From Thermoplasmata archaeon (GTDB taxonomy: Archaea; Thermoplasmatota; Thermoplasmata; Thermoplasmatales; Thermoplasmataceae): a stretch of DNA of 64,000 nucleotides. The first letter of the stretch is position 1; each line of letters opens with the position of its first letter. The DNA lies in contig JAJZXB010000001.1 of assembly GCA_021846395.1 (NCBI GenBank), positions 124,001 through 188,000 of the forward strand, read 5' to 3'. Of this stretch, positions 1-64,000 are shown piece by piece. A model generated the notes under the pieces. It was not told where the DNA came from, did no database searches, and worked only from the letters and a program-made list of their open reading frames with translations. Both the position numbers and the translations under genes were made by a program.

Positions 1-916
1 AAGTGGAACAGAAGCCTGTGATACAGCATTATCAAGATTTGGAAAGCCCATTTATGCTCTTGAGGGTTCATATCATGGTTTAACATATCTAACAAGGCTT
101 GTTTCAAATGGTACAGGTTATGATGCCGAAAACAAAATAATACATTTGAAGGTTCCATCTCGAAATTTTTCTGTTTCCAGAGCCATTGAATATAATGATA
201 AACTCATATCCGATAGCAATATTCCCAAAGGTGGAACGCTCATTTTTGAACTTATACAATCCGATGGCGGTGTTAATATATTACCCAAGAATTTTATAAA
301 TTATGTTATTGGAATTGCAGAAAACAAAGGTTTAAAGATAATAGTTGATGAGGTTTACACGGGGTATGGCAGGTCTGGGGAAATGTTGTTATTTAAAAAA
401 TATGGAATTACTCCTGATATGGTATGCCTTGGGAAGGGAATGGCAGCTGGTTTGCCCCTGGGAGCAGTTTTATACAATGGTAAATGGGAATTGCCGTACA
501 ATGATGTTTTGAACATGCAGGCTGCAAACATGTTTGTTTCATCAATTGCAAATAGAGTTATTGATGCTATTACTGAACACATCCTTGAAAACGTAAGAAA
601 AAATGGTGAGTGTATATTATCAAAATTTCAATCTATAAAAGGTGGTTCTATTTATAGTTCAAGAGGAAATGGATATATGATCGGTATTGAAATTACAAAC
701 AAAAAAGGAGAACCTGATGGAAACACTGCGTTGGAAATAAGAGATGAAATTTTTGGGCAAGGAGTGGCTTTGTCGTTAACAGGTGAATTCAATAACGTGT
801 TGAAAATAACCCCTCCGGTTTTAATTGATGACTCTACACTAAATGAGGCTGTAAATATTATTGCAAATGTATTATCAAGCAAAGGAATAGGAGGAGAAAA
901 TGTTGTTAAAAAATAA
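1..916 (+). CDS. class III aminotransferase (5' truncated by window edge)
   Basis: The reading frame is open from base 2 to the stop at 914-916, so the N-terminus lies outside the window. Visible class III (fold type I) aminotransferase motifs are SGTEA near the left edge, the cofactor-binding DEVYTGYGRSGE (about 347-382) and CLGKGMAAGLPLGAV, whose lysine codon at 433-435 is the expected PLP Schiff-base residue. The family transfers amino groups from omega- or alpha-amino groups to 2-oxoacids, but also includes archaeal amino-acid racemases/epimerases; the substrate cannot be read from this part. The stop overlaps the start of the next gene by 17 bases, so the two are translationally coupled. 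Since the partner resembles an epimerase, a role in amino-acid isomerisation or in use of an unusual amino acid is possible, which is inference only. Confidence 0.88.
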   Translation, partial: SGTEACDTALSRFGKPIYALEGSYHGLTYLTRLVSNGTGYDAENKIIHLKVPSRNFSVSRAIEYNDKLISDSNIPKGGTLIFELIQSDGGVNILPKNFINYVIGIAENKGLKIIVDEVYTGYGRSGEMLLFKKYGITPDMVCLGKGMAAGLPLGAVLYNGKWELPYNDVLNMQAANMFVSSIANRVIDAITEHILENVRKNGECILSKFQSIKGGSIYSSRGNGYMIGIEITNKKGEPDGNTALEIRDEIFGQGVALSLTGEFNNVLKITPPVLIDDSTLNEAVNIIANVLSSKGIGGENVVKK

Positions 917-2024
917 ATCGGAAATAGTTTATAAAAAAGAAACTGAAATATCCGGTATAAAAATAGAGAAAATAAACATATACCAGCTGGAGATCCCTCT
1001 CAACATAGAATTCTCAATATCCCTTGGAAGCCAGAATTTTTATGAGGGCATAATAATTGAAATGAAAACCTCAAAGAATACAGGGTATGGAGAAGCCGAA
1101 ACCATCCAACAGATAACAGGGGAAACTCCAAATGTCCTATTTAATATAGCCGAAGATCTAATAAGATCTATGGAGGGCAAAAAATTTGATAGCATTGAAG
1201 ATGCGTCATTATTTATAAATTCCTTTTGTTATGGAAATTCAGCTGCAAAAAGTTCTGTTGAAATGGCAATTTATGAGTTATTAGCAAAGGAATATAATAT
1301 AAGTTTATACAGATTTTTGGGGGGTTCTTTGAATCCAAGATTAACAAGTCTTACAATACCTATAGGTTCTGTTAAACAAAGTTTAGAACTTCTTGAAAAT
1401 TATCAAAAATCAGGAACAAAGATTATAAAAATAAAAATAGGAAAAAATCTTGATGATGATATGGAAAAAATAAATAAAATATCGGAAAATATAGAATCGG
1501 GGGTTAAATTTTTTGCAGATGCAAATCAGGGATATAATTTAAATCAGGCCTTAAAAATGTCAAATTTATTATATAGAAAGGAAGCTTTGTTTATAGAACA
1601 ACCCCTGCCAAGAAATTTTATTTATGAAACATCCGAATTGAGAAAAAAAACGGAGTTACCAGTAATGCTTGATGAAAGTATTTCAACACCATATGACATC
1701 ATAAATGCGATAAGATATAATGCTGCAGATTTAATAAACGTTAAATTATCAAAAAGTGGGGGGATAAGAAATGCAATTAAAATTTTAAATGTCGCAGCCG
1801 CAGCGGGCATCGATGCAATGGTAGGTTGTATGCTTGAATCAAAACTTGGAATTGCGGCTTCACTGGCCATTGCTAATTCCACATCAAACGTAAAATATAC
1901 CGATCTGGATGGTTATACCTATTTATCTGAACAACCATTTGAAGGTTTGGATTTTAAGGATGGAATGAATTACCCTAATAATAAATCTGGCCTTGGTGTT
2001 ACAAAAAATAACTGGAATTTATAA
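900..2024 (+). CDS. enolase-superfamily dipeptide epimerase (L-Ala-D/L-Glu epimerase-like)
   Basis: A 374-residue mandelate racemase/muconate-lactonising enzyme family protein. The expected order of active-site elements is visible: KIKIG (KxK base, about residue 178), FADANQGY (first metal Asp), FIEQPL (metal Glu), MLDES (metal Asp/Glu), NVKLSKSGG (second catalytic Lys), GCMLES, and near the C-terminus DLDGYTYL. The DxD motif in that last segment is typical of dipeptide epimerases, where it binds the alpha-ammonium group, and points away from mandelate racemase or true muconate cycloisomerase. The ATG at 900 overlaps the upstream aminotransferase, so both are probably co-transcribed. About 20 residues precede the conserved capping domain, so a start slightly further in is possible. 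The actual dipeptide or amino-acid substrate is unknown. Confidence 0.85.
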   Translation: MLLKNKSEIVYKKETEISGIKIEKINIYQLEIPLNIEFSISLGSQNFYEGIIIEMKTSKNTGYGEAETIQQITGETPNVLFNIAEDLIRSMEGKKFDSIEDASLFINSFCYGNSAAKSSVEMAIYELLAKEYNISLYRFLGGSLNPRLTSLTIPIGSVKQSLELLENYQKSGTKIIKIKIGKNLDDDMEKINKISENIESGVKFFADANQGYNLNQALKMSNLLYRKEALFIEQPLPRNFIYETSELRKKTELPVMLDESISTPYDIINAIRYNAADLINVKLSKSGGIRNAIKILNVAAAAGIDAMVGCMLESKLGIAASLAIANSTSNVKYTDLDGYTYLSEQPFEGLDFKDGMNYPNNKSGLGVTKNNWNL

Positions 2025-2070
2025 CTGTTTGATTGAAAATTTTCCCACTATCTCTGTTTCCATTTCCATA

Positions 2071-3252
2071 TTACTGGCTAATTTTTTCACTTACCATTGA
2101 TTCCACATATGCTCCTGCATTGAAAATTGCAACAGTATCACCAATTTCAGGTTCTGGAATATATATCCCTGAAGCTATTCTATCAGTATTTTCACATATT
2201 TGTCCTGTCACATCAGCCATGAAGTTTGCCTCCTGATTGACTTTATTTGCAATTATTAAATGATGGTATGCACCGTACAATGCAGGTCTCAAAAGAATAT
2301 TCATTCCCGCATCTGTACCAACATAATTCAATTCCTGTTTTTTTATGTCCAAGACAGTTCCAGGAAGAACGCCAGAATTGGCAACTATGTATCTACCCGG
2401 CTCTATAACCAGTTCCGGTATTTTATATCTTGCATCTATAAAATTTGATTTAAACGCTTTGTATACATTTTCAGCAACTTTCTTTATATCAAGTTTCTTC
2501 TCATTGATCCTATAGGGAATGCCAAACCCTCCTCTGATATCCACGTATTCAAAAACTATTCCAAGTGTTTTCTGGAACTTTACCGCAATTTCAGAGATAT
2601 CTGAAGCCACTCCGAAAAAATGTTCAGGTTCAGCAACAATGGATCCAACCATAATCTGTATTCCAAATCTTTTGCACCCATTTTCCATTGCAATTTTATA
2701 TCCTTCAAGTGCTTGATCTGGCAGTTCCCTAAATTTTGCACCGATTCCAGATGTTGTTAATCCCATGAACTGGCCTCTGCCATAGTCAGTTTTTATTCTA
2801 AAACCAGTAATTTTCGGACTTTCCCATCGAGGATTTTCAACTGGCCAAGAGAATCAAAATTTATTCCAGCTCCGGCCCGGATGGCAATATCAAACTCATC
2901 CTTTGAAATGTTATTACCTGTAAATGAAATTTTATTTCCAGTAATACCTGCCATTAAGGACATTGCAATTTCATTTATTGATGATGTGACCGTTCCGCAC
3001 CCCAATTTTTTGATAATTTGAAAAATATGTGGATTGTTATTTGATTTAACAGCATACTTTATACTGGATTTCTCAAAAAATTTAGAAAAGGAGGATTCAA
3101 GCTCCCTTACATTGTTTTCAATTTTTTTCTGGAATAAACAATCAAAGTGGGTTCCTTATTTTTTTTGCGAGATTGTCGAGGCCATAATCTTCCATAAAAA
3201 AATGGCTTTCTTTTTCTGTGAGATCTTCAGGAATATATTGTTTCATAAACAT
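2071..3252 (-). pseudogene. broken diaminopimelate-decarboxylase-like (LysA/ODC group IV) gene
   Basis: Pieces in different frames together make a fold type III PLP decarboxylase. The N-terminus (ATG at 3252, reads MKQYIPEDLTEKES) is followed by a shift in an A8 run near 3160 and another in an A7 run near 3133. Then come YAVKSNNNPHIF (PLP lysine) and FTGNNISKDEF up to a stop at 2793. A further shift near 2810-2820 restores FRIKTDYGRGQFMG, VDIRGGFGIPY, EPGRYIVANSG and GDTVAIFNAGAY to the stop at 2071. Another possible shift near the end would carry the frame to about 2022, meeting the convergent gene. Three or more separate lesions make it unlikely that a working enzyme is made unless the sequence has indel errors in A/T runs. 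In working relatives the enzyme decarboxylates diaminopimelate, ornithine or similar amino acids. Confidence 0.8.
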
Positions 3253-3381
3253 GGAGCCGGAGTGGCATTATTAATTTTTCTTAATAAATTGATTAAATAT
3301 GCATATTAAATCTTATTAAATTTCTATCATTTGATAGTTCCAAAGGTAAGCTTTTAAAAGATAATGCAATAATGTATATGC

Positions 3382-3391
3382 CTTATAAAAA
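3382..3391 (+). promoter_or_regulatory. TATA box for candidate RNA
   Basis: cttataaaaa in otherwise mixed sequence, about 25 bases before the inferred RNA start near 3408-3416. No start codon with a useful reading frame follows at the right distance, which is why a non-coding transcript is suspected. Confidence 0.4.
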
Positions 3392-3407
3392 GTATAGCTG
3401 ATTTATG

Positions 3408-3590
3408 ATTCTATATGACGACGTAAGGCGTTTAGCTGGTATGGCTTTAAATGGGCTTCGAATTCAGCTGATGGCGTGTCACCTTGCAATTAAAATTCGA
3501 TCAGAAGTCAGACCAAGAATTCCCTGTGGGTCAGGAAATTATGAAACGTGATTAATTTCCGTTAAACCAGGGAAAAGAAATTTTTTTTGA
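3408..3590 (+). ncRNA. candidate structured small RNA, unknown class
   Basis: This roughly 410-base gap between the broken decarboxylase and the enoyl-CoA hydratase holds no convincing reading frame but has RNA-gene architecture. There is a TATA box at 3382-3391 and locally higher G+C than its flanks. A nested hairpin near the 3' end has an outer stem TTCCCTG (3520-3526) pairing with CAGGGAA (3568-3574) and an inner stem GGAAATTA (3534-3541) pairing with TAATTTCC (3553-3560) around an 11-base loop. A T8 run at 3581-3588 follows and could be the terminator. It does not show the conserved boxes of SRP RNA or RNase P RNA that I know, and a tRNA-like look around 3430-3465 does not fold into a full cloverleaf. 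Class and function are unknown. Confidence 0.4.
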
Positions 3591-3663
3591 ATTTATAGGC
3601 AATTATTTCGCATAATTTTTTCCAAAGGCAATTCTTAATATATGGTATAATTTTACATTAAAT

Positions 3664-4422
3664 ATGGAATACTGTAATATATTGACCAGAATTGAAAAGC
3701 CAGTTGCCAGAATTATTTTAAACAGAGAAGAAAAACTCAATACGATAAATGTTGAAATGGTGGAAGAAATCCTGGACTTTATTGGCTCAATTGAGGATGA
3801 CAATGATATAAGGGTATTGATAATTTCAGGAGGGAAAAATTTTTCTGCTGGTGCCGATGTTACAACATTCACGAATATAGATTCCATGAAGGCACTGGCA
3901 TTCCATAAAGCTCTAAATTCACTGGCATTAAAATTCAGGGAAAGCAAAAAAATTATTTTGGCAATGATAAGTGGGTATTGCCTCGGTGGTGGATTTGAAC
4001 TCGCATTATCAGCAGACATGAGGATCGCATCCCGAGACGCCATTCTGGGACAGCCTGAGATTAATCTTGGAATAAATGCCGGAGCAGGTGGAAATGTTAT
4101 ACTTCCCCGGATTGTTGGAAGGGGAAAGGCATTGCTGATGATCCTCACAGGTGAAAAAATCGACGCTGATAGGGCATACAATTATGGAATTATTGACGTT
4201 CTTACAGAATCAGAAAATCTCTCTTCAGAAACAGAAAAGCTTTCCATGAAAATAGCCCAGAAGCCATTTAATGCTTCATATCTAGCCAAGATGGCAGTGA
4301 ATTATGGCTCTGAACTGAATATTAAATCTGCACTTGAATATGAAGCTACAATATTTGGACTTTTATTTTCAACCATGGAAACAAAGGAAAGGATTGGAAA
4401 TTTTTTAAATAAAAAACACTAG
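3664..4422 (+). CDS. enoyl-CoA hydratase/isomerase family protein
   Basis: A 252-residue crotonase-fold protein. The oxyanion-hole segments SGGKNFSAGADV and GYCLGGGFELALSADMRIA are intact, and both glutamates used by true enoyl-CoA hydratases are present (in FELAL and in GQPEINLG). This favours hydration of 2-enoyl-CoA over a pure isomerase or dehalogenase. Length is normal for the single-domain family. It lies upstream of a peroxiredoxin and an AMP-forming acyl-CoA synthetase on the same strand, and together with the latter suggests fatty-acid or branched-chain/aromatic acyl-CoA breakdown; 73-base spacing to the next gene, which has its own TATA box, argues against a strict operon. The precise acyl-CoA is not predictable. 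Confidence 0.9.
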   Translation: MEYCNILTRIEKPVARIILNREEKLNTINVEMVEEILDFIGSIEDDNDIRVLIISGGKNFSAGADVTTFTNIDSMKALAFHKALNSLALKFRESKKIILAMISGYCLGGGFELALSADMRIASRDAILGQPEINLGINAGAGGNVILPRIVGRGKALLMILTGEKIDADRAYNYGIIDVLTESENLSSETEKLSMKIAQKPFNASYLAKMAVNYGSELNIKSALEYEATIFGLLFSTMETKERIGNFLNKKH

Positions 4423-4486
4423 ACCTGCATTTTTATTCATAATATAATTGACATTACATTTTTATAAGCCATTTAAATAGGAAAAA

Positions 4487-4492
4487 GGTGAT
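4487..4492 (+). promoter_or_regulatory. Shine-Dalgarno site of the peroxiredoxin gene
   Basis: GGTGAT ends 3 bases before ATG 4496, so this mRNA has a leader, unlike many neighbours. A TATA-like tttttataag lies at 4459-4468. Confidence 0.6.
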
Positions 4493-4495
4493 AAA

Positions 4496-4966
4496 ATGGT
4501 AAAAGAAGGAGATAAAGCTCCAGAATTTGAAGCGCCTGATACGTCATTGCAAATGAGAACACTCTCTGAATTCAAAGGTTCGCCAGTTGTGCTTGCTTTT
4601 TTCCCGGGTGCATTTACGTCGGTATGCACAAAAGAACTGTGCACGTTCAGGGATTCCATGGCAAACTTCAACAAGTTCAGTGCAAAGGTCATAGGTTTAA
4701 GTGTTGATGCCCCTTTTTCTCTTAAGGAGTTTGCGAAGCAAAACAATCTTAAGTTTGATTTGCTCAGTGATTCCACACGGGATATATCAAAAAAATATGG
4801 CGCCCTTCATGAAAATTTTGTAAATGTTAAAAATTTAACAGCGTCAAAGAGATCAGTTTTTGTAATAGACAAAAATGGCATAATAAAATATGCATGGGTT
4901 AGCGAGGATCCAGGAAAGGAACCGGACTATAAAAAAATTGAAGAAGTTGTTTCACAATTGAACTGA
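4496..4966 (+). CDS. peroxiredoxin (AhpC/TSA family, Bcp/AhpE-like)
   Basis: A 156-residue thioredoxin-fold peroxidase. The peroxidatic cysteine lies in PGAFTSVCTKELCTFRD at about residues 38-54; the T-x-x-C signature and a following Arg/Asp are intact, and a second Cys six residues on (KELC) could act as a nearby resolving cysteine. It reduces hydrogen peroxide and organic hydroperoxides in the cytoplasm, using a thioredoxin- or peroxiredoxin-reductase-type electron donor not seen here. The start is fixed by the GGTGAT site just upstream. It is a stand-alone gene between two acyl-CoA enzymes, useful in an aerobic, iron-rich acid habitat. Confidence 0.93.
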   Translation: MVKEGDKAPEFEAPDTSLQMRTLSEFKGSPVVLAFFPGAFTSVCTKELCTFRDSMANFNKFSAKVIGLSVDAPFSLKEFAKQNNLKFDLLSDSTRDISKKYGALHENFVNVKNLTASKRSVFVIDKNGIIKYAWVSEDPGKEPDYKKIEEVVSQLN

Positions 4967-5007
4967 TTTAATAATAAAATTTATATCTATTTTTAAGTTT
5001 AATATGC

Positions 5008-6684
5008 ATGAAAATACTTGAATTTTACCAGAAATTTTTGAAAGCAGATGTAAACAGCAGAAATGATCTTTTATTTGAATTGAAGGATGTTGAACTGAGT
5101 GAGGGGTTCAACTGGGTGTCAGATGTCTTTGAGAAAATTATAAAAAATAGGGAAAAGAATGCATTAATTTATTACAATATGGGTACTGAAATTGAAATTA
5201 AAATCTCCTATGGAGAGTTTATGAAAAGATACAATCAGTTTATCAACTTTTTAAAAAGGCACAATATAAAAAAAGGATCAAATGTCTATATTATGGCCGG
5301 GGCAGTTACTGAACAATGGTATGTCATGATGGGTTCACTGAAGGGGGGATTCACCGTAATACCAAGTGCACCAAATTTAACTGAATATGAGTTAAAGTTC
5401 CGATTCTCACAGGATGTTCCTGATGTTATAGTATCTGACATAAACAATGCAGATAAAATCGACAGATCACTGAATAATTCACCATTGAAAATCTGCCTGT
5501 CAGATAAGGAGGGCTGGATAAGTTACAGCCAGATAGACAGGGAAAGTCAAAATGCCGATGCTGAAAGATTAAATATAGATGATATTTTTATCAAATACTT
5601 CACATCTGGAACCACGGGAATGCCAAAGGCAGTAAAGCAGAGTGCCATTCTATATTCAATAGGCCAGTTAAGCACCCTTGCTTCAATAGGAATAAGAGAG
5701 GATTACATGCACAATAATTTAAGCTCACCAGGGTGGGCCAAATTTGCATGGAGCTCATTTTTTGCCCCTTTGAGTGTGGGGGCAACAACGCTCATAATAG
5801 ATTATTCCGGAAAATTAAATACGGAAAAATATCTTGAAGTTCTGGATAACTATGGAGTAAACTCTTTCTGTGCTCCACCGACTGCATGGCGGCAATTTTT
5901 ATCGTTGAAAACTGATGTAAAACTAAAGCATCTTCATGAAACCGTAAGTGCCGGTGAACCGCTGAATGGTGAAATAATAAATAAATGGAAGGAAAAATTT
6001 GGCACCACTATTCGGGATTTTTATGGACAGAGTGAATCAACAGCCATGGTTGCCAACCTACCAGGCATCAAGGTAATTCCAGGATCAATGGGGAAACCGT
6101 TAAAAATGTACAGCATAAAATTACTTGACGATGACTTCAATGAAATCACAGAACCATATAAAATAGGAATCATATCTGTTAAAAACCATAAAGGTAATTA
6201 TGGATTGTTTTTAGGATATTCAGATGAAAATAAAAATAGAGAGGTGTTTGTGAATAACTATTATCTCACTGGGGACAAAGCATATATGGATGATTCAGGA
6301 TATCTTTACTTTGTAAGCAGATCAGATGACGTTATAAAAACATCTGATTACAGAGTTGGGCCATTTGAGGTTGAAAGTGCAATAATATCAAATGAGGCTG
6401 TGCTTGAATCCGCAGTTATTGGAAGTCCGGACCCTTTAAAATACCAGGCAATAAAGGCCTTTGTTATACTGAAGGAAAATTATGAGAAGAAACAGCAAAC
6501 AGCCGAATCCATATACAGAACGGTTAAAAATTTATTGCCATACTACAAGCTGCCCAGAATAATTGAATTCACTAATGAGCTTCCAAAAACAATAAGCGGA
6601 AAAATTAAAAGGAATGAATTGAGAAGCATAGAAATTGAAAAAAAATTAAACGGTGTCAAGGGAGAGTATGAATTTTATCTATAA
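5008..6684 (+). CDS. AMP-forming acyl-CoA synthetase (medium-chain/ACSM-like)
   Basis: A 558-residue member of the adenylate-forming (ANL) superfamily. The P-loop-like TSGTTGMPKAV (about residue 200), the YGQSEST motif, the LTGDKAYMDDSGYLYF aspartate motif, the hinge SRSDDVIKTSDYRVGPFEVE and the C-terminal PKTISGKIKRNE with its catalytic lysine are all present and in order. It activates a carboxylic acid to acyl-AMP and then to acyl-CoA. The YRVGPFEVE segment (RIGPxEVE type) resembles medium-chain acyl-CoA and related synthetases more than acetyl-CoA synthetase. The ATG lies in an ATGCATG context without a leader. With the enoyl-CoA hydratase nearby it suggests use of exogenous carboxylic acids. 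Confidence 0.9.
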   Translation: MKILEFYQKFLKADVNSRNDLLFELKDVELSEGFNWVSDVFEKIIKNREKNALIYYNMGTEIEIKISYGEFMKRYNQFINFLKRHNIKKGSNVYIMAGAVTEQWYVMMGSLKGGFTVIPSAPNLTEYELKFRFSQDVPDVIVSDINNADKIDRSLNNSPLKICLSDKEGWISYSQIDRESQNADAERLNIDDIFIKYFTSGTTGMPKAVKQSAILYSIGQLSTLASIGIREDYMHNNLSSPGWAKFAWSSFFAPLSVGATTLIIDYSGKLNTEKYLEVLDNYGVNSFCAPPTAWRQFLSLKTDVKLKHLHETVSAGEPLNGEIINKWKEKFGTTIRDFYGQSESTAMVANLPGIKVIPGSMGKPLKMYSIKLLDDDFNEITEPYKIGIISVKNHKGNYGLFLGYSDENKNREVFVNNYYLTGDKAYMDDSGYLYFVSRSDDVIKTSDYRVGPFEVESAIISNEAVLESAVIGSPDPLKYQAIKAFVILKENYEKKQQTAESIYRTVKNLLPYYKLPRIIEFTNELPKTISGKIKRNELRSIEIEKKLNGVKGEYEFYL

Positions 6685-6720
6685 AAAAATATTTTTATAG
6701 TGCATCTCAGTATTATTCTC

Positions 6721-7080
6721 CTATTTCTTCCTGAGATAAGCATCATCGCCCTTTATCCAGTCATTTCTAATTGGGCTAAAGATGTCAACATCTACTGTAT
6801 CCTCAACTGCTATGGCTTCGTGTTTCACATTGGAAGGAATTCTGAGTACCTCACCACTCTTTACATGGATTTCTTGATTGTTTATTCTGAACTTTAGATC
6901 TCCGTTTATTATCCATGAGAGTTGCTCATTTTCATGGCTATGTTCCGGCACTACTGCACCTTTCTTTAATTCAAGACGGGCAATCATGGCCTTGTCCCCA
7001 TATATCATCTGTCTGGATATCTCACTGGATAACTCTTCCTTCTTTACAGTTTCCCATTCAAATTTTTTAAGTTCTGTCAT
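6721..7080 (-). CDS. small cupin-domain protein
   Basis: A 119-residue single-domain cupin. The first metal-binding motif is visible as PEHSHENEQLSWIINGDLKF (two His, then Glu) and the second as RIPSNVKHEAIAVED (His). Such small cupins bind a divalent metal and act as sugar or amino-acid isomerases, dioxygenases or ligand-binding proteins; the job cannot be read from sequence. It converges with the acyl-CoA synthetase and precedes hisIE on the same strand with a 70-base gap, so it is probably transcribed separately from the his operon or as its last gene. Confidence 0.8.
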   Translation of the reverse strand: MTELKKFEWETVKKEELSSEISRQMIYGDKAMIARLELKKGAVVPEHSHENEQLSWIINGDLKFRINNQEIHVKSGEVLRIPSNVKHEAIAVEDTVDVDIFSPIRNDWIKGDDAYLRKK

Positions 7081-7157
7081 ATAATTAACAATTTGTAATA
7101 ATATATAAAATTATTTAAGTCAAAATTTTCCATAAAAATTCTGGAAAAAAGGGTAAA

Positions 7158-7778
7158 TTACCTTTCATGCCTTTTGGAGAGCTCATTCATAATTTCGCCT
7201 ATTCTTATTTTTTCAAATGAAAGAAAAACGAGCAAATGATACAGCAGATCGGATGTTTCGTAAATTATCCTATCTTTGCCCTGTGCCAGTATTGCTTCAA
7301 CCGCTTCCTCTCCAACCTTCTTTTTTATATTTTCTTCCCCGGAATTGAACAGGTATGTTGTGTATGAATCCTCACGGGGATTTTCCTTTGTTTCATAAAT
7401 AAGCTTTTCCAGCTCAAGCATGATTTCCATCGAGTAATCAATATTCTTTGCATTTTTAGCTTGTTCCCCCAGTTTCCGGTAAAAACATGATTTGTTTCCG
7501 GTATGGCAGGCATCTCCATTCTGTTCTACCTTTATCAGCAGCGAATTGTTTTCACAGTCAGGGTAAATATCAACAATTTTCTGCGTATTTCCACTGGCCT
7601 CACCCTTCATTCTTATCCTTTTTTTGGATAATGAATAATAATGTGCATATCCTGTTTCCATTGATTTTTTTAAGGCACTTTCATTCATATATGCCAAAGT
7701 CAGCACCTGATTGCTTTCACTGTCCTGTACTATTACTGGTATCACACCATTTCCAAAATTCAAATTAAATTCTGACAT
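7158..7778 (-). CDS. hisIE: bifunctional phosphoribosyl-AMP cyclohydrolase / phosphoribosyl-ATP pyrophosphatase
   Basis: A 206-residue fusion that carries out steps 2 and 3 of histidine synthesis. The HisI domain (about 1-110) has MKGEASGNTQ and the zinc/catalytic GDACHTGNKSCFYR; the HisE domain (about 115-206) has the all-alpha pyrophosphohydrolase pattern with KKVGEEAVEAILA and ETSDLLYHLLVFL. Last gene of the his operon; its start overlaps the end of hisF by 14 bases. Length and domain order match bacterial and archaeal HisIE. Confidence 0.95.
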   Translation of the reverse strand: MSEFNLNFGNGVIPVIVQDSESNQVLTLAYMNESALKKSMETGYAHYYSLSKKRIRMKGEASGNTQKIVDIYPDCENNSLLIKVEQNGDACHTGNKSCFYRKLGEQAKNAKNIDYSMEIMLELEKLIYETKENPREDSYTTYLFNSGEENIKKKVGEEAVEAILAQGKDRIIYETSDLLYHLLVFLSFEKIRIGEIMNELSKRHER

Positions 7779-8517
7779 TTAAACCACATCCTTTTAAATA
7801 ATTTTTTATTTCACTGGCTGTATAAATGTTATAATGGAAAACAGATCCCGCCAGACACGCATCAGCCCCAGCCTTAAAGGCATTGCAAAAATCATCCGGA
7901 GAACCCGCTCCACCTGAAGCAATTACCGGAATATTCACATTTTCCGACACAATTTTAATAAGTTCATTATCATACCCTGATTTTGTTCCATCATTGTCTA
8001 TAGAGGTCAACAATATTTCACCTGCTCCGTAATTTTCAACAGTTTTCGCCCATTCCACTGCATTGAGGTTCTTTGGCATGCTTCCACTGTTGGAATAAAC
8101 CTCATAATATTTTCCATTAAACTTTGCATCAATTGCTATGACCAGATTTGATGACCCTATCTCGTAGGAAACTTTTTTGATTATATCGGGATTATTCAAT
8201 GCAAACGTATTGATAAAAACCTTGTCTGCCCCCAATCTGATGATTTTGTGTACCTTCTCAATTGAGTCCACGCCACCACCAACGGTAAATGGTATGTTTA
8301 TATTTTCAGCGACCCTTGATATCAGGTTATACATTACATCCCTGTTTTCATTTGTGGCATAAATATCGAGAAATACAAGTTCATCCATGCCATCATTCTC
8401 ATATTTTTTTGATAGAATCACCGGATCATCTACTGTTTTAATGTTTTGGAATTTTATCCCCTTTACGACCTTTCCATTTTTTATGTCAAGTGCCCCTATA
8501 ATTCTCTTAGCTAACAT
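7765..8517 (-). CDS. hisF: imidazole glycerol phosphate synthase, cyclase subunit
   Basis: A 250-residue TIM barrel. Catalytic Asp residues are in [12 protein letters not shown] (about residue 11) and VIAIDAK (about residue 130); phosphate-binding loops GGGVDSIE and [10 protein letters not shown] are present. It pairs with HisH to turn PRFAR plus ammonia into IGP and AICAR. The first strand reads IGALDIKNG where most HisF have the I/VPCLDV form, a small local difference that keeps the aspartate. Start overlaps hisA by 11 bases. Confidence 0.95.
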
Positions 8518-9160
8518 TCAATTCACCTTCATACAGTGCCTTACCTATTATTGCCCCACTGAATCCCATTTTTTCCAAATAATCCAGATCAGTTTGATTT
8601 GAAACACCACCAGCATAAATAAAATACTCATTTTCCCAGAATTTTTTGCCAAAACTAATTTTGAAAGTACCATCACTCTTAATTGATGTGTAAATAAATC
8701 TGTTTATTTTTGATTTTAGCCTTTTATAAAGATCCATATAGTTCATCGATGTATCATTCCATCCATTTATGGCTGTTTTATCATCAACCACATCAATGCT
8801 TGCTGTAACATGATTTCTGTCTATACTTTCAAGTATTTTATCATCTATTGTAGCAGTTCCTATAATAACACTGCCAATTCCATATGATATTCCTTTTTCA
8901 ATATCACCTAAGGTTCTGAACCCGCCTCCAACCTGAGTATAAACATTCGTTTCATTTATAATTTTCTTAATGATATCAAAGTTTTTCTGTTTTCCAGTAA
9001 ATGCACCATTCAAATCAACTATATGCAATCTTTTATATTTTTCAGAAAATTTAATGGCGTATTCAAGTGGATCTCCATAAACTTTTATGGATTCGAGCTT
9101 TCCATTTGTTAAAAAAACTGCCTTGCCATCATAAATATCAATTGCAGGAAAAATATCCAT
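8507..9160 (-). CDS. hisA: ProFAR isomerase
   Basis: A 217-residue TIM barrel paralogous to HisF. It has PAIDIYDGKAVFL with the first catalytic Asp, QVGGGFRTL in place of the HisF phosphate loop, and ASIDVVDDKTAING with the second Asp. It catalyses the Amadori rearrangement of ProFAR to PRFAR. At 217 residues it is about 20-25 shorter than bacterial HisA. Its start meets the hisH stop with a one-base overlap. Confidence 0.92.
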   Translation of the reverse strand: MDIFPAIDIYDGKAVFLTNGKLESIKVYGDPLEYAIKFSEKYKRLHIVDLNGAFTGKQKNFDIIKKIINETNVYTQVGGGFRTLGDIEKGISYGIGSVIIGTATIDDKILESIDRNHVTASIDVVDDKTAINGWNDTSMNYMDLYKRLKSKINRFIYTSIKSDGTFKISFGKKFWENEYFIYAGGVSNQTDLDYLEKMGFSGAIIGKALYEGELNVS

Positions 9161-9729
9161 TATATACCATCTCTGAAATTTTTAAGTATTTTTACTCCCT
9201 CATTCCCTGATTTTTCAGGATGAAACTGGACACCTATAACGTTATCGTACTCAATTGATGATGAAATCATATTGCCATAATCAGTTGTTGATGTTGTATA
9301 ATCATTTACAGGTAAATAATAACCATGCAGAAAATAAAAATATGTGTTGTTTTTTATGCCAGAGAAGATTTTGGAATCCTTCAATATATTTACGGTATCC
9401 CAGCCTATATGGGGGACCCTCCCTTTCGTGAGTTTTTTTATTTTGCCCTTAAAAATAGAAAGCCCTGAACTACCTCCCTCATCACTTGATTCAAATAAAA
9501 CTTCAAGGCCCAGGCATATTCCTAGATAAGGAGTGCCATCCTTTATTTTTTTAACCAGTACATCTTTGATAGGATTTATTCTATTCATAACAAAGGGAAA
9601 TGAACCTACACCCGGGAAGATAATTTTATCGGCGTTTTCAATACTGGCTATATCATTGGTTATCTCGCCCCCCGCAACCTTCTGTATATTGAATAGATTT
9701 CCCGTTCCTGTATCTATGATTGCAATCAT
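9160..9729 (-). CDS. hisH: imidazole glycerol phosphate synthase, glutaminase subunit
   Basis: A 189-residue class I glutamine amidotransferase. The nucleophile elbow GICLGLEVLFESSDEGG, the oxyanion segment PGVGSFPFVM and the catalytic dyad VQFHPEKSG are intact. It supplies ammonia to HisF. Overlaps hisB by 4 bases and hisA by 1, consistent with coupled translation and a 1:1 complex with HisF. Confidence 0.95.
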   Translation of the reverse strand: MIAIIDTGTGNLFNIQKVAGGEITNDIASIENADKIIFPGVGSFPFVMNRINPIKDVLVKKIKDGTPYLGICLGLEVLFESSDEGGSSGLSIFKGKIKKLTKGRVPHIGWDTVNILKDSKIFSGIKNNTYFYFLHGYYLPVNDYTTSTTDYGNMISSSIEYDNVIGVQFHPEKSGNEGVKILKNFRDGI

Positions 9730-10247
9730 AGGGATCCCTTAGTGCTGTTCATTCTATCAACATTTTGCAGTGCATCTTTCAGGGCGAAGCCAAGGCATTT
9801 AAAAATATTTTCCGTTATGTGGTGCGGATTTTCTCCATTCAATTTTACAATATGCAATGTCATATTCATTGTCCTTGCCAGTCCCCATATGAACTCCCTC
9901 AGGATATATAATTCAAACCCCTCCTCATTTGAGAAATTAACGGAAAAGTTGAGATATGGTCTGGATAAATCCAGGGATAATAAAATCAATGAATCATCCA
10001 TTGGTACAGTTGAGGTTCCATATCTTTTTATATTCTGCCCCCGTTCATTCAAAAACATTCCGATTGTAATTCCAGCATCCTCCCATAAATGGTGTTTTAA
10101 GTCGTATTCTGCCTTTAAATATACAGGTTTCTCCATATAAAAAAACAATGTATTTAGCATGTGGTTTAGAATTAGGTCTCCCGTATCGATTTCATTTTTA
10201 TCGGCATGCCTTATCTCTATATTTGTTTCCTTTGTTTTTCTTATCAT
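9726..10247 (-). CDS. hisB: imidazoleglycerol-phosphate dehydratase
   Basis: A 173-residue protein made of the two-repeat HisB fold. Metal-binding motifs are HMLNTLFFY, HHLWEDAGITIG in the first half and HHITENIFKCLGFAL in the second half. Single-domain (no phosphatase fusion as in enteric bacteria) and about 20 residues shorter than most homologues. It dehydrates IGP to imidazole acetol phosphate. Four-base overlaps with hisD and hisH. Confidence 0.92.
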   Translation of the reverse strand: MIRKTKETNIEIRHADKNEIDTGDLILNHMLNTLFFYMEKPVYLKAEYDLKHHLWEDAGITIGMFLNERGQNIKRYGTSTVPMDDSLILLSLDLSRPYLNFSVNFSNEEGFELYILREFIWGLARTMNMTLHIVKLNGENPHHITENIFKCLGFALKDALQNVDRMNSTKGSL

Positions 10248-11371
10248 TCCCTCACCTCCATGGACTTTCTGTGAAACTCCATATTCTCAATATCTGCAAG
10301 CCTCATACCTAGATATCTATTCTCCATAAAATCCTTCCTGGAATTATATGCAAATGATGTTTTTTTCATGAAATCCGTGACAGTTAAGGCAGAGGAAAAT
10401 TTTGCAGTTCTGCCTGTGGGCAATAAATGGTTAACCCCTGTGAAATAATCGCATGAAGGAACAGGTGTATAGTCACCAATGTAAATAGCTCCTGCATTTT
10501 CCACTCTGTCAATAATGCCCATTGGCTCTTTAACCATTATTTCAAGGTGTTCCGGAGCAAGGTCATTAACGCATTCTATGCATTTTTCAATGCTGTCAAA
10601 AACCATTACCTCAATTTTTTTGTCTTTTGCATATTCCATAAACTTTGGATTTGTCGTAACTATCCAGGATTTAGAGGTTTCACCGTGTTCAAGCTGAGAT
10701 CGCAAATCACTTAAAATATATTCTGGATTAGCATCGTTGTCGGCAAGAACGCATATTTCTGAAGGCCCATATAAACCGTCTATTCCCACAATGCCATATA
10801 CCTGTCTTTTTGCCTCATTGACGTATGTGTTTCCCGGGCCGAATATTTTATCAACCTTTTTCATTCCAATGCCATATGCCATTGCAGCTATTGCCTGAAT
10901 TCCGCCAATTTTATAGACCTCACTGATGCCAAGGAATTTTGCTATATAAAGAACATGGGGGTTCAGTTTATTCTTTAACGGTGCAGATGTTAGAACTATC
11001 TCCTTTACCCCAGCAATTTTGGCAGGTGCTGTTATCATCATTACAGTTGAGGGGAGGGGCTTGGACCCTGGAATATACTCCCCAATTCTTTTAATTGGTT
11101 TATAAATAATTCCATACATTGAAGAGTTTTTGAAGCTGAATATATCTGGATATATCTGTTTTTTATGGTTATCATATATCCTCTCATATGTTCTCTCTAT
11201 AACTTTTATATCTTCATAAGGTATCAGTTTTTCAGCTTCATCGAATTCCTCCTCATTCACTTTAAAATCTCCTGAATATCCATCAAATTTTTCAGAATAA
11301 AATTTTAAAGCATCATTACCACGTGTTCTGATATCACCTATTATATTATTTACATATTCACTGGTATTCAT
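10244..11371 (-). CDS. hisD: histidinol dehydrogenase
   Basis: A 375-residue, compact HisD (most are about 420-440), shortened mainly at the N-terminus. Key elements are GPGNTYVNEAKRQVYG, GPSEICVLAD, SQLEHGE (zinc-binding Gln and His), APEHLEIM (the Glu-His pair), PVPSCDYFTGVNHLLPTG with the zinc-binding Asp, and the C-terminal FHRKSMEVRE His. It oxidises histidinol to histidine with NAD, the last step. Overlaps hisG by 14 bases. Confidence 0.94.
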   Translation of the reverse strand: MNTSEYVNNIIGDIRTRGNDALKFYSEKFDGYSGDFKVNEEEFDEAEKLIPYEDIKVIERTYERIYDNHKKQIYPDIFSFKNSSMYGIIYKPIKRIGEYIPGSKPLPSTVMMITAPAKIAGVKEIVLTSAPLKNKLNPHVLYIAKFLGISEVYKIGGIQAIAAMAYGIGMKKVDKIFGPGNTYVNEAKRQVYGIVGIDGLYGPSEICVLADNDANPEYILSDLRSQLEHGETSKSWIVTTNPKFMEYAKDKKIEVMVFDSIEKCIECVNDLAPEHLEIMVKEPMGIIDRVENAGAIYIGDYTPVPSCDYFTGVNHLLPTGRTAKFSSALTVTDFMKKTSFAYNSRKDFMENRYLGMRLADIENMEFHRKSMEVRE

Positions 11372-11969
11372 ATTCTTTTACCCCCATTTTTTCAATTATG
11401 TCCCTTATTTCATCATATTTTACCTTATATGACAGCCTATTTACTATCAGGGATGCCGAAACATCCATTATTTTCTTAATCTCCATTAATTTGTTTTCCC
11501 TTATTGTTTTTCCAGTTTGAATTATATCCACAATTGCATCCGACATTCCCATCAGCGGGGCCAGTTCTATTGACCCACTCAATTTAACAATTTCAACATC
11601 TATTCCGTGTTTTTTAAAGTAACTGTATGTTATTTCAGGGTATTTTGTTGCAATTCTTTTACCCTTAAGATCCTTAAGTTTGTAGTTTTTTGGTGAGCAA
11701 ATACTTAACCTGCATTTTCCAAAATTCAATTTTAAGGGCACCATAATATCACATTTTCTTTCCATAATGGTATCGGTACCGGCTATTCCAATATCGGCAT
11801 AATTTTCAACATACAGCGGCACGTCCATTGCACGGGATAATATCATCTCATTTTTTCTGTCTTTTATAAGTAGTTTTCTGTTATCCTCAATATTTAAATC
11901 AAGGCCTGCTATTGAAAATGCATTAATGCTGTCTTCCATTAACTTTCCCTTCGGTATCGCTATTATCAT
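11358..11969 (-). CDS. hisG: ATP phosphoribosyltransferase catalytic subunit, short form
   Basis: A 203-residue HisG of the short (HisG-S) class: AIPKGKLMED, the ENYADIGIAGTD substrate loop, RIATKYPEITYSYF and DIIQTGKTIRENKL are present and there is no C-terminal regulatory domain. Short HisG needs HisZ for activity and feedback, and the hisZ gene directly upstream (4-base overlap) fits this. First committed step: ATP plus PRPP to phosphoribosyl-ATP. Confidence 0.95.
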   Translation of the reverse strand: MIIAIPKGKLMEDSINAFSIAGLDLNIEDNRKLLIKDRKNEMILSRAMDVPLYVENYADIGIAGTDTIMERKCDIMVPLKLNFGKCRLSICSPKNYKLKDLKGKRIATKYPEITYSYFKKHGIDVEIVKLSGSIELAPLMGMSDAIVDIIQTGKTIRENKLMEIKKIMDVSASLIVNRLSYKVKYDEIRDIIEKMGVKEYEYQ

Positions 11970-12736
11970 TTTTTATCCTCCTTCAAAATTTTTGCCAAAG
12001 ATTCTATATCCACTGAAAAACCGCATGCATTTTTATTTTTAATCCTGTAATTTCCTCCTGCACCAATGAAATAATTACTTGAATATACTTCAAATATCAG
12101 CCCATCATAGTAATTCATGTATCTTATTGTCCCGGTATCAATTATTATTCTTGGATCGCTAACCCTTTCACTTAAATCGTTCAGCAATTTTATATCCGTT
12201 TCTTTGCCACGCCCATTAATCAGGTCAATTATTTCCTTTTTTATCGCATCATCAATATCAAGATTCTGTATCTCCATTATATTTCCATCGATTATATATG
12301 GCCTCACCATTTCATAATTTTTTTTGCCTATTCTATCTATAAAAATATTTGAAAGGCTGATATCTATATTGAAATCATATATTCCAAGACTTTCCAGTGA
12401 ATTTATGAGGACCCTCAATACCTCTTCATTTGAGGCAGTTTCATCATTGTTTACAAGTTCAATTCCAGCTTTCAATGTACTCTGATTATATTTATTTAAA
12501 GCTTCATAAACATAGAAAATCCTTGTATTGTTTTTTAAATTTTTCAGTGTTAATCTTGAGGTAATATCCGGGTTTATGAGATAAAACTCATTGTTGTATA
12601 CAAATGGAATTCCATCTGACAATTTTTCATTGAATTTCTCTATGGAATTGAGAAAAATTTCGACATATCCGAAACTGTCAAACGAATATCTTAGTTTCTT
12701 AATAATACTGTAAGTTTGTAAATCCGGAAATACCAT
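11966..12736 (-). CDS. hisZ: HisZ, HisRS-like regulatory subunit of ATP phosphoribosyltransferase
   Basis: I place the start at ATG 12736 (protein begins MVFPDLQTYSIIKK, about 256 residues). The frame stays open upstream to 12790 and beyond, but the added part is a run of Ile/Cys and Lys/Gln codons without family resemblance, and a TATA-like GTTTTATC lies about 24 bases before 12736. The sequence follows the class II HisRS core: KKLRYSFDSFGYVEI near the N-terminus, VYNNEFYLINPDITSRLT (motif 2 region) and a C-terminal YYDGLIFEVYSSNYFIGAGGNYR like the HisRS histidine-binding segment. It lacks an anticodon-binding domain, so it is not the tRNA synthetase. Divergent at sequence level, but its place in front of short hisG makes the call firm. 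Confidence 0.82.
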   Translation of the reverse strand: MVFPDLQTYSIIKKLRYSFDSFGYVEIFLNSIEKFNEKLSDGIPFVYNNEFYLINPDITSRLTLKNLKNNTRIFYVYEALNKYNQSTLKAGIELVNNDETASNEEVLRVLINSLESLGIYDFNIDISLSNIFIDRIGKKNYEMVRPYIIDGNIMEIQNLDIDDAIKKEIIDLINGRGKETDIKLLNDLSERVSDPRIIIDTGTIRYMNYYDGLIFEVYSSNYFIGAGGNYRIKNKNACGFSVDIESLAKILKEDKK

Positions 12737-12812
12737 TTTCTGACCTGTTTGATTTTGATAAAACTTCTGACAAACTGTATAAATTACCAAACAGATTATG
12801 ATGATGATGCAC
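12699..12812 (-). other. possible His-rich leader reading frame in front of the his operon
   Basis: On the strand of the his operon, GTG at 12812 is followed by four CAT codons (12798-12809) and then NLFGNLYSLSEVL and about 20 more codons to a stop at 12699, overlapping the hisZ start in another frame. Four consecutive His codons ahead of a his operon recall bacterial attenuator leader peptides. Against it: one TATA candidate (12822-12831) would put transcription start inside the His codons, though a second one (about 12880-12892) would include the whole frame. No attenuator hairpin pair was found. May be chance. Confidence 0.2.
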
Positions 12813-13100
12813 GCTAACGGGTATTTTAAATGCGTCTTGGCATGCGTTTCCGTAACAATACATCAATGTTGTCATAACAGGTATATTTTATGTTATTATT
12901 TAAACCTAATTAATTTTTTGTTTTATTAACAGGCAATACAGCGAATGATTTAGTGGTGATTAATTATGCAGTAAACCCTTTATGCTGCTGGTTGTTAATT
13001 ATAACAGCGTAATTATATAAATTGCATATGGGTGCAAGAACGCTTGAACACATTTATTAATAATAAAAAGTTTTATCTATTTGAAGGTATTAAGTATTAA
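12813..13100. promoter_or_regulatory. divergent promoter region between his operon and unknown gene
   Basis: No gene seen. It holds TATA-like sequences for the minus strand (tattttaaat at 12822-12831; gtatatttta near 12881) and for the plus strand near 13068-13075. An interrupted inverted repeat TTGCA-N6-TGCAA sits at 13021-13036, and ttaattat occurs twice (12959-12966 and 12995-13002). One of these could be an operator, without proof. Confidence 0.35.
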
Positions 13101-13706
13101 ATGGCATATTTGCTATTTCCAAAAAATATAACACTTTCGCACAACCTTTCACTTGACATTAGCAAGGAAAAGGTGAAGGATGAAGAAGCATTTGTTTTGC
13201 TGATACCCCAAAATATGGTAACAAAAATTGTTGACCATCTTAAATTTAATCATAAATTTAGCAATGCAGTGCCCAGTTTCAATAGAGGAGAGGATTATGG
13301 AATATCGAGAATGTTAATTCCCCCATGGGAACTTCATATAAGAATTTATAATGAATCATATTTTTCAGGATTTGCAAAGGTAAATGCCCACATTGAAATA
13401 GCAAGGAGATATCTGCAGCATCTCAATTTTAAATATGTTCAGCCTGTTATATATGAGCCATTCAAGTATTATAAGGAACTATTTTCAGAGTTTTTACTTG
13501 TTTATGAATCCAAATATATGGTGGACAATGTAAATGAAAATTACTGGTTCAAGGTTATAAGCCCAGAATCAAATCTTATTCCATGGCACCCCTCCTCGCT
13601 TTTCTCATACACAATAAATGGGATAGCCAAAAAGGTTAAAAATATGATGAACAATGACGATACAGGAAAAATGCTGGAAAATGTTGCCTATTCAGCAAAA
13701 AAATAG
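13101..13706 (+). CDS. hypothetical protein, 201 residues
   Basis: I do not recognise a family. The protein is mixed alpha/beta with no signal peptide, no membrane segments and no cysteines. Notable stretches are FVLLIPQNMVTKIV, RMLIPPWELHIRIYNES, IARRYLQHLNFKYVQP and LIPWHPSSLFSYTINGIAKKVKN; the many Trp, Tyr and Pro residues look like those of a folded cytoplasmic protein. The C-terminal Lys-rich segment (KVKNMMNND) is a likely surface helix. Codon use and the TATA-like sequence about 30 bases upstream resemble the neighbours, so it is probably a real, native gene. It diverges from the his operon; no functional link can be claimed. Confidence 0.65.
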   Translation: MAYLLFPKNITLSHNLSLDISKEKVKDEEAFVLLIPQNMVTKIVDHLKFNHKFSNAVPSFNRGEDYGISRMLIPPWELHIRIYNESYFSGFAKVNAHIEIARRYLQHLNFKYVQPVIYEPFKYYKELFSEFLLVYESKYMVDNVNENYWFKVISPESNLIPWHPSSLFSYTINGIAKKVKNMMNNDDTGKMLENVAYSAKK

Positions 13707-13959
13707 TAACGCTATAATTTATTTTCTATAGGAAGATTGTCAATTGCCTTTTTTCAGGTATTAAAGGAACTTTCCATTCTGATTGGTAAAACCATACCTG
13801 TCATGGTACTTAATGAAAATAAAACCGCATATATTCACCAACATTCAAAATAATGCACGGCAAATAAATGATGAATAAGGTAATGAAAAAATCATTTTTA
13901 GCTGGCAATTTAAAAATTTTAACTGGGATTGAATATAAATAAAAAATAATTCTGTAAAA

Positions 13960-14835
13960 TTATATTTTAATTTTTATATTGTATTTATTCAGCAAATTCA
14001 GGGTTTCTTCTTCAAGTTTTTTTCTTTCCTCATGGCTGATTTTCAATATAGGTTCTCTTGGAGAGTCAACGTTGTTGCCTGTCATGATCTCAACCATGTC
14101 GTAGGTTGCTGACCAGGGGGCGTATTTTTTAGCCATATTTGCCAGATTATTGAGTAAAAATTGATATTTTTTGCCTTCCTCATTACTGTAATTTTCAGAT
14201 ATCTTTTTTATAATTTCATATCCGTAATTTCCTGCACCAGAAACATAACCATCAAGATTTTCCCTGAATGCAGAGAGTATGTATTCATCCGGTCCTGTAT
14301 AAACCTTTATATCATCAACGTTGTTTTTTGTTTCAAGCATATCTTCCATATTATATGTTGTTTCCTTAATTCCAATGACGTTTCCCCCATTCTTTTTAAT
14401 TTCATTTACCATGTTATATGTAATATTATAACCGGTTGTTGCCGGGAAATTATATATTATTGTTGGATAAATCTGGGATATTTTAATATAATAGTTTATG
14501 AGCCACTCTTTTTTTAAATCGGTGAAATAATAAGGTGGCAGGGCAGCAATTGCATATATATCGTTTTTCTTTGCATAATTTGCAAGATCCATGGAATCAT
14601 ACAAATTTAAAGAACCGCACTGAAGAATTACGTGGTCGTGAACATGTGAAAATATATCAACAAGGTATTTTTTTTCATCAGTGTTTGTTGAGGGGCCTAA
14701 GCCAGTGCTTCCTGCAAGAAACAAAAAGTCCATATTATTTTTTAACAGGTTCTCTCCATGCTTCAATATTTTGTTCTTATCTATCTTATTATCCACAAAC
14801 GGTGTAACAACTGGTATTATACTTGTTTTGTTCAT
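13960..14835 (-). CDS. kdgA: 2-keto-3-deoxygluconate aldolase (DHDPS family)
   Basis: A 291-residue class I aldolase of the DapA/N-acetylneuraminate lyase family. The hallmark of archaeal KDG aldolases, GSTGLGPS near residue 42, replaces the GTTGE of DapA. IIYNFPATTG carries the catalytic Tyr and VIGIKETTYN the Schiff-base Lys (about residue 155). The C-terminal PREPILKISHEE also resembles Sulfolobus KDGA. It splits 2-keto-3-deoxygluconate into pyruvate and glyceraldehyde in the non-phosphorylative Entner-Doudoroff pathway; a glucose dehydrogenase of the same pathway lies at 29579-30670. A true dihydrodipicolinate synthase is less likely. Confidence 0.85.
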   Translation of the reverse strand: MNKTSIIPVVTPFVDNKIDKNKILKHGENLLKNNMDFLFLAGSTGLGPSTNTDEKKYLVDIFSHVHDHVILQCGSLNLYDSMDLANYAKKNDIYAIAALPPYYFTDLKKEWLINYYIKISQIYPTIIYNFPATTGYNITYNMVNEIKKNGGNVIGIKETTYNMEDMLETKNNVDDIKVYTGPDEYILSAFRENLDGYVSGAGNYGYEIIKKISENYSNEEGKKYQFLLNNLANMAKKYAPWSATYDMVEIMTGNNVDSPREPILKISHEERKKLEEETLNLLNKYNIKIKI

Positions 14836-14972
14836 GACATAATAATAACTCTTTGTATTTAATTTTTATTTAAACGCATAAACTCTGAAAAAAGATGGAA
14901 ATTATATTAACCCTCAATTTTTTTCAAAAAAACCAAGGAATAAAAATATATTCATTGAAATCATAAATATGC

Positions 14973-15572
14973 ATGAAAATGGTTTCTGGCATAATTTTGG
15001 CAGCAGGGCTTTCAACAAGATTCAATGGCAATAAATTAATGTTTGAAATTAAACATAAAAAATTGATAGAATATGTAATGGAAAATGTTAACAAATCACA
15101 GTTATATGAAAAAATTATTGTAATCAACGGCATGAGTGATTTTAAAAAACTTATACCTGAAAATTTTAAGGTAGTAATAAATAATAATCATTCCAGTGGA
15201 ATGTCTTCATCCATAAAAATTGGCATTGAAAACGTTTCAGGCAATTCCGACGGTGCAATGATCATTCTCGGTGATGCACCATTGATAACAAAAGAGATAA
15301 TTGATAAACTCATTGATGAATATTCAGTGCATGATGCAGGAATGACAGGGGTATACCACAATGGTGATGTACGCAACCCCGTTATATTCTCAAGAAAATA
15401 TTTTGGCGAATTAAAGGGCATAACCGGGGACCGGGGGGCAAAAACAATAGTAAAAAGATATTCAGATGATTTTTTCAAAATAGATATTGGTGGTGAATAC
15501 CTCATGGATATTGACATGGATGAAGATATTATAAGGTTTGAAAACATACTTCGGAAAAACAATAAAATATAA
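14973..15572 (+). CDS. MobA-like molybdenum cofactor nucleotidyltransferase
   Basis: A 199-residue NTP-transferase fold protein. The N-terminal ILAAGLSTRFNGNKLMFE is the nucleotide-binding signature; VVINNNHSSGMSSSIKIGI and MIILGDAPLITKEIID (metal Asp) follow, and DVRNPVIFS plus GDRGAKTIVK are typical of the MocA/CTP:molybdopterin cytidylyltransferase branch rather than MobA guanylyltransferases. It would attach CMP (or GMP) to Mo-molybdopterin for a molybdenum hydroxylase or oxidoreductase. A moeA gene is at 37575-39329. The next gene follows after 17 bases on the same strand. Confidence 0.8.
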   Translation: MKMVSGIILAAGLSTRFNGNKLMFEIKHKKLIEYVMENVNKSQLYEKIIVINGMSDFKKLIPENFKVVINNNHSSGMSSSIKIGIENVSGNSDGAMIILGDAPLITKEIIDKLIDEYSVHDAGMTGVYHNGDVRNPVIFSRKYFGELKGITGDRGAKTIVKRYSDDFFKIDIGGEYLMDIDMDEDIIRFENILRKNNKI

Positions 15573-15589
15573 TATATACATCCATTAAT

Positions 15590-16318
15590 ATGAAAATTAA
15601 ACTTACCGGCATACAGTCAAGAAGAATGGGATATGATATGGCACTTGATTTTATTTCAAATTTGGAGCCTGAAAAGGATGAAGTGGTTATTCTGCCGGAA
15701 AAATGGATTACAGAAAATATCGATTATGATAAGCTGAACAGGCTCATTGACAGAATAAATTTTGAAAATACTGCTGTTCTTGGTAGTTTTTCCTTTTATG
15801 ACGGCAGCCTTTACAATAGATCTTTTATCATCGATCACAGAAAGATAATAGGATATCAGGATAAGATAAACCTGTATATGAGCGAAAAAAAGAATTATCG
15901 ACCGGGAAACTCTTTAAACATCTTTAAAATAAACAATATAAAAATAGGAATTTTGATATGTTATGATATTGATTTCCCTGCATATCCGAGAAAAATTTTT
16001 TACAATAATTGTGATATTATAATCAATCCTTCATTGATCAATTCAAAATTCCATGATGAATGGCACATGTACATAAAGGTACGTTCACTGGAAAATAGGA
16101 TCGCTGTAGCATCAATCAACTCAATTTCTGACAATTTTCTTGGAGATTCCATCATAACTTCACCTTATCAATATGACATCGGCATCAAGTTAAGGGCAGT
16201 GCATGAAAAAGAAAAGAATGTAACAATGGAGATAAATACAGATGATTATTATAAATCCCGTCTTGAAAGGATGAACGAAGAAACAAATGCAGATTCAATA
16301 GCTGTCAATAACATCTGA
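15590..16318 (+). CDS. carbon-nitrogen hydrolase (nitrilase superfamily)
   Basis: A 242-residue nitrilase-fold amidase. The catalytic triad is visible: Glu in VVILPEKWI (about residue 37), Lys in YQDKINLYMSEK (about 92-103), and Cys in IGILICYDIDFPAYPR (about residue 124). The family hydrolyses amide or nitrile C-N bonds, for example omega-amidase or carbamoyl substrates; specificity is not readable. It follows the MobA-like gene closely (17 bases), so they may be co-transcribed, though no pathway link is evident. Slightly shorter than the usual 260-280 residues. Confidence 0.88.
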   Translation: MKIKLTGIQSRRMGYDMALDFISNLEPEKDEVVILPEKWITENIDYDKLNRLIDRINFENTAVLGSFSFYDGSLYNRSFIIDHRKIIGYQDKINLYMSEKKNYRPGNSLNIFKINNIKIGILICYDIDFPAYPRKIFYNNCDIIINPSLINSKFHDEWHMYIKVRSLENRIAVASINSISDNFLGDSIITSPYQYDIGIKLRAVHEKEKNVTMEINTDDYYKSRLERMNEETNADSIAVNNI

Positions 16319-16384
16319 ATTTGCATACTCATTGAATTTTTATAATGCCATAATTCCAAGGGTCAAAGTTTAATATTTACATTT

Positions 16385-17274
16385 ATGAACACTTGCACAT
16401 TCATTTTCCGATTATGTAAGAGGACTTAAACTTCCACTGTATTTTACTTCCGCTGCGCCAGTAATATTTATATTGGCATACAATCATTTTAAAGACTCGT
16501 TTTATTTTGTATTTCTTCTGATAATAGTGATATTGATGCCGCTTTCCATGATTCTTCCTATGAATTTCTATGATTATCAGCATGGAATAGAGCCGGTTAA
16601 TGGAAATACAGTTTTTCCCGTTGGCCATACCTTGTGTATAAGATGAAAGGTAAGCCTGAAACAATAAGGGAGGCTTTCATTGGTTCAGCATTATTATCCA
16701 TAAGTTTAGGAGTATACATCATCACTATATCGGGTTATTATTACCTTATTTTAATAGGAATTCTGGTGGTTTTAGTCTTATAGATATATGTATTGCCGCC
16801 ATTTAAACTTGACGCACGCAGTTTTGGAGAATTTTTAGCCCCACTTCTCATTTGGGCATTTGTTTTAACAGATTCAGCGATTTTATTTGATGTAAGGATA
16901 ACATACTTCATAATATCCGTTTCCATACTTTTTGGATTACTGGCATCAGCAATAAGATTCTTGCACCGTATAACTGAGAATAATCCAGAAGGCATCTGGG
17001 TTAAAAATTTTAAAACACCTATCTGTTATTTAACAAAAATAAATATAATGACATGACCTATGTCATTTCTCCCATGTATTATATCATTCTTGCGGCTTTC
17101 ATCACCATTCCATTAGCATTCAGAATAAGCAGGTATGTGATTGAAAACAAACAAAAATACCTGAACATTCTTGATGCAATTACAGTAAAATTAACTTTGT
17201 TCTTTGCATTCTCATCATTTATCGCCTACGTAATAATATATTATATAAATGGTCTGCCTGTACTAAAATTGTAA
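16385..17274 (+). pseudogene. broken UbiA/MenA-like polyprenyltransferase
   Basis: Membrane-protein pieces in shifted frames. From about 16389 one frame reads SFSDYVRGLKLPLYFTSAAP, then membrane helices, then NFYDYQHGIEPVN, which matches the prenyl-diphosphate-binding NDYYDYxxGxD motif of MenA-type enzymes. A shift near 16630 moves to YKMKGKPETIREAF and more helices; an in-frame TAG stands at 16781. The same frame then continues LPPFKLDARSFGEFLAPLLI (second conserved loop of the family) to 17056, and a last shift gives ISPMYYIILAAF to 17274. No clean start exists in the first frame. At least three lesions, one a stop codon, make this a decayed gene. Intact relatives attach a prenyl chain to a quinone or lipid precursor in the membrane. 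Confidence 0.8.
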
Positions 17275-17312
17275 TGGAAAGTTCATAAATATTAAACTAC
17301 AATTATTCCTGT

Positions 17313-17694
17313 ATGGGTAGAGATATAATGCAACTTCCTCAGGGAAAATCGGTTTATGAATATCGCTAGTGATGGAATAAAACTTTGGGTTTCCAGGGTA
17401 TATTATGCTCTCTATAATGGAATGCTTTTCTTTCCTGAAAAAAACGATCTCACAAATAAAAATATTGAGCAAAATAACAGTGTGAGTTTCAATATAGACC
17501 AGAGTTTGTTGACAATAATCATCCAGGGAACCGGCAGAGTCCATATACTTGGAAACCCAGATGATTTTAAAAAAAATACAGAGGTTAAGAAATTTATAAA
17601 TCATGCTTATGTTGCAGAATTAATTCCAAATTTTATCAGTGTATCTGATCTGATAGTGGGTTTTAGGGAATATATCGAATTGAGTATAAAATGA
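17313..17694 (+). pseudogene. PNPOx-like FMN-binding split-barrel protein with N-terminal frameshift
   Basis: The main part (17356-17694, about 112 residues) has the split-barrel pattern WVSRVYYALYNGMLFFPEKN, then NNSVSFNID and IIQGTGRVHILGNPDDF, as in pyridoxamine-5'-phosphate-oxidase-like flavoproteins. The natural start seems to be ATG 17313, placed about 25 bases after a TATA-like cataaatatt and reading MGRDIMQLPQGKSVYEY before a TAG at 17367-17369. Joining the frames at about 17355-17365 gives a normal N-terminus. So either a one-base error or a real frameshift exists; translation could also restart at ATG 17356. It lies tail to tail with pdxS; FMN or F420 binding is inferred from the fold. 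Confidence 0.6.
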
Positions 17695-17717
17695 TGAAAA
17701 TAAAAAAATAATAAAAT

Positions 17718-18716
17718 TTACCAGCCGCGTGTCTGCAGCTTTTCTATGTTTTCTATTTCAAGTCCAGCCATACCTTCAAGACCCGAAGATACGTCTCCCA
17801 ATAATTTGTAGTCTTCATAATTTTCCGTTGCATCCACAACAGCCCTTGCCATTTTCTCCGGATTCCTGGATTTGAATATTCCACTGCCAACGAAGACGCC
17901 ATCCATACCCATCTTCATCATGAGTGCGGCATCAGAAGGCGTTGCAACTCCACCTGCTGCAAAATTGACCAGAGGCAGCCTCTCCATTTTTCTTATTTCC
18001 TTGATTATTTTAAATATTGAATCAACTATTGTTTTCGAATCCATTCCATAATAGACATTTGATGATGAAATTCTGTTTTCCTCCCCAAATAAATCCATTG
18101 ATGTTTGATTTCGCAATATAGTATAGCTTTTTGATATATTTTCTGCAACAGCATATAACTGGTCGCTTGTTAAATTTTTCAATGTGCTAATTCCATCTTC
18201 AACCGCTCTTATATGTCTCATGGCTTCTATGATGTTTCCCGTACCTGCCTCTCCTTTGGTTCTTATCATTGCTGCACCCTCGAATATTCTTCTTACAGCT
18301 TCCGGAAGGGTTCTGGCACCGCAAACAACAGGAACCTTATACAGTTTTTTGTTTATATGGAAAAAAGGGTCTGCAGGTGTTAGAACTTCAGATTCATCCA
18401 GCATGTCAACACCTAAATTTTCAAGAACATATGCCTCGCTTAAATGGCCTATCCTGACCTTAGCCATAACCGGTATTGATACCGCATCCATTATTTCCTT
18501 TATTTTCAGAGGGTCAGCCATTCTTGCAACTCCTCCTTCCTTTCTTATATCTGAAGGAACCCTTTCAAGAGCCATGACTGAAACCGCTCCTGATTTTTCG
18601 GCTATTTTTGCCTGCTCTGCAGTGGTAACATCCATTATAACTCCGCCCTTTGTCATCTTTGCAAAGCCACGTTTCAATAACTCGTCACCAAAATTCAATC
18701 TGCTTAAATCTACCAT
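17718..18716 (-). CDS. pdxS: pyridoxal 5'-phosphate synthase, PdxS subunit
   Basis: A 332-residue TIM barrel. [20 protein letters not shown] near the start, VMAKVRIGH with the catalytic lysine (about residue 85), [19 protein letters not shown] with the second lysine region, and [17 protein letters not shown] (phosphate binding) are all characteristic. It builds PLP from ribose 5-phosphate, glyceraldehyde 3-phosphate and ammonia, the last supplied by PdxT, which is not in this window. Length is slightly above the usual 290-300. Separate from its neighbours, with its own upstream region. Confidence 0.97.
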
Positions 18717-19094
18717 AGAAATATATTAATTATATGTATTTACGTATTTTTAATATTGCACTTATTATATAAATAGACGGAATTAATACCGGACTTTATC
18801 AATAGATAACATTTGAAAAATTAAATACGGCACATACTTAATACAGTAGGGGTTCTATCTATAATTTTTTTTAAAAATAATTCGAAATAACATTGGGCTT
18901 TCATAACAATTCTTACATTTTGGACGTACAGTTAATTTTCATTGAATACTATATACTTTTAATATACTATCAAGTTCTGTTATGTTAGCTAAATTTTTTA
19001 AATATGGATAACTTGGTGTTGAAAATAAAATCTCCATTTTACAGCTTTATCAGAAAGATAAAAAATATTAAATATCGAAAATCACTGAGAGTTC
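18717..19094. other. intergenic region, no gene seen
   Basis: A/T-rich spacer between divergent pdxS and the MFS gene. It contains short TATA-like stretches on both strands (for example atatacttttaatatac near 18951-18967). No RNA gene or reading frame is supported. Confidence 0.5.
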
Positions 19095-20303
19095 ATGAAT
19101 GATAATAACAATCAGGTAACTGTTGCTAAAGAAGCGCAGACTATAGGTGGAGCTCTAAAGGTAATTATACCGGTAGCCCTTGGAATGTTCCTTGTGGGTT
19201 TCGATGCCGATCTGTATTTCTTTGGTGGGGCATTTATTACAAAAATAATAAAGGTGAGTCCATTTTATATTGGCGTGGCATCGTCAGGTTTTGCGGCTGG
19301 TATCGCAATATTCAGTATTATTGGAGGATATATATTCGATAAAATTACGACAAGAAATGGCATAATAATTTCTCTTGCGATAATTTCCATATTCTCTACT
19401 TTAACCGGTTTTGTTACGAATCAATATGAGCTTGTAATTTACCGTTTTCTTGTTGGATTTGGAACCGGCATGATTCAGCCAGAGATAGTGGCTTTCCTTG
19501 GAGATATAAGGCCAAAAATGAGGCAGACCATAATAGCTTCTGAGGGTATTGCATTCGGACTTGGATTATTTGTCGCTCCCTTTATATTTGCTGCATATTC
19601 CACTCTCGCAACCTTTGATATACCATTTATAATAGCAGGTATTGCTGGGGCATTATTGATAATAGTGGTTGTTGTTTTGGTACCTTCAAAGTACAAACCA
19701 TATATAAAACCTGAGAAAAATATGTTAGAGATATTAAACCTGCCCTTAATCTTTATTTCATTTTCGTTCTTATTTTTCGGAATATCGTTTTTTGCCTTTG
19801 AAAGTTATGCAACTCCATACATGGAGGCATATGGATTAAATTCTGGTGAAGCGGCTGTGGCTTTTTCATCCTTTGGTCTGGCACTGTTATTAGCAACATT
19901 GCCAGGGGCTATTATTGGTGATAAATTCAAAAGAAAATATGTTATCATAGCATCCACCATTATAATGCTAATAGCAAATATATTGATGTTCATACACACA
20001 CCAGTATTTCTTTTGATGGTAGTAAGCATAATACTATTTGGTGCAGGATATGGAATATATGGTAATGTATATGCATTTTCTCAGGAAACTGTTGAAGATC
20101 AATGGAGAGGGTCAGCCGTTGGATTCATGTTTCTGATTTTCAATATAGGGGCATTAATAGGCGGTACATTAATGGGTGGAGCTATAGCTCTTGTTGGCTA
20201 CCGTTTAGCTGGATTATACGTGATGGTAATACCCATGATTTTGAGTTTCATACTTATAACACTGACTCCGAAAATTAAAATTTTAAAGAATGTTGCGACA
20301 TAA
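19095..20303 (+). CDS. MFS transporter
   Basis: A 402-residue integral membrane protein with about 12 predicted helices in two halves. The loop 2-3 motif appears as GGYIFDKITTRNG, and the second-half equivalent as GAIIGDKFKRKY, as in major facilitator proteins. The N-terminus (MNDNNNQVTVAKEAQT) is cytoplasmic and polar, and GFDADLYFFGGAF in helix 1 contains charged Asp residues suggestive of proton-coupled sugar or organic-acid transport. Substrate is unknown. It stands alone with a 378-base upstream region. Confidence 0.88.
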   Translation: MNDNNNQVTVAKEAQTIGGALKVIIPVALGMFLVGFDADLYFFGGAFITKIIKVSPFYIGVASSGFAAGIAIFSIIGGYIFDKITTRNGIIISLAIISIFSTLTGFVTNQYELVIYRFLVGFGTGMIQPEIVAFLGDIRPKMRQTIIASEGIAFGLGLFVAPFIFAAYSTLATFDIPFIIAGIAGALLIIVVVVLVPSKYKPYIKPEKNMLEILNLPLIFISFSFLFFGISFFAFESYATPYMEAYGLNSGEAAVAFSSFGLALLLATLPGAIIGDKFKRKYVIIASTIIMLIANILMFIHTPVFLLMVVSIILFGAGYGIYGNVYAFSQETVEDQWRGSAVGFMFLIFNIGALIGGTLMGGAIALVGYRLAGLYVMVIPMILSFILITLTPKIKILKNVAT

Positions 20304-20519
20304 TCAATGCCATAGGCATTAAAAATAATTTTTATTTTCAATGTATTTTTTAAATTTCTTATTTTTTTGATGGTGAATAAATTTAACAAATGAATTCTTT
20401 TTAGAAATTTTCTTTATTTTTTTCCACATTAATCCGTAGCAATCTTCATTTTATACTGAAATTATATAAATTGAAGAGATCTATAAATACAAATAGTTTT
20501 TATTTCTTACAATTCTGTA

Positions 20520-20587
20520 AGCCTTATAGCAAGTTTTTCAAGAATATTAACGCCAAGCTGAAGAGCATTCTAATCTATTTTCACTTT
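20520..20587 (-). other. possible remnant of a gene downstream of the methyltransferase
   Basis: On the minus strand, a short frame reads NALQLGVNILEKLAIRLTEL and stops near 20518. It looks like a protein C-terminus and may be the stub of a restriction-type partner lost from beside the methyltransferase. Too short to identify. Confidence 0.15.
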
Positions 20588-21552
20588 TTAAATTGGTTTC
20601 TTCCAGAAGTCTAAAATATATTCAAAAGTAACTCCCATTGTAATATAATTATTTGGCCAGCCAAAGATGCCTATCTGGTTTACTATATTATTTTTATCCC
20701 ATATAATTATATTTCGTAGTTCATATCCTCTTTTTGTCAACTCATTAACAATATTGACATGAATTGCAATTCTCTGATTCTCCCACCACATATCTGAAAC
20801 GTTTATTACACAGTGAGCTTTTGGCTTTAAATAAGGCAATAAATTTTCAAAAATATCACCCATATTTTTAGTATAATCATCTATATCCAGAGTTCCAAGA
20901 TCCGAAGGATCCTGAGAATACTGTTCTATTTTATTTAACTGGCCATTATCTTTATTTCTTCTTGACTTATTTTTTCTTTTTCTGTTTAATAAATTTGCAT
21001 ATGGAGGGGATGTGAAAATCAATGAAATCGTATTTTTTTCCAAATATTCTGGTATATTTCTTGCATCATCCTGAATGGCTATCTGTCTAGAATTGCCGGT
21101 TAAACTTTGATTTGCCAATCTTTCTGATGAAAGTGTTATGTATTTTCTTTGCAGATCAAAGCCAGCTGAATTTCTATTTAGATCCTTTGCTGCAAGAAGA
21201 GTGGTACCACTGCCCACAAATGGATCAACAACTAACTCCCCTTCATGCGTGAATAATTCTATAACATTTTTTGCGGCGCGATAGGAAACGTAGCTGGATG
21301 AATCTCCTTATCTCTTATATCTCTCTTTTCATAAAAAAACTCCCAGACTCCTATTTGTTTTTTAATCCATTCTTTTGCAGTTAAACAATTTATATGATTA
21401 TCGGGGCACATAAAAATTTTTTTATAATTCATTTTTAGGGGTTTAAAATGATCTATTTCATCTCCTATTATCTTATTTTTATAATTATAATTTAATGAGA
21501 TATTATCAATTGAGATATTATCAATTTTTATGTCTGCACTGTTATATTTCAT
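20588..21552 (-). pseudogene. DNA (cytosine-N4/adenine-N6) methyltransferase with frameshift
   Basis: Two adjoining frames make one circularly permuted amino-methyltransferase. The first (21552-21259) ends EIHPATFPIAPQKML; the second frame, joined through about 21262-21282, reads AAKNVIELFTHEGELVVDP and then FVGSGTTLLAAKDLNRNS (SAM-binding motif I), and later IFTSPPYANLLNRKRKN (catalytic SPPY motif IV). The HPATFP segment is typical of the motif just before motif I in such enzymes. The shift is next to an A6 run (CGCAAAAAATG), so it could be an error or a slip. TSPPY enzymes modify N4-cytosine or N6-adenine; no restriction enzyme gene survives nearby. Without repair the product lacks either half. 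Confidence 0.78.
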
Positions 21553-21609
21553 TTATTGATATAATGTTTATAGGATATTAATATTTTTTATAATTAAAAT
21601 TTTTCAACA

Positions 21610-21855
21610 TTATTCCCTACATGTTCCATCACACTTAGCTATTGCCCGTAAAATATTCAAAAGTATGAATTTTTCTAAACACAAAGGCATTTTGCCTCCC
21701 ATACCTTCTCGAATTGATTTCACAGATGCAGATATTCATTAAAATTGTGTAAGGTACTCATTTTCCTATTGTGTTTGCTGGTCGAAAAATATTATTCTTT
21801 GAACTAATGCACTCACGGTATTTTTGATCAATCGCTCCGTTGTTAATTTCAGCAT
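21610..21855 (-). pseudogene. degraded reading frame, unidentified
   Basis: One minus-strand frame reads MLKLTTERLIKNTVSALVQR, then three stops, then SIREGMGGKMPLCLEKFILL and on to a stop at 21610. The protein-like composition on both sides of the stops suggests a decayed small gene, perhaps from a mobile element, directly behind the S9 peptidase. No family is recognised. Confidence 0.25.
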
Positions 21856-21857
21856 GA

Positions 21858-23651
21858 TTATGGTTCTATTAAATTTTTATGCAACGGTTTATCTTTTAGG
21901 TACTTATCAAACCACTGCAGCTTGATTTCCAGTCTATTTATCATATTTGATGGCACTCCAGAACGGGCATGTTCATGATTGTCATTTCTGTATCTAACTA
22001 GAACCGTATCAACATTATTCAATTTCAATCCAGTGAAAAATTGCTCTGCCTGTTCTATGGGGCATCTATAATCCTCTTCACCAGTTATTAGCATTGTTGG
22101 GGTTTTTGCATTCTTAATATATTTTATTGGTGAATAATCCATCAGTTTTTTCTGTCCCTCTTCTGAGTATGGATCCTCTATATCGAGTTCTAGGGTGTTA
22201 AACCAGAAGCCAATATCACTGGTTCCAACCATACTCAGCATATTTGAAATACTTCTTTCAGAAACTGCACATTTAAAGAAGTTTGTATGCGTAATAATCC
22301 AGTTGGTCATGAAACCGCCATATGAACCTCCTGTTACACCAGATCTTTTTATTATATTATTGTCTTTTATAACTTGCTTTAGAAAATCAAGATTAAATTT
22401 CAAGTCACATTCTCCCCACTTACCCTTGCATTCTTTTTCATATTCCTGCCCATAGCCCGTACTTCCTGGGGGATTTGTATATACGATATTGTACCCATTT
22501 TCATAGAAATACTGGAATTCAATAAGGTAATTGTTTCCGTATGAGTCATGTGGCCCCCCATGTATAAATAAAAGTGTTGGTGAATCGGAAGACCTGAACA
22601 TTACAAAGCCCTCACCATTCCCGAATTTTATTCTTTTAGGCATTTCACCTTTAATTGATGGGTTAATGTCGTAATTCTTTCCATTGTAATACACAATACA
22701 GGGTTTTTCTGGAGTAGAGAAAACATAACATACATTATTATTGAATACATCAAAGTCCTTTACAACGATGTTCTTTTCGGTGAGCTCTATTATATTCTGG
22801 GATATGGAGTATAAATGAGTGTCCGCTCCTGATTGACCCATTGCATATAATGTATTTTTATCGAATTTTAGTTTGTTATTATAGGTCATGAATGAATCGG
22901 ATATGGACGATGGAGCCGAATCCTTTCCAATTTTTAATGCCTTTTTGTTCAGATATATACTGTAAATTTCTGAGGTATCTGCTGTTAAATGTCCGGAGTA
23001 TGCTATATCTCCACTTTCAGAAATGGCTATTCCCGATATGGACATTGGCTCATCATTTATTCTCTTCATTTTTTCACCGTTATCATTTATATTGTAAATA
23101 TTAGCATATTCTAAGCCTATATCATCATTTTCTTCAGTGGTAGTTACGAGTATTCTATTTGCATCCCCTTCAATATCAGTTACATCGAAATTTCCAGAGT
23201 ATATTTTTTTAGCATGATTTTTATTTATTGAATACAGTGAATATCGAGACCTTAAATACCCCTCACCGTTGAATCTATATTTTAATTTATCAGCAATAAA
23301 TGGGCTTTCATCATCGCCTTTTTCCTTTGATATAACAAAAATATTCTTTTTATCAACATGGTATTTTTTAATTTTATAAGCTGAAAAAAGACTGTATGGC
23401 TCTTCATTATCTGGCATGCACATTAGTGTTTCCATGTTCTTTTCAGATTTTATAAAATAAAGTATATGATCAAAATAAAATGGCATTTTCTCATTTCCAC
23501 CATGGGTTACTTCCCTTAAATCGGTATTGAGATGATATATGTTTGATATGTATTCATTATTCTCAATTTTTTTAACTGTTAAATAAACACCATTATCGGA
23601 TAAATTAACTTCACCGGCAAATTTAATTCCGTAGGCTTCCCTGGCATTCAT
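21858..23651 (-). CDS. S9 family prolyl oligopeptidase / acylaminoacyl-peptidase
   Basis: A 597-residue cytoplasmic serine peptidase. An N-terminal beta-propeller (about 1-340) is followed by an alpha/beta hydrolase domain with LLFIHGGPHDSYGNNY, the nucleophile elbow GVTGGSYGGFMTNW (Ser about residue 445), the Asp in TGEEDYRCPIEQAEQFF and the His in RNDNHEHARSG. The propeller restricts access to short peptides, so the enzyme probably trims oligopeptides or removes N-acylated residues. No signal peptide. Single gene; a peptidase of this kind suits a peptide-scavenging heterotroph. Confidence 0.93.
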   Translation of the reverse strand: MNAREAYGIKFAGEVNLSDNGVYLTVKKIENNEYISNIYHLNTDLREVTHGGNEKMPFYFDHILYFIKSEKNMETLMCMPDNEEPYSLFSAYKIKKYHVDKKNIFVISKEKGDDESPFIADKLKYRFNGEGYLRSRYSLYSINKNHAKKIYSGNFDVTDIEGDANRILVTTTEENDDIGLEYANIYNINDNGEKMKRINDEPMSISGIAISESGDIAYSGHLTADTSEIYSIYLNKKALKIGKDSAPSSISDSFMTYNNKLKFDKNTLYAMGQSGADTHLYSISQNIIELTEKNIVVKDFDVFNNNVCYVFSTPEKPCIVYYNGKNYDINPSIKGEMPKRIKFGNGEGFVMFRSSDSPTLLFIHGGPHDSYGNNYLIEFQYFYENGYNIVYTNPPGSTGYGQEYEKECKGKWGECDLKFNLDFLKQVIKDNNIIKRSGVTGGSYGGFMTNWIITHTNFFKCAVSERSISNMLSMVGTSDIGFWFNTLELDIEDPYSEEGQKKLMDYSPIKYIKNAKTPTMLITGEEDYRCPIEQAEQFFTGLKLNNVDTVLVRYRNDNHEHARSGVPSNMINRLEIKLQWFDKYLKDKPLHKNLIEP

Positions 23652-23824
23652 TGTATTTTATTCATATATATTATATATAGGTTATTATGTTCTAAAATAT
23701 ATTCCTTGAAATACACATTAGTTGCCCATACAAGCATCCATGCACGTATAACTTGGCATTTTTTTTCATAACATGTTTATAGTATTTATCAAAATCTTTA
23801 TTATAATATTTTTACTGTACTTTC

Positions 23825-24961
23825 ATGAATACAGAGGAATATATTATATCTTTAAGAAGGTATTTCCATGAATATCCAGAATTGAGTTTTAAGGAATATA
23901 AAACAGCAGATAAAATTGAGGAAGAACTGATAAAGCTTGGATTGAAGCCTGAAAGAATAACAGAAACAGGGATAATATGTGATATAAGGGGAAATGGAAA
24001 TAAAACAGTGGCTATAAGAGCAGATATAGATGCACTGCCAGTAAAGGAAGAAAATAATATTGAGTTTAAATCAAAAAATGAAGGTATCATGCATGCATGT
24101 GGCCATGATACACATATTGCAATGCTTCTTGGTGTTGCAAAAATGTTTTCCGAGGAAAAGAACATAAATGGAAATATAAGATTGATATTCCAACCTGCTG
24201 AGGAAAGTCCTCCAGGTGGAGCCATAGAAATGGTAAATAAGGGCGCAATGAAAAACGTGGATTACGTCATTGGGCAACATATAATAAGTGTCGTTGAGGC
24301 AGGAAAGGCGGCGGTATATTACCATGAAATGATGGCAAATGCAGATCACTTTAAAATAAACATACATGGAAAAGGAGGCCACGGATCAGAGCCGCAATCG
24401 GCAATAGATATTATTTACATTTCTGCCCATCTGGTTGAAATGCTCAATACAATAGTATCAAGGGAAATAGACCCACAGGAACCTGCAGTACTAACAGTTG
24501 GAACCTTAAATGCCGGTTACAGGAATAATGTAATAGCAGCCCATGCTGAATTAACCGGGACTGTAAGGACATTTTCAAGGGAGGTACAGGAAAAGATAGA
24601 GAGGAGAATAGAAGAAATTCTTAATGGCCTGAAGGAAACATATAAAATTAAATATGAATACGAATTTGAAAAGGGCTATCCTGTTCTGGTCAATAATGAA
24701 GAGGTTTCAAAAATTATAGAAAAGAACGCTGTAAAAATCTTAGGCAAGGATAATGTTTTGCGTCCGAAACCGGCAATGGGTGGGGAAGATTTTGGCTATT
24801 TCATGGATAAAGCACCCGGTGCATATTACTTTCTTGGTGGCGGTATCAAGGAAGATGTGGTTGTTTCAAATCACAGTCCTGAATTTTTAATAGATGAGTC
24901 AGTATTGATAAATGGTGCAAAAATACTGAAGGAATCTGCTGAAGATCTGTTGAAAAAATAA
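23825..24961 (+). CDS. M20 family amidohydrolase/carboxypeptidase
   Basis: A 378-residue di-metal peptidase. It has RRYFHEYPELSFKEYKT at the N-terminus, GNGNKTVAIRADIDALPV (metal Asp), MHACGHDTHIAMLLG (metal His), FQPAEESPPGGA (the Glu pair) and MGGEDFGYF near the C-terminus; GKGGHGSEPQ belongs to the dimerisation (lid) domain. The family cuts N-acyl amino acids, hippurate and C-terminal residues of peptides; archaeal relatives include the CpsA carboxypeptidase and aminoacylase. Its neighbour on the other strand is the S9 peptidase, with a short 170-base shared promoter region. Confidence 0.93.
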   Translation: MNTEEYIISLRRYFHEYPELSFKEYKTADKIEEELIKLGLKPERITETGIICDIRGNGNKTVAIRADIDALPVKEENNIEFKSKNEGIMHACGHDTHIAMLLGVAKMFSEEKNINGNIRLIFQPAEESPPGGAIEMVNKGAMKNVDYVIGQHIISVVEAGKAAVYYHEMMANADHFKINIHGKGGHGSEPQSAIDIIYISAHLVEMLNTIVSREIDPQEPAVLTVGTLNAGYRNNVIAAHAELTGTVRTFSREVQEKIERRIEEILNGLKETYKIKYEYEFEKGYPVLVNNEEVSKIIEKNAVKILGKDNVLRPKPAMGGEDFGYFMDKAPGAYYFLGGGIKEDVVVSNHSPEFLIDESVLINGAKILKESAEDLLKK

Positions 24962-25157
24962 ATTAAAGAACTGGGCATATATAACCCATTTCAAGCAAAT
25001 TTGAATATAACAGCGATATATTATAGTTAATTACCACCATTTCATAATTACGCTTATTATATTTTCCTGATAAAAACACATATACTAGATTTCAAATGAT
25101 AAATGGTCGCAATAGTTAGGACAAATAAAATTATATTTAGATAATATATTAACATGC

Positions 25158-26042
25158 ATGGATCTGATTAGAAAAGGCAAGGTCAAGGACGTTTATGATG
25201 ATGGTGACAAATTGGTATTTAAATTTTCAAATAGAATATCGGTGTTTGATAAAATTATACCAAATGAAATACCGCTCAAAGGAGAATCACTGTGCAGGAC
25301 ATCAACGTACTGGTATAAAATTGTGAAGGACATAGGCATAGAAACTGATTTTATTCAATTAAAAGATAAAAATGAAATGATAGTGAAAAAATACAGCATA
25401 TTCCATAAAGGTAGAGAATATTATTCAAATTATATGATTCCTCTGGAATTCATCGCAAGATACTATGTTGCGGGGACATTCTATGACAGAATAAAATCAG
25501 GAACTATCGATTACCACGATGTGGGATTTAAAAATATGCCTGAATACGGCCAGGAATTTCCCGACCCTTATTTTGAAATGACAACAAAATTTGAAAAGTT
25601 TGACCGATCATTGAACTTTGGAGAGGCACAGAAAATATCTGGATTGGAAAAATCAGAAATTTATGAAATAATGGAAAATATATTCAAAATAGACAGAAGG
25701 ATAAATAGTTCAGTAAATAAAAGAGGATTGATACATGTAGATGGAAAGAAGGAATTTGCCCTTGGTATCCACAGAATTCCGGTGATTATCGATACATTTG
25801 GAACTCTGGATGAGGACCGTTTCTGGGATAAAAAGGAATATGAAAATGGAAAAATCAATGAACTGAGCAAGGAAATGGTGAGGCAGTATTATCGTGATAT
25901 CGGATATCATGATAAACTGTATTCTGCAAGGGAGAAAAACGAAAAAGAACCGGACATACCTCCATTACCTAATGAGTTGGTGAACAAAATATCATCAATG
26001 TACAGGGATATGTATGAAAAAATTACCGGTTTAAAATGGTGA
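25158..26042 (+). CDS. purC: phosphoribosylaminoimidazole-succinocarboxamide synthase
   Basis: A 294-residue SAICAR synthetase. Signature pieces are LIRKGKVKDVYDDGDKLVFKFSNR (phosphate-binding start), SVFDKIIPNEIPLKG, ARYYVAGTFYDR, and the C-terminal part with HVDGKKEFALG, VIIDTFGTLDEDRFW and KEMVRQYYRD. It ligates aspartate to CAIR in purine synthesis. Somewhat longer than the bacterial 240-residue type and like the archaeal/yeast class. Start ATG 25158 is preceded by an overlapping in-context ATG at 25154 in another frame (ATGCATG). Its stop overlaps the GHMP kinase tail-to-tail by 12 bases. Confidence 0.95.
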   Translation: MDLIRKGKVKDVYDDGDKLVFKFSNRISVFDKIIPNEIPLKGESLCRTSTYWYKIVKDIGIETDFIQLKDKNEMIVKKYSIFHKGREYYSNYMIPLEFIARYYVAGTFYDRIKSGTIDYHDVGFKNMPEYGQEFPDPYFEMTTKFEKFDRSLNFGEAQKISGLEKSEIYEIMENIFKIDRRINSSVNKRGLIHVDGKKEFALGIHRIPVIIDTFGTLDEDRFWDKKEYENGKINELSKEMVRQYYRDIGYHDKLYSAREKNEKEPDIPPLPNELVNKISSMYRDMYEKITGLKW

Positions 26043-27020
26043 TACAGTTCTTGTTCCATATGGATCAAATCTGATTCTTATAACAAAGTCAGAAATTGAT
26101 AACATGGCTTTCTGCAAATGGTCTATATTTCCTGGATCAGAAATTAGAAGTACAAATCCTTCTGAACCCCCGCCAAGGAGTCTTGAAGCTATTGCACCGT
26201 TTAATCTTGCGTAATCCATGATGTGCTCTATTTTTTCACTGGAAATTTTTTCCCCAAGGGATTTTTTTATCTTCCAGCCATTGTTTATAATAGTGCATAA
26301 ATCAGAAAAATTCTTATTTTTTATAGAGGAATTAAGGTCATATGCCAGATTCTTCAGTGAGTTCAGGTTTTTTATGGTTTTTTCATCATTTGCCGATGAC
26401 CGGAGTGATTGTTCCCGCAAAGCCTCAGAACTTTCTCTGGTTTTTCCCGTATAAACCAGCAAAATTGACCTTTCAAGTTTTTGAATAAAATCATTATGGG
26501 ATTCGAATTTATTGCATATAACTCCGTTTCTGAAAAATTCCATGAATTTAAATCCGCCAAGTGAAATTGCGTATGGATCCTGTTTTCCCAGAATTATGTT
26601 GAAATCATTTCTTTCTAGATTGTAGGATTCCTCTGCCAGTTCGTAAGCACTCACATCATCTTTTTTTAAGGAATGTATAATTTTCAGCAATCCATTTATC
26701 AGTGAACTGCTGGAGCCAAGGCCTGAGCCTGGAGGCACATCTCCATTTATTATCAATTTTCCTGTTTTTATTCCATGTTTAATAAATAAATTTATTATAT
26801 TTTCTTCCGTTGATGTTTTCCCAGAAGATATTATTGAGCTTTTTAAAAAATCCCTTGACGATAATTCCAGTGGCAAACTATCATCTGTATACCTTATAAG
26901 AATGCCCCTGTCAATTGTGGTATTTACAACAGCACCGGTGTAATTTTCAAAGAAAGGGCTGATATCTGTCCCCCCTCCTGCAAAACTTATCCTTAAAGGA
27001 CTGTAAACAGAAATTTTCAT
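26031..27020 (-). CDS. GHMP kinase (HddA-like sugar kinase)
   Basis: A 329-residue GHMP-superfamily kinase. The N-terminus SPLRISFAGGGTDISPFFEN is the signature of D-glycero-D-manno-heptose-7-phosphate kinase-like proteins (HddA group). Motif 2, the ATP loop, is GDVPPGSGLGSSSSL (about residues 95-110), and motif 3 is LLGGGSEGFVLL near the C-terminus. It phosphorylates a sugar or sugar phosphate, probably for making an activated sugar for surface glycans; the window carries several glycosyltransferases from 51774 onward. Heptose itself is unproven here, and mevalonate or galactokinase roles are less likely because of the N-terminal motif. Confidence 0.85.
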   Translation of the reverse strand: MKISVYSPLRISFAGGGTDISPFFENYTGAVVNTTIDRGILIRYTDDSLPLELSSRDFLKSSIISSGKTSTEENIINLFIKHGIKTGKLIINGDVPPGSGLGSSSSLINGLLKIIHSLKKDDVSAYELAEESYNLERNDFNIILGKQDPYAISLGGFKFMEFFRNGVICNKFESHNDFIQKLERSILLVYTGKTRESSEALREQSLRSSANDEKTIKNLNSLKNLAYDLNSSIKNKNFSDLCTIINNGWKIKKSLGEKISSEKIEHIMDYARLNGAIASRLLGGGSEGFVLLISDPGNIDHLQKAMLSISDFVIRIRFDPYGTRTVSPF

Positions 27021-27282
27021 CGTTATCTATGTATATAAGTGTAATAAAATTTATGCTCATGCTGGAAATTGAGAGAGATAATTGTGGGCATTTTTGCTTT
27101 CATATAATTTAAGGCTGTAAATAGAGGCAATGGTAGTTTCTATACTATACCTGTTGCTTATTGAATTTTCATAATGTAACCTGTAAAACAGCCAATAAAT
27201 ATGATGTGTCAATCAAAAATTCAACGTTGGCATAGGTTTATGCACTGACAAAAATTAAAATATAATACTGCAATATTTAAGG

Positions 27283-27822
27283 ATGGAAAAAAATGGAAGT
27301 TACTGGCATCAGGTTCCGGCAGGACCAAACCCTCCGGATGAGGTATATGTTGTGGTTGAGATACCAAGGGGAACAAGGAACAAGTATGAAATTGGCAAGG
27401 AGTTCCCAGGTATAAAGCTTGATAGAATTATTTATTCCTCATATGTTTACCCCATAGAATACGGGTTAATTCCGCAAACATATTATACGGACAAGGATCC
27501 AATAGATGCTATGGTATTCATGTCGCAGCCAACGTTTCCGGGTGTTATTTTAAGGGCAAAGCCAATAGGATTGATGAAGATGGTGGATTCCGGAGATATA
27601 GACAACAAGATGATGTGTGTATGCCTGGATGATCCGGTTTATAGCAATTTAAACAGTTATAAGGATATACCACCACACATCCTTGATGAAATTGTGAACT
27701 TCTTCCAGACATATAAGGCAATGCAGAATAAAAAAACAGAGGTTACGGGATGGGAAGATGCACAGCATGCAAAGAAGGAAATAATTGAATCAATGGAAGC
27801 ATACAAAAAATTATTCGAATAA
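27283..27822 (+). CDS. ppa: inorganic pyrophosphatase (type I)
   Basis: A 179-residue soluble PPase. VEIPRGTRNKYEI (substrate Lys/Arg), VYPIEYGLIPQTYY, the metal aspartates in YTDKDPIDAMVFM and the DIPPHILDEIVNFFQTYK helix are diagnostic. It hydrolyses pyrophosphate to pull biosynthetic reactions forward. Family length is normal. The downstream gene begins 2 bases after the stop, so the pair is a likely operon. Confidence 0.97.
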   Translation: MEKNGSYWHQVPAGPNPPDEVYVVVEIPRGTRNKYEIGKEFPGIKLDRIIYSSYVYPIEYGLIPQTYYTDKDPIDAMVFMSQPTFPGVILRAKPIGLMKMVDSGDIDNKMMCVCLDDPVYSNLNSYKDIPPHILDEIVNFFQTYKAMQNKKTEVTGWEDAQHAKKEIIESMEAYKKLFE

Positions 27823-27824
27823 AC

Positions 27825-28154
27825 ATGATAACATTCAATATAAATTCCGGCAAAATAAGCATTTCAGATTGCCTTATAAGCAGGGTACAGAACAGAATTA
27901 TAGTAATGAAAATGGAAAAATATCCATCAAGATGTGATTCTGGATTATGCCATGTGTCAAGGGATTTCACAATTCAAATCGATGGCGCATGCAAGAATGA
28001 TGATTTATTTTATTACAGCAATGGCAGTACAATGCTGGCAATAGATAGAAACATATATGAGATGCTTCCATTTGAGGATTTTATATTGAAGGAAGGCAGA
28101 AATATCTTTGTTGAGGAAATTTTTAACCAAATTGAGCGTGAAATCCCCTTCTGA
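27825..28154 (+). CDS. hypothetical protein, 109 residues, coupled to ppa
   Basis: No family is recognised. The start ATG 27825 follows the pyrophosphatase stop by two bases, which supports it being translated. Beta-rich N-terminus (MITFNINSGKISISDCLISR), then CDSGLCHVSRDFTIQIDGAC with four cysteines in about 35 residues counting the earlier one, possibly a metal site or disulfides, and a helical, acidic end (FVEEIFNQIEREIPF). No signal peptide or membrane segment. The stop lies directly at the border of an IS605-type end, so the original C-terminus may have been changed by insertion. Confidence 0.6.
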   Translation: MITFNINSGKISISDCLISRVQNRIIVMKMEKYPSRCDSGLCHVSRDFTIQIDGACKNDDLFYYSNGSTMLAIDRNIYEMLPFEDFILKEGRNIFVEEIFNQIEREIPF

Positions 28155-28212
28155 AAGCAACTCCGCCCATTGAAGCAGGAAGCCCCATCCGATAGGGTGG
28201 GGAGGATGTCAC
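28145..28212 (+). mobile_element. solitary IS200/IS605-type right end (omega-RNA-like hairpin), no tnpB
   Basis: The sequence CTCCGCCCATTGAAGCAGG leads into a perfect 8-base-pair hairpin CCCCATCC-GATA-GGGTGGGG (28182-28201) followed by AGGATGTCAC. This is the form of the 3' end of many archaeal tnpB genes and their omega-RNA, where the element ends at TTCAC/GTCAC. No tnpB or tnpA frame lies upstream; the preceding gene is the unrelated 109-residue protein. It is thus a remnant or a minimal non-autonomous end. Compare the complete tnpB at 44775-46022, whose end has the same plan. Confidence 0.6.
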
Positions 28213-28375
28213 GGTAAAATAGTTTAACATGTATGGTCGTTGGTTCCAATAAATTCTCTGCATATTCGACACAAAGGATTAAAATTTTATTCTTTCCATC
28301 ATTATAGGTTTTTTTATTGCTAAAACGGATAATGTTTTTTAAGAGCTTACAGGGATTATAAAAATATTGCAAATA

Positions 28376-28702
28376 TCAATGCACAACAATCAAAAATAAT
28401 CTATCGATCATTATGGATGATATAACAAGGCCTAAAAGATATTTAACAATATTCAATTTTATTTTTTCATAATTCAAATGTATTTTGAAATAATTTATTT
28501 TTTCAATGTATGATTTTATAACGGTTTTATTCATGTCATGCAATATTATGTAATTGCCCTTTATTTCAACCATATTGATTGAATAATAAACATCATCGTT
28601 TATTGAAAAATCATAAAATCTATTTAAAATGAAAAGCTTCACCTCGCCATTCTCAAATGAGGAGAAAACATAAGGTTTCACACAATCCTCTATGTTTATC
28701 AT
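28376..28702 (-). CDS. hypothetical protein, 108 residues, with C-terminal hydrophobic segment
   Basis: No family is recognised. The N-terminal 75 residues look like a small beta domain (VYYSINMVEIKGNYIILHDM). The C-terminus has a hydrophobic stretch, YLLGLVISSIMIDRLFLIVV, that could anchor it in the membrane. It lies upstream of folD on the same strand's other side and ends near the IS605-type remnant. The frame uses typical local codons, but with no homologue in mind it remains tentative. Confidence 0.45.
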   Translation of the reverse strand: MINIEDCVKPYVFSSFENGEVKLFILNRFYDFSINDDVYYSINMVEIKGNYIILHDMNKTVIKSYIEKINYFKIHLNYEKIKLNIVKYLLGLVISSIMIDRLFLIVVH

Positions 28703-28733
28703 GCTGGTGAATATTTCAACATAACATTTAAAT

Positions 28734-29579
28734 TTATCTGAATTCAGGCTCCAGTTGAATTTTCAGGCCATTTAGAAAATTATGGAAAATATCCGTAGCA
28801 GTTACGGGCCCAACTCCTCCCGGAACTGGGGTGATTGCCTTTACAATTTTATTTATCCCGTCAAAATCTGCATCGCCATAAATATGATTATTTTCATAAT
28901 TTATTCCGACATCCACAACAATGGATTTATCTGTGATATATTTTTCATTGAGAAAATTTTTTTTCCCAACTGCCACCACAATCACGTTACTTCTTACTGA
29001 TATCTCCTGTATATTCGGAGTTTTGCTATGGCACAGTGTTACAGTATAATTTCTGTTGAGCAGCATCATTGACAGGGGCCTGCCTACGACCGCTGACCTG
29101 TTTATTATGCACACATTGCCATCCATAAAGCCATAATATTCAAGTATGTCAATAACTGCCCTTGCAGTGGCAGGAGCTATGGATTCATTCCTCAAATCAA
29201 GGTTTCCAAGATTATATGGGTTCAAGCCATCCGTGTCCTTATAATAGGGAACATTCCGTATTATTTTGTTGTAATCAATATTATATGGCAACGGTGACTC
29301 TATCATTATCCCATGTATATTCACATTCTCTGAATGTTTTTTTATGATGCTGGCCAGGCCCCTTTCATCAATTGCATCATATTTGTCCAGTGTCACATTA
29401 ATTCCAAGTTTCTTGCCGCGCTTGATTTTTGCATTTGCATAGATGGTTGATGCACTGTCATTTCCAACCTGTATTAGCTTCAGTTCTGGCTCAATTCCAT
29501 GGGTATTTTTTATGGAATCAATTTCCTTCTTTATGTAATCCATTTTGGATATTGAAATAACATTTCCATCCAGTATCAT
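28734..29579 (-). CDS. folD: methylene-tetrahydrofolate dehydrogenase/cyclohydrolase
   Basis: A protein of about 281-284 residues with the FolD layout: STIYANAKIKRGKKLG (catalytic Tyr and Lys), ESPLPYNIDYNKI, DTDGLNPYNLG, ATARAVIDILEYYG, INRSAVVGRPLSMMLL with the NADP-binding motif, and PVPGGVGPVTATDIF. It interconverts methylene-, methenyl- and formyl-tetrahydrofolate. I prefer ATG 29579 (MILDGNVIS), although ATG 29588 is in frame; either start overlaps or touches the stop of glucose dehydrogenase upstream, so the two are coupled. Confidence 0.95.
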   Translation of the reverse strand: MILDGNVISISKMDYIKKEIDSIKNTHGIEPELKLIQVGNDSASTIYANAKIKRGKKLGINVTLDKYDAIDERGLASIIKKHSENVNIHGIMIESPLPYNIDYNKIIRNVPYYKDTDGLNPYNLGNLDLRNESIAPATARAVIDILEYYGFMDGNVCIINRSAVVGRPLSMMLLNRNYTVTLCHSKTPNIQEISVRSNVIVVAVGKKNFLNEKYITDKSIVVDVGINYENNHIYGDADFDGINKIVKAITPVPGGVGPVTATDIFHNFLNGLKIQLEPEFR

Positions 29580-30670
29580 TAATACCACTTAATTACTGAT
29601 TTGATCTCATCAGCAGGTTTTTTGTTGAATATGCCTATATCTTCCGGCTTGAATTCACCTGTAATGAGATTTTTTATAACACTGTTTTCGGAATAATTCC
29701 ATTTTTCCAGATATTCGACTGCTTTCAAATAATGTTTTTTTGCCCCATCAACAGACCCTGAAACGGTTATATTTCTTTCAACAATATAATTTATCAATTC
29801 CCCACTTATTTGCCAGGCTGGAGCTTTTCCATTTGTTCCAAATAAAATAAGAACACCGTTAAAATTCAGCTGTTCAGTAAACTTTATTATTGCTTCCGGG
29901 TCTCCACTTGTATCTATTAAAAGGTCAATTTTATTCGACATTTTTTCCTTTGTATAATCATAAAATTTGGCATGGATTGTGTCAATAATCTTCTTTTTGT
30001 AATCGCCTATATCATGCCTGTTTGTCAGAAAAACATTCATTCTGTATTCTCTAGCCATGAATGCATATAAAAATGCTTCACCGCCTGTGCCAATGATAAC
30101 GCAATTTTTATTGAGATATGTTGAATCTTCATTTTCAAAAAGTGTTCTTTTAGAAACGGAATCAAAAACATCAAAACCCTTCATAACGTTTTTTGTGGGT
30201 TCAGTTAATGTTGCTACCTTTACCATAGATTTATCATTTATTTTAATCACATTTTTTATGTCGTCATAAAAATAATCCTGCATGAATCCATTGATTCCTC
30301 TGACTCCCGCTTCACGAATATCATTTTCACCATCAGAGCAGTTATCAGGCCTGCCAATTCTGCAGTTCACACATTGCCCAGCTCTTCTCACAACAGGAAC
30401 AACAACATCACCTTCCTTAATTCCATAAACATTAGGCCCAACATCAATTACCTGGCAAACCGCTTCATGCCCAAGAACAATATAATCCTGATCTGGAGGA
30501 TTGTATGTGAAGGACAGACTTCCCGAAACCTCAGCACGATCAGTACCGCATAAACCAGTATAGAGGGGCTTTAATTTTATGCTCTTCCCACTTGAAATAC
30601 CCGCATTTATTGATGCATATTTGACCCCTCCCACAGGGTTGTTTGTAATTATAGCATTTATTTTATCCAT
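29579..30670 (-). CDS. gdh: glucose 1-dehydrogenase (zinc medium-chain type)
   Basis: A 363-residue zinc alcohol-dehydrogenase-family protein matching the Thermoplasma/Sulfolobus glucose dehydrogenase plan. [15 protein letters not shown] holds the zinc Cys, [14 protein letters not shown] the His-Glu pair, [20 protein letters not shown] part of the structural zinc lobe, and [13 protein letters not shown] the substrate loop. The NADP fold is around [19 protein letters not shown], where the usual GxGxxG is GTGGEA. It oxidises glucose (and perhaps galactose) to the lactone, the first step of the non-phosphorylative Entner-Doudoroff pathway. Its end overlaps folD. Confidence 0.92.
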
Positions 30671-30793
30671 TTTTAGTCTATAAAAAGGGTATATTTAATA
30701 TTAATCAAAGTTAAAAATGTTTTTCCAAATATGCTTGATAGATATTGCATAAACAAGTTAAAATATCATATTAAAATTAATACTATTGATATT

Positions 30794-31132
30794 ATGGATG
30801 CAACAGAAAAATTAAATGAAGTAAATAGGATAATCGGCGAAGTAGGGAAAGACAATGCAGAATTTCAGGGGTCTCTAATGGAATTCATGTCAGGTGCAAT
30901 GTCCGAGGGCGTACTTGATGTGAAAACTAAGGAATATATAGCCCTGGCACTTGGAATAGCCGCAAGGTGCGAGTGGTGCATATCATACCATGTTTACAAC
31001 GCTATTAAAATGGGGGCAACAAAAAAGGAACTCATGGAAGTTGGATATGTGGCAGTATTGATGTACGGTTCCACTGCATTGATGGAAATGAACAATCTTG
31101 TTGATGCAATAAATAAGTTTTTGCCTGAATAA
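30794..31132 (+). CDS. AhpD-like carboxymuconolactone-decarboxylase-family protein
   Basis: A small all-helical protein with the AhpD redox pair in AARCEWCISYHVYNA (Cys-Glu-Trp-Cys, with following His) and GATKKELMEVGYVAVLMYG. Such proteins act as peroxidase/disulfide reductants or in stress response. I choose ATG 30794 (MDATEKLNEVNR, about 112 residues, the usual length); an upstream ATG at 30731 would add 21 basic residues and cannot be excluded, since a TATA-like tatatttaata at 30689-30699 would suit it. Next gene follows after 16 bases. Confidence 0.85.
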   Translation: MDATEKLNEVNRIIGEVGKDNAEFQGSLMEFMSGAMSEGVLDVKTKEYIALALGIAARCEWCISYHVYNAIKMGATKKELMEVGYVAVLMYGSTALMEMNNLVDAINKFLPE

Positions 31133-31148
31133 ATTATTCTGTTATATA

Positions 31149-32321
31149 TTGAATAAAATGGATATCAATAATTTTTTATTAAAATTATTAAATGACGATG
31201 GTTATCTTACAAATATTAACAAACAGATAGATGATATTGTCATATATCTTGAGAAAGGATACGATTCAAGCACTGTTAAGAGAAAGATCAGACATAAAAA
31301 TTTCGGCCTGCTATATAATATGGCAAGATCCAGAATAAAGATAAAAAATAAATTTTCACTGTATGACCATATATTTATGGATAATTATTCAGCTAGATAT
31401 TCAACTCCTGAAATTGTTGGGATTTACAGATCCTTAAAATTGAAGGGCAGTACAATAATTGATATTGGTTCAGGGGCAGGTATGCAGTCAATATTCTTTG
31501 GGATGAATTCCAATGTGACAGGAATAGAAAAGGATAAAACACGATACCTTTTCTCAATGCTCAATAAAAAATCATATAATTCAGATGCAGAATTTATAAA
31601 CTCAGACTTTTTTGACTGCAAAATCGAGGCAGATGATGCGGTTATTTTTTCAGATCCATTGAGGCCTGAAAGGGCCAGTGAACGCAAAATGGATGATTTA
31701 ATTCCATCGCCAGAAAATATACTGCTGCATCTGAATAATATCAGTGGATACGCATTTGATATCCCTCCCCAGATGCAATGGAAAAATATCAACATTTCCG
31801 GTGAAAGGGAATATATCTCAATAAATGGAAACATAAATAGATTGACGATATACTCGGAGTCCATATCAAAAAATAATACAACGGCAGTGATGCTACCTGA
31901 AAATAAAACCATTACAGGAACCCCTGAGAAATTTGATGCTGTTATTGAAAAATACCGGAATGAGAAATTTATTTACTGGGCGGATATATCACTTGTATAT
32001 TCAAATCTTGTGTACATGGTTAATGACCCCTCTTTCCGCCATGTTTACCATGACAGAAGGAGAATTATATTTTCTTCAGATGTTTTTATTGATAATTTTT
32101 TTGGGAGAAAGTTCAGGGTTCTGGAAACATCCAACCAGAGCAATCTTGTGGAGAAATTGAGAAAAGTTAATGCCAGCCGTGTGTATTTTGTATATTCAAT
32201 TGAAACATCTGATTATTACATGGTTAAGAATTATATTGAGCAAAAATTAAGTGGAGAATTAAAAATTTACGTCTTTAAAAATATGGATACCCTTATTTTA
32301 GCAGAGGAATATCTGAAATAA
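31149..32321 (+). CDS. class I SAM-dependent methyltransferase with THUMP-like C-terminal region
   Basis: A 390-residue protein. An N-terminal helical part (1-85) precedes a Rossmann methyltransferase domain with TIIDIGSGAGMQSIFFG (motif I) and VTGIEKDKTRYLFSM (motif II acidic residue). FSDPLRPERASERKMDDL resembles the DPARR segment of bacterial methyltransferases that have a THUMP-like C-terminal domain. The rest (about 230-390) fits that C-terminal domain in length. RNA methylation is a plausible role by analogy, not shown. Sits 16 bases after the AhpD-like gene, a likely operon. Confidence 0.78.
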   Translation: MNKMDINNFLLKLLNDDGYLTNINKQIDDIVIYLEKGYDSSTVKRKIRHKNFGLLYNMARSRIKIKNKFSLYDHIFMDNYSARYSTPEIVGIYRSLKLKGSTIIDIGSGAGMQSIFFGMNSNVTGIEKDKTRYLFSMLNKKSYNSDAEFINSDFFDCKIEADDAVIFSDPLRPERASERKMDDLIPSPENILLHLNNISGYAFDIPPQMQWKNINISGEREYISINGNINRLTIYSESISKNNTTAVMLPENKTITGTPEKFDAVIEKYRNEKFIYWADISLVYSNLVYMVNDPSFRHVYHDRRRIIFSSDVFIDNFFGRKFRVLETSNQSNLVEKLRKVNASRVYFVYSIETSDYYMVKNYIEQKLSGELKIYVFKNMDTLILAEEYLK

Positions 32322-32405
32322 GTATAAAATTTGTAGTTATTGTGATTGAATTAAGGCAATGAAAATTATTTTGAAATATATTTTTATATTACAAAGTAAT
32401 TATAT

Positions 32406-32993
32406 TTGACAAAGATGATTGAATTTTATTCAAAGGCTAATCTACCAACTAGATTTGGGAATTTTACAGTATATGTTTTTAAAAACGAAGAACATAAGGA
32501 CCACGCAGTTCTTGTAAAAGGGGATGTGCTGGGCAAAGAGTCTGTACCCGTCAGGATACACAGTGAATGCCTAACCGGAGATGTTTTTGGATCAATGAGG
32601 TGTGATTGTCGTGATCAGTTATTGACATCATTGAAAATGATCGGGCAGGGCGAGAAGGGAATTTTGATATATCTAAGGCAGGAGGGCAGAGGCATAGGTT
32701 TATTAAACAAAATAAAAGCATACAACCTTGAAGATGAGGGTCTTGACACTGTTCAGGCAAATGTTGAACAGGGATTGCCGCCAGATGCAAGAAATTACAG
32801 ATTTGCTGTGGACGTGGCCAATTATTTCAAGATCAAATCTATTGATCTTATTACCAATAATCCCCAGAAAATAAAATATCTTGAAGAAAATGGCATTAAA
32901 ATTGAAAAGAGAATACCAATAATAATACAGCCAACCGATTTTGATAAGTTTTATCTTGAAACAAAAAAGGATAAAATGGGCCATCTTCTGTAA
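32406..32993 (+). CDS. ribA: GTP cyclohydrolase II
   Basis: A 195-residue single-domain RibA. The zinc cysteines and GTP loop are in [21 protein letters not shown], the catalytic [20 protein letters not shown] is intact, and the C-terminal [17 protein letters not shown] closes the family signature. It opens GTP to the first riboflavin precursor. Not fused to RibB. Most archaea use the ArfA type GTP cyclohydrolase III, so a bacterial-type RibA is of interest, though it is known in Thermoplasmatales relatives only by my general recollection. A strong TATA-like sequence precedes it. Confidence 0.95.
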
Positions 32994-33116
32994 TATATTT
33001 TTTTAATTATCATTTTTTCTAATAAACAGTTAATAAGATAGAATACAGAAAAACTAATCATACAACGGATAATACCACGGTCAAAAACCCTGTATTTTTA
33101 GGAATAATTTAAACCT

Positions 33117-33479
33117 CTATTTTTTGGTTCCACAAACTTTTGGTATCTCCTCAATCAAATAATTTACAATGCCAGACACACTGTTTAATGGTTCAACATG
33201 AAATTCAAGAAATGTCTTACCAGTATCGGTGATTTCATATATTTTTGACATTCGGCCATTTGCATTTTTCTTTTCACTGCATTTAATATAATTTTTATTT
33301 TCAAGGCTGTGCAAGAGTGTATATATGGTACCGGTTGGAAGCTTCGAATTTATTATGGAATTTATTTTTCTTTCTATTGCATATCCATACATTGGATTTT
33401 TAATAATCTCTGTGAGTATTAGAAGATTAATTGTTCCCTTTAATATCAATTCATTTTTCTTCATGAATGTCATATTCAT
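33117..33479 (-). CDS. PadR family transcriptional regulator
   Basis: A 120-residue winged-helix protein. NLLILTEIIKNPMYGYAIER is the PadR helix-turn-helix start, with LPTGTIYTLLHSLENKNYIK as recognition helix and wing. A short C-terminal helix (about 30 residues) suits dimerisation, as in PadR subfamily 2. PadR proteins usually repress neighbouring multidrug exporter genes; divergently oriented MFS sequences lie just upstream (33538-35118), so it probably controls them. Confidence 0.9.
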   Translation of the reverse strand: MNMTFMKKNELILKGTINLLILTEIIKNPMYGYAIERKINSIINSKLPTGTIYTLLHSLENKNYIKCSEKKNANGRMSKIYEITDTGKTFLEFHVEPLNSVSGIVNYLIEEIPKVCGTKK

Positions 33480-33537
33480 TAGACGGATAAATTATTTATA
33501 GATAATTAACTTATCTTTATATATAAAAAATCAGAAT

Positions 33538-33755
33538 GTGTTGAGAGGAACATATGTACTGTATTCAATCATTATCATGATTCCCGTAACATTTTCTGTA
33601 TGGGCATCAAATAATATGATGATGGCCACCATTTCATTATTTTCACAGTATGATTTATCTTTCAGCAAGATTGAAGTAGGATTGGCTGAATCTGTATATA
33701 TATATTTTATATAATGTATATTGCTTTTTCTTTTATATCTGTAAGGCATAATAGA
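33538..33755 (+). pseudogene. N-terminal fragment of an MFS transporter
   Basis: From GTG/TTG at 33538-33541 the frame reads LRGTYVLYSIIIMIPVTFSV, then MMMATISLFSQYDLSFSKIE and VGLAESVYIYFI before TAA at 33712-33714. This is the layout of helix 1 and start of helix 2 of a major facilitator. A shifted frame continues YIAFSFISVRHNR up to the next gene. A TATA box (tttatatataaa) just upstream looks intact. So an exporter-like gene under the PadR promoter has been cut back to about 60 codons, or its promoter now serves the next MFS gene. Confidence 0.55.
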
Positions 33756-33759
33756 TGAA

Positions 33760-35118
33760 ATGTATTCCAAATATTACACACTTGCAATTACTACCACCAG
33801 TACGATGATGGCTGCAATAGATTCAACAATTGTATATCTTGCGTTGCCAGCAATGGGCAAGACTTTCAATTCTGGAATATCATATCTAACCCTTGTTATA
33901 GTTGTATATATAGTTGCATCAACGGCGATGCTTATTCCCGGAATAGAAATTATAAAAAAGTTTGGGAACAAAAAATTTTACATAATTGGTTTCGGCCTTT
34001 TTATCATATCATCCCTGGGTGTTGCCCTATCACAGGATGTTTTTTATGCGATCATTTTTAGATTTGCAGAAGGCATTGGTGCAGGCATTATGACATCAAC
34101 CGATATACCCATTATACTGAATGCCTTTCCACCTGGTGAAAAAGGCAGAGCCATTGGTTTTAATTCAATTTCATGGTCAGTAGGAACCTTATTGGGTCCA
34201 CTGCTTGGTGGTTTTCTGGTAACCTATGACTGGAGATACATCTTTATTGTAAATATACCAATAGGAATAACAGCTATAATTCTTGCTTTAAAATACATTA
34301 AAAGGGATCGTGTGAGTGATGAAAAAATCAATTATTTATCTTCAATATCAATGGTGGTTTTCATTGTTCCATTATTGATCGGCATTTCATTTATCAACGT
34401 GGGATATCTCATAATTGCTGTCGCATTATTGCCACTGTTTATTTACATTCAACGCAAGTATCCTCTTATTTCAAGAACTCTTTTAAAGAACCGGCAATTT
34501 GTTTACATATCCTTGACATCTCTCCTAGAATCATTTGCCTTCTTTGCAGTAATATATTCCCTGAGCCTTTATTTTGAGAGCTATTTGAGATATTCACCAC
34601 TTGAATCTGGAATTTTAATATTCACCTACCCGCTTGGTTCCATAATATCCAGCCCTATTGGGGGACTGCTATACGATAAATACGGGCACGGAGAACTCTT
34701 TATAATTTTTGGAATACTGGTTGAGGCAACAAGTATTTTAATAACTGGGATATTTTTATCCTTTATACCACTGTTTTTATTCATAGCGGGGTTTGGAGGA
34801 TCACTGTTCTGGTCGCCATCCACGATAATGATTACAGATTTACATGAATCAAAATACAGGACACAGGCAAACAATTCACTTTTTATATTGAGAAATTTTG
34901 GAATGATGATATCCATATCCCTTCTTCCCGTATTCATTCTGTTCTTTTCTCATGTGAATCTATCAATTGGAAGTATATTCTTCATAAACAGGCCTATAGA
35001 TATATATAGTTCAACCAGATATTATCTAATATTCTCTGCAATGATAGCATTAACTGGAATCATACCAACATTTTTAAATTTTAGATTCAACAGGAATCGT
35101 GGACAGAACAAAATATAG
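33760..35118 (+). CDS. MFS transporter, DHA2 (EmrB-like) drug exporter
   Basis: A 452-residue membrane protein with 12-14 predicted helices. Motif A of loop 2-3 appears as IIKKFGNKKFYIIG and the antiporter motif C as SWSVGTLLGPLLGGFLVTYDWRY, both typical of the DHA2 family of proton-driven multidrug exporters; DSTIVYLALPAMGKTF in helix 1 carries the conserved Asp-Thr/Ser-x-Val-x-x-Ala-Leu-Pro motif. It probably exports toxic organic compounds. The PadR gene upstream on the other strand is the likely regulator. Confidence 0.9.
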   Translation: MYSKYYTLAITTTSTMMAAIDSTIVYLALPAMGKTFNSGISYLTLVIVVYIVASTAMLIPGIEIIKKFGNKKFYIIGFGLFIISSLGVALSQDVFYAIIFRFAEGIGAGIMTSTDIPIILNAFPPGEKGRAIGFNSISWSVGTLLGPLLGGFLVTYDWRYIFIVNIPIGITAIILALKYIKRDRVSDEKINYLSSISMVVFIVPLLIGISFINVGYLIIAVALLPLFIYIQRKYPLISRTLLKNRQFVYISLTSLLESFAFFAVIYSLSLYFESYLRYSPLESGILIFTYPLGSIISSPIGGLLYDKYGHGELFIIFGILVEATSILITGIFLSFIPLFLFIAGFGGSLFWSPSTIMITDLHESKYRTQANNSLFILRNFGMMISISLLPVFILFFSHVNLSIGSIFFINRPIDIYSSTRYYLIFSAMIALTGIIPTFLNFRFNRNRGQNKI

Positions 35119-35151
35119 TTATGATTTTATCTTATTAATCAATATGGGTGT

Positions 35152-35225
35152 GGGCTTGTGGGGTAACTAGGATATCCTTACGGCCTTCGAAGCCGAAGAT
35201 TCGGGTTCAAATCCCGGCAAGCCCG
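35152..35225 (+). tRNA. tRNA-Arg (anticodon UCG)
   Basis: Acceptor stem GGGCTTG (35152-35158) pairs with CAAGCCC (35218-35224); discriminator G at 35225. The anticodon arm has stem CGGC/GCCG around loop CTTCGAA, giving anticodon TCG. The T arm is TCGGG-TTCAAAT-CCCGG. CCA is not encoded and no intron is present. It reads CGA (and, by wobble, CGG) arginine codons. A TATA-like ttttatctta lies about 25 bases upstream. Confidence 0.93.
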
Positions 35226-35399
35226 TACAATTGTTTTATACACATATTTGCTGTGAGTTCAGCCTATAAAAAACCAGTTTATTGCTAAACATATAAAATA
35301 TGAATTATTTTCCAGTATGGAGGCAAAATTCCATATTTAGGAACGGTATTGAACGTTAACTAAAAGTTTACGTAATCACAACTGTAACAGATATCCGAA

Positions 35400-36929
35400 T
35401 CAGGAATTGCCATCGCCACTGCAGTGTTCCTCAATAAGCCTGCCGATAAACCCACTGCATTTTTCATTCTCCGTATCCTCAAGGTCATATAGATAATAGC
35501 ATACATCGGTATCCATATTTTTATCCTTCATTTCAAGAATCATTGTTTTACCAGTTTCGTAATCACTGTTAACACCGTAATTAATCCCCCTCATTACACC
35601 AATTATCTTCTGGTACACGGTCTGTTCTGATATTATTTTTTTAAGAAAATTATCTACTGTTTCAAGATCAGTATTTTCAATCAGTGTTAGTATTCCATTG
35701 GCAATATCGAATTCATCGGGATACTTTCTGTCCCTTGCAATTCTAGCCAGTAATTCCATTGACTGCCCAATATTCTTTTTATCCACAAGCAGAAGAAATT
35801 TTTCATACTCTGTTTCAGGTGTGTCTTGATATTTTGCCAAAAAATCAATTGCCTCGTCATTTCTTTTTAATTTTCTCAATTGCCCTGCATAAAGGGCAGC
35901 ATAATGATCACTGTCCTGATCCTTCAACAGATTCTTTAGAACCTCCAGGGCAGATTCATGGTTTCCCATGTTATTAAATGCCATGTATTTTATTTCCATC
36001 GTTGTATTATCATTTATGCCAATTTTATTAATTTCATCCATGAGTTTATTGTATTTTTCATTGTCAAGCAAAAAATAAAGCCAGTAATGCTTGTTTTTAT
36101 CGCTATTATCCAGAGACAGTGCTTTTTCAAAGATACTGTATGCCAGTTCATCATTGTCCTGTTCAATGTATAAATTTGCCAGCTCTCTGTATGCAGGCAC
36201 AGAATCAATGTCCCTGGCTATGTATTCATTTAAAATATCAATGGCTGCATCGATACTGTTCATAGCTCTGAAAATATTGGCGGTCTGCTTGATGTATTTG
36301 AACTCCTTTGATACAGTAAATGCAATGTTAAGTTCATTGAGATATGCCTCCATATCTCTCTGTTCAAGCAATATTTCAAGCTTCATATCATGGGCTTCCA
36401 TATTGTTCTTATTGAATCTTGTTACAATATTTATTTCCTGCAATGCTTTTTTATACTCTCTATTGCCAAAATATATGTCTGCAAGCTCTAAATGCCCCTC
36501 AGGGTCATCAGGCTGCATATTCTCATATTTTCTGTATACTTTTATTGATGCGTCAACATCTCCCAGAAATTTCAATGCATTTCCGAGATTGAAATATGCA
36601 TATGCATATTCCGGGTCAAGTTTTATTGCTTTTTCTGCTTCAATCTTTGATTTTTGATAATCCTCCATGCAAGAATAGCAAATGCTTTTCATTGAATGTA
36701 CCGCCGGGTCCCCACTGTCAAGATTTTCAGCAAAATCCAATACTTTGATGGATTCACTGAACCTTGACTGGTTGACCAGTATATCTGCTTTTAACAGATG
36801 ATAGTCCATATTCCTAAAATTAAGATTTATTGCTTTATCTATATTTTCTTCTGCACCTTTAAAGTCATGAACACTCATGTCCATTTCGGCAATATTGGCA
36901 TATTTCTGAGCCAGTTCCGGATTAACCAT
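35400..36929 (-). CDS. tetratricopeptide-repeat protein
   Basis: A 509-residue soluble protein made almost wholly of helical TPR hairpins. Clear units include AEKAIKLDPEYAYAYFNLGN (about residues 80-100), ASIKVYRKYENMQPDDPEGH, KKALQEINIVTRFNKNNMEA and AYSIFEKALSLDNSDKNKHY, each following the W/Y-L-G-A-Y-A-F-A-P spacing loosely. No signal peptide or membrane segment. TPR arrays serve as protein-binding scaffolds; the partner is unknown. It diverges from a DUF998 membrane protein with a short 60-base spacer. Confidence 0.88.
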   Translation of the reverse strand: MVNPELAQKYANIAEMDMSVHDFKGAEENIDKAINLNFRNMDYHLLKADILVNQSRFSESIKVLDFAENLDSGDPAVHSMKSICYSCMEDYQKSKIEAEKAIKLDPEYAYAYFNLGNALKFLGDVDASIKVYRKYENMQPDDPEGHLELADIYFGNREYKKALQEINIVTRFNKNNMEAHDMKLEILLEQRDMEAYLNELNIAFTVSKEFKYIKQTANIFRAMNSIDAAIDILNEYIARDIDSVPAYRELANLYIEQDNDELAYSIFEKALSLDNSDKNKHYWLYFLLDNEKYNKLMDEINKIGINDNTTMEIKYMAFNNMGNHESALEVLKNLLKDQDSDHYAALYAGQLRKLKRNDEAIDFLAKYQDTPETEYEKFLLLVDKKNIGQSMELLARIARDRKYPDEFDIANGILTLIENTDLETVDNFLKKIISEQTVYQKIIGVMRGINYGVNSDYETGKTMILEMKDKNMDTDVCYYLYDLEDTENEKCSGFIGRLIEEHCSGDGNS

Positions 36930-36989
36930 TAATTGGTATCATTTGTAGATATAATATGATTATTATTGCAAAATAGTAAAGGTTAATAT

Positions 36990-37565
36990 ATGGCTATAAG
37001 TTTAATTTATATGGCAGAAGAAAATCATTACAGGTATGCTGCTTTTATGCTTCTATTTGGTGATATTGAATTTTTTATTTTTTTAAACATTGCTGGCTTT
37101 CTTGATAAGGGCTACAGCATTTCAAACAATACTATAAGCCATCTGGGAATTGACAGCCTTCCGTATATATTCAATATTGCCATAATTGTGCTTGGATTGA
37201 GTGAAATTGCTGCATCAATGTTATTAAAAAAATATTCCCGTGCATTTCTTATATTGCTGTTCACTGGTGGCATAGGGGCAATGGGTGTTGGAATGTTCAA
37301 TGAACATTTTGGCCATATACATTTACTTTTCGCACTCCTTGCCTTTCTCAGCCCATCTATACTTTCCTTCTTTGCCATGATGAAAAATAAAAATATCCTG
37401 GGATATGAATGGGCACTTATGGGATCAATATCCATTGCTGCCCTGATACTTTACATTTCAGGTATATATCTAGGTCTTGGCAATGGCGGAATGGAAAGAA
37501 TGGTTATGATTCCCGAACTTATCTGGGTGTTTCAATTTGCAGCGGTACTATATGTAAAGCAGTAA
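36990..37565 (+). CDS. DUF998 family membrane protein
   Basis: A protein of 184-191 residues with about six membrane helices. The first reads AFMLLFGDIEFFIFLNIAGF, followed by a loop with NNTISHLGIDSLPYIFN, which matches the N-x-x-S-x-L/H-x-G pattern of DUF998 proteins. Later helices are FLILLFTGGIGAMGVGMFNE, HIHLLFALLAFLSPSILSFF and ISIAALILYISGIYLGLG. Either ATG 36990 or ATG 37011 may be the start. Function of the family is not established. Confidence 0.8.
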   Translation: MAISLIYMAEENHYRYAAFMLLFGDIEFFIFLNIAGFLDKGYSISNNTISHLGIDSLPYIFNIAIIVLGLSEIAASMLLKKYSRAFLILLFTGGIGAMGVGMFNEHFGHIHLLFALLAFLSPSILSFFAMMKNKNILGYEWALMGSISIAALILYISGIYLGLGNGGMERMVMIPELIWVFQFAAVLYVKQ

Positions 37566-37574
37566 AAGATGAGG

Positions 37575-39329
37575 TTAACTGCTGTAATTATCTATTAAAG
37601 TTTTAATGGTCAAGTGTAATTCTTCATAATACCTGCTTTTTTTGTTTATATGAAAGTAAAACATTATATCATCCAATTTTTTATAGGGAATATTTTTATC
37701 AATATCACATTTATATATTATTCCAGCATCACATCTTTTATTTTTAACATAATCCAGTATTATTTCATTATTATCAAGGTGTATGATATTATCACATTTT
37801 TTTATTTTGTCCCTTGATGCCTCGTATAGTCCAGAATACTCATGCATTACTGAAATTGAATTATAATCAAGCACATTATATATAAGGCCATATTCCATTT
37901 TTAATGTTAGGGTTTCATAGTTATTGTTTTTGATATAATTGTTATAATTCATTATATACACATCCCCCTCATTTTTTTCAATGGAATCCTCAATGTCATC
38001 ATATGATTTTTCAATGAAAATTGATTTTGAGTTTATAATGTATGGCATTTTATTCAATAATGGTGAGTACTGGCCATATATGAGAATTTCAGGGATATTT
38101 ATATTGAATGGAATAACATTGATTTCTGAGTTTTTTTGCAGCTGATCTTCATTTGAGTTGTAAATTGAAAAACCATCGGATTTCATTATTCTGGATATGG
38201 ATCCCGAATCTCCCCTTACCTGATATGCATAATATTCACCATTGCGCCTTAAAAGTTTCACAAGCAGCAGGTCTGTGTATCCACCATGCAAGGTGAACCT
38301 TTCACCTGTTTTTGCATGAATGGGAAAATACTCAAAATGATAGTTATACATTAAAAATATCTTTGGTATAACAATTGAATACAGCAACATCATGGATGAA
38401 ACGGGAAAACCCGGAAGGCCAAATATTATTTTTTCACCTGATTTTGCAAAAACCATTGGCTTGCCTGGCTTGACCTTTAAACCGTGGAAAATGACACCGG
38501 GGTTCAAGCTTTCAAGTATTTTATATACCATATCATGTTCTCCTGCGGAGGTGCTTCCTATTGTAAGGGTAACATCATTCTCATTTATTGACTTTAAAAC
38601 TGCCCGCTGTATGGATTCATAATTATCTTCTATAATTCCATAATTCTTAACGGTAAACGTACTGTAATTTGATAGTTCGGATTCAACAGACAGCCCATTT
38701 GATTCATATATTTTTCCATCAATATACTTTTCACCCGGTTTCAGCAACTCGTTTCCTGTTGAAACAATTCCAATCTTTATCTTCCTGAAAACGTTTATTT
38801 CATTGTTTCCAGTTGAAGCTATTACTGCAATATGCCTCGGTTCAATTACGGTATATTTGTTTATAATTTTTTCATTTCTGGTCACATCCACACCGGCGTT
38901 AGAAATTTCATTGAATACAGGAATCGGTTTTTTGATTACAATGCCATCATTTACTACTTCAGCATCTTCAAATGGAATCATCGCATCCGCATGTATCGGT
39001 ATGACTCCACCGGTAGGAACTTTTATGCATTTGCCATTTCCGGGGTGAACAACAGCAGGTTCCCCAATATTTGTTTCTCCAGATAATAAAAGGTTAACGG
39101 GATTCTTCAGGGATGCATTTTTTGTATCTTCAGAAACAATGGCATAACCGTCAACCTGAGATCGAGAATATATGGGCAAATTATTGGTACTGTATACATC
39201 GGAACATGTTATTCTTCCATTTGAATCTTTCAGATCAATTGTTTCCATTTCATTCATTCTTCCAATGTTTTTATCAATTATATCCAGAGCTTCATTAAAT
39301 GTGATTATATCTCGAAATATGTAGTCCAT
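37575..39329 (-). CDS. moeA: molybdopterin molybdenumtransferase MoeA with C-terminal substrate-binding-protein-like domain
   Basis: About 584 residues from ATG 39329 (ATG 39359 adds ten). Residues 1-390 are MoeA: YSRSQVDGYAIVSEDT, VPTGGVIPIHADAMIPFEDA, IGIVSTGNELL, the MPT-binding TIGSTSAGEHDMVYKILE and VKPGKPMVFAKSGEKIIFGL, then the C-terminal beta domain. Residues about 400-584 (ILIYGQYSPLLNK, EYSGLYEASRDKIKKCDNII, NKRCDAGIIYKCDID) resemble the periplasmic-binding-protein-like domain fused to some archaeal MoeA. The enzyme inserts molybdate (or tungstate) into adenylated molybdopterin; the extra domain may sense or hold the oxyanion or an organic ligand. Confidence 0.9.
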   Translation of the reverse strand: MDYIFRDIITFNEALDIIDKNIGRMNEMETIDLKDSNGRITCSDVYSTNNLPIYSRSQVDGYAIVSEDTKNASLKNPVNLLLSGETNIGEPAVVHPGNGKCIKVPTGGVIPIHADAMIPFEDAEVVNDGIVIKKPIPVFNEISNAGVDVTRNEKIINKYTVIEPRHIAVIASTGNNEINVFRKIKIGIVSTGNELLKPGEKYIDGKIYESNGLSVESELSNYSTFTVKNYGIIEDNYESIQRAVLKSINENDVTLTIGSTSAGEHDMVYKILESLNPGVIFHGLKVKPGKPMVFAKSGEKIIFGLPGFPVSSMMLLYSIVIPKIFLMYNYHFEYFPIHAKTGERFTLHGGYTDLLLVKLLRRNGEYYAYQVRGDSGSISRIMKSDGFSIYNSNEDQLQKNSEINVIPFNINIPEILIYGQYSPLLNKMPYIINSKSIFIEKSYDDIEDSIEKNEGDVYIMNYNNYIKNNNYETLTLKMEYGLIYNVLDYNSISVMHEYSGLYEASRDKIKKCDNIIHLDNNEIILDYVKNKRCDAGIIYKCDIDKNIPYKKLDDIMFYFHINKKSRYYEELHLTIKTLIDNYSS

Positions 39330-39427
39330 GATTTTGCACCTTTTCAGCAATATATACACGAATCATAATAAACTTTTTTATCATGAACATAGTCCAGTAT
39401 TTATATATAATATAAAAATAAAGTATT

Positions 39428-40399
39428 ATGTTGAATATCGGCATTACCCTCGGAGATCCGGCAGGTATTGGGCCAGAGATTGTTGCCAAATCATTGGTGG
39501 ATATGAAAGACAGGCAATTTAAAGTCACATTATTTGGTGATAAAAATAACTTTGATTCAATGGTGTCCAGATACAGCCTGAACTTTTCTGGAATCAATAA
39601 TATTGATTTTATCGATACGGGAAATGGTAAACTTATTGAATATGGAAAGGTCAGTGAACATGCCGGAAGAGTATCAATAAATAGCATTGAAATGGCTGTG
39701 GAATATGCAATGAAACATAAAATAGATGCCTTGGCAACTGCACCAATCAATAAGGAGGCTATAATAAAGGCAGGGTCAAAATACATTGACCATACATCCA
39801 TGCTTAGGGAGTTGTCTGAATCAAAGTTCATAACAACATTATTTGAAGTTAACAATTTAAGAATAACATTTTTATCAAAACATGTATCATTATTAGATGC
39901 CGTAAAATACGTTAAAAGGGATAACATTTATTCCGGAATAAGGGAAACATATGAGGGCATGAAACTTCTGGGTTTTGATAATCCCAAAATTGCCGTTGCA
40001 GCTTTAAACCCGCATGGTGGGGAATCGGGTATGTTTGGATACGAGGAAATTAATGAAATTACGCCTGCTATTGAAAGAGGAAGAGATACTATGAATGTAT
40101 TCGGCCCAATTCCAGCAGATTCTGTGTTTCATTATGCCTCGCTTGGAAATTATGATGTGGTGTTATCACTATACCATGATCAGGGTCACATAGCTGCCAA
40201 AACCTATGATTTTGACCATACCGTCAGCATGAACCCTGGACTGCCATTTTTAAGGACATCCGTCGATCATGGAACTGCTTTCGACATATCCGGAAAAAAT
40301 ACGGGCAATTTTATAAGCATGAAGGAAGCGATACTTAAAGCTGAGAAATATGCACTTAAATATAAGGTGAATTATGAAAAATATAAAAGTGAATTCTAA
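39428..40399 (+). CDS. PdxA-family 4-phosphohydroxythreonine / phospho-threonate dehydrogenase
   Basis: A 323-residue NAD-dependent dehydrogenase. ITLGDPAGIGPEIVAKSLVD at the start, DALATAPINKEAIIKAG, the metal His in YIDHTSMLRE, AALNPHGGESGMFGYEE, and LSLYHDQGHIAAKTYDFDHT plus LPFLRTSVDHGTAFDISG at the end are diagnostic of PdxA. Since the window also has pdxS (the ribose-phosphate-dependent PLP route), which makes a classical PdxA/PdxJ pathway unnecessary, this is more likely a PdxA2-type enzyme acting on 4-phospho-threonate or -erythronate. It faces moeA divergently. That re-assignment is inference. Confidence 0.9.
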   Translation: MLNIGITLGDPAGIGPEIVAKSLVDMKDRQFKVTLFGDKNNFDSMVSRYSLNFSGINNIDFIDTGNGKLIEYGKVSEHAGRVSINSIEMAVEYAMKHKIDALATAPINKEAIIKAGSKYIDHTSMLRELSESKFITTLFEVNNLRITFLSKHVSLLDAVKYVKRDNIYSGIRETYEGMKLLGFDNPKIAVAALNPHGGESGMFGYEEINEITPAIERGRDTMNVFGPIPADSVFHYASLGNYDVVLSLYHDQGHIAAKTYDFDHTVSMNPGLPFLRTSVDHGTAFDISGKNTGNFISMKEAILKAEKYALKYKVNYEKYKSEF

Positions 40400-40401
40400 A
40401 T

Positions 40402-40782
40402 CTATTTTTTAAGATTTTCTATTATATATTTTCCACTTTCAATAACATTCAACATTTTTTCCTTATTTAAATCTATTTTGGAATTATTAATTTTAACTGG
40501 ATTTGTGATGTGATGATCTGCTGCCAAACGTGAAAGTCTCAAATTTTCCCATGAATTAACAATTCTTGAATTATTTTGTCCTTTAACTTTTGAAGTTTTT
40601 AAGTATTCTTTTATGCCATTTGAACTAATATTATCTTTTTTATTATTGGGCATTAAATAGGATATATAATTATAAACACCAAAATATACTGAACTTATGT
40701 TTCTTCTAATCATTACCTCATCAGGATTAAAAAACTTCGTCTTTTTTAATTCAATTATAAATTTAGGGTATAATTTATTCAT
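40402..40782 (-). CDS. HEPN-type (UPF0332-like) protein
   Basis: A 126-residue helical protein, last gene of a three-gene run. RRNISSVYFGVYNYISYLM resembles the YNRAYYAxFhAA helix of HEPN proteins, and WENLRLSRLAADHHITNP resembles the LRxxRxxADYxx motif of the UPF0332 branch, giving an R-x4-H pair (RLAADH) as used by HEPN ribonucleases. The end, KEKMLNVIESGKYIIENLKK, is the typical last helix. HEPN proteins are often RNases or toxins paired with a partner; no MNT nucleotidyltransferase is seen here, and instead two unknown proteins precede it (6-base gap). Ribonuclease activity is inferred. Confidence 0.6.
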   Translation of the reverse strand: MNKLYPKFIIELKKTKFFNPDEVMIRRNISSVYFGVYNYISYLMPNNKKDNISSNGIKEYLKTSKVKGQNNSRIVNSWENLRLSRLAADHHITNPVKINNSKIDLNKEKMLNVIESGKYIIENLKK

Positions 40783-40788
40783 GTTAAT

Positions 40789-41268
40789 CTAAAGACAGTT
40801 TGCACAAATTATTCCAAAACGGTAATCGTTAAAATTGATCTGTTCACAAATATCCCAAAATTCCTGCGTTATAATGTCCCAATTATTATTTTTACATTTT
40901 CTGAAAACTATATGGAATGAAATGTCATTTTCATCAGTATCATCAAGTATGTTTAAAATAGGCCCATCCTGATCTCCGAATTTAATCTTTAAATAGTTTA
41001 GAATGACCTTTAATTCCTTTTCCTGTTTTTTTTCGTATTTATTTATATAATTCAATACCTGTTTGTCTGCAAACTGTTCCAATTCGAGTATTGAAACTTT
41101 ATTTTCATCATTATCATGTATGTTACTCGTTTGTGATTCATAATTAATTGTTTCAACGATCTCTTTAAGAATGCTCTTTAATACACTTTCAAGATCATCA
41201 TTTATAGTTGCACTATTTTTATTTTTTTCATATAATGAATAGGAGTCTGGAGAAGTATCAGATAGCAT
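40789..41268 (-). CDS. unknown protein in HEPN operon (about 159 residues)
   Basis: I place the start at ATG 41268 (MLSDTSPDSYSLYEKN), overlapping the preceding gene's end by 11 bases; a longer frame to 41319 would only add sequence inside that gene. The N-terminal half is acidic and helical (DDLESVLKSILKEIVETINY, LELEQFADKQVLNYINKYEK). The C-terminal part looks like a small alpha/beta domain (ISFHIVFRKCKNNNWDIITQ, FNDYRFGIICANCL) with three Cys. No family is recognised. It is the middle gene of three with overlap upstream and a 6-base gap downstream, so a joint function with the HEPN protein is likely. Confidence 0.6.
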   Translation of the reverse strand: MLSDTSPDSYSLYEKNKNSATINDDLESVLKSILKEIVETINYESQTSNIHDNDENKVSILELEQFADKQVLNYINKYEKKQEKELKVILNYLKIKFGDQDGPILNILDDTDENDISFHIVFRKCKNNNWDIITQEFWDICEQINFNDYRFGIICANCL

Positions 41269-41974
41269 CACTTTTATCACCTTCCTCTGTATAATATTCA
41301 AGCAAATTAATAACATCATCTATTGCATTATTTACATGTGTTTTTTCGATAGATCCTTTAGATCTATTTATGTAATTAACATTTATTTCTCCGGAATTTA
41401 ATATATTCTCCTGAATTGAAATATCAACCCATGGTGTTATTGTTCTTAAATCATTACTGTTAATATCCCCTTCATAAAATCTTAAAATGGGATTCGATGG
41501 TTTATTAATAGTTTTTAATTTTATTGACAATTGATTTTTTAGTTTCCTACCATTTATTTTAAATATAATGTTGAATTCATTCTTTATATCATTTATATTT
41601 AACTTTAAATAATTCATAAAATAATCTAATGTTTCTATACCATCATCGATAATTTTATCATCATAACTTTTAATATTTTTATGTATGGATATTATTCCAC
41701 TTGTGGTCCCATTACTATACCCCAAATTACCAATATCAACAAAAAAATCATTAAAAGACCCAATATTCATAAAATTTTGTTGGTTTACATTTATTCCAAG
41801 TCTAAATGTAGGCAATTCAATTTCCCTTATCTTAAACTTTCCTAATGTTGATGTAATTATATTAGCTATGTCGTTGAATGTAAATGTATTCTTATAAATC
41901 ATTATGAATTTTAATTCAAAGTTAGATACTCGATCTAAAAATTTGTTTTTTTGTTCTATACCTTTACTTACCAT
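41258..41974 (-). CDS. unknown protein, first gene of HEPN operon (238 residues)
   Basis: ATG 41974 follows GTGAT by about six bases, a Shine-Dalgarno-like site. The protein has an N-terminal region with LDRVSNFELKFIMIYKNTFT, and a beta-rich middle with ELPTFRLGINVNQQNFMNIG and DFFVDIGNLGYSNGTTSGII. A helix (DDGIETLDYFMNYLKLNIND) separates it from a second beta part ending WVDISIQENILNSGEINVNY and a final helix HVNNAIDDVINLLEYY. That plan of two similar beta sections suggests a duplicated fold, but I do not recognise a family. It starts about 160 bases from the left inverted repeat of the IS3-type element. Confidence 0.6.
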   Translation of the reverse strand: MVSKGIEQKNKFLDRVSNFELKFIMIYKNTFTFNDIANIITSTLGKFKIREIELPTFRLGINVNQQNFMNIGSFNDFFVDIGNLGYSNGTTSGIISIHKNIKSYDDKIIDDGIETLDYFMNYLKLNINDIKNEFNIIFKINGRKLKNQLSIKLKTINKPSNPILRFYEGDINSNDLRTITPWVDISIQENILNSGEINVNYINRSKGSIEKTHVNNAIDDVINLLEYYTEEGDKSDAI

Positions 41975-42137
41975 TTGTTATCACTTTCTGGTTATTAAAT
42001 AGGTTAATTTAATTTTATATATAATTATTTTCTATATTCTGGATATGTTGCATGGTTCATGAATATAAAAAGGTGGCTGGTTTTTTGAATATTAAATTTA
42101 AAACTAAGACCATATAGAAAGTAATTGGTTTATTATA

Positions 42138-42171
42138 TGTTATGGGTTCACTTTCATTCAGACAGTTTAAC
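42138..42171 (+). repeat. left inverted repeat of the IS3-type element
   Basis: About 30 bases sharing the terminal TG, the internal GGGTTC and the inner GACAGTTT with the right end, with some mismatches between. Confidence 0.7.
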
Positions 42172-42210
42172 AAGAGAGAAAGATTTAAATAGGGTAGTAC
42201 AGAATACAGA

Positions 42211-42216
42211 GGTGAT
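42211..42216 (+). promoter_or_regulatory. Shine-Dalgarno site of transposase orfA
   Basis: GGTGAT, six bases before ATG 42223; a TATA-like gatttaaata lies at 42182-42191. Confidence 0.55.
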
Positions 42217-42222
42217 ATATTA

Positions 42223-42522
42223 ATGAATAACCGATCATTCAAAACAAAGGAAGAGAAAGCAAGGATAGTAATGGAGATGCTTTCAAGTACAGAAACAATA
42301 GCAGAGATAAGCAGGAAATACAATACAGCTGTATCATTATTATATAAATGGAGGGATTCTTTTATAGAGGGTGGAACAGTAGCATTGGAACCTGGAAGGT
42401 CATCTGAATATGAAAAATCAAGAAAAGAAATAAATGATCTTAAGAAAATAATAGGTGAATTGACTGTGGCCAATGAAACATTAAAAAAAACACAGCTTAT
42501 GAGGAAAGGTGGGAGGCAATGA
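42223..42522 (+). CDS. IS3-family transposase OrfA (helix-turn-helix)
   Basis: A 99-residue protein: FKTKEEKARIVMEMLSSTET and IAEISRKYNTAVSLLYKWRD form the helix-turn-helix that recognises element ends, followed by a leucine-zipper-like coiled coil (ISR..ELTVANETLKKT region). Its TGA stop overlaps orfB's ATG as ATGA (42519-42522), which suggests coupled separate translation instead of the programmed -1 frameshift of most bacterial IS3 elements. Confidence 0.9.
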   Translation: MNNRSFKTKEEKARIVMEMLSSTETIAEISRKYNTAVSLLYKWRDSFIEGGTVALEPGRSSEYEKSRKEINDLKKIIGELTVANETLKKTQLMRKGGRQ

Positions 42523-43391
42523 ATACAATGGTTAACAGTGGATATTCAAAGATTAAAGCATCCAGGTTAACAGGAATAAGCAGGTCAATGCTGTATTATG
42601 AAAGGATGGAACGATCTTCTAAATACAATAGTGAACTGGAATCAAGGATAATAGATATAGCAGGTGAAAGGCCATCCTATGGGACAAGAAGGATAACTGC
42701 AATGCTGAAGAGGCGGGGAATAAACACAGGGAGAAATAGAGTAAGAAGGCATATGAGGCATTTAAAACTGGTTAAATTGAAAACATATAACAGGAGGGTA
42801 AAGAGGGTCCCCAGGGCAATAGTTGTTTCCAAACCAGATACAATGTGGGAAACAGATATAACAAAGATATACATAAACAACGATGGATGGGCATATTTTA
42901 CAGCATATATAGATCTATGTTCAAGGAAGGTAAAGGGTCACCTTGCATCAAGGATGTCCAGAACCCAGGAGATGATGGAAGCTTTAGACAATGCAGTCCT
43001 GTCAGTATTCACAAATGGAAAAACACATGGCCTTATCCTAAGATCAGACAATGGTTCACAGCTTACATCATCAAGATTTGAAAAACACCTTAAGGACTAT
43101 GGAATATATCATGAAACAATACATGCACACACACCAGAAGAGGATGGCCATATAGAATCATACTTTGGAAGATTCAAGGATGATTACATCTATACAGGGG
43201 AATTCTCCAGCTTTGAAGAATTTAAGAACTATATTGACTGGGCAGTTAATGATTACAATACAAACAGGCCACATTCTTCCCTTGATTACCTTACACCTGA
43301 AGAATTTGAAATAGCCATAAAAGAGAAGGAATTTGAAAGAAAATATATAGAGAAAAAATTAAGGAGGTATAAAAATGTTGAATTACTATAA
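42519..43391 (+). CDS. IS3-family transposase OrfB (DDE integrase core)
   Basis: A 290-residue DDE transposase. The HTH_21-type N-terminal part has GERPSYGTRRITAMLKRRG. The catalytic triad is Asp in WETDITKIYINNDGWAYF, Asp in LILRSDNGSQLTSSRFEKHL and Glu in PEEDGHIESYFGRFKDD (spacing of about 35 residues between the last two). Near the end, NTNRPHSSLDYLTPEEF is the usual IS3 C-terminal motif. Reading frame is intact. Confidence 0.93.
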   Translation: MNTMVNSGYSKIKASRLTGISRSMLYYERMERSSKYNSELESRIIDIAGERPSYGTRRITAMLKRRGINTGRNRVRRHMRHLKLVKLKTYNRRVKRVPRAIVVSKPDTMWETDITKIYINNDGWAYFTAYIDLCSRKVKGHLASRMSRTQEMMEALDNAVLSVFTNGKTHGLILRSDNGSQLTSSRFEKHLKDYGIYHETIHAHTPEEDGHIESYFGRFKDDYIYTGEFSSFEEFKNYIDWAVNDYNTNRPHSSLDYLTPEEFEIAIKEKEFERKYIEKKLRRYKNVELL

Positions 43392-43400
43392 TTCTCTTAA

Positions 43401-43431
43401 AAAACTGTCCGAACATACCGAACCCACATCA
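43401..43431 (-). repeat. right inverted repeat of the IS3-type element
   Basis: Complementary partner of 42138-42171; reads AAAACTGTC...CCCACATCA on the plus strand, ending CA at 43430-43431. Confidence 0.7.
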
Positions 43432-43652
43432 TATAAAATATTAGATTATGTAATATAATGAGCATTTCTCCCTACATTAATATATAAATATATAGAAATA
43501 TATGATTGAATATTATGGCAATGTATTAATTTATTAGAAGAATGTTGAATCATCAAAAATAAATACAGTGTTATGAAGAAGCTATCCGATGATAAAAATA
43601 TCTATTGATGGATCTTACATCACTCATATCATATTCTAATAACATAGACATC

Positions 43653-43975
43653 ATGAAAAAACTTACACTTAAAAGATATAAGCACAAGATAATAGCAAAT
43701 AGCCTAAAGATAGCTATATGACCAGATTAGAAACAGATATAACATATATGACAGAAAAGGATGTTATAAAACATTGGATAATGCAAATTATAAGGGAATA
43801 CAGGGATAAGATACTTGATAATTTAATCATAAGAAGGGATAACGACTCACAGTATATATCAAGGGAATTCAATGAAATATTAAATCGATATTTATATATT
43901 CCTGCATCGTACTGGGTAATTCTAATAGATAACCTGAAAATTCATCCATATTTAAATGTATCATATTTTTATTAA
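43653..43975 (+). pseudogene. decayed second IS3-type transposase OrfB
   Basis: Pieces in two frames. From 43653 MKKLTLKRYKHKIIANSLKI matches the region before the DDE domain, and after a shift near 43715 LETDITYMTEKDVIKHWIMQ resembles the first-Asp region and RRDNDSQYISREFNEIL the SDNGSQY second-Asp region, with spacing between them much shortened. No Glu part follows. It differs clearly from the intact element next to it, so it is a separate, older insertion with an internal deletion. Confidence 0.65.
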
Positions 43976-44028
43976 TTCTTTTTATCATTAATCTATTAAA
44001 TTACTTGAAAAATCTATCGATTTATTAT

Positions 44029-44181
44029 TTACAATTTTAAACATTCCTTTTTGACAACATTTTCTATTGACAATTCATAATTTTTAAATTGCCTGTAAAA
44101 ATCCATGGCTTTGTTATTGTAATTTCTTTTTTCATATATAATATCCAGTACAATATTGGTATCAATTATATTCAATGTCAT
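44029..44181 (-). pseudogene. truncated PIN-domain protein (50 residues)
   Basis: Starting at ATG 44181 the frame reads MTLNIIDTNIVLDIIYEKRN, with the first PIN catalytic Asp in IIDTNIVLD, then NKAMDFYRQFKNYELS and a stop at 44029. Full PIN toxins have about 130 residues and three more acidic positions, absent here. The start is 9 bases after the stop of the 162-residue gene, so both formed one transcription unit. Truncation may be linked to the neighbouring IS remnant at 43653-43975. Confidence 0.6.
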
Positions 44182-44189
44182 TTGATCAC

Positions 44190-44678
44190 TTAGAACAGGG
44201 ATACAGAACTGGACTTCTCCAATAGATCCTTAATGTTTTTAGGCAATCTGTGATGGGATGGTTCAACTAAAGTGTTTAACTCACTCATTTTATCAATTAT
44301 AATATCCTCTGTCAATATTTTGCTTTGCATAAAATAAGCAACTACTACAGTGCTAAAAATTGTAGATAACATAGATGCATTGGAAATAGTGTTATCAATC
44401 TTTGATTTTGTGGCATTATTAATTTCATCAGTTAACCATACATACAGACTTGTGTATAAATTAAAGTAACTATAAAATGCATAATCCAATTTTTTTAAAT
44501 TGCTTCTCAATTTAAAATCATCGTATATTGCATTTCTTATTTTGATATTGGTATTAGTAATGTCACTATAATATTTTACAAATGATTTAAAGCACGAAAG
44601 CCACTGAGCTTGCGATGTGGATGAAGTGCAAATATTTATATTATTGAATTGCATATTTTCGATATATGAAGATATCAC
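44190..44678 (-). CDS. unknown helical protein upstream of PIN fragment (162 residues)
   Basis: No family is recognised. Predicted mostly helical: QWLSCFKSFVKYYSDITNTN, KKLDYAFYSYFNLYTSLYVW, then a hydrophobic patch MLSTIFSTVVVAYFMQSKIL. The end is polar (PSHHRLPKNIKDLLEKSS). By position it is the partner of the PIN-domain frame, as antitoxins often precede PIN toxins, but it lacks the AbrB, RHH or VapB look and is long for an antitoxin. The tnpB element begins just upstream in the opposite direction. Confidence 0.5.
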   Translation of the reverse strand: MISSYIENMQFNNINICTSSTSQAQWLSCFKSFVKYYSDITNTNIKIRNAIYDDFKLRSNLKKLDYAFYSYFNLYTSLYVWLTDEINNATKSKIDNTISNASMLSTIFSTVVVAYFMQSKILTEDIIIDKMSELNTLVEPSHHRLPKNIKDLLEKSSSVSLF

Positions 44679-44774
44679 AGCCGATAAAGCCTATAGGTCA
44701 TTTTAAAAATAGGTATTCATCTATTGATGCAATACAACTAGAAACTGTAAATAAATATATTGAGGAACAGAACC

Positions 44775-46022
44775 ATGTCTGAGAAATCAGATAAAATTAG
44801 CAAATCTATACGTGAAACAAGGGAAAGGAGGAAATCACAGACATGCATATCCTATGAACTGAAAATAGATATATCCCATCTGGGCAGAACAAGGGTAAAG
44901 AATCTTAATCGTATCTTTCTTGAAGCAAAGTGGTTTTATAATTATATCCTATCGGAAGATGATATCTATAATCAGGATTATAGGATTAATAAAGTTAAGA
45001 TAAAGGTAAAGGACCATTATGAAGATAGAGACATATTGTTATTATCATCACAGATGAAACAGGAGATTATTGATAAAACTAAGGATAGCATAAAGGGTCT
45101 TTCAAATTCAAAGAAGAATGGTAATAAGATTGGAAGGTTGCATTTCAAAAGAAGGATCAGGACCATCCCACTCAAACAGTATGGAAATACATACAACATT
45201 TCAGGCAAATATGTTAGAATCCAGAGGATAGGCAAGTTAAAGGTTTCCGGTATTGAACAGATACCAAAGGATGCTGATATAGCCAATGCAACACTTGAAT
45301 CCAGAAATGGTGATTATTTTATCCATATATCAACATTTACAAAACCAGAAGATATAATATATTCTGATAATGGTATTGGCATTGATTTCGGTATTAAAAG
45401 TTCTTTAACACTATCAAATGGAATAATCATTAATGAAGATATACCACTAACAGGGAAGGCTATAAAACTTCATAAAGAACTATCACGTAGAAAACAGTAT
45501 GGGAAGAACTGGTATAAAACACTGAATAAGTTGAATAAAGAATATAAGTATATAACACAGAAGAAGAAGGATGCTAGAAATAAGATAGTTAATATTATAA
45601 CAAATAGCTTTGAGACAATTGCATTCCAGAATGATCCCATAAAAGGATGGATGAGATTATGGGGAAGAAAGATTCAAGGATCAGCAATAGGAGGAATAAT
45701 GGATGATTTAAAGAGAAAATCACGTACTCCTAAGGTTGTTCCAAGATATACACCCACATCACAGGTATGCTCAATATGTGGCCACAGGCAGAAGATGCCT
45801 CTGAAGGAAAGAATATTCAACTGTGGATCATGCAATATCTCTATTGATCGGGATCTAAATGCATCAATAAATATTTTAGAATATATGGTACCTGCGGAAC
45901 GTAGGAAATTTACGCCTATGGACATGAAAACCTATACCTACATGATGGAATACCTGAACACTATTCCAGGCGTGAAGGCAAGCTTTGTGGTTGATATAGG
46001 AAGCTTCACCGCTTTAGCGTGA
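44775..46022 (+). CDS. tnpB: TnpB RNA-guided endonuclease (IS605 family)
   Basis: About 415 residues from ATG 44775 (a TTG at 44760 is in frame). The RuvC core is present: GIGIDFGIKSSLTLSNG (RuvC-I Asp), the zinc ribbon CSICGHRQ...NCGSC and IDRDLNASINIL (RuvC-III Asp). At the RuvC-II position, where most TnpB have Glu in an I-V-x-E-D-L segment, this protein reads TIAFQNDPIKGWMRLWGRK with Gln, so the catalytic Glu must come from elsewhere or be missing. It belongs to the FQxxxIKGW-type subgroup. TnpB cuts DNA next to a TAM guided by omega-RNA made from the gene's 3' end, helping the element persist. TnpA would be needed in trans. Confidence 0.9.
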   Translation: MSEKSDKISKSIRETRERRKSQTCISYELKIDISHLGRTRVKNLNRIFLEAKWFYNYILSEDDIYNQDYRINKVKIKVKDHYEDRDILLLSSQMKQEIIDKTKDSIKGLSNSKKNGNKIGRLHFKRRIRTIPLKQYGNTYNISGKYVRIQRIGKLKVSGIEQIPKDADIANATLESRNGDYFIHISTFTKPEDIIYSDNGIGIDFGIKSSLTLSNGIIINEDIPLTGKAIKLHKELSRRKQYGKNWYKTLNKLNKEYKYITQKKKDARNKIVNIITNSFETIAFQNDPIKGWMRLWGRKIQGSAIGGIMDDLKRKSRTPKVVPRYTPTSQVCSICGHRQKMPLKERIFNCGSCNISIDRDLNASINILEYMVPAERRKFTPMDMKTYTYMMEYLNTIPGVKASFVVDIGSFTALA

Positions 46023-46032
46023 GGTAGTTCAC
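45990..46032 (+). ncRNA. omega-RNA 3' end hairpin of the tnpB element
   Basis: GGAAGCTTCACCG-CTTTAG-CGTGAGGTAGTTCAC: a stem of about eight pairs with one bulged C, ending in TTCAC, same plan as the solitary end at 28145-28212. The RNA scaffold probably extends upstream into tnpB, and the guide lies downstream from 46033. Boundaries are inferred from TnpB biology. Confidence 0.5.
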
Positions 46033-46596
46033 ATGCAAACTGTTCAATTTTAAGGATAGGATAACGATAAATTAAAAACGGCATGCACGTTAGACGGACT
46101 AGTTACATGAAAAATATAAAAACAAATAAAGCGGGTCAATATTCAATTGCTAAAAGTAATCGATTTCACTTTGCCGTTTCCAAACGATATCCTACGATAC
46201 TTTAAAACCTTCTGATTTTAACTGACTATCGCTCGTATAAGTGGATTTGTTTTGCCTCCCTAATGTATTTATTAGATTCATGCAGTGTCAGGAGCCAAAG
46301 TTCTTCTGAATCATCGTTTTATACATGATCCATTTGGAATGGTTGTCTGTAAATATAGTATATTATTTTGCTCTTATCTCTTAGATAATTTATATAATGA
46401 TTATGCATGGTTAAATGCAAATAATGGATAAAACCTTTAAAAAATATATAATTACAAAAATACTAAAATGAATGTTTCCCATGGACAGGAAGTAGATATA
46501 TAAATATGGTGGTATATAGAAGAATATGAAGATCTTATAAATTTACAGCTATTATGTTACATAACCTTTTTGAGTCCAATTTTTTAAAATTAAAAT
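46033..46596. other. intergenic region with possible gene remnants
   Basis: About 560 bases between the tnpB element and the D-threonine-aldolase-like gene. On the minus strand, a short frame around 46225-46315 reads DDSEELWLLTLHESNKYIRE but starts behind a stop and ends quickly, so it may be a leftover of an old gene. A TATA-like tatataaata at 46497-46506 lies before the next gene. No RNA gene or intact frame is seen. Confidence 0.35.
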
Positions 46597-46653
46597 ATGT
46601 CATACACCAAAGTTCATTCAATATATTATTATATCCAATCGTTATTTGCAGGC

Positions 46654-47751
46654 ATGAATGTAAATAATGCATTGATGATTGAGTCAGAAACACCATTTAT
46701 GGTTATAGATGAAGATCAAACCAGAATAAACATAAAAAATATGCAGAAAATTGCAGATTCAAATAATAAACATTTAAGACCCCATTCAAAAACCCATAAA
46801 ATCCCTGAAATTGCTTCCTGGCAAATTTCCGAAGGAGCATCTGGAGTATGTGTCCAGAAAGTTTCTGAGGCAGAGGTAATGTTTAATGGCGGTATTAATA
46901 ATATTTTAATAAGCAATGAAATTGTTGACAGAAGGAAGACGGATAGAATAGCAAAACTGGCTTCTCAGGGGTGCAATATATCAGTTGCTGTTGACAGCCT
47001 ATACGGAGCAAAAAGATTGTCAGAAAGTTCCATATATCACAGTACCCGAATTGATGTTCTTCTTGATATTGATGCAGGAATGCACAGATGTGGAATACCC
47101 ATATCAAACATGGAATCATTCAATAATTCCCTAAAAAATATGAGTGGAATAAATGTTGCAGGATGGATGGTATATGATGGGCAGATCCACAATCCCGTTA
47201 GTATGGAAAGGGAAAAAGATGTTGAAATTGAATCAGTAAAATTGAGATCTCTTGCAAATTCTCTAAAAAATAAAATGAATCAGAGCATAATATCAGTTGG
47301 GGGTACACCAACAGCTTATATCTGGTCTAAATATGATTTTGTGAATGAATTGCAACCGGGTACATATGTTTATTATGATATGCACTGCAATGCAATGAAT
47401 TTATGCTCCATTTCGGATATATCCATGGGCATTGTATCACAGGTAATGAGCAAAAGTCAGGACCCTGAGGAAAGGGTAGTTCTTGACGCGGGATATAAGT
47501 CCATATCACTTGATCAGGGTGTCTACCCAACCATAATAACGGAAGATGGAAAAATGGGAAATGTGACAGGAATGTCCGAGGAACATACAGTTGTTAACTC
47601 AAAAAATCTTGACCTTAATATAGGGGATAGGGTTGTAATGCTTCCATACCATGCATGCACAACCACTGATTTCTGGGACAGGGCATGGCTACTTTCAAAA
47701 TCTCACAATCCTAGAACCGTATCCGTTGAGGGGAGGGGAAAAAGGGAATAA
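46654..47751 (+). CDS. D-threonine aldolase / D-serine dehydratase-like PLP enzyme
   Basis: About 365 residues from ATG 46654 (MNVNNALMIESETPFMVIDE); ATG 46597 would add 19 unlike residues. It is a fold type III (alanine-racemase N-terminal) enzyme: LRPHSKTHKIPEIASWQ holds the PLP lysine, GVCVQKVSEAEVM and DIDAGMHRCGI follow, VGGTPTAYIWSK binds phosphate, and LPYHACTTTDFWDRAW carries the His/Cys metal site of the DSD/D-TA family. It would cleave D-threonine or other beta-hydroxy-D-amino acids, or dehydrate D-serine. The cluster that follows (regulator, amino-acid permease, SDR, RidA) fits amino-acid breakdown. Confidence 0.88.
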   Translation: MNVNNALMIESETPFMVIDEDQTRINIKNMQKIADSNNKHLRPHSKTHKIPEIASWQISEGASGVCVQKVSEAEVMFNGGINNILISNEIVDRRKTDRIAKLASQGCNISVAVDSLYGAKRLSESSIYHSTRIDVLLDIDAGMHRCGIPISNMESFNNSLKNMSGINVAGWMVYDGQIHNPVSMEREKDVEIESVKLRSLANSLKNKMNQSIISVGGTPTAYIWSKYDFVNELQPGTYVYYDMHCNAMNLCSISDISMGIVSQVMSKSQDPEERVVLDAGYKSISLDQGVYPTIITEDGKMGNVTGMSEEHTVVNSKNLDLNIGDRVVMLPYHACTTTDFWDRAWLLSKSHNPRTVSVEGRGKRE

Positions 47752-47812
47752 TAAAAACTTTAAAATAATTTAACTCAAAATTTATATCAAGCAATATTAA
47801 AACGTGGAGAAT

Positions 47813-48496
47813 TCAATCATATAAACTATTGAATTCATTCATTATTATCTTTTTCTGCGCAGACCTGATATAACTATTGGCTGCAACTATGGATATGTTC
47901 AACTCTCTTGCTATATCCTTTAAATGGCTCTGCTTTGGGCTGTCAAAATAATTCATAATTAATGCTTTTTTGAAGGTTGTAAGCTCCATTTCTGAAAGCA
48001 GAAAGTTGAACCCAATCTGAACCTCATTTATTTCACCCCTTTCCCTTACCATAACATTTCCCAGGGAATTCAGGCTAGTCAGAGCATCACTTTCGTTAAT
48101 TTTAAGGATTATGGTTGAGATGTTATCGACACCATTTTGGGATGATTCCTTGTATTTTAAAATATCAAATGAGCTAAGTAGGCCATATGGGGAATCAGAC
48201 AATTTTTCCACAAATGATACCCGGAGAATATTCCCGGTTAAATACCAGTTTTTCAGGGCATACATGGAAGAATTATTTTTTAAATTTTTTATTATCAGGG
48301 ATACCTTTCTATCACTGTTAACGCCGTAGTAATCCTGAATTGTGAACAGATAATTTTTTGCTTTTAATGGAATGGAGCTTATAGTGGACATTTTTAAATC
48401 GTGAAAGTCACCAAATTTAAATCTGGACATACAGTTATTGTGTTCAAGTTTGATCTGTAATTTGACCATCCTAAAACTGTCATTCATGTTATCCAT
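47813..48496 (-). CDS. HTH-10 (Bat-like) transcriptional regulator
   Basis: A 227-residue archaeal regulator. The C-terminus has the HTH_10 domain: LSEMELTTFKKALIMNYFDS, then HLKDIARELNISIVAANSYI and RSAQKKIIMNEF, as in bacterio-opsin activator relatives. The N-terminal 160 residues form a sensory or ligand-binding region of mixed alpha/beta type without a recognised domain. Lying between the PLP enzyme (tail to tail) and the permease (divergent), it is the natural candidate for controlling this amino-acid cluster. Confidence 0.88.
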   Translation of the reverse strand: MDNMNDSFRMVKLQIKLEHNNCMSRFKFGDFHDLKMSTISSIPLKAKNYLFTIQDYYGVNSDRKVSLIIKNLKNNSSMYALKNWYLTGNILRVSFVEKLSDSPYGLLSSFDILKYKESSQNGVDNISTIILKINESDALTSLNSLGNVMVRERGEINEVQIGFNFLLSEMELTTFKKALIMNYFDSPKQSHLKDIARELNISIVAANSYIRSAQKKIIMNEFNSLYD

Positions 48497-48749
48497 ATAA
48501 CGTTAAATCAATAGGTAATATAATAATATTGTGTAATTTTTTGCTATGTTGTATAAATCTTATTAATTTTATTATTTACAAAATCTGAATATTACAGTAC
48601 ATCAAATTTAGACTCAACAATCATGAGGACTTATTAAATATAACTAAATAATTATAAGTGAAAATAATTTTTATTTATGTATTCTTATATATATTAACAT
48701 TTTAATATTGGTATTTTTATACTCGCTACATTTATACTGTATTATGGTA

Positions 48750-48755
48750 GGTGAT
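48750..48755 (+). promoter_or_regulatory. Shine-Dalgarno site fixing the TTG start of the permease
   Basis: GGTGAT ends four bases before TTG 48760, the only start codon at a proper distance; this is why the unusual TTG is chosen. Confidence 0.6.
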
Positions 48756-48759
48756 ATAA

Positions 48760-50247
48760 TTGAATAAATCTGAACAATTAAATAAGGGGTCTATAGGGCT
48801 GGTTGGCCTGACAATAATTTCAATGGCTGGCGTTCTGGCAATTATAGGTCCAATGGAGGTTGCATCATTTATAGGAACATCTGGTCCAGCGGCAATGTGG
48901 CCAGTAATTCTTGGCTTCATTTTGTTTCTTGTAGTTTCATTGCCAATACTTGAATATACAAAAATAACAACCTTTGCAGGAGGGTATTACGGACTGGCGG
49001 AACTTGGATTTGGCAGAGCGGTTGGAAAATATACATCTATGACAAATTATGTCTTTTATCTTTTCTGGCAAACAACCAATTTTTTTGCTATGTCCGCCAT
49101 AATTATTGACACTCTGCAGGTGCTCTATGGCATAACTATACCAATATGGGGATGGATACTTCTTGGAACAATGATCATACTTGTGACGAATGTGATGGGC
49201 GGGCTCCATCCTGGGAGATTGAGCAAGATATTAATTGCCATAACAACCATAACAACTCTAGTGGTTGTAGTATTCATAATATTTGTAATTATTAAAACCC
49301 CGTATAACAGTTTTTCACTTCTCAATCCTTCAAACAGCTATTCAGGTTTTAAGGGTATAGCAGCGGGGACAGCAATTTATGGCTTCTTCCTTTACGTGGG
49401 ATACGGCACAACACTGTTTTTCTCCGAAGAAAGTGTCAATGGGAGAAAGGATGTTTGGCGTTCTGTATATCTTGGCCTCGGGCTTTCAGCAATAGTAATA
49501 GCTCTATCAGCCTATTCAGAGGTTGCATCAGTCCCAGCTTCACAATTTGGCACAGTTTCATCTGCAATATTGCCTGAACTGGTTACATGGATACATTATA
49601 TTCCCGCATATGCACTGTTGATATTGAATTTATTTGTTGTTGTGGTAAGCATGCTTTCATTTGGTGCCGGTGCAGGTGCACAGAGCAGATTGCTATGGGC
49701 AATGACCAGGGATGGCTTTATAAAAAATAAATGGCTAAATACACTGAGCAAGAAAAATAGAACACCTGTGAATTCAATAATATTCCAGTTTATAATTATA
49801 CTGTTCATGGCATTCTCAATAGCAGTTATAATGGTTCATTTCTATGGATATAACCTGGCAACAATAACAACAGCATGGTTTGTTTGTGGATCTGCCGGAA
49901 CAATACTCTGGTATTTCCATCATTTCATTCCAGAATTCGGGCTTTTCCCATTCCTGAATAAAAACTCAGAAATAAAATATTCAATATTCAGAAAATGGGT
50001 AATCGGACTAGCCCTGCCAATTGGTGGAACAGTACTATTCATATATACATTCTACCTTGGAATTGTTTCGGACCTGGCTGAACCTTACTTTGCCTTTTTA
50101 ATAGTGGATGTGATAATTCTTCTTGTAATATTCGCATTCATCGTATATAAGGTGAAGACAAAAAGTATGGGCGGAAGCGCAATAGAATATATGGTTGCTG
50201 AATCACAGGAAAATATAGATTCTGCCGGATCAGGCGGCTCAAAATAA
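48760..50247 (+). CDS. APC family amino acid permease
   Basis: A 495-residue membrane protein with about 12 helices and TTG start. The N-terminal helix GLVGLTIISMAGVLAIIGPM and PVILGFILFLVVSLPILEYT, AGGYYGLAELGFGRAVGKYT (with G-x-x-Y typical of APC helix 2-3) and LLWAMTRDGFIKNKWLNTLS plus KKNRTPVNSIIFQF are classic for the amino acid-polyamine-organocation family. It imports amino acids by proton symport. Downstream SDR and RidA and the divergent HTH-10 regulator suggest a specific catabolic set; substrate unknown. The unusual tail (residues 470-495) is polar, Gly/Ser-rich. Confidence 0.92.
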   Translation: MNKSEQLNKGSIGLVGLTIISMAGVLAIIGPMEVASFIGTSGPAAMWPVILGFILFLVVSLPILEYTKITTFAGGYYGLAELGFGRAVGKYTSMTNYVFYLFWQTTNFFAMSAIIIDTLQVLYGITIPIWGWILLGTMIILVTNVMGGLHPGRLSKILIAITTITTLVVVVFIIFVIIKTPYNSFSLLNPSNSYSGFKGIAAGTAIYGFFLYVGYGTTLFFSEESVNGRKDVWRSVYLGLGLSAIVIALSAYSEVASVPASQFGTVSSAILPELVTWIHYIPAYALLILNLFVVVVSMLSFGAGAGAQSRLLWAMTRDGFIKNKWLNTLSKKNRTPVNSIIFQFIIILFMAFSIAVIMVHFYGYNLATITTAWFVCGSAGTILWYFHHFIPEFGLFPFLNKNSEIKYSIFRKWVIGLALPIGGTVLFIYTFYLGIVSDLAEPYFAFLIVDVIILLVIFAFIVYKVKTKSMGGSAIEYMVAESQENIDSAGSGGSK

Positions 50248-50440
50248 CATAAAAAGTGCCATTATAAATAATTTTTATTTTTGTATATTTAAGGCATTAT
50301 AATTTCCTGAAGTATACAGCCAATTGTATTTTGACCGGTATTGCATTCTGGACTGTATATTTCAGTACCAGTAAATGTAGATAACCGTTCATGTAAATCA
50401 TTAAGTATTTACTAAAAATTCAAAAAGGAGATGGATAAAA

Positions 50441-51196
50441 ATGGAATTAAAAAATAAAAATGCAATAATTACAGGCGGAGGTGGAGCAATTGGGTCAGAA
50501 ATAGCAAAAAGATTCCTTGAGGAAGGTGCCCGTGTAATAGTTACAGACAACAATCAGAAAGCTCTTGATGGTGTGTATGATAAATTGAAGGGCATGGGCG
50601 AGATATTTACTAAGTCTGCTGACGTAACAGATGAATCCAGTGTACTTGACCTTGTTAACTTTGCCGAAAAGCAATTTTCAGGTGGAAGAATCGATATACT
50701 TGCGAATGTGGCAGGAATCGCCCCATTCAAGCATTTTATAGACACGGATATAGAATCATTTCAAAAGGTTATGGATATAAACTTAAAGGGCACATTTCTT
50801 GTTTCAAGAATGGTTTCCAAGAAAATGATATCATCAGGAGGGGGGAGCATTATAAATATGTCCTCAACCAATGGAATACTTGCTGAGGAGGGTCTTACAG
50901 GCTACAATGCATCCAAGGCTGCCATAATTCTTCTGTCTAAGACCATGGCTCTTGAACTTGGCAAATACGGGATAAGGGCAAATTCTGTATGCCCAGGATG
51001 GATAAGAACAGAACTTCAGGATAAGTCAGGCCTTCCGAGGGAGATGATAGACAATTATATTAAAAAAATACCTCTTGGAAGGTCTGGAAAAACATCGGAG
51101 GTTGCAGATCTTTTTGTGTTTCTTGCATCTGACCGTTCTTCATTCATAACAGGAACTGAAATAGTTATAGACGGTGGGCAGATATGCCAGGAATAA
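50441..51196 (+). CDS. short-chain dehydrogenase/reductase (SDR)
   Basis: A 251-residue classical SDR. Cofactor-binding ITGGGGAIGSEIAKRFLEEG, NVAGIAPF, the catalytic Ser in IINMSSTNG and Tyr-Lys in GYNASKAAIILL, and VCPGWIRTEL with the C-terminal FITGTEIVIDGGQ are all present. Asp after the second strand (VIVTDNN) favours NAD over NADP. The start is marked by AAGGAG ten bases upstream. It probably oxidises a hydroxy acid or 3-hydroxy-amino-acid product from the neighbouring pathway, which is inference. Confidence 0.92.
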   Translation: MELKNKNAIITGGGGAIGSEIAKRFLEEGARVIVTDNNQKALDGVYDKLKGMGEIFTKSADVTDESSVLDLVNFAEKQFSGGRIDILANVAGIAPFKHFIDTDIESFQKVMDINLKGTFLVSRMVSKKMISSGGGSIINMSSTNGILAEEGLTGYNASKAAIILLSKTMALELGKYGIRANSVCPGWIRTELQDKSGLPREMIDNYIKKIPLGRSGKTSEVADLFVFLASDRSSFITGTEIVIDGGQICQE

Positions 51197-51252
51197 AAAA
51201 ATTAATTTTTTAAAGTTTTCTTTTTTTTTGTAAAAATAAAATTTTACCTAAA

Positions 51253-51615
51253 TCATTTATGAAGCGTTGCTTCTATTTCAACAAGTATATTGTCAGCAAC
51301 AAAACCCGCCACAAGAGTGGTTCTTGCAGGTGGTGATTCATTGAAATATTCTCCAAAAATATCATTCATTTCCTTAAAGTATGATTTATCACTTATATAA
51401 ACACCTATCTTTGCAATGTCCTTTAATGATAATCCTGCCGACCTTGCAATTTTTTCTATATTTCCCATGGCATTCTTGAACTGTGACTTGAAATCATCCT
51501 TATTGTTTTCGTTAAGGCCAGTCTGCCCTGAAATATAAACTGTATCTCCCGCAACTGTGGCATGTGAATATGGGCCGCCACGTCCAAGCCCTGCTACAAC
51601 TATAGATTTATGCAT
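51253..51615 (-). CDS. ridA: RidA family enamine/imine deaminase
   Basis: A 120-residue YjgF/RidA protein: GPYSHATVAGDTVYISGQTG, KNAMGNIEKIARSAGLSLKD and PPARTTLVAGFVADNILVEI are diagnostic, and the active-site Arg (RTTLV) is present. RidA hydrolyses reactive enamines/imines released by PLP-dependent dehydratases before they damage other enzymes. The D-serine-dehydratase-like enzyme at 46654 could be such a source. It converges with the SDR gene. Confidence 0.93.
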   Translation of the reverse strand: MHKSIVVAGLGRGGPYSHATVAGDTVYISGQTGLNENNKDDFKSQFKNAMGNIEKIARSAGLSLKDIAKIGVYISDKSYFKEMNDIFGEYFNESPPARTTLVAGFVADNILVEIEATLHK

Positions 51616-51773
51616 TTTTATCCATTGTTTATATTTTTTAATAATTTAAGAGTATCGGTAATGGAAAATTTTCAGTTGCCTATATAAAAATAAAGAATAT
51701 TTCCATAAGCTGACCGGTTATTTTCTTTCCATTCTATTTCGCCCTTTTTGTGCAGAGTTCCTCCGTGAATTTC

Positions 51774-53597
51774 TTATTTATAAACTGTTTTCTGATCCAG
51801 TAACCTTAACCTATGATAATCCCTGTAGCATATAACAATTTCCTTGGAAAAATACAGTATGGAACCATCATCCATTACAAGCCTGTTTTTGGTAGAATGT
51901 ATTCCCACCTCCTTGATATTTCTTGTATTTGAAAATATAAGAAAATATAACAGGGATTTATATATGCCCTCATATGTTTCGTTTTTGGGAAATATGCTTT
52001 TATTGACGATATAAAAATCACTCAATATATCTCTGATGGAATTAATGTTTGGAAAAAAGATATTAGTACCGATTATGATTGAAAGGTCAAAGATATCCTT
52101 TATATTTTTCAAAGAAGGCATTACATATCTCGACCCAACAATCAGATCATAATTGGATTTAATGTTTTTGAACAAATTTACCATATCATCAGGGTTATTC
52201 CTTTCATTAATAACCATGACATGGTTGTTTTTTGATAGATAAATGAGTTTCAATTCTTCAGTTCCTATGTATTTATTTTGATTGTTTACCACATGCAAGC
52301 CGGGCTCAGCAATAATGTTATCTTTTGTATTATTAAGTATGAAAATTTCATCAACTGGAATATTGAGCAATTCAATGGACATGAGCAATTTATCAATTTT
52401 ATTATGATAATTATTATGCTGATTTATCGTAAAAATTACTGAGATCTTATCAACATTGTATTTTTTATCCGTATCATTGACCATTTTTTTTATGCTGTTA
52501 ATTATTATTTTCTGGTCAAATATTCTGGATGATTTATTTTCTATATCTTCTCTAGTCTTATAATATTCCACATCGGATTTTAAATCCTTTATTTTTTTAA
52601 TTTCTGAAATAAATTTATTGCATTTATAATCTGTTAAAATTATCCTGTCAACATTGCTTTTTAGATATTCAAGTCCAGATATTTTAGGGCCGATCACAAA
52701 GAGTCCTGAGGCAAGTCCTTCAATTGATGAAATACTCAATGCCTCATACTTTGATAAATTCAGCATTACATCACCATTCGACAGCAGTTCTACCTTTTTA
52801 CTTTCATCAACAAAACCGTGAAATGTTACATTATATTTTTTAAATTTTCTTTCAAGTTTATTTATGTTTCCATACCCAATTACATCAAAATGTATGCTTT
52901 TATCATTCATTTTTCTTATAATTTTATAGAGCATGCTTTTTCCCTTATTTTTGGTAAGTTTATTTAGAAATATGACATTGAATCCCCTGTGATTGGATAT
53001 ATAATATCTGCTGAAATCGATATTGTTCTGTGGTATCAGCCTTATATCATCAAATCCCCTTTCCTTGTAAAAGCCATACTGGTTTTTATTCTGTACCTGT
53101 ACAGTTATTTTCCCAGACACTCCGGAAAATATGAATCTATTCATAACTATTTTCAATAAATTTCCAAAGAGTTTGTACTGGTCAAGTATTTCAAAATACG
53201 AGCCATGATTTTCAAGTATTATTTTAGGAGAATAACCATACTTTTTAAACATTCTAACTGAATTTTTGAATAAAAAATCAGGAGTCTGGAAAACATAAAG
53301 GTCATAGCCCCGTATCATTTTCCATATTTTTTTGAGGGAAATCATTCCAACAAAACCCATGCTTATTCCATTTGTAATATTCATCAATTTCTTATTGGAA
53401 AAGATATCATGGCCAAATGCAGATGGAATATACTTGAACTTTACATCAACATGGTCCTTTCTTTTAAATGGAAGACCTGAGCCCATAAGTGTTACATCGT
53501 ACCCCATTTCCATTAAAATACCGGCAGTTTGAATAGCATTTCTTTCTCCACCGCCATCGAATTCCAGATCAGAAGAACCAAGTATAAGGGCTTTCAA
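51774..53597 (-). CDS. two-domain glycosyltransferase (GT4 plus GT2-like C-terminal domain)
   Basis: A 607-residue protein. Residues 1-360 form a GT-B (GT4) domain: FDGGGERNAIQTAGILMEMG near the start, FLNKLTKNKGKSMLYKIIRK in the donor domain, HGFVDESKKVELLSNGDVML and ALSISSIEGLASGLFVIGPK (the E-x7-E region). Residues about 375-607 resemble a GT-A (GT2, dolichol-phosphate mannosyltransferase-like) domain with IVGSRYVMPSLKN and a following DILSDFYIVNKSIF. Whether the second domain is catalytic is uncertain, since the metal-binding DxD is not clear. No membrane anchor. It probably acts in S-layer or lipid glycan assembly with neighbours to the right. Confidence 0.85.
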   Translation of the reverse strand: MKALILGSSDLEFDGGGERNAIQTAGILMEMGYDVTLMGSGLPFKRKDHVDVKFKYIPSAFGHDIFSNKKLMNITNGISMGFVGMISLKKIWKMIRGYDLYVFQTPDFLFKNSVRMFKKYGYSPKIILENHGSYFEILDQYKLFGNLLKIVMNRFIFSGVSGKITVQVQNKNQYGFYKERGFDDIRLIPQNNIDFSRYYISNHRGFNVIFLNKLTKNKGKSMLYKIIRKMNDKSIHFDVIGYGNINKLERKFKKYNVTFHGFVDESKKVELLSNGDVMLNLSKYEALSISSIEGLASGLFVIGPKISGLEYLKSNVDRIILTDYKCNKFISEIKKIKDLKSDVEYYKTREDIENKSSRIFDQKIIINSIKKMVNDTDKKYNVDKISVIFTINQHNNYHNKIDKLLMSIELLNIPVDEIFILNNTKDNIIAEPGLHVVNNQNKYIGTEELKLIYLSKNNHVMVINERNNPDDMVNLFKNIKSNYDLIVGSRYVMPSLKNIKDIFDLSIIIGTNIFFPNINSIRDILSDFYIVNKSIFPKNETYEGIYKSLLYFLIFSNTRNIKEVGIHSTKNRLVMDDGSILYFSKEIVICYRDYHRLRLLDQKTVYK

Positions 53598-53843
53598 TTT
53601 TTATCATTGTATAATTATTTATAAATTATAAAGGTTTTGTATCTTAAATTTTACCCTTGGAACATAATTTCATAAGCCGCTATTATGCAAACCCTTTCTT
53701 GATATTCTAGTTAATAAATTATGTTAATTAATTAACACAATTTGATTAAAATAATTATCCATTTCCAGAGCAATTTGATTAAATATCATGTATTGATAAT
53801 AAAATAGATAAAATAATTATATACAGAATCGTTATGGTAAGGG

Positions 53844-55838
53844 ATGGAAAATATAAAAATCAGCAAATTTATAAAATTTCTACAGGATTCTGGCAATTCC
53901 TACATTTACATATCTATTCTGGTTGCAGCGATCTTTTCCATTTTATTTTCATATTATTCAATTATGAAAGCAATTACAATTAATGCATATGGGTTTGACC
54001 TTGGTTTGTATTCACAGGCTTTGTATTCTGCAATCCACGGACATTTTTTTTATACGGCTTTGCTTGGCCAAAGTTATCTGGCTGAGCATTTCTCACCGTT
54101 CTTGTTTTTACTGGTTATACCATATTATTTTTATCCATCACCATATACCTTGCTTATTCTTCAATCAGTATTTTTGAGTTTTTCAATAATTCCACTGTAT
54201 TATATTTCAAAAATAACCATGTATTCAGCGAGAGAAAAGTCAGGATATCCAAAAAATATAGAGCTTTTATCACTTGTACTGGCCATTGCATTCATACTTT
54301 CACCATTAACAGAAAGCCCAGTATATTTTGATTTCCATCTGATGGTTTTCCTTCCATTCTTTTTTTTCACATCATTTTATTTTTTTATGAAAAATAATAA
54401 GCTCATGAATGGAGTATTTCTTGCCTTAATTGTATCACTTCATTCATCATTTATTTTTATTGTTATCATGGTTCTTTTAATGGAATTTATATGGAATATA
54501 GATAGATACGGAAGTAAAATGGAAAAGATCAAGGGGATTTCATTTTTTGCACTGTTTACAATTATTTTGCTGGCTTATTATGTCCTTGCATCATTTATAA
54601 AGGGGTACATAAATAACATTGGGGATGTTCAGATATTTATTTCAGGCTCAACCGGAGCTGCATCAAAATCCATTACCGGGTTATTTTATCTTTTTATGTA
54701 TGATCCTAAAAGATTATTTTATTATGTTCAGTCCAATTATCTGCTCAAGATCATGTTTCTGGTTCTTGCATTCATGGGCGTGGATTTTATTTTTGTAAAT
54801 TATCCCCCCGGTTTATTACCCGCTATACCATATTTTATTTTTGCCATGCTGTCAACATATATACCATATTATTTTATTGGTTTTCAGTATTCAATGATGT
54901 TAATACCATTTGTATTTATCTCAGGAATTCTAGGTGCATCGAAGGTCATAATAAGGATAAATAAAAATCCGGCAAGGATTAAAAAAATTAAGAGAAATTT
55001 CAAAAATTCCTTTATTGCAATGGTTATATTTGCAATAGTTGCATTTATTGTTGTTAGCCCAGTTTCACCACTGTCAGTGGAACCCAATTCTATCCATACG
55101 GTTATAAATGACAATTATGGCATAATGAGAGAAAAGCAAAGCTTTCTCTATAATATTTCAAACGATATTGGAAAAAATGCATCTCTGATAACAGGCAATA
55201 GCATATTTCCATTATTTTACAAGAACTTAAATGCCACAGCATTCCCATATTCTCCAATAAATTTGACTGTGCCACATTACAGATACTTAATAGTGGATTT
55301 CAATAGTTCGCAGACATATATTAAAAATTCTCAAAATATTTCACTGGCAAACCTTGCGTCAAAATACATGTCAAGCGGGTATTATAAAATTTATGCTGAG
55401 GGGTATAATGTGATTGTTCTGGAAAGAAATTACACAGGAAAACCTGCCATATTTGTTCCATATGAAATGAATTACAGTGGAAAATATTTTAATCAGAACG
55501 CCGGGTTAGCATGTGGTCCATTTTTGAATAAGAATGTTTCATATCTTAACAAGCTTAAAAAGGAAAGTGGTAATCTATATTCCAAAAACCTTACATTCCT
55601 GCTTCCAGGCAAGTACAACTTTACTGTAAATTTAAATGGGGTTTCATCCGGATCACGTATTAATATCACAATTTATTCTCACAATGAAATATTTTACAGG
55701 TCATTCAATGCTTCCAGCAATATAACATTTAATTATAATATTTCAAAATATAGCCCTGATGTATATTTTGCCATAAACGATTCCAAAGGTTCAGTTTCAG
55801 TAAACAGCTTACATCTTGATATGTATAATTATTATTAA
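53844..55838 (+). CDS. DUF2079 multi-membrane protein (664 residues)
   Basis: About 10-11 predicted membrane helices up to residue 410, followed by a 250-residue outer domain rich in Asn-x-Ser/Thr sites. YGFDLGLYSQALYSAIHGHF and LGQSYLAEHFSPFLFLLVIP are the DUF2079 signature, with acidic residues that recall the catalytic loop of GT-C glycosyltransferases. The outer domain (from about NSIHTVINDNYGIMREKQ) is beta-rich. A paralogue of 522 residues is at 59671-61239. GT-C-type glycan transfer outside the membrane is a reasonable guess, not established. Confidence 0.85.
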   Translation: MENIKISKFIKFLQDSGNSYIYISILVAAIFSILFSYYSIMKAITINAYGFDLGLYSQALYSAIHGHFFYTALLGQSYLAEHFSPFLFLLVIPYYFYPSPYTLLILQSVFLSFSIIPLYYISKITMYSAREKSGYPKNIELLSLVLAIAFILSPLTESPVYFDFHLMVFLPFFFFTSFYFFMKNNKLMNGVFLALIVSLHSSFIFIVIMVLLMEFIWNIDRYGSKMEKIKGISFFALFTIILLAYYVLASFIKGYINNIGDVQIFISGSTGAASKSITGLFYLFMYDPKRLFYYVQSNYLLKIMFLVLAFMGVDFIFVNYPPGLLPAIPYFIFAMLSTYIPYYFIGFQYSMMLIPFVFISGILGASKVIIRINKNPARIKKIKRNFKNSFIAMVIFAIVAFIVVSPVSPLSVEPNSIHTVINDNYGIMREKQSFLYNISNDIGKNASLITGNSIFPLFYKNLNATAFPYSPINLTVPHYRYLIVDFNSSQTYIKNSQNISLANLASKYMSSGYYKIYAEGYNVIVLERNYTGKPAIFVPYEMNYSGKYFNQNAGLACGPFLNKNVSYLNKLKKESGNLYSKNLTFLLPGKYNFTVNLNGVSSGSRINITIYSHNEIFYRSFNASSNITFNYNISKYSPDVYFAINDSKGSVSVNSLHLDMYNYY

Positions 55839-55887
55839 ATCAATAATTTTAAACATTTCAATTAATTAAAATTATTCACTCTTTATG

Positions 55888-57468
55888 TTATTTTAGAAAT
55901 TTAAATGCCCATGCACGTTTTACACTCTTTTCTGTGAATGCAAGCCTTGTCAGGAAATATTTCAACAGGCTAAGTTTATCAGGTATTATACCCACAATAT
56001 AGTCCATTTCATCCCTGCTGATAAGTCTAAATACCTTTATTTCAACAACATAAATCAATGTCCCAAAGATGATATATGCGAATATGTTTAACATAGAATA
56101 TGGGAAGTAGAATTGAATCGTAAATATGGTTATAAACATAATTATTGATGCGATCCATATTTTTATGGTTCTATTAAAATCGTAATTTGAAATGCCATAT
56201 TTCCTTGCATAATGATAAACTATGAAGAAATTTACTGCGTTCATTGATGAATATGATATTGCCGCTCCTATTATGTTGAATCTTGGTATCAATAGTATGG
56301 ATAGAATGATATTGGCAGATAAAGCAAAGGCTGAAGAATAAACGAAGATCCTTGTTTTCCTTACGCTTGCAATTCCGGAAGAGAGTACATTTGAACCTAT
56401 AAAGAATGATGTTACAAACATTATGACCATCAATGGCAAATATGCCATTACATAAGCTGGACCTGCAAATTCATACAGTATCATTTTTGATAAAGCTGCA
56501 ATACCAAGAGCCGCAGGAATATATATTAAAGAAACTATATTCAATAGCATTCTTATGCTGCTCTTAAATCCATCCATATTTTTTAATGAAAAAAATGATG
56601 ATAACTTTGGAAGCAATAAGTTGGATATGGGAGAAACAATTATCGCTGCAGCTGACGCTATTATTAATGCAAAGTTATAAATTCCCAAATTTGAAAGATG
56701 AAGAAAATACGATACGACTATTCTGTCTATATATGATGCACTTGTATTCATAACTGATGAAAAAAATAGGGGCAGAGAATATAATATTATATTTTTATAC
56801 AATTCATTATGAACATTTATAGTGTAATTGTCATGTGTTTTTAGTGCTGCATATTTTCTATAAACTGCTATTATAAAGCCTGTTGCGTTTATGGTATTTG
56901 CAATTGAAAGACCCATTATTAAATAATATGGATTTTTTAACACATAAAACAGTAGCAATGGGAAAAAGTATGTAAAAATATAAACAAATGTGTAAATTAT
57001 TGAGTATCCCTTATATTGGTTCAATCCAAGAAGCATTGCAGCGAATATATTTATTACAACAGACATGGATATTGCAATTGAGAGAATCCTCAGTGAAGGT
57101 ATATATCCACTGCTGTGAAAAAATAAATTTGATATAGATGGAGAGGCATAATATACTCCGAAAAATGCAAGTGTTCCAAGGATAAATGTTATAATGGTAG
57201 TTCTTCTTATCAATTTTCTGACTTCCTCGTTGTTATTTCTTGCAAGATGATATGAAACGAAATGTTGAATGCCCTGGGATAATCCAAACACAAATACAAC
57301 AGCGGCTATATTCATTATAGCATACATCAATGAAATTGATCCAACAACGCTAGTTGGAAGGATGTGGGCTAAAAGGAAATAAAATAAAGAGGACGATAGA
57401 AACATTGAAAGAACAGCCGAATACTGAAATATCACACCTGAACTAAATGACTCTGAGATACCTGACAA
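55888..57468 (-). CDS. polysaccharide flippase (Wzx/MOP superfamily)
   Basis: A 526-residue membrane protein with 12-14 helices. SSGVIFQYSAVLSMFLSSSL at the start, AVVFVFGLSQGIQHFVSYHL, and SAAAIIVSPISNLLLPKLSS in the middle have the pattern of oligosaccharide flippases (RfbX/Wzx). It would move lipid-linked glycans across the membrane for surface glycosylation, in keeping with the glycosyltransferases around it. It runs towards the DUF2079 gene tail to tail. Confidence 0.88.
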   Translation of the reverse strand: MSGISESFSSGVIFQYSAVLSMFLSSSLFYFLLAHILPTSVVGSISLMYAIMNIAAVVFVFGLSQGIQHFVSYHLARNNNEEVRKLIRRTTIITFILGTLAFFGVYYASPSISNLFFHSSGYIPSLRILSIAISMSVVINIFAAMLLGLNQYKGYSIIYTFVYIFTYFFPLLLFYVLKNPYYLIMGLSIANTINATGFIIAVYRKYAALKTHDNYTINVHNELYKNIILYSLPLFFSSVMNTSASYIDRIVVSYFLHLSNLGIYNFALIIASAAAIIVSPISNLLLPKLSSFFSLKNMDGFKSSIRMLLNIVSLIYIPAALGIAALSKMILYEFAGPAYVMAYLPLMVIMFVTSFFIGSNVLSSGIASVRKTRIFVYSSAFALSANIILSILLIPRFNIIGAAISYSSMNAVNFFIVYHYARKYGISNYDFNRTIKIWIASIIMFITIFTIQFYFPYSMLNIFAYIIFGTLIYVVEIKVFRLISRDEMDYIVGIIPDKLSLLKYFLTRLAFTEKSVKRAWAFKFLK

Positions 57469-57564
57469 TACAAACTATATCGAAATTATCCTTATAAAAG
57501 TTATGTATGAGATAAGGATCACTCCATATGTGTATATGGATTTAAAAATGTAAAAATATTTTTA

Positions 57565-57825
57565 TTAAACACGTTTTGATTTTACTGAATAATACCTGAC
57601 AAATTTATGTTCCTGATTGTATATATCTCGATATTCTAATTTATCTTCCCATATCAATCTTGTCAAATCCATATGAAGAAGGATTTTATTTTCTTCATGC
57701 AACTTCAAATTTTTGCATATTTCCTCCACTGTATATGACTCATTTTTATTTTTATACAGGTACTCATAAATTTCATCCTTTAGATCATGGGTTTCAGAGT
57801 TTTTGATTTTATTTTTTTCCATCAT
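57565..57825 (-). CDS. small winged-helix DNA-binding protein
   Basis: An 86-residue protein: LKDEIYEYLYKNKNESYTVE, then EEICKNLKLHEENKILLHMD and RYYSVKSKRV give a winged-helix fold with wing residues at the end. The start (MMEKNKIKN) is Lys-rich. Similar short wHTH proteins are common in Thermoplasmatales. Downstream of the thermopsin gene (44-base gap), it could regulate this surface locus. Confidence 0.7.
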   Translation of the reverse strand: MMEKNKIKNSETHDLKDEIYEYLYKNKNESYTVEEICKNLKLHEENKILLHMDLTRLIWEDKLEYRDIYNQEHKFVRYYSVKSKRV

Positions 57826-57868
57826 ATAAGATAGGATATTAATATATTATTTTTAGCTTATAAATAAA

Positions 57869-59632
57869 TTATCTCTTCCTTCTTTTTCCCGCAAGAATTG
57901 CTATTCCTATAATTGAGGCAATGGCCAAAAATCCGGTGGATCCAAACACCTCAGTATATGGTGTTTTTATAACATGTTTTGTAAGGCTGGCATTCACATA
58001 ATATCTTTGTCCAGAGCTCAACGATATATTCCTATAATAGTTATTATAGCCATTCTTTTCAATTTTTATAGTGTATGTTCCAGCAGATACGTTTATTTTA
58101 AGATTTTTATGCATTACTGTGAATTCCTTATTGTTCATTGTTACATTGAAATTGTTCACATCGATATTGAAATATATATAAGCCCACTTTTTAAAATATA
58201 TATGTTCAGTTATACTTTTTCCTGAAACATTTATATTAACTGTGCTATTCACTGTATAATAACCTGTTAAATTCAATATTGAAATTTTATGTGTACCGTT
58301 TATTGCAGTCAAGGTTATAATGTTGCTATTTGATGAGGTCTTATTGCCATAGTATATAAGGGACCAGCTGGTATTTGCTGGCAATCCATTCTCTATAAAA
58401 TTCACAATGTAACTATTTGGATTCAACGGCAGGTATTCTCCCGGCGACAATGTAATGTTATATTCTTTATACAAATGGGAATTTACCATAATCTTTATTC
58501 TGTAATTTCCAGGGGCCAGTGTTAAATTTATTCCATAATTCACAAATTTATGTGGTGTACCATTTACGTATACTGTTCCAGATGGAATCGTTGTGGCAAT
58601 ATTCAATAGCGATATATGGTTCGAATTGTAAACTTGATATAAAGAACTTGTACCATTGCCAATCCTTTCAAGCATTGTTCCATTTGATGTATAATATAGA
58701 GCATTTGAACTGGTATTACCAATAGTTTCTGCTGTATTTGAACCATAATTATATGCATTTGTAATCTCCTGGTAATTATGGTTATTCCAGTATTTTAGTT
58801 CAAGAGTTAAGTTTGATTTTAAATTATGTGTTGATGACCCTCCACCTGGACCTCCAAGAATGAGTTCAGAGTCATAAAAATGTCCATTGGGAGTATAGTT
58901 GTAACCATTGACAACAAATCCATGGTCACCTGATAAATTTGTTGCAAACTTAAATGTTGCATTATTGTATATCTGCCAGCCTTGACCATCATTGTATTCA
59001 AACGATACAACAGGAACATTGTTTTTTTCAATGCTATTTATTCTTAAATTCACGTTGGTCGGATAATTCAACTTGATATTATTTCCAGGTTCATTAGACC
59101 CTGCAAAGGCATAGTAATATAGAGTGCCGGTTGAACTCCCAATTTTTCCACCTGAAATGGTTGAATTATGCATATTAGCATTTGAAGAACTCATGTTCCA
59201 GATATTTGAAATAAATTGTATATATCTGGTTGATGTATTTAAATATGCCACATCTTGAACCCAGTAAACATATTTATGGGAATTGTTGTGAAATACAAGA
59301 ATTAAATTTAGTTGGAATGTCATTGAAGAACTATGACTGGTATTATTATATGTTTTCAACGAACTTATATGTATATCTCCTTCAAATGATGATGAATTGT
59401 ATTTATATGGTTGGTTATGGGGGCCTATGCCATAATCTGCAATTCCCATTGGTGCCGGTTCCTTTTTGTAATGTGCCTGAGGATTAACCAGATTAAATAT
59501 TGTGGAAGATTTTTCTTCTTTTAGATTTTTATTGTATACATGATTTAAATTGGAAACGGGAAAGGAAAACATTAAAACTATTATTAAAGTTATAACTATA
59601 TATAATAAACCTTTTTTCCTTAAAATTCGCAT
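57869..59632 (-). CDS. thermopsin family acid protease, secreted and membrane-anchored
   Basis: A 587-residue peptidase A5 protein. N-terminal signal peptide (LLYIVITLIIVLMFSFPVSN), then the thermopsin domain: PAPMGIADYGIGPHNQPYKY, YVYWVQDVAYLNTSTRYIQF, VNGYNYTPNGHFYDSELILG followed by the GGPGGGS motif, and NAYNYGSNTAETIGN. From about residue 340 come PEGA-like carbohydrate/surface repeats (FIENGLPANTSWSLIYYGN) and a C-terminal helix with GFLAIASIIGIAILAGKRRK, which anchors the protein. Many Asn-x-Ser/Thr sites suggest heavy glycosylation. It would degrade peptides at pH 1-2 outside the cell. Confidence 0.92.
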   Translation of the reverse strand: MRILRKKGLLYIVITLIIVLMFSFPVSNLNHVYNKNLKEEKSSTIFNLVNPQAHYKKEPAPMGIADYGIGPHNQPYKYNSSSFEGDIHISSLKTYNNTSHSSSMTFQLNLILVFHNNSHKYVYWVQDVAYLNTSTRYIQFISNIWNMSSSNANMHNSTISGGKIGSSTGTLYYYAFAGSNEPGNNIKLNYPTNVNLRINSIEKNNVPVVSFEYNDGQGWQIYNNATFKFATNLSGDHGFVVNGYNYTPNGHFYDSELILGGPGGGSSTHNLKSNLTLELKYWNNHNYQEITNAYNYGSNTAETIGNTSSNALYYTSNGTMLERIGNGTSSLYQVYNSNHISLLNIATTIPSGTVYVNGTPHKFVNYGINLTLAPGNYRIKIMVNSHLYKEYNITLSPGEYLPLNPNSYIVNFIENGLPANTSWSLIYYGNKTSSNSNIITLTAINGTHKISILNLTGYYTVNSTVNINVSGKSITEHIYFKKWAYIYFNIDVNNFNVTMNNKEFTVMHKNLKINVSAGTYTIKIEKNGYNNYYRNISLSSGQRYYVNASLTKHVIKTPYTEVFGSTGFLAIASIIGIAILAGKRRKR

Positions 59633-59670
59633 TAAAATAATAAATATAATAAATTACATAACATTTTTGT

Positions 59671-61239
59671 TTAACGTTTTTTGAAAATGAAAACATCATT
59701 ATTGTATTCCTTATATAAGTATATCTGATGATTTTCCATCAATTGAAGTGAAATATTCTGAATGCTGGGACCACTTGCATTTGCCCAGTATGTATTATTT
59801 TGGTAAATAATGTAATTAAATTGTGTGTAATTGGGCAATGATGAATATGGGGTTACATAAACAAATTCATAATTTGAAAAATATGGCATCAATGTATTTT
59901 CAACCAGAATTGTTGAATTTTTGGGTATGTGTTTGGTTTCTTTTATTAAAAAATTGGAGATTCCTGAATTATGGTAACCCGTTATATCATTAGGGGCATT
60001 GTTATTATAGGGGATTAATGGATTATAAAAAAGTCCCAGAAGAATTCCAAAAACCAACAAAACTGTGACTATTTTTACGGCTTTTTTGACTTCAACCTTT
60101 CTATATAAAAGAAACATTTTGGTTATTTTTTTATTTGAATTGTATCTTACAATTTTATCTATTGCAAATATTGTGCCTATAAAAAATACAGGATAAATCA
60201 TAGCAGCATACTGGTAACCAAGAGAATAATATGAGCCATAGGAAGATGTGAGTGCGTACAGGAGATAGGGTATGCCCATTATAAGGGCCTCAGGGAAGAT
60301 TATTGTTAAAAAGCCGGTTGTGGCAAATAGAAGGGCAATATATGTTAATTTCATCATATAATTTCTGAATACAAATGAGAAAAATAGTACCGGGTTTTTA
60401 AATAATGTTAAAAGAAGGCCAACAATACCTCTTGAAACGCCGCCCGTTTCTCCAGTATGTATTGCAAGGGAAACATGGGGATTTCCTGAAATAATACCCT
60501 TAGAATAGGCAGCAAATTCCAGATAAATATACATTATAAATAATATAAGAATAAATAAGCCTGTAACTGTATATCCATGTTTTATTTTTGAAAATATTAA
60601 ATTCTTTTGGGGATTCTGTCTGCTGTATATAATTTCAAATAAAATTATCATTATTGCTATGAAAGCAAAGTTTGAATGTAGGCTTATCACAAATGCTATC
60701 ATAAATAAATTTAATATTTTTTTATTGTATAGAAAAGCGTATATGGCCATAAACATAAAGAATGGTAAAAAAGCCATATTATGGAATGAAAATTCATATA
60801 TGCTCGCTGTAAATGGAGATATTTCATACGATAAAACTATGATTAATGGAACAAATGAAAAAATTTTATTATCTTTTATTTTATCCCCAAAAATACTCTG
60901 TGCAATTTTATAAAGTGGTATTCCAGCAAGGGCAAGCAAAACATCCTGAAAAATCATTATCGATAAGGGGCTTGGATATAGGTAATATATTGGCAGCTGT
61001 ACATATTCAAAAGGTGCAAAATGTTCTGATAAAAAATTCGCTCCAAGCATCGTTGTGTAAAAGGAATCACCATGAAGAGCATTCCATAAAATATTTGCAT
61101 GAAGGCCGAGGTCATAAGCAGATGTTCCAACGGAATAGTATTGATATACTGAATAAAATGAAAATATAATTGAAAATAAAGATGCAATAATTATTGTTAT
61201 TATGTATTTGATATCCAATTTTTTTAAGTTTTTTTCCAT
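59671..61239 (-). CDS. DUF2079 multi-membrane protein (522 residues)
   Basis: Paralogue of the protein at 53844-55838. TSAYDLGLHANILWNALHGD and LGANFLSEHFAPFEYVQLPI repeat the DUF2079 motif, with about 11 helices to residue 410 and a shorter outer domain (residues 420-522) with ILVENTLMPYFSNYEFVYVT. It lies 38 bases upstream of the thermopsin gene on the same strand and 37 bases downstream of the HtpX gene, so the set 62257-57565 may be one transcript. A glycosyltransferase-like function is inferred from the related GT-C fold. Confidence 0.85.
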   Translation of the reverse strand: MEKNLKKLDIKYIITIIIASLFSIIFSFYSVYQYYSVGTSAYDLGLHANILWNALHGDSFYTTMLGANFLSEHFAPFEYVQLPIYYLYPSPLSIMIFQDVLLALAGIPLYKIAQSIFGDKIKDNKIFSFVPLIIVLSYEISPFTASIYEFSFHNMAFLPFFMFMAIYAFLYNKKILNLFMIAFVISLHSNFAFIAIMIILFEIIYSRQNPQKNLIFSKIKHGYTVTGLFILILFIMYIYLEFAAYSKGIISGNPHVSLAIHTGETGGVSRGIVGLLLTLFKNPVLFFSFVFRNYMMKLTYIALLFATTGFLTIIFPEALIMGIPYLLYALTSSYGSYYSLGYQYAAMIYPVFFIGTIFAIDKIVRYNSNKKITKMFLLYRKVEVKKAVKIVTVLLVFGILLGLFYNPLIPYNNNAPNDITGYHNSGISNFLIKETKHIPKNSTILVENTLMPYFSNYEFVYVTPYSSLPNYTQFNYIIYQNNTYWANASGPSIQNISLQLMENHQIYLYKEYNNDVFIFKKR

Positions 61240-61276
61240 TACAGTTCCATAATGAAATTTTCAATATTAAATATTT

Positions 61277-62257
61277 TTATTTATAGAATGTAAGATCCTC
61301 AAAATTATTCATGTCATAATTATTTCTGTATTTTTCCAGAGTCTGAATTCTCTTTGCAGGGTGTGGATGATCACTGAATATTGATAATGGTGTTTTCATT
61401 GTTTTCCATTTTTCTACAAGAGATCTGTAGTCTCTTCCCAGATCATTTTCTATTCCATCTGAAAATAATAACATATTTGTGGCTGAATTCCTTTTATTTT
61501 TAACCGGCATTGTTTTTGAATATATTTTTCCAAGTGCATTTTGAAGATTCTCGGAGCCATTTGGAATCGTTTTTGCTGCATTAATATCCGCATAGGATTC
61601 TCTCATTCTGTTTATTCCCAGAATCATTATATTGAATAAAAAACTCAATGCAAATAATATTACTGCCATGATCAAGAAATTTCCAGAGTTTCTTCTACCC
61701 ATGCCAGAAAAAATCATCGAATATGCCAAATAAAATATTATCGTTGGTATCAGGCCTATTGCCATCAACAATTCAACATCATGATGTCTTAAATGGCCGA
61801 GTTCATGTCCTGCAACCGCTTTTATTTCATCATCATTCAATGTGTCCAGCAAGGATTTTGTAAACGCAATTCTTTTTCCTGCTACTGGAGAAGAATAAGC
61901 AAATGCATTTGGCGTACCATTCATAGCAATATATACATCAGGTGGTTTCATTTTATTTCTAATTGCAACATCATTTACTATATCCCTCAAATAAGCATAA
62001 TCAGAATTTGAAGTTACCTTTATCAATTTATAGGCTTTCCCAATTATATATGGTGAAAATAACCACTGGATTATGTCTATAAATAAGACAAATATCAGTA
62101 GGAAATAAATAACATTTATTCCAGAAATACCATAAAAGTAATACATTATACCGTAGATTAACAATGAGAAAGTCATAGCTATCGCAATACCGAATAACAC
62201 TGTTAAAATTCTTAATTTCCAGGAATAGAGATCCATAGTCATTATAATCAAAATCAA
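61277..62257 (-). CDS. HtpX-like M48 zinc metalloprotease
   Basis: About 320-326 residues; ATG 62257 or ATG 62236 may be the start. Two membrane helices at the N-terminus, zinc motif AVAGHELGHLRHHDVELL (HExxH) in the middle, a hydrophobic pair after it, and the third ligand region RESYADINAAKTI. It degrades misfolded membrane proteins with the active site in the cytoplasm. Family length is about 290-330. Co-oriented with the DUF2079 and thermopsin genes. Confidence 0.93.
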   Translation of the reverse strand: MILIIMTMDLYSWKLRILTVLFGIAIAMTFSLLIYGIMYYFYGISGINVIYFLLIFVLFIDIIQWLFSPYIIGKAYKLIKVTSNSDYAYLRDIVNDVAIRNKMKPPDVYIAMNGTPNAFAYSSPVAGKRIAFTKSLLDTLNDDEIKAVAGHELGHLRHHDVELLMAIGLIPTIIFYLAYSMIFSGMGRRNSGNFLIMAVILFALSFLFNIMILGINRMRESYADINAAKTIPNGSENLQNALGKIYSKTMPVKNKRNSATNMLLFSDGIENDLGRDYRSLVEKWKTMKTPLSIFSDHPHPAKRIQTLEKYRNNYDMNNFEDLTFYK

Positions 62258-62362
62258 AGATATAAAGGTTGAGAATTATTTCTGGAATTTATTATACAGA
62301 GGTTGTTTTGAATCTTCTACGATAAGCAAAAAAATAAAAGGAACGAAACCATTTAAAAGTAA

Positions 62363-63142
62363 ATGATTGAACTAAGATATCCCATATCAATTTGTATAAC
62401 AACTTATGAATCATCTGAAACTCTGATCAGGACAGTTAAAGATCTATCAAGTAACTATTCGAATATTGAATTCTGCATTGTTGATAATTTTTCAACTGAT
62501 GGTACTTTTGAAGGGTTAAAATCTCTTAAAAATAATAACATTAAAATTATAAAGTTAAAGTCCACGAGAGGAGAGGGGAGGAATCGTGCTGTAGAAATGG
62601 CCAAAAATGATGTGATATTAATAATTGATGCGGATGTTTATATTAAAAATATTAATAAATATCTTGAAAAATATATTTCAGATGAATACCGAAAAGTTCT
62701 TCTTTTGAGGGGTGATAACAAGGGTGCATGGGCAATGTTTATAACGAAAAAATTATTTATGAATTTAGAAGGATTTCCCGACTTAAACACTGCTGAGGAC
62801 TCATTTTTCTTTAAATTATGCAGTAAACTTAATTTATTAAGGGAATTAAAATTATATAATGGAGATGTACACAGTATCCCAATAAATGGTATGATATCTG
62901 GAAATGAAAGAAGATACTCACATAGTATTTTTAGCCTTTTGAAACGAAATATATTTAGAACAAGAGATTACATTATTGTTGGTCAAAGATACACAAATTT
63001 TATACAAAACAGAGTGAGAAATCATGAAAGCATATATGTGAATAGTGTGCTTTATATTATTGCCTATCCCTTGGCCAAGTTGAAAAAAATAGACTCTCTT
63101 GATAAACGTATGGAAATTGTTAAGGACAGAATTGAAAATTAA
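62363..63142 (+). CDS. glycosyltransferase family 2
   Basis: A 259-residue GT-A protein. ISICITTYESSETLIRTVKD at the start binds the donor nucleotide; FCIVDNFSTDGTFEGLKSLK and the metal-binding IIDADVYIKNI (D-x-D) follow, and TAEDSFFFKLCSKL holds the catalytic ED motif (EDS). The C-terminal part is helical (YPLAKLKKIDSLDKRMEIVK). No membrane helices, so it likely acts on a lipid-linked acceptor at the inner face. The next gene begins 52 bases on, in the same direction. Confidence 0.9.
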   Translation: MIELRYPISICITTYESSETLIRTVKDLSSNYSNIEFCIVDNFSTDGTFEGLKSLKNNNIKIIKLKSTRGEGRNRAVEMAKNDVILIIDADVYIKNINKYLEKYISDEYRKVLLLRGDNKGAWAMFITKKLFMNLEGFPDLNTAEDSFFFKLCSKLNLLRELKLYNGDVHSIPINGMISGNERRYSHSIFSLLKRNIFRTRDYIIVGQRYTNFIQNRVRNHESIYVNSVLYIIAYPLAKLKKIDSLDKRMEIVKDRIEN

Positions 63143-63193
63143 TGTGGAATATACATACAATAGTTTTTATTATATATTTTATTATTAAGTCTA

Positions 63194-64000
63194 ATGATTA
63201 AAATCGGGTTTGTTGTTCCATCAAGCATTGAATACATCGGTGGAATGGAAAAAACAATTAAAAGATATCTGTCATATGATTCTGATAAGGTTCAAAAAAC
63301 ACTCATTCAATTTGAAAATAAGGGCACTTATGAAAATACAATTGTTTTAAAATCCGTTTACTCAAAATTAAATATAGGAACTTCTGGATTTTTAAACTTT
63401 GCCGTTAGAATACTTGCACCTTTTATACTTAGTATTGATATTCTGATGAACATTAAAAAACTGAAGTTTATAAAAGAAAATATTGATATGATATACCTGG
63501 CAAATAATGATTTTTATTTCCTCTTCAAAAAACATAAAAATATAATATGGAGTGAACATGGAAATCTTTTTCATAATTACACTGGAGTTAATTATTTAAA
63601 TAGAATCATTTACAAAATGGTGGAAAAGAATATTCTTTTTAAAAATATAAAAACTGTGCATTTACTTAATTGCTATAATAAAAAATTCATTCCGGACAGG
63701 ATAAAAACATTCTGTGTGCCAAATGGAATCGATTCAGATAAATTCATTCCAAAAATGAATAAAAATTCTGTAGCTAAATGCTTGTTTGTCGGAAGACTCG
63801 AAAAATCAAAGGGAATACAAGCTATTATAAATGCATTCAATATGCTTGATAAGAGATATGACCTTTCAGTTGTTGGAAAAGGTCCATTATCCGAGCCTGT
63901 GAAAAAAAATACTGGTGATAGGTTGCATTATTATGGGTACATTGACGATTCTAAATTGATTGATTTATATGGCAGTTCTGACGTCTTTATTTTTCCATCA
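63194..64000 (+). CDS. glycosyltransferase family 4 (3' end beyond window)
   Basis: ATG 63194 opens a frame that runs to the window edge (269 codons seen). The start IKIGFVVPSSIEYIGGMEKT has the Gly-rich acceptor loop; IWSEHGNLFHNY and CVPNGIDSDKFIPK mark the linker, and CLFVGRLEKSKGIQ, LSVVGKGPLSEPV and LHYYGYIDDSKLIDLYG belong to the donor domain of GT4. The final E-x7-E motif would lie past the right edge. Expected length is about 330-360 residues, so roughly three-quarters is here. Confidence 0.88.
   Translation, partial: MIKIGFVVPSSIEYIGGMEKTIKRYLSYDSDKVQKTLIQFENKGTYENTIVLKSVYSKLNIGTSGFLNFAVRILAPFILSIDILMNIKKLKFIKENIDMIYLANNDFYFLFKKHKNIIWSEHGNLFHNYTGVNYLNRIIYKMVEKNILFKNIKTVHLLNCYNKKFIPDRIKTFCVPNGIDSDKFIPKMNKNSVAKCLFVGRLEKSKGIQAIINAFNMLDKRYDLSVVGKGPLSEPVKKNTGDRLHYYGYIDDSKLIDLYGSSDVFIFPS

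Follow-up and report, generated by a model that had tools for sequence, protein, structure and literature searches.

The archaeal H/ACA guide RNAs gathered in the Rfam family HgcG (RF00064; Pab40/Pf7/Afu4) are the closest described relatives of the element analyzed here. According to the part of PMC2584109 that deals with them, Pf7 carries three hairpin motifs and has Pab40 as its homolog, and Pab40 and Afu-4 made the helix-69 pseudouridine (E. coli position 1915) in vitro. In the corresponding part of PMC4652768, Pab40 hairpin 3 is assigned L2016 as its target. For the Haloferax H/ACA RNAs HP1 and HP2, a hairpin was likewise proposed for the helix-69 uridines in the same part of PMC2584109; there, a long spacer lies between the hairpins, whereas the hairpins of the element described below are adjacent. 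Parts of PMC4652768 and PMC3608112 describe the archaeal kink-loop in general terms. With regard to guide geometry, the relevant part of PMC4652768 names 10 as the productive length of the GA stem in nearly all tested cases (reported range 8-11) and 14-15 nt as the distance from pocket to ANA box. No paper on a Thermoplasma H/ACA RNA stood out in the literature searches, and an earlier prediction in Muller 2008 is possible.

The window, meaning the whole 64,000-nt stretch of DNA that was analyzed, contains an element that we propose, with a probability of about 90%, to be the gene of a ~200-nt H/ACA guide RNA, the counterpart of HgcG in this order. The gene was previously unannotated, and the HgcG-type guide as such is already a known kind. 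Conservation, covarying pairing, kink-loop and box anatomy, sub-threshold similarity of homologs to HgcG and complementarity to rRNA in a fixed register point to this reading, all at the level of sequence. An earlier note on the same DNA had proposed a structured intergenic RNA at positions 3382-3590, which is strongly supported by conservation and covariation in relatives. It had also recognized no known RNA class in it; this view is not supported, as the anatomy is that of an H/ACA guide RNA and homologs match HgcG below the Rfam cut-off. RNase P RNA and SRP RNA were rejected as identities, both being located elsewhere in the genome. The counts of guides and boxes given below refer to 49 loci, of which 38 belong to the family of the window (f1), 4 to f3, 2 to f4 and 5 to f5. 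The features are:

3378 to 3577, plus strand: whole predicted H/ACA guide RNA, HgcG/Pab40-like, three hairpins; 200 nt by alignment and model, ends approximate
3380 to 3429, plus strand: hairpin I, from the RNAalifold structure
3380-3385/3424-3429 (lower) and 3392-3397/3411-3416 (upper), plus strand: stems of hairpin I
3400-3408, plus strand: kink-loop of hairpin I, GA-UUUAU-GA
3417-3422, plus strand: putative 3' guide of hairpin I, GACGAC, kept in 36/38 f1 loci
3438 to 3518, plus strand: hairpin II, upper stem from RNAalifold, lower stem and AGA box by eye
3438-3447/3505-3514 (lower, one mismatch) and 3459-3464/3494-3499 (upper), plus strand: stems of hairpin II
3451-3456, plus strand: putative 5' guide of hairpin II, AUGGGC, kept in 38/38 f1 loci
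3502-3504, plus strand: putative 3' guide of hairpin II, CAG
3516-3518, plus strand: AGA box of hairpin II, by eye
3520 to 3576, plus strand: hairpin III, with exact stems
3520-3526/3568-3574, plus strand: lower stem of hairpin III, TTCCCTG / CAGGGAA
3534-3541/3553-3560, plus strand: upper stem of hairpin III, GGAAATTA / TAATTTCC
3528-3533, plus strand: putative 5' guide of hairpin III, GGGUCA, kept in 38/38 f1 loci
3543-3551, plus strand: kink-loop of hairpin III, GA-AACGU-GA
3561-3564, plus strand: putative 3' guide of hairpin III, GUUA, kept in 38/38 f1 loci
3574-3576, plus strand: AAA box of hairpin III
3347 to 3358, plus strand: archaeal promoter-like motif made up of a BRE-like AAG and a TTTTAAAA box, from positional conservation in 49 loci
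3581 to 3588, plus strand: T8, possible terminator, not conserved

The gap is free of reading frames, as had been claimed, with zero ORFs of at least 60 aa on both strands across 3310-3602, and the two nested stems now assigned to hairpin III lie exactly at the positions first given for them. The combination of promoter, structure and terminator had been judged to exceed the expectation for an A/T-rich spacer. This could not be upheld on the lone sequence: the 186-nt plus-strand fold reached a z of -0.62, with 57 of 200 shuffles folding at least as well, and the motifs are common, the window holding 13 overlapping matches to T8 on the plus and 5 on the minus strand, and 15 and 18, respectively, to the TATA-like string TTATAAAA. 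A chance structure within A/T-rich spacer would fit this z value taken by itself, but conservation across the order together with covariation makes such an origin exceedingly improbable, and it is conservation and compensatory change that set the element apart from chance.

A search of 61 genomes (the own genome and relatives) with the spacer DNA yielded matches at E<=0.1 in 35, many of them short. Matches at E 3.1e-5 or better occurred in 18 genomes, including the own genome; the alignment spanned the full query in this genome and one relative (G001), and fell within query positions 127-338 in the other 16. The alignment used for the consensus structure comprises 17 sequences of ~200 nt, from which the covariance model R1 was built. 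Of the order's 117 genomes, 88 gave an R1 match at E<=0.5; in 87 the match stood at E<1e-5, with one strong copy apiece. Within f1, 70 of 77 genomes matched (E<1e-20 in 69 and 0.106 in the remaining one), and the seven genomes without a match have a completeness of 62-87%. Outside f1, matches were detected in 18 of 40 genomes (f3, f4 and f5; E 4.8e-15 to 5.3e-6), with a second weak match (E 0.07-0.24) in three f3 genomes. Additionally, a pattern scan of a genome collection gave mostly bacterial chance matches among those listed, and Ferroplasma acidarmanus Fer1 was present there.

RNAalifold folded the 17 rows into a consensus of three stem-pocket-stem hairpins. Two-sided changes were found at 21 of the 31 predicted pairs and the stems are conserved, so that the check for compensatory changes in relatives suggested by the earlier note turned out positive. 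Paired cells amounted to 95.6%, as opposed to 84.3% in column shuffles, and the covariation score was reached by 0 of 500 shuffles, while for one of five measures, that of further pair types, 18 of 500 shuffles did as well as the alignment. Shifting the partners by 1-3 columns lowered the paired cells to 30-46%, a sliding control that favours the structure because the structure came from the same alignment.

Both hairpin I and hairpin III have an apical loop of the form GA-N4U-GA, which is the archaeal kink-loop motif. This pattern was found in hairpin I of 38/38 f1 loci, and a looser GA..UGA pattern in hairpin III of all 49 loci. Hairpin II carries a k-turn UGA in 34 of 38 f1 loci; it is missing in L087 and in the three loci of the genus g1 including the window; the window copy has UUA in its place. 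An ANA starting 13-16 nt from the pocket was present in hairpin III of 48/49 loci and in hairpin I of 34/38 f1, 4/4 f3 and 2/2 f4 loci; hairpin I of the window has no ANA box at this position. Hairpins I and II of the window look partly eroded. Counted by eye, the GA stems comprise 10, 10 and 11 layers in hairpins I, II and III, and the 11-layer stem therefore counts against hairpin III under the 10-layer rule.

The Rfam check that had been suggested gave a divided result: no family reaches its cut-off at the window region, where the weak matches have E values of 0.065-4, and homologs do match HgcG below the cut-off. The best of these weak matches, the eukaryotic SNORA24 (E 0.065), shares stem-pocket-stem hairpins and a box with the element, which differs in having kink-loops and three hairpins; at this score below the cut-off we claim no homology. 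Even at E 10, the HgcG model matched neither the window copy nor the two other f1 loci searched alongside it. It aligned over its full length (1-276/276) with the homologs L096 (E 3.6e-9), L095 (2.7e-6) and L100 (1.3e-4), and the scores of the f4, f3 and f5 homologs (43.5, 34.1 and 28.6 bits) lie below the gathering cut-off of 77. R1 in turn links these homologs to the window copy (L096 2.2e-13, L095 9.1e-16, L100 3.8e-7). Scanning 391 genomes of the phylum with HgcG yielded 64 matches, one of them over the cut-off and zero in this order under stricter filters, with 0 of 14 named genomes matched as control; R1 maps a conserved RNA gene in an archaeal order for which the Rfam model reported none.

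Among 30 HgcG loci inspected, 19 fit a pattern requiring GGGUCA-like and GUUA elements; 18 of these 19 have GGGUCA, and 14 have, by eye, an ACA soon past the lower stem. The element resembles HgcG in holding three H/ACA hairpins within one RNA, in its hairpin III pocket (GGGUCA/GUUA here versus GGGUUA/GUUAC in the Rfam consensus) and in the predicted helix-69 target, which is that reported for Pab40/Pf7 in the relevant parts of PMC2584109 and PMC4652768. It differs in being too diverged to pass the Rfam cut-off, in its f1 boxes, which are of the AAA/AUA/AGA type where seen, and in the five f5 loci examined, which lack hairpin I. Hairpin II also appears to differ, since its candidate target U2554 cannot equal L1932, the target reported for Pab40 hairpin 2, because the helix-69 site L2016 is located 3' of L1932. 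For Pab40 hairpin 1, the reported target is L2588, given in the same numbering.

Targets were tested in a fixed register with Watson-Crick pairs only against the rRNA of one genome (G020), the registers having been set after seeing candidates. Hairpin III (GGGUCA/GUUA, 6+4 bp) has a single site in this rRNA, 23S helix 69 at U1939, corresponding to E. coli U1915; the site occurs in 22/22 23S loci and in 1 of 3000 shuffles. A 16S match of hairpin III was rejected, being offset by one. Hairpin II (AUGGGC/CAG with three unpaired bases) also has a single site, U2570, corresponding to E. coli U2554 (22/22 loci; 11 of 3000 shuffles), in a register that was reached after several pattern searches; with two unpaired bases it has no site in G020 rRNA (13 of 3000 shuffles). 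For this hairpin, a target near E. coli 2462 was ruled out, since the 23S examined does not contain it, and U2457 was dropped because the right guides of f3 and f5 misfit by eye. Hairpin I with the f3 guides (GGAA/GACGAC) has a single site, in 17/22 loci and 2 of 3000 shuffles, with 23S U2527 (E. coli U2511) as the candidate target. The five 23S loci without this site are f5 genes, and the RNA copies in three such genomes lack hairpin I. With the f4 guides, 37 of 3000 shuffles reached a site, and the f1 version of hairpin I is not significant alone because its GACGAC guide was matched by 540 of 3000 shuffles. The E. coli equivalents were anchored on helix 69: in the E. coli 23S copy aligned, the three uridines stand at 1919, 2515 and 2558 and equal U1915, U2511 and U2554. 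A loose guide-target scan in which any offset was allowed, along with gaps and G-U pairs, gave no significant result, the observed score being reached by 36 to 144 of 150 shuffles.

The guides were further compared among families. The f3 loci have GGUCA and GUUA (4/4), the f4 loci GGGUCA with GUUU replacing GUUA (2/2), and the f5 loci GGGUCA and GUUA (5/5) with a recognisable hairpin I in 0/5. The 5' guide of f1 hairpin I pairs just 1-3 bases, and for the 3' guide of f4 hairpin I the best pairing lies out of register. In helix 69, UGACCC stands in each of the 16 matches among 30 phylum genomes searched, 14 genomes being without a match; in Pyrococcus it is UAACCC at that place. These comparisons show piecewise change of a multi-hairpin guide.

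In the window copy, the predicted duplexes of hairpin I are favourable on the 5' side (-10.9 kcal/mol) and not on the 3' side (+1.2 kcal/mol), those of hairpin II weak 5' (-2.6) and strong 3' (-10.5), and those of hairpin III weak 5' (-4.0) and strong 3' (-10.0). The 5' duplexes of hairpins II and III are thus weaker than the cut-off of -6.0 given in the relevant part of PMC4652768, which was set with a different program. An H/ACA-fold RNA with a chaperone or other non-modifying role would accommodate these weak duplexes, and likewise the window copy without ANA in hairpin I and without the k-turn UGA in hairpin II; we regard such a role as very unlikely, however, as the invariant letters of the pockets are those pairing with rRNA and the predicted target of hairpin III coincides with the one reported for hairpin 3 of Pab40.

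For a modifying H/ACA guide, which we favour, we infer transcription, RNP assembly and catalysis. L7Ae would bind the kink-loops, and Cbf5, whose gene is present (301 bits), would bind the stems, pocket and ANA boxes together with Nop10 and Gar1. By base pairing, a pocket would flank a single uridine of the 23S rRNA on either side, and Cbf5 would convert this uridine to pseudouridine. Hairpin III would address the helix-69 uridine, a target well supported by the sequence comparison, while U2511 and U2554 are possible targets of hairpins I and II, respectively, assignments weaker than that of hairpin III. The prediction that follows for acidophilic archaea, and that can be tested, is of pseudouridines in helix 69, in the A-loop and in the region of 2511. 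U2511 and U2554 of the 23S are presumably pseudouridine sites in yeast. It is conceivable, though we would sooner bet against it, that an ancestral three-hairpin guide was partly retargeted (hairpins I and II to U2511 and U2554) and is decaying, f5 having lost hairpin I and the genus of the window keeping all working parts only in the helix-69 hairpin. If true, this would represent guide-RNA rewiring around one constant site.

The string at 3382-3391 that had been taken for a TATA box is present, but it lies inside hairpin I of the RNA, and the conserved promoter-like motif is found at 3347-3358 instead. With the 49 loci aligned at the RNA start, positions -31 to -29 form an A-rich triplet, with AAA in 33 loci and A at the single positions in 38-43, and a T/A-rich box spans -25 to -20. 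T8 does exist, although it starts six bases past the end of the lower stem (3574) rather than directly after it. A run of at least 6 T within 30 nt downstream occurs in 2/49 loci; as the T-run is not conserved, it is therefore a local terminator at most.

The neighbours vary among genomes; in the window they are a broken Orn/DAP decarboxylase to the left and an enoyl-CoA hydratase to the right. The decarboxylase lies in two pieces on the minus strand, 2071-2766 and 2793-3005 (together 2071-3005), the second just under the Pfam cut-off (E 0.00048), and has the appearance of either a pseudogene with a frameshift or an error in the sequence. An ORF of ~360 aa starts just downstream of the RNA in 13 of the 16 f1 loci inspected, overlapping it in two; one example is L086:398-1477 (minus strand). 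The one translated in full encodes a membrane-like protein with an HExxH motif that by eye resembles a site-2 protease. Guide RNA and ORF may be co-transcribed at those f1 loci. This close spacing, together with the HExxH motif in the one ORF translated, would fit an element that serves the downstream gene as a 5' leader or regulates it in cis, but we consider this very unlikely: the ORF is absent in the window, at L081 and L075 and from all six loci of f3-f5 that were examined, where other genes follow, some on the opposite strand, and the conserved pocket letters match 23S rRNA while homologs match HgcG.

Two further observations concern the 23S genes themselves. Near E. coli 2452-2467, these genes read AACUGAGUYGUC (L023 and other loci); for two of the 22 (G010 and G050), the stretch shown was from another place. 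Most 23S genes read AACAGGCUGAU there, and AACUGAGUYGUC is an uncommon variant next to the peptidyl transferase centre. One genome bin, G031, contains two full-length 23S matches on contigs C82 and C113 (L030 and L036), possibly due to contamination.
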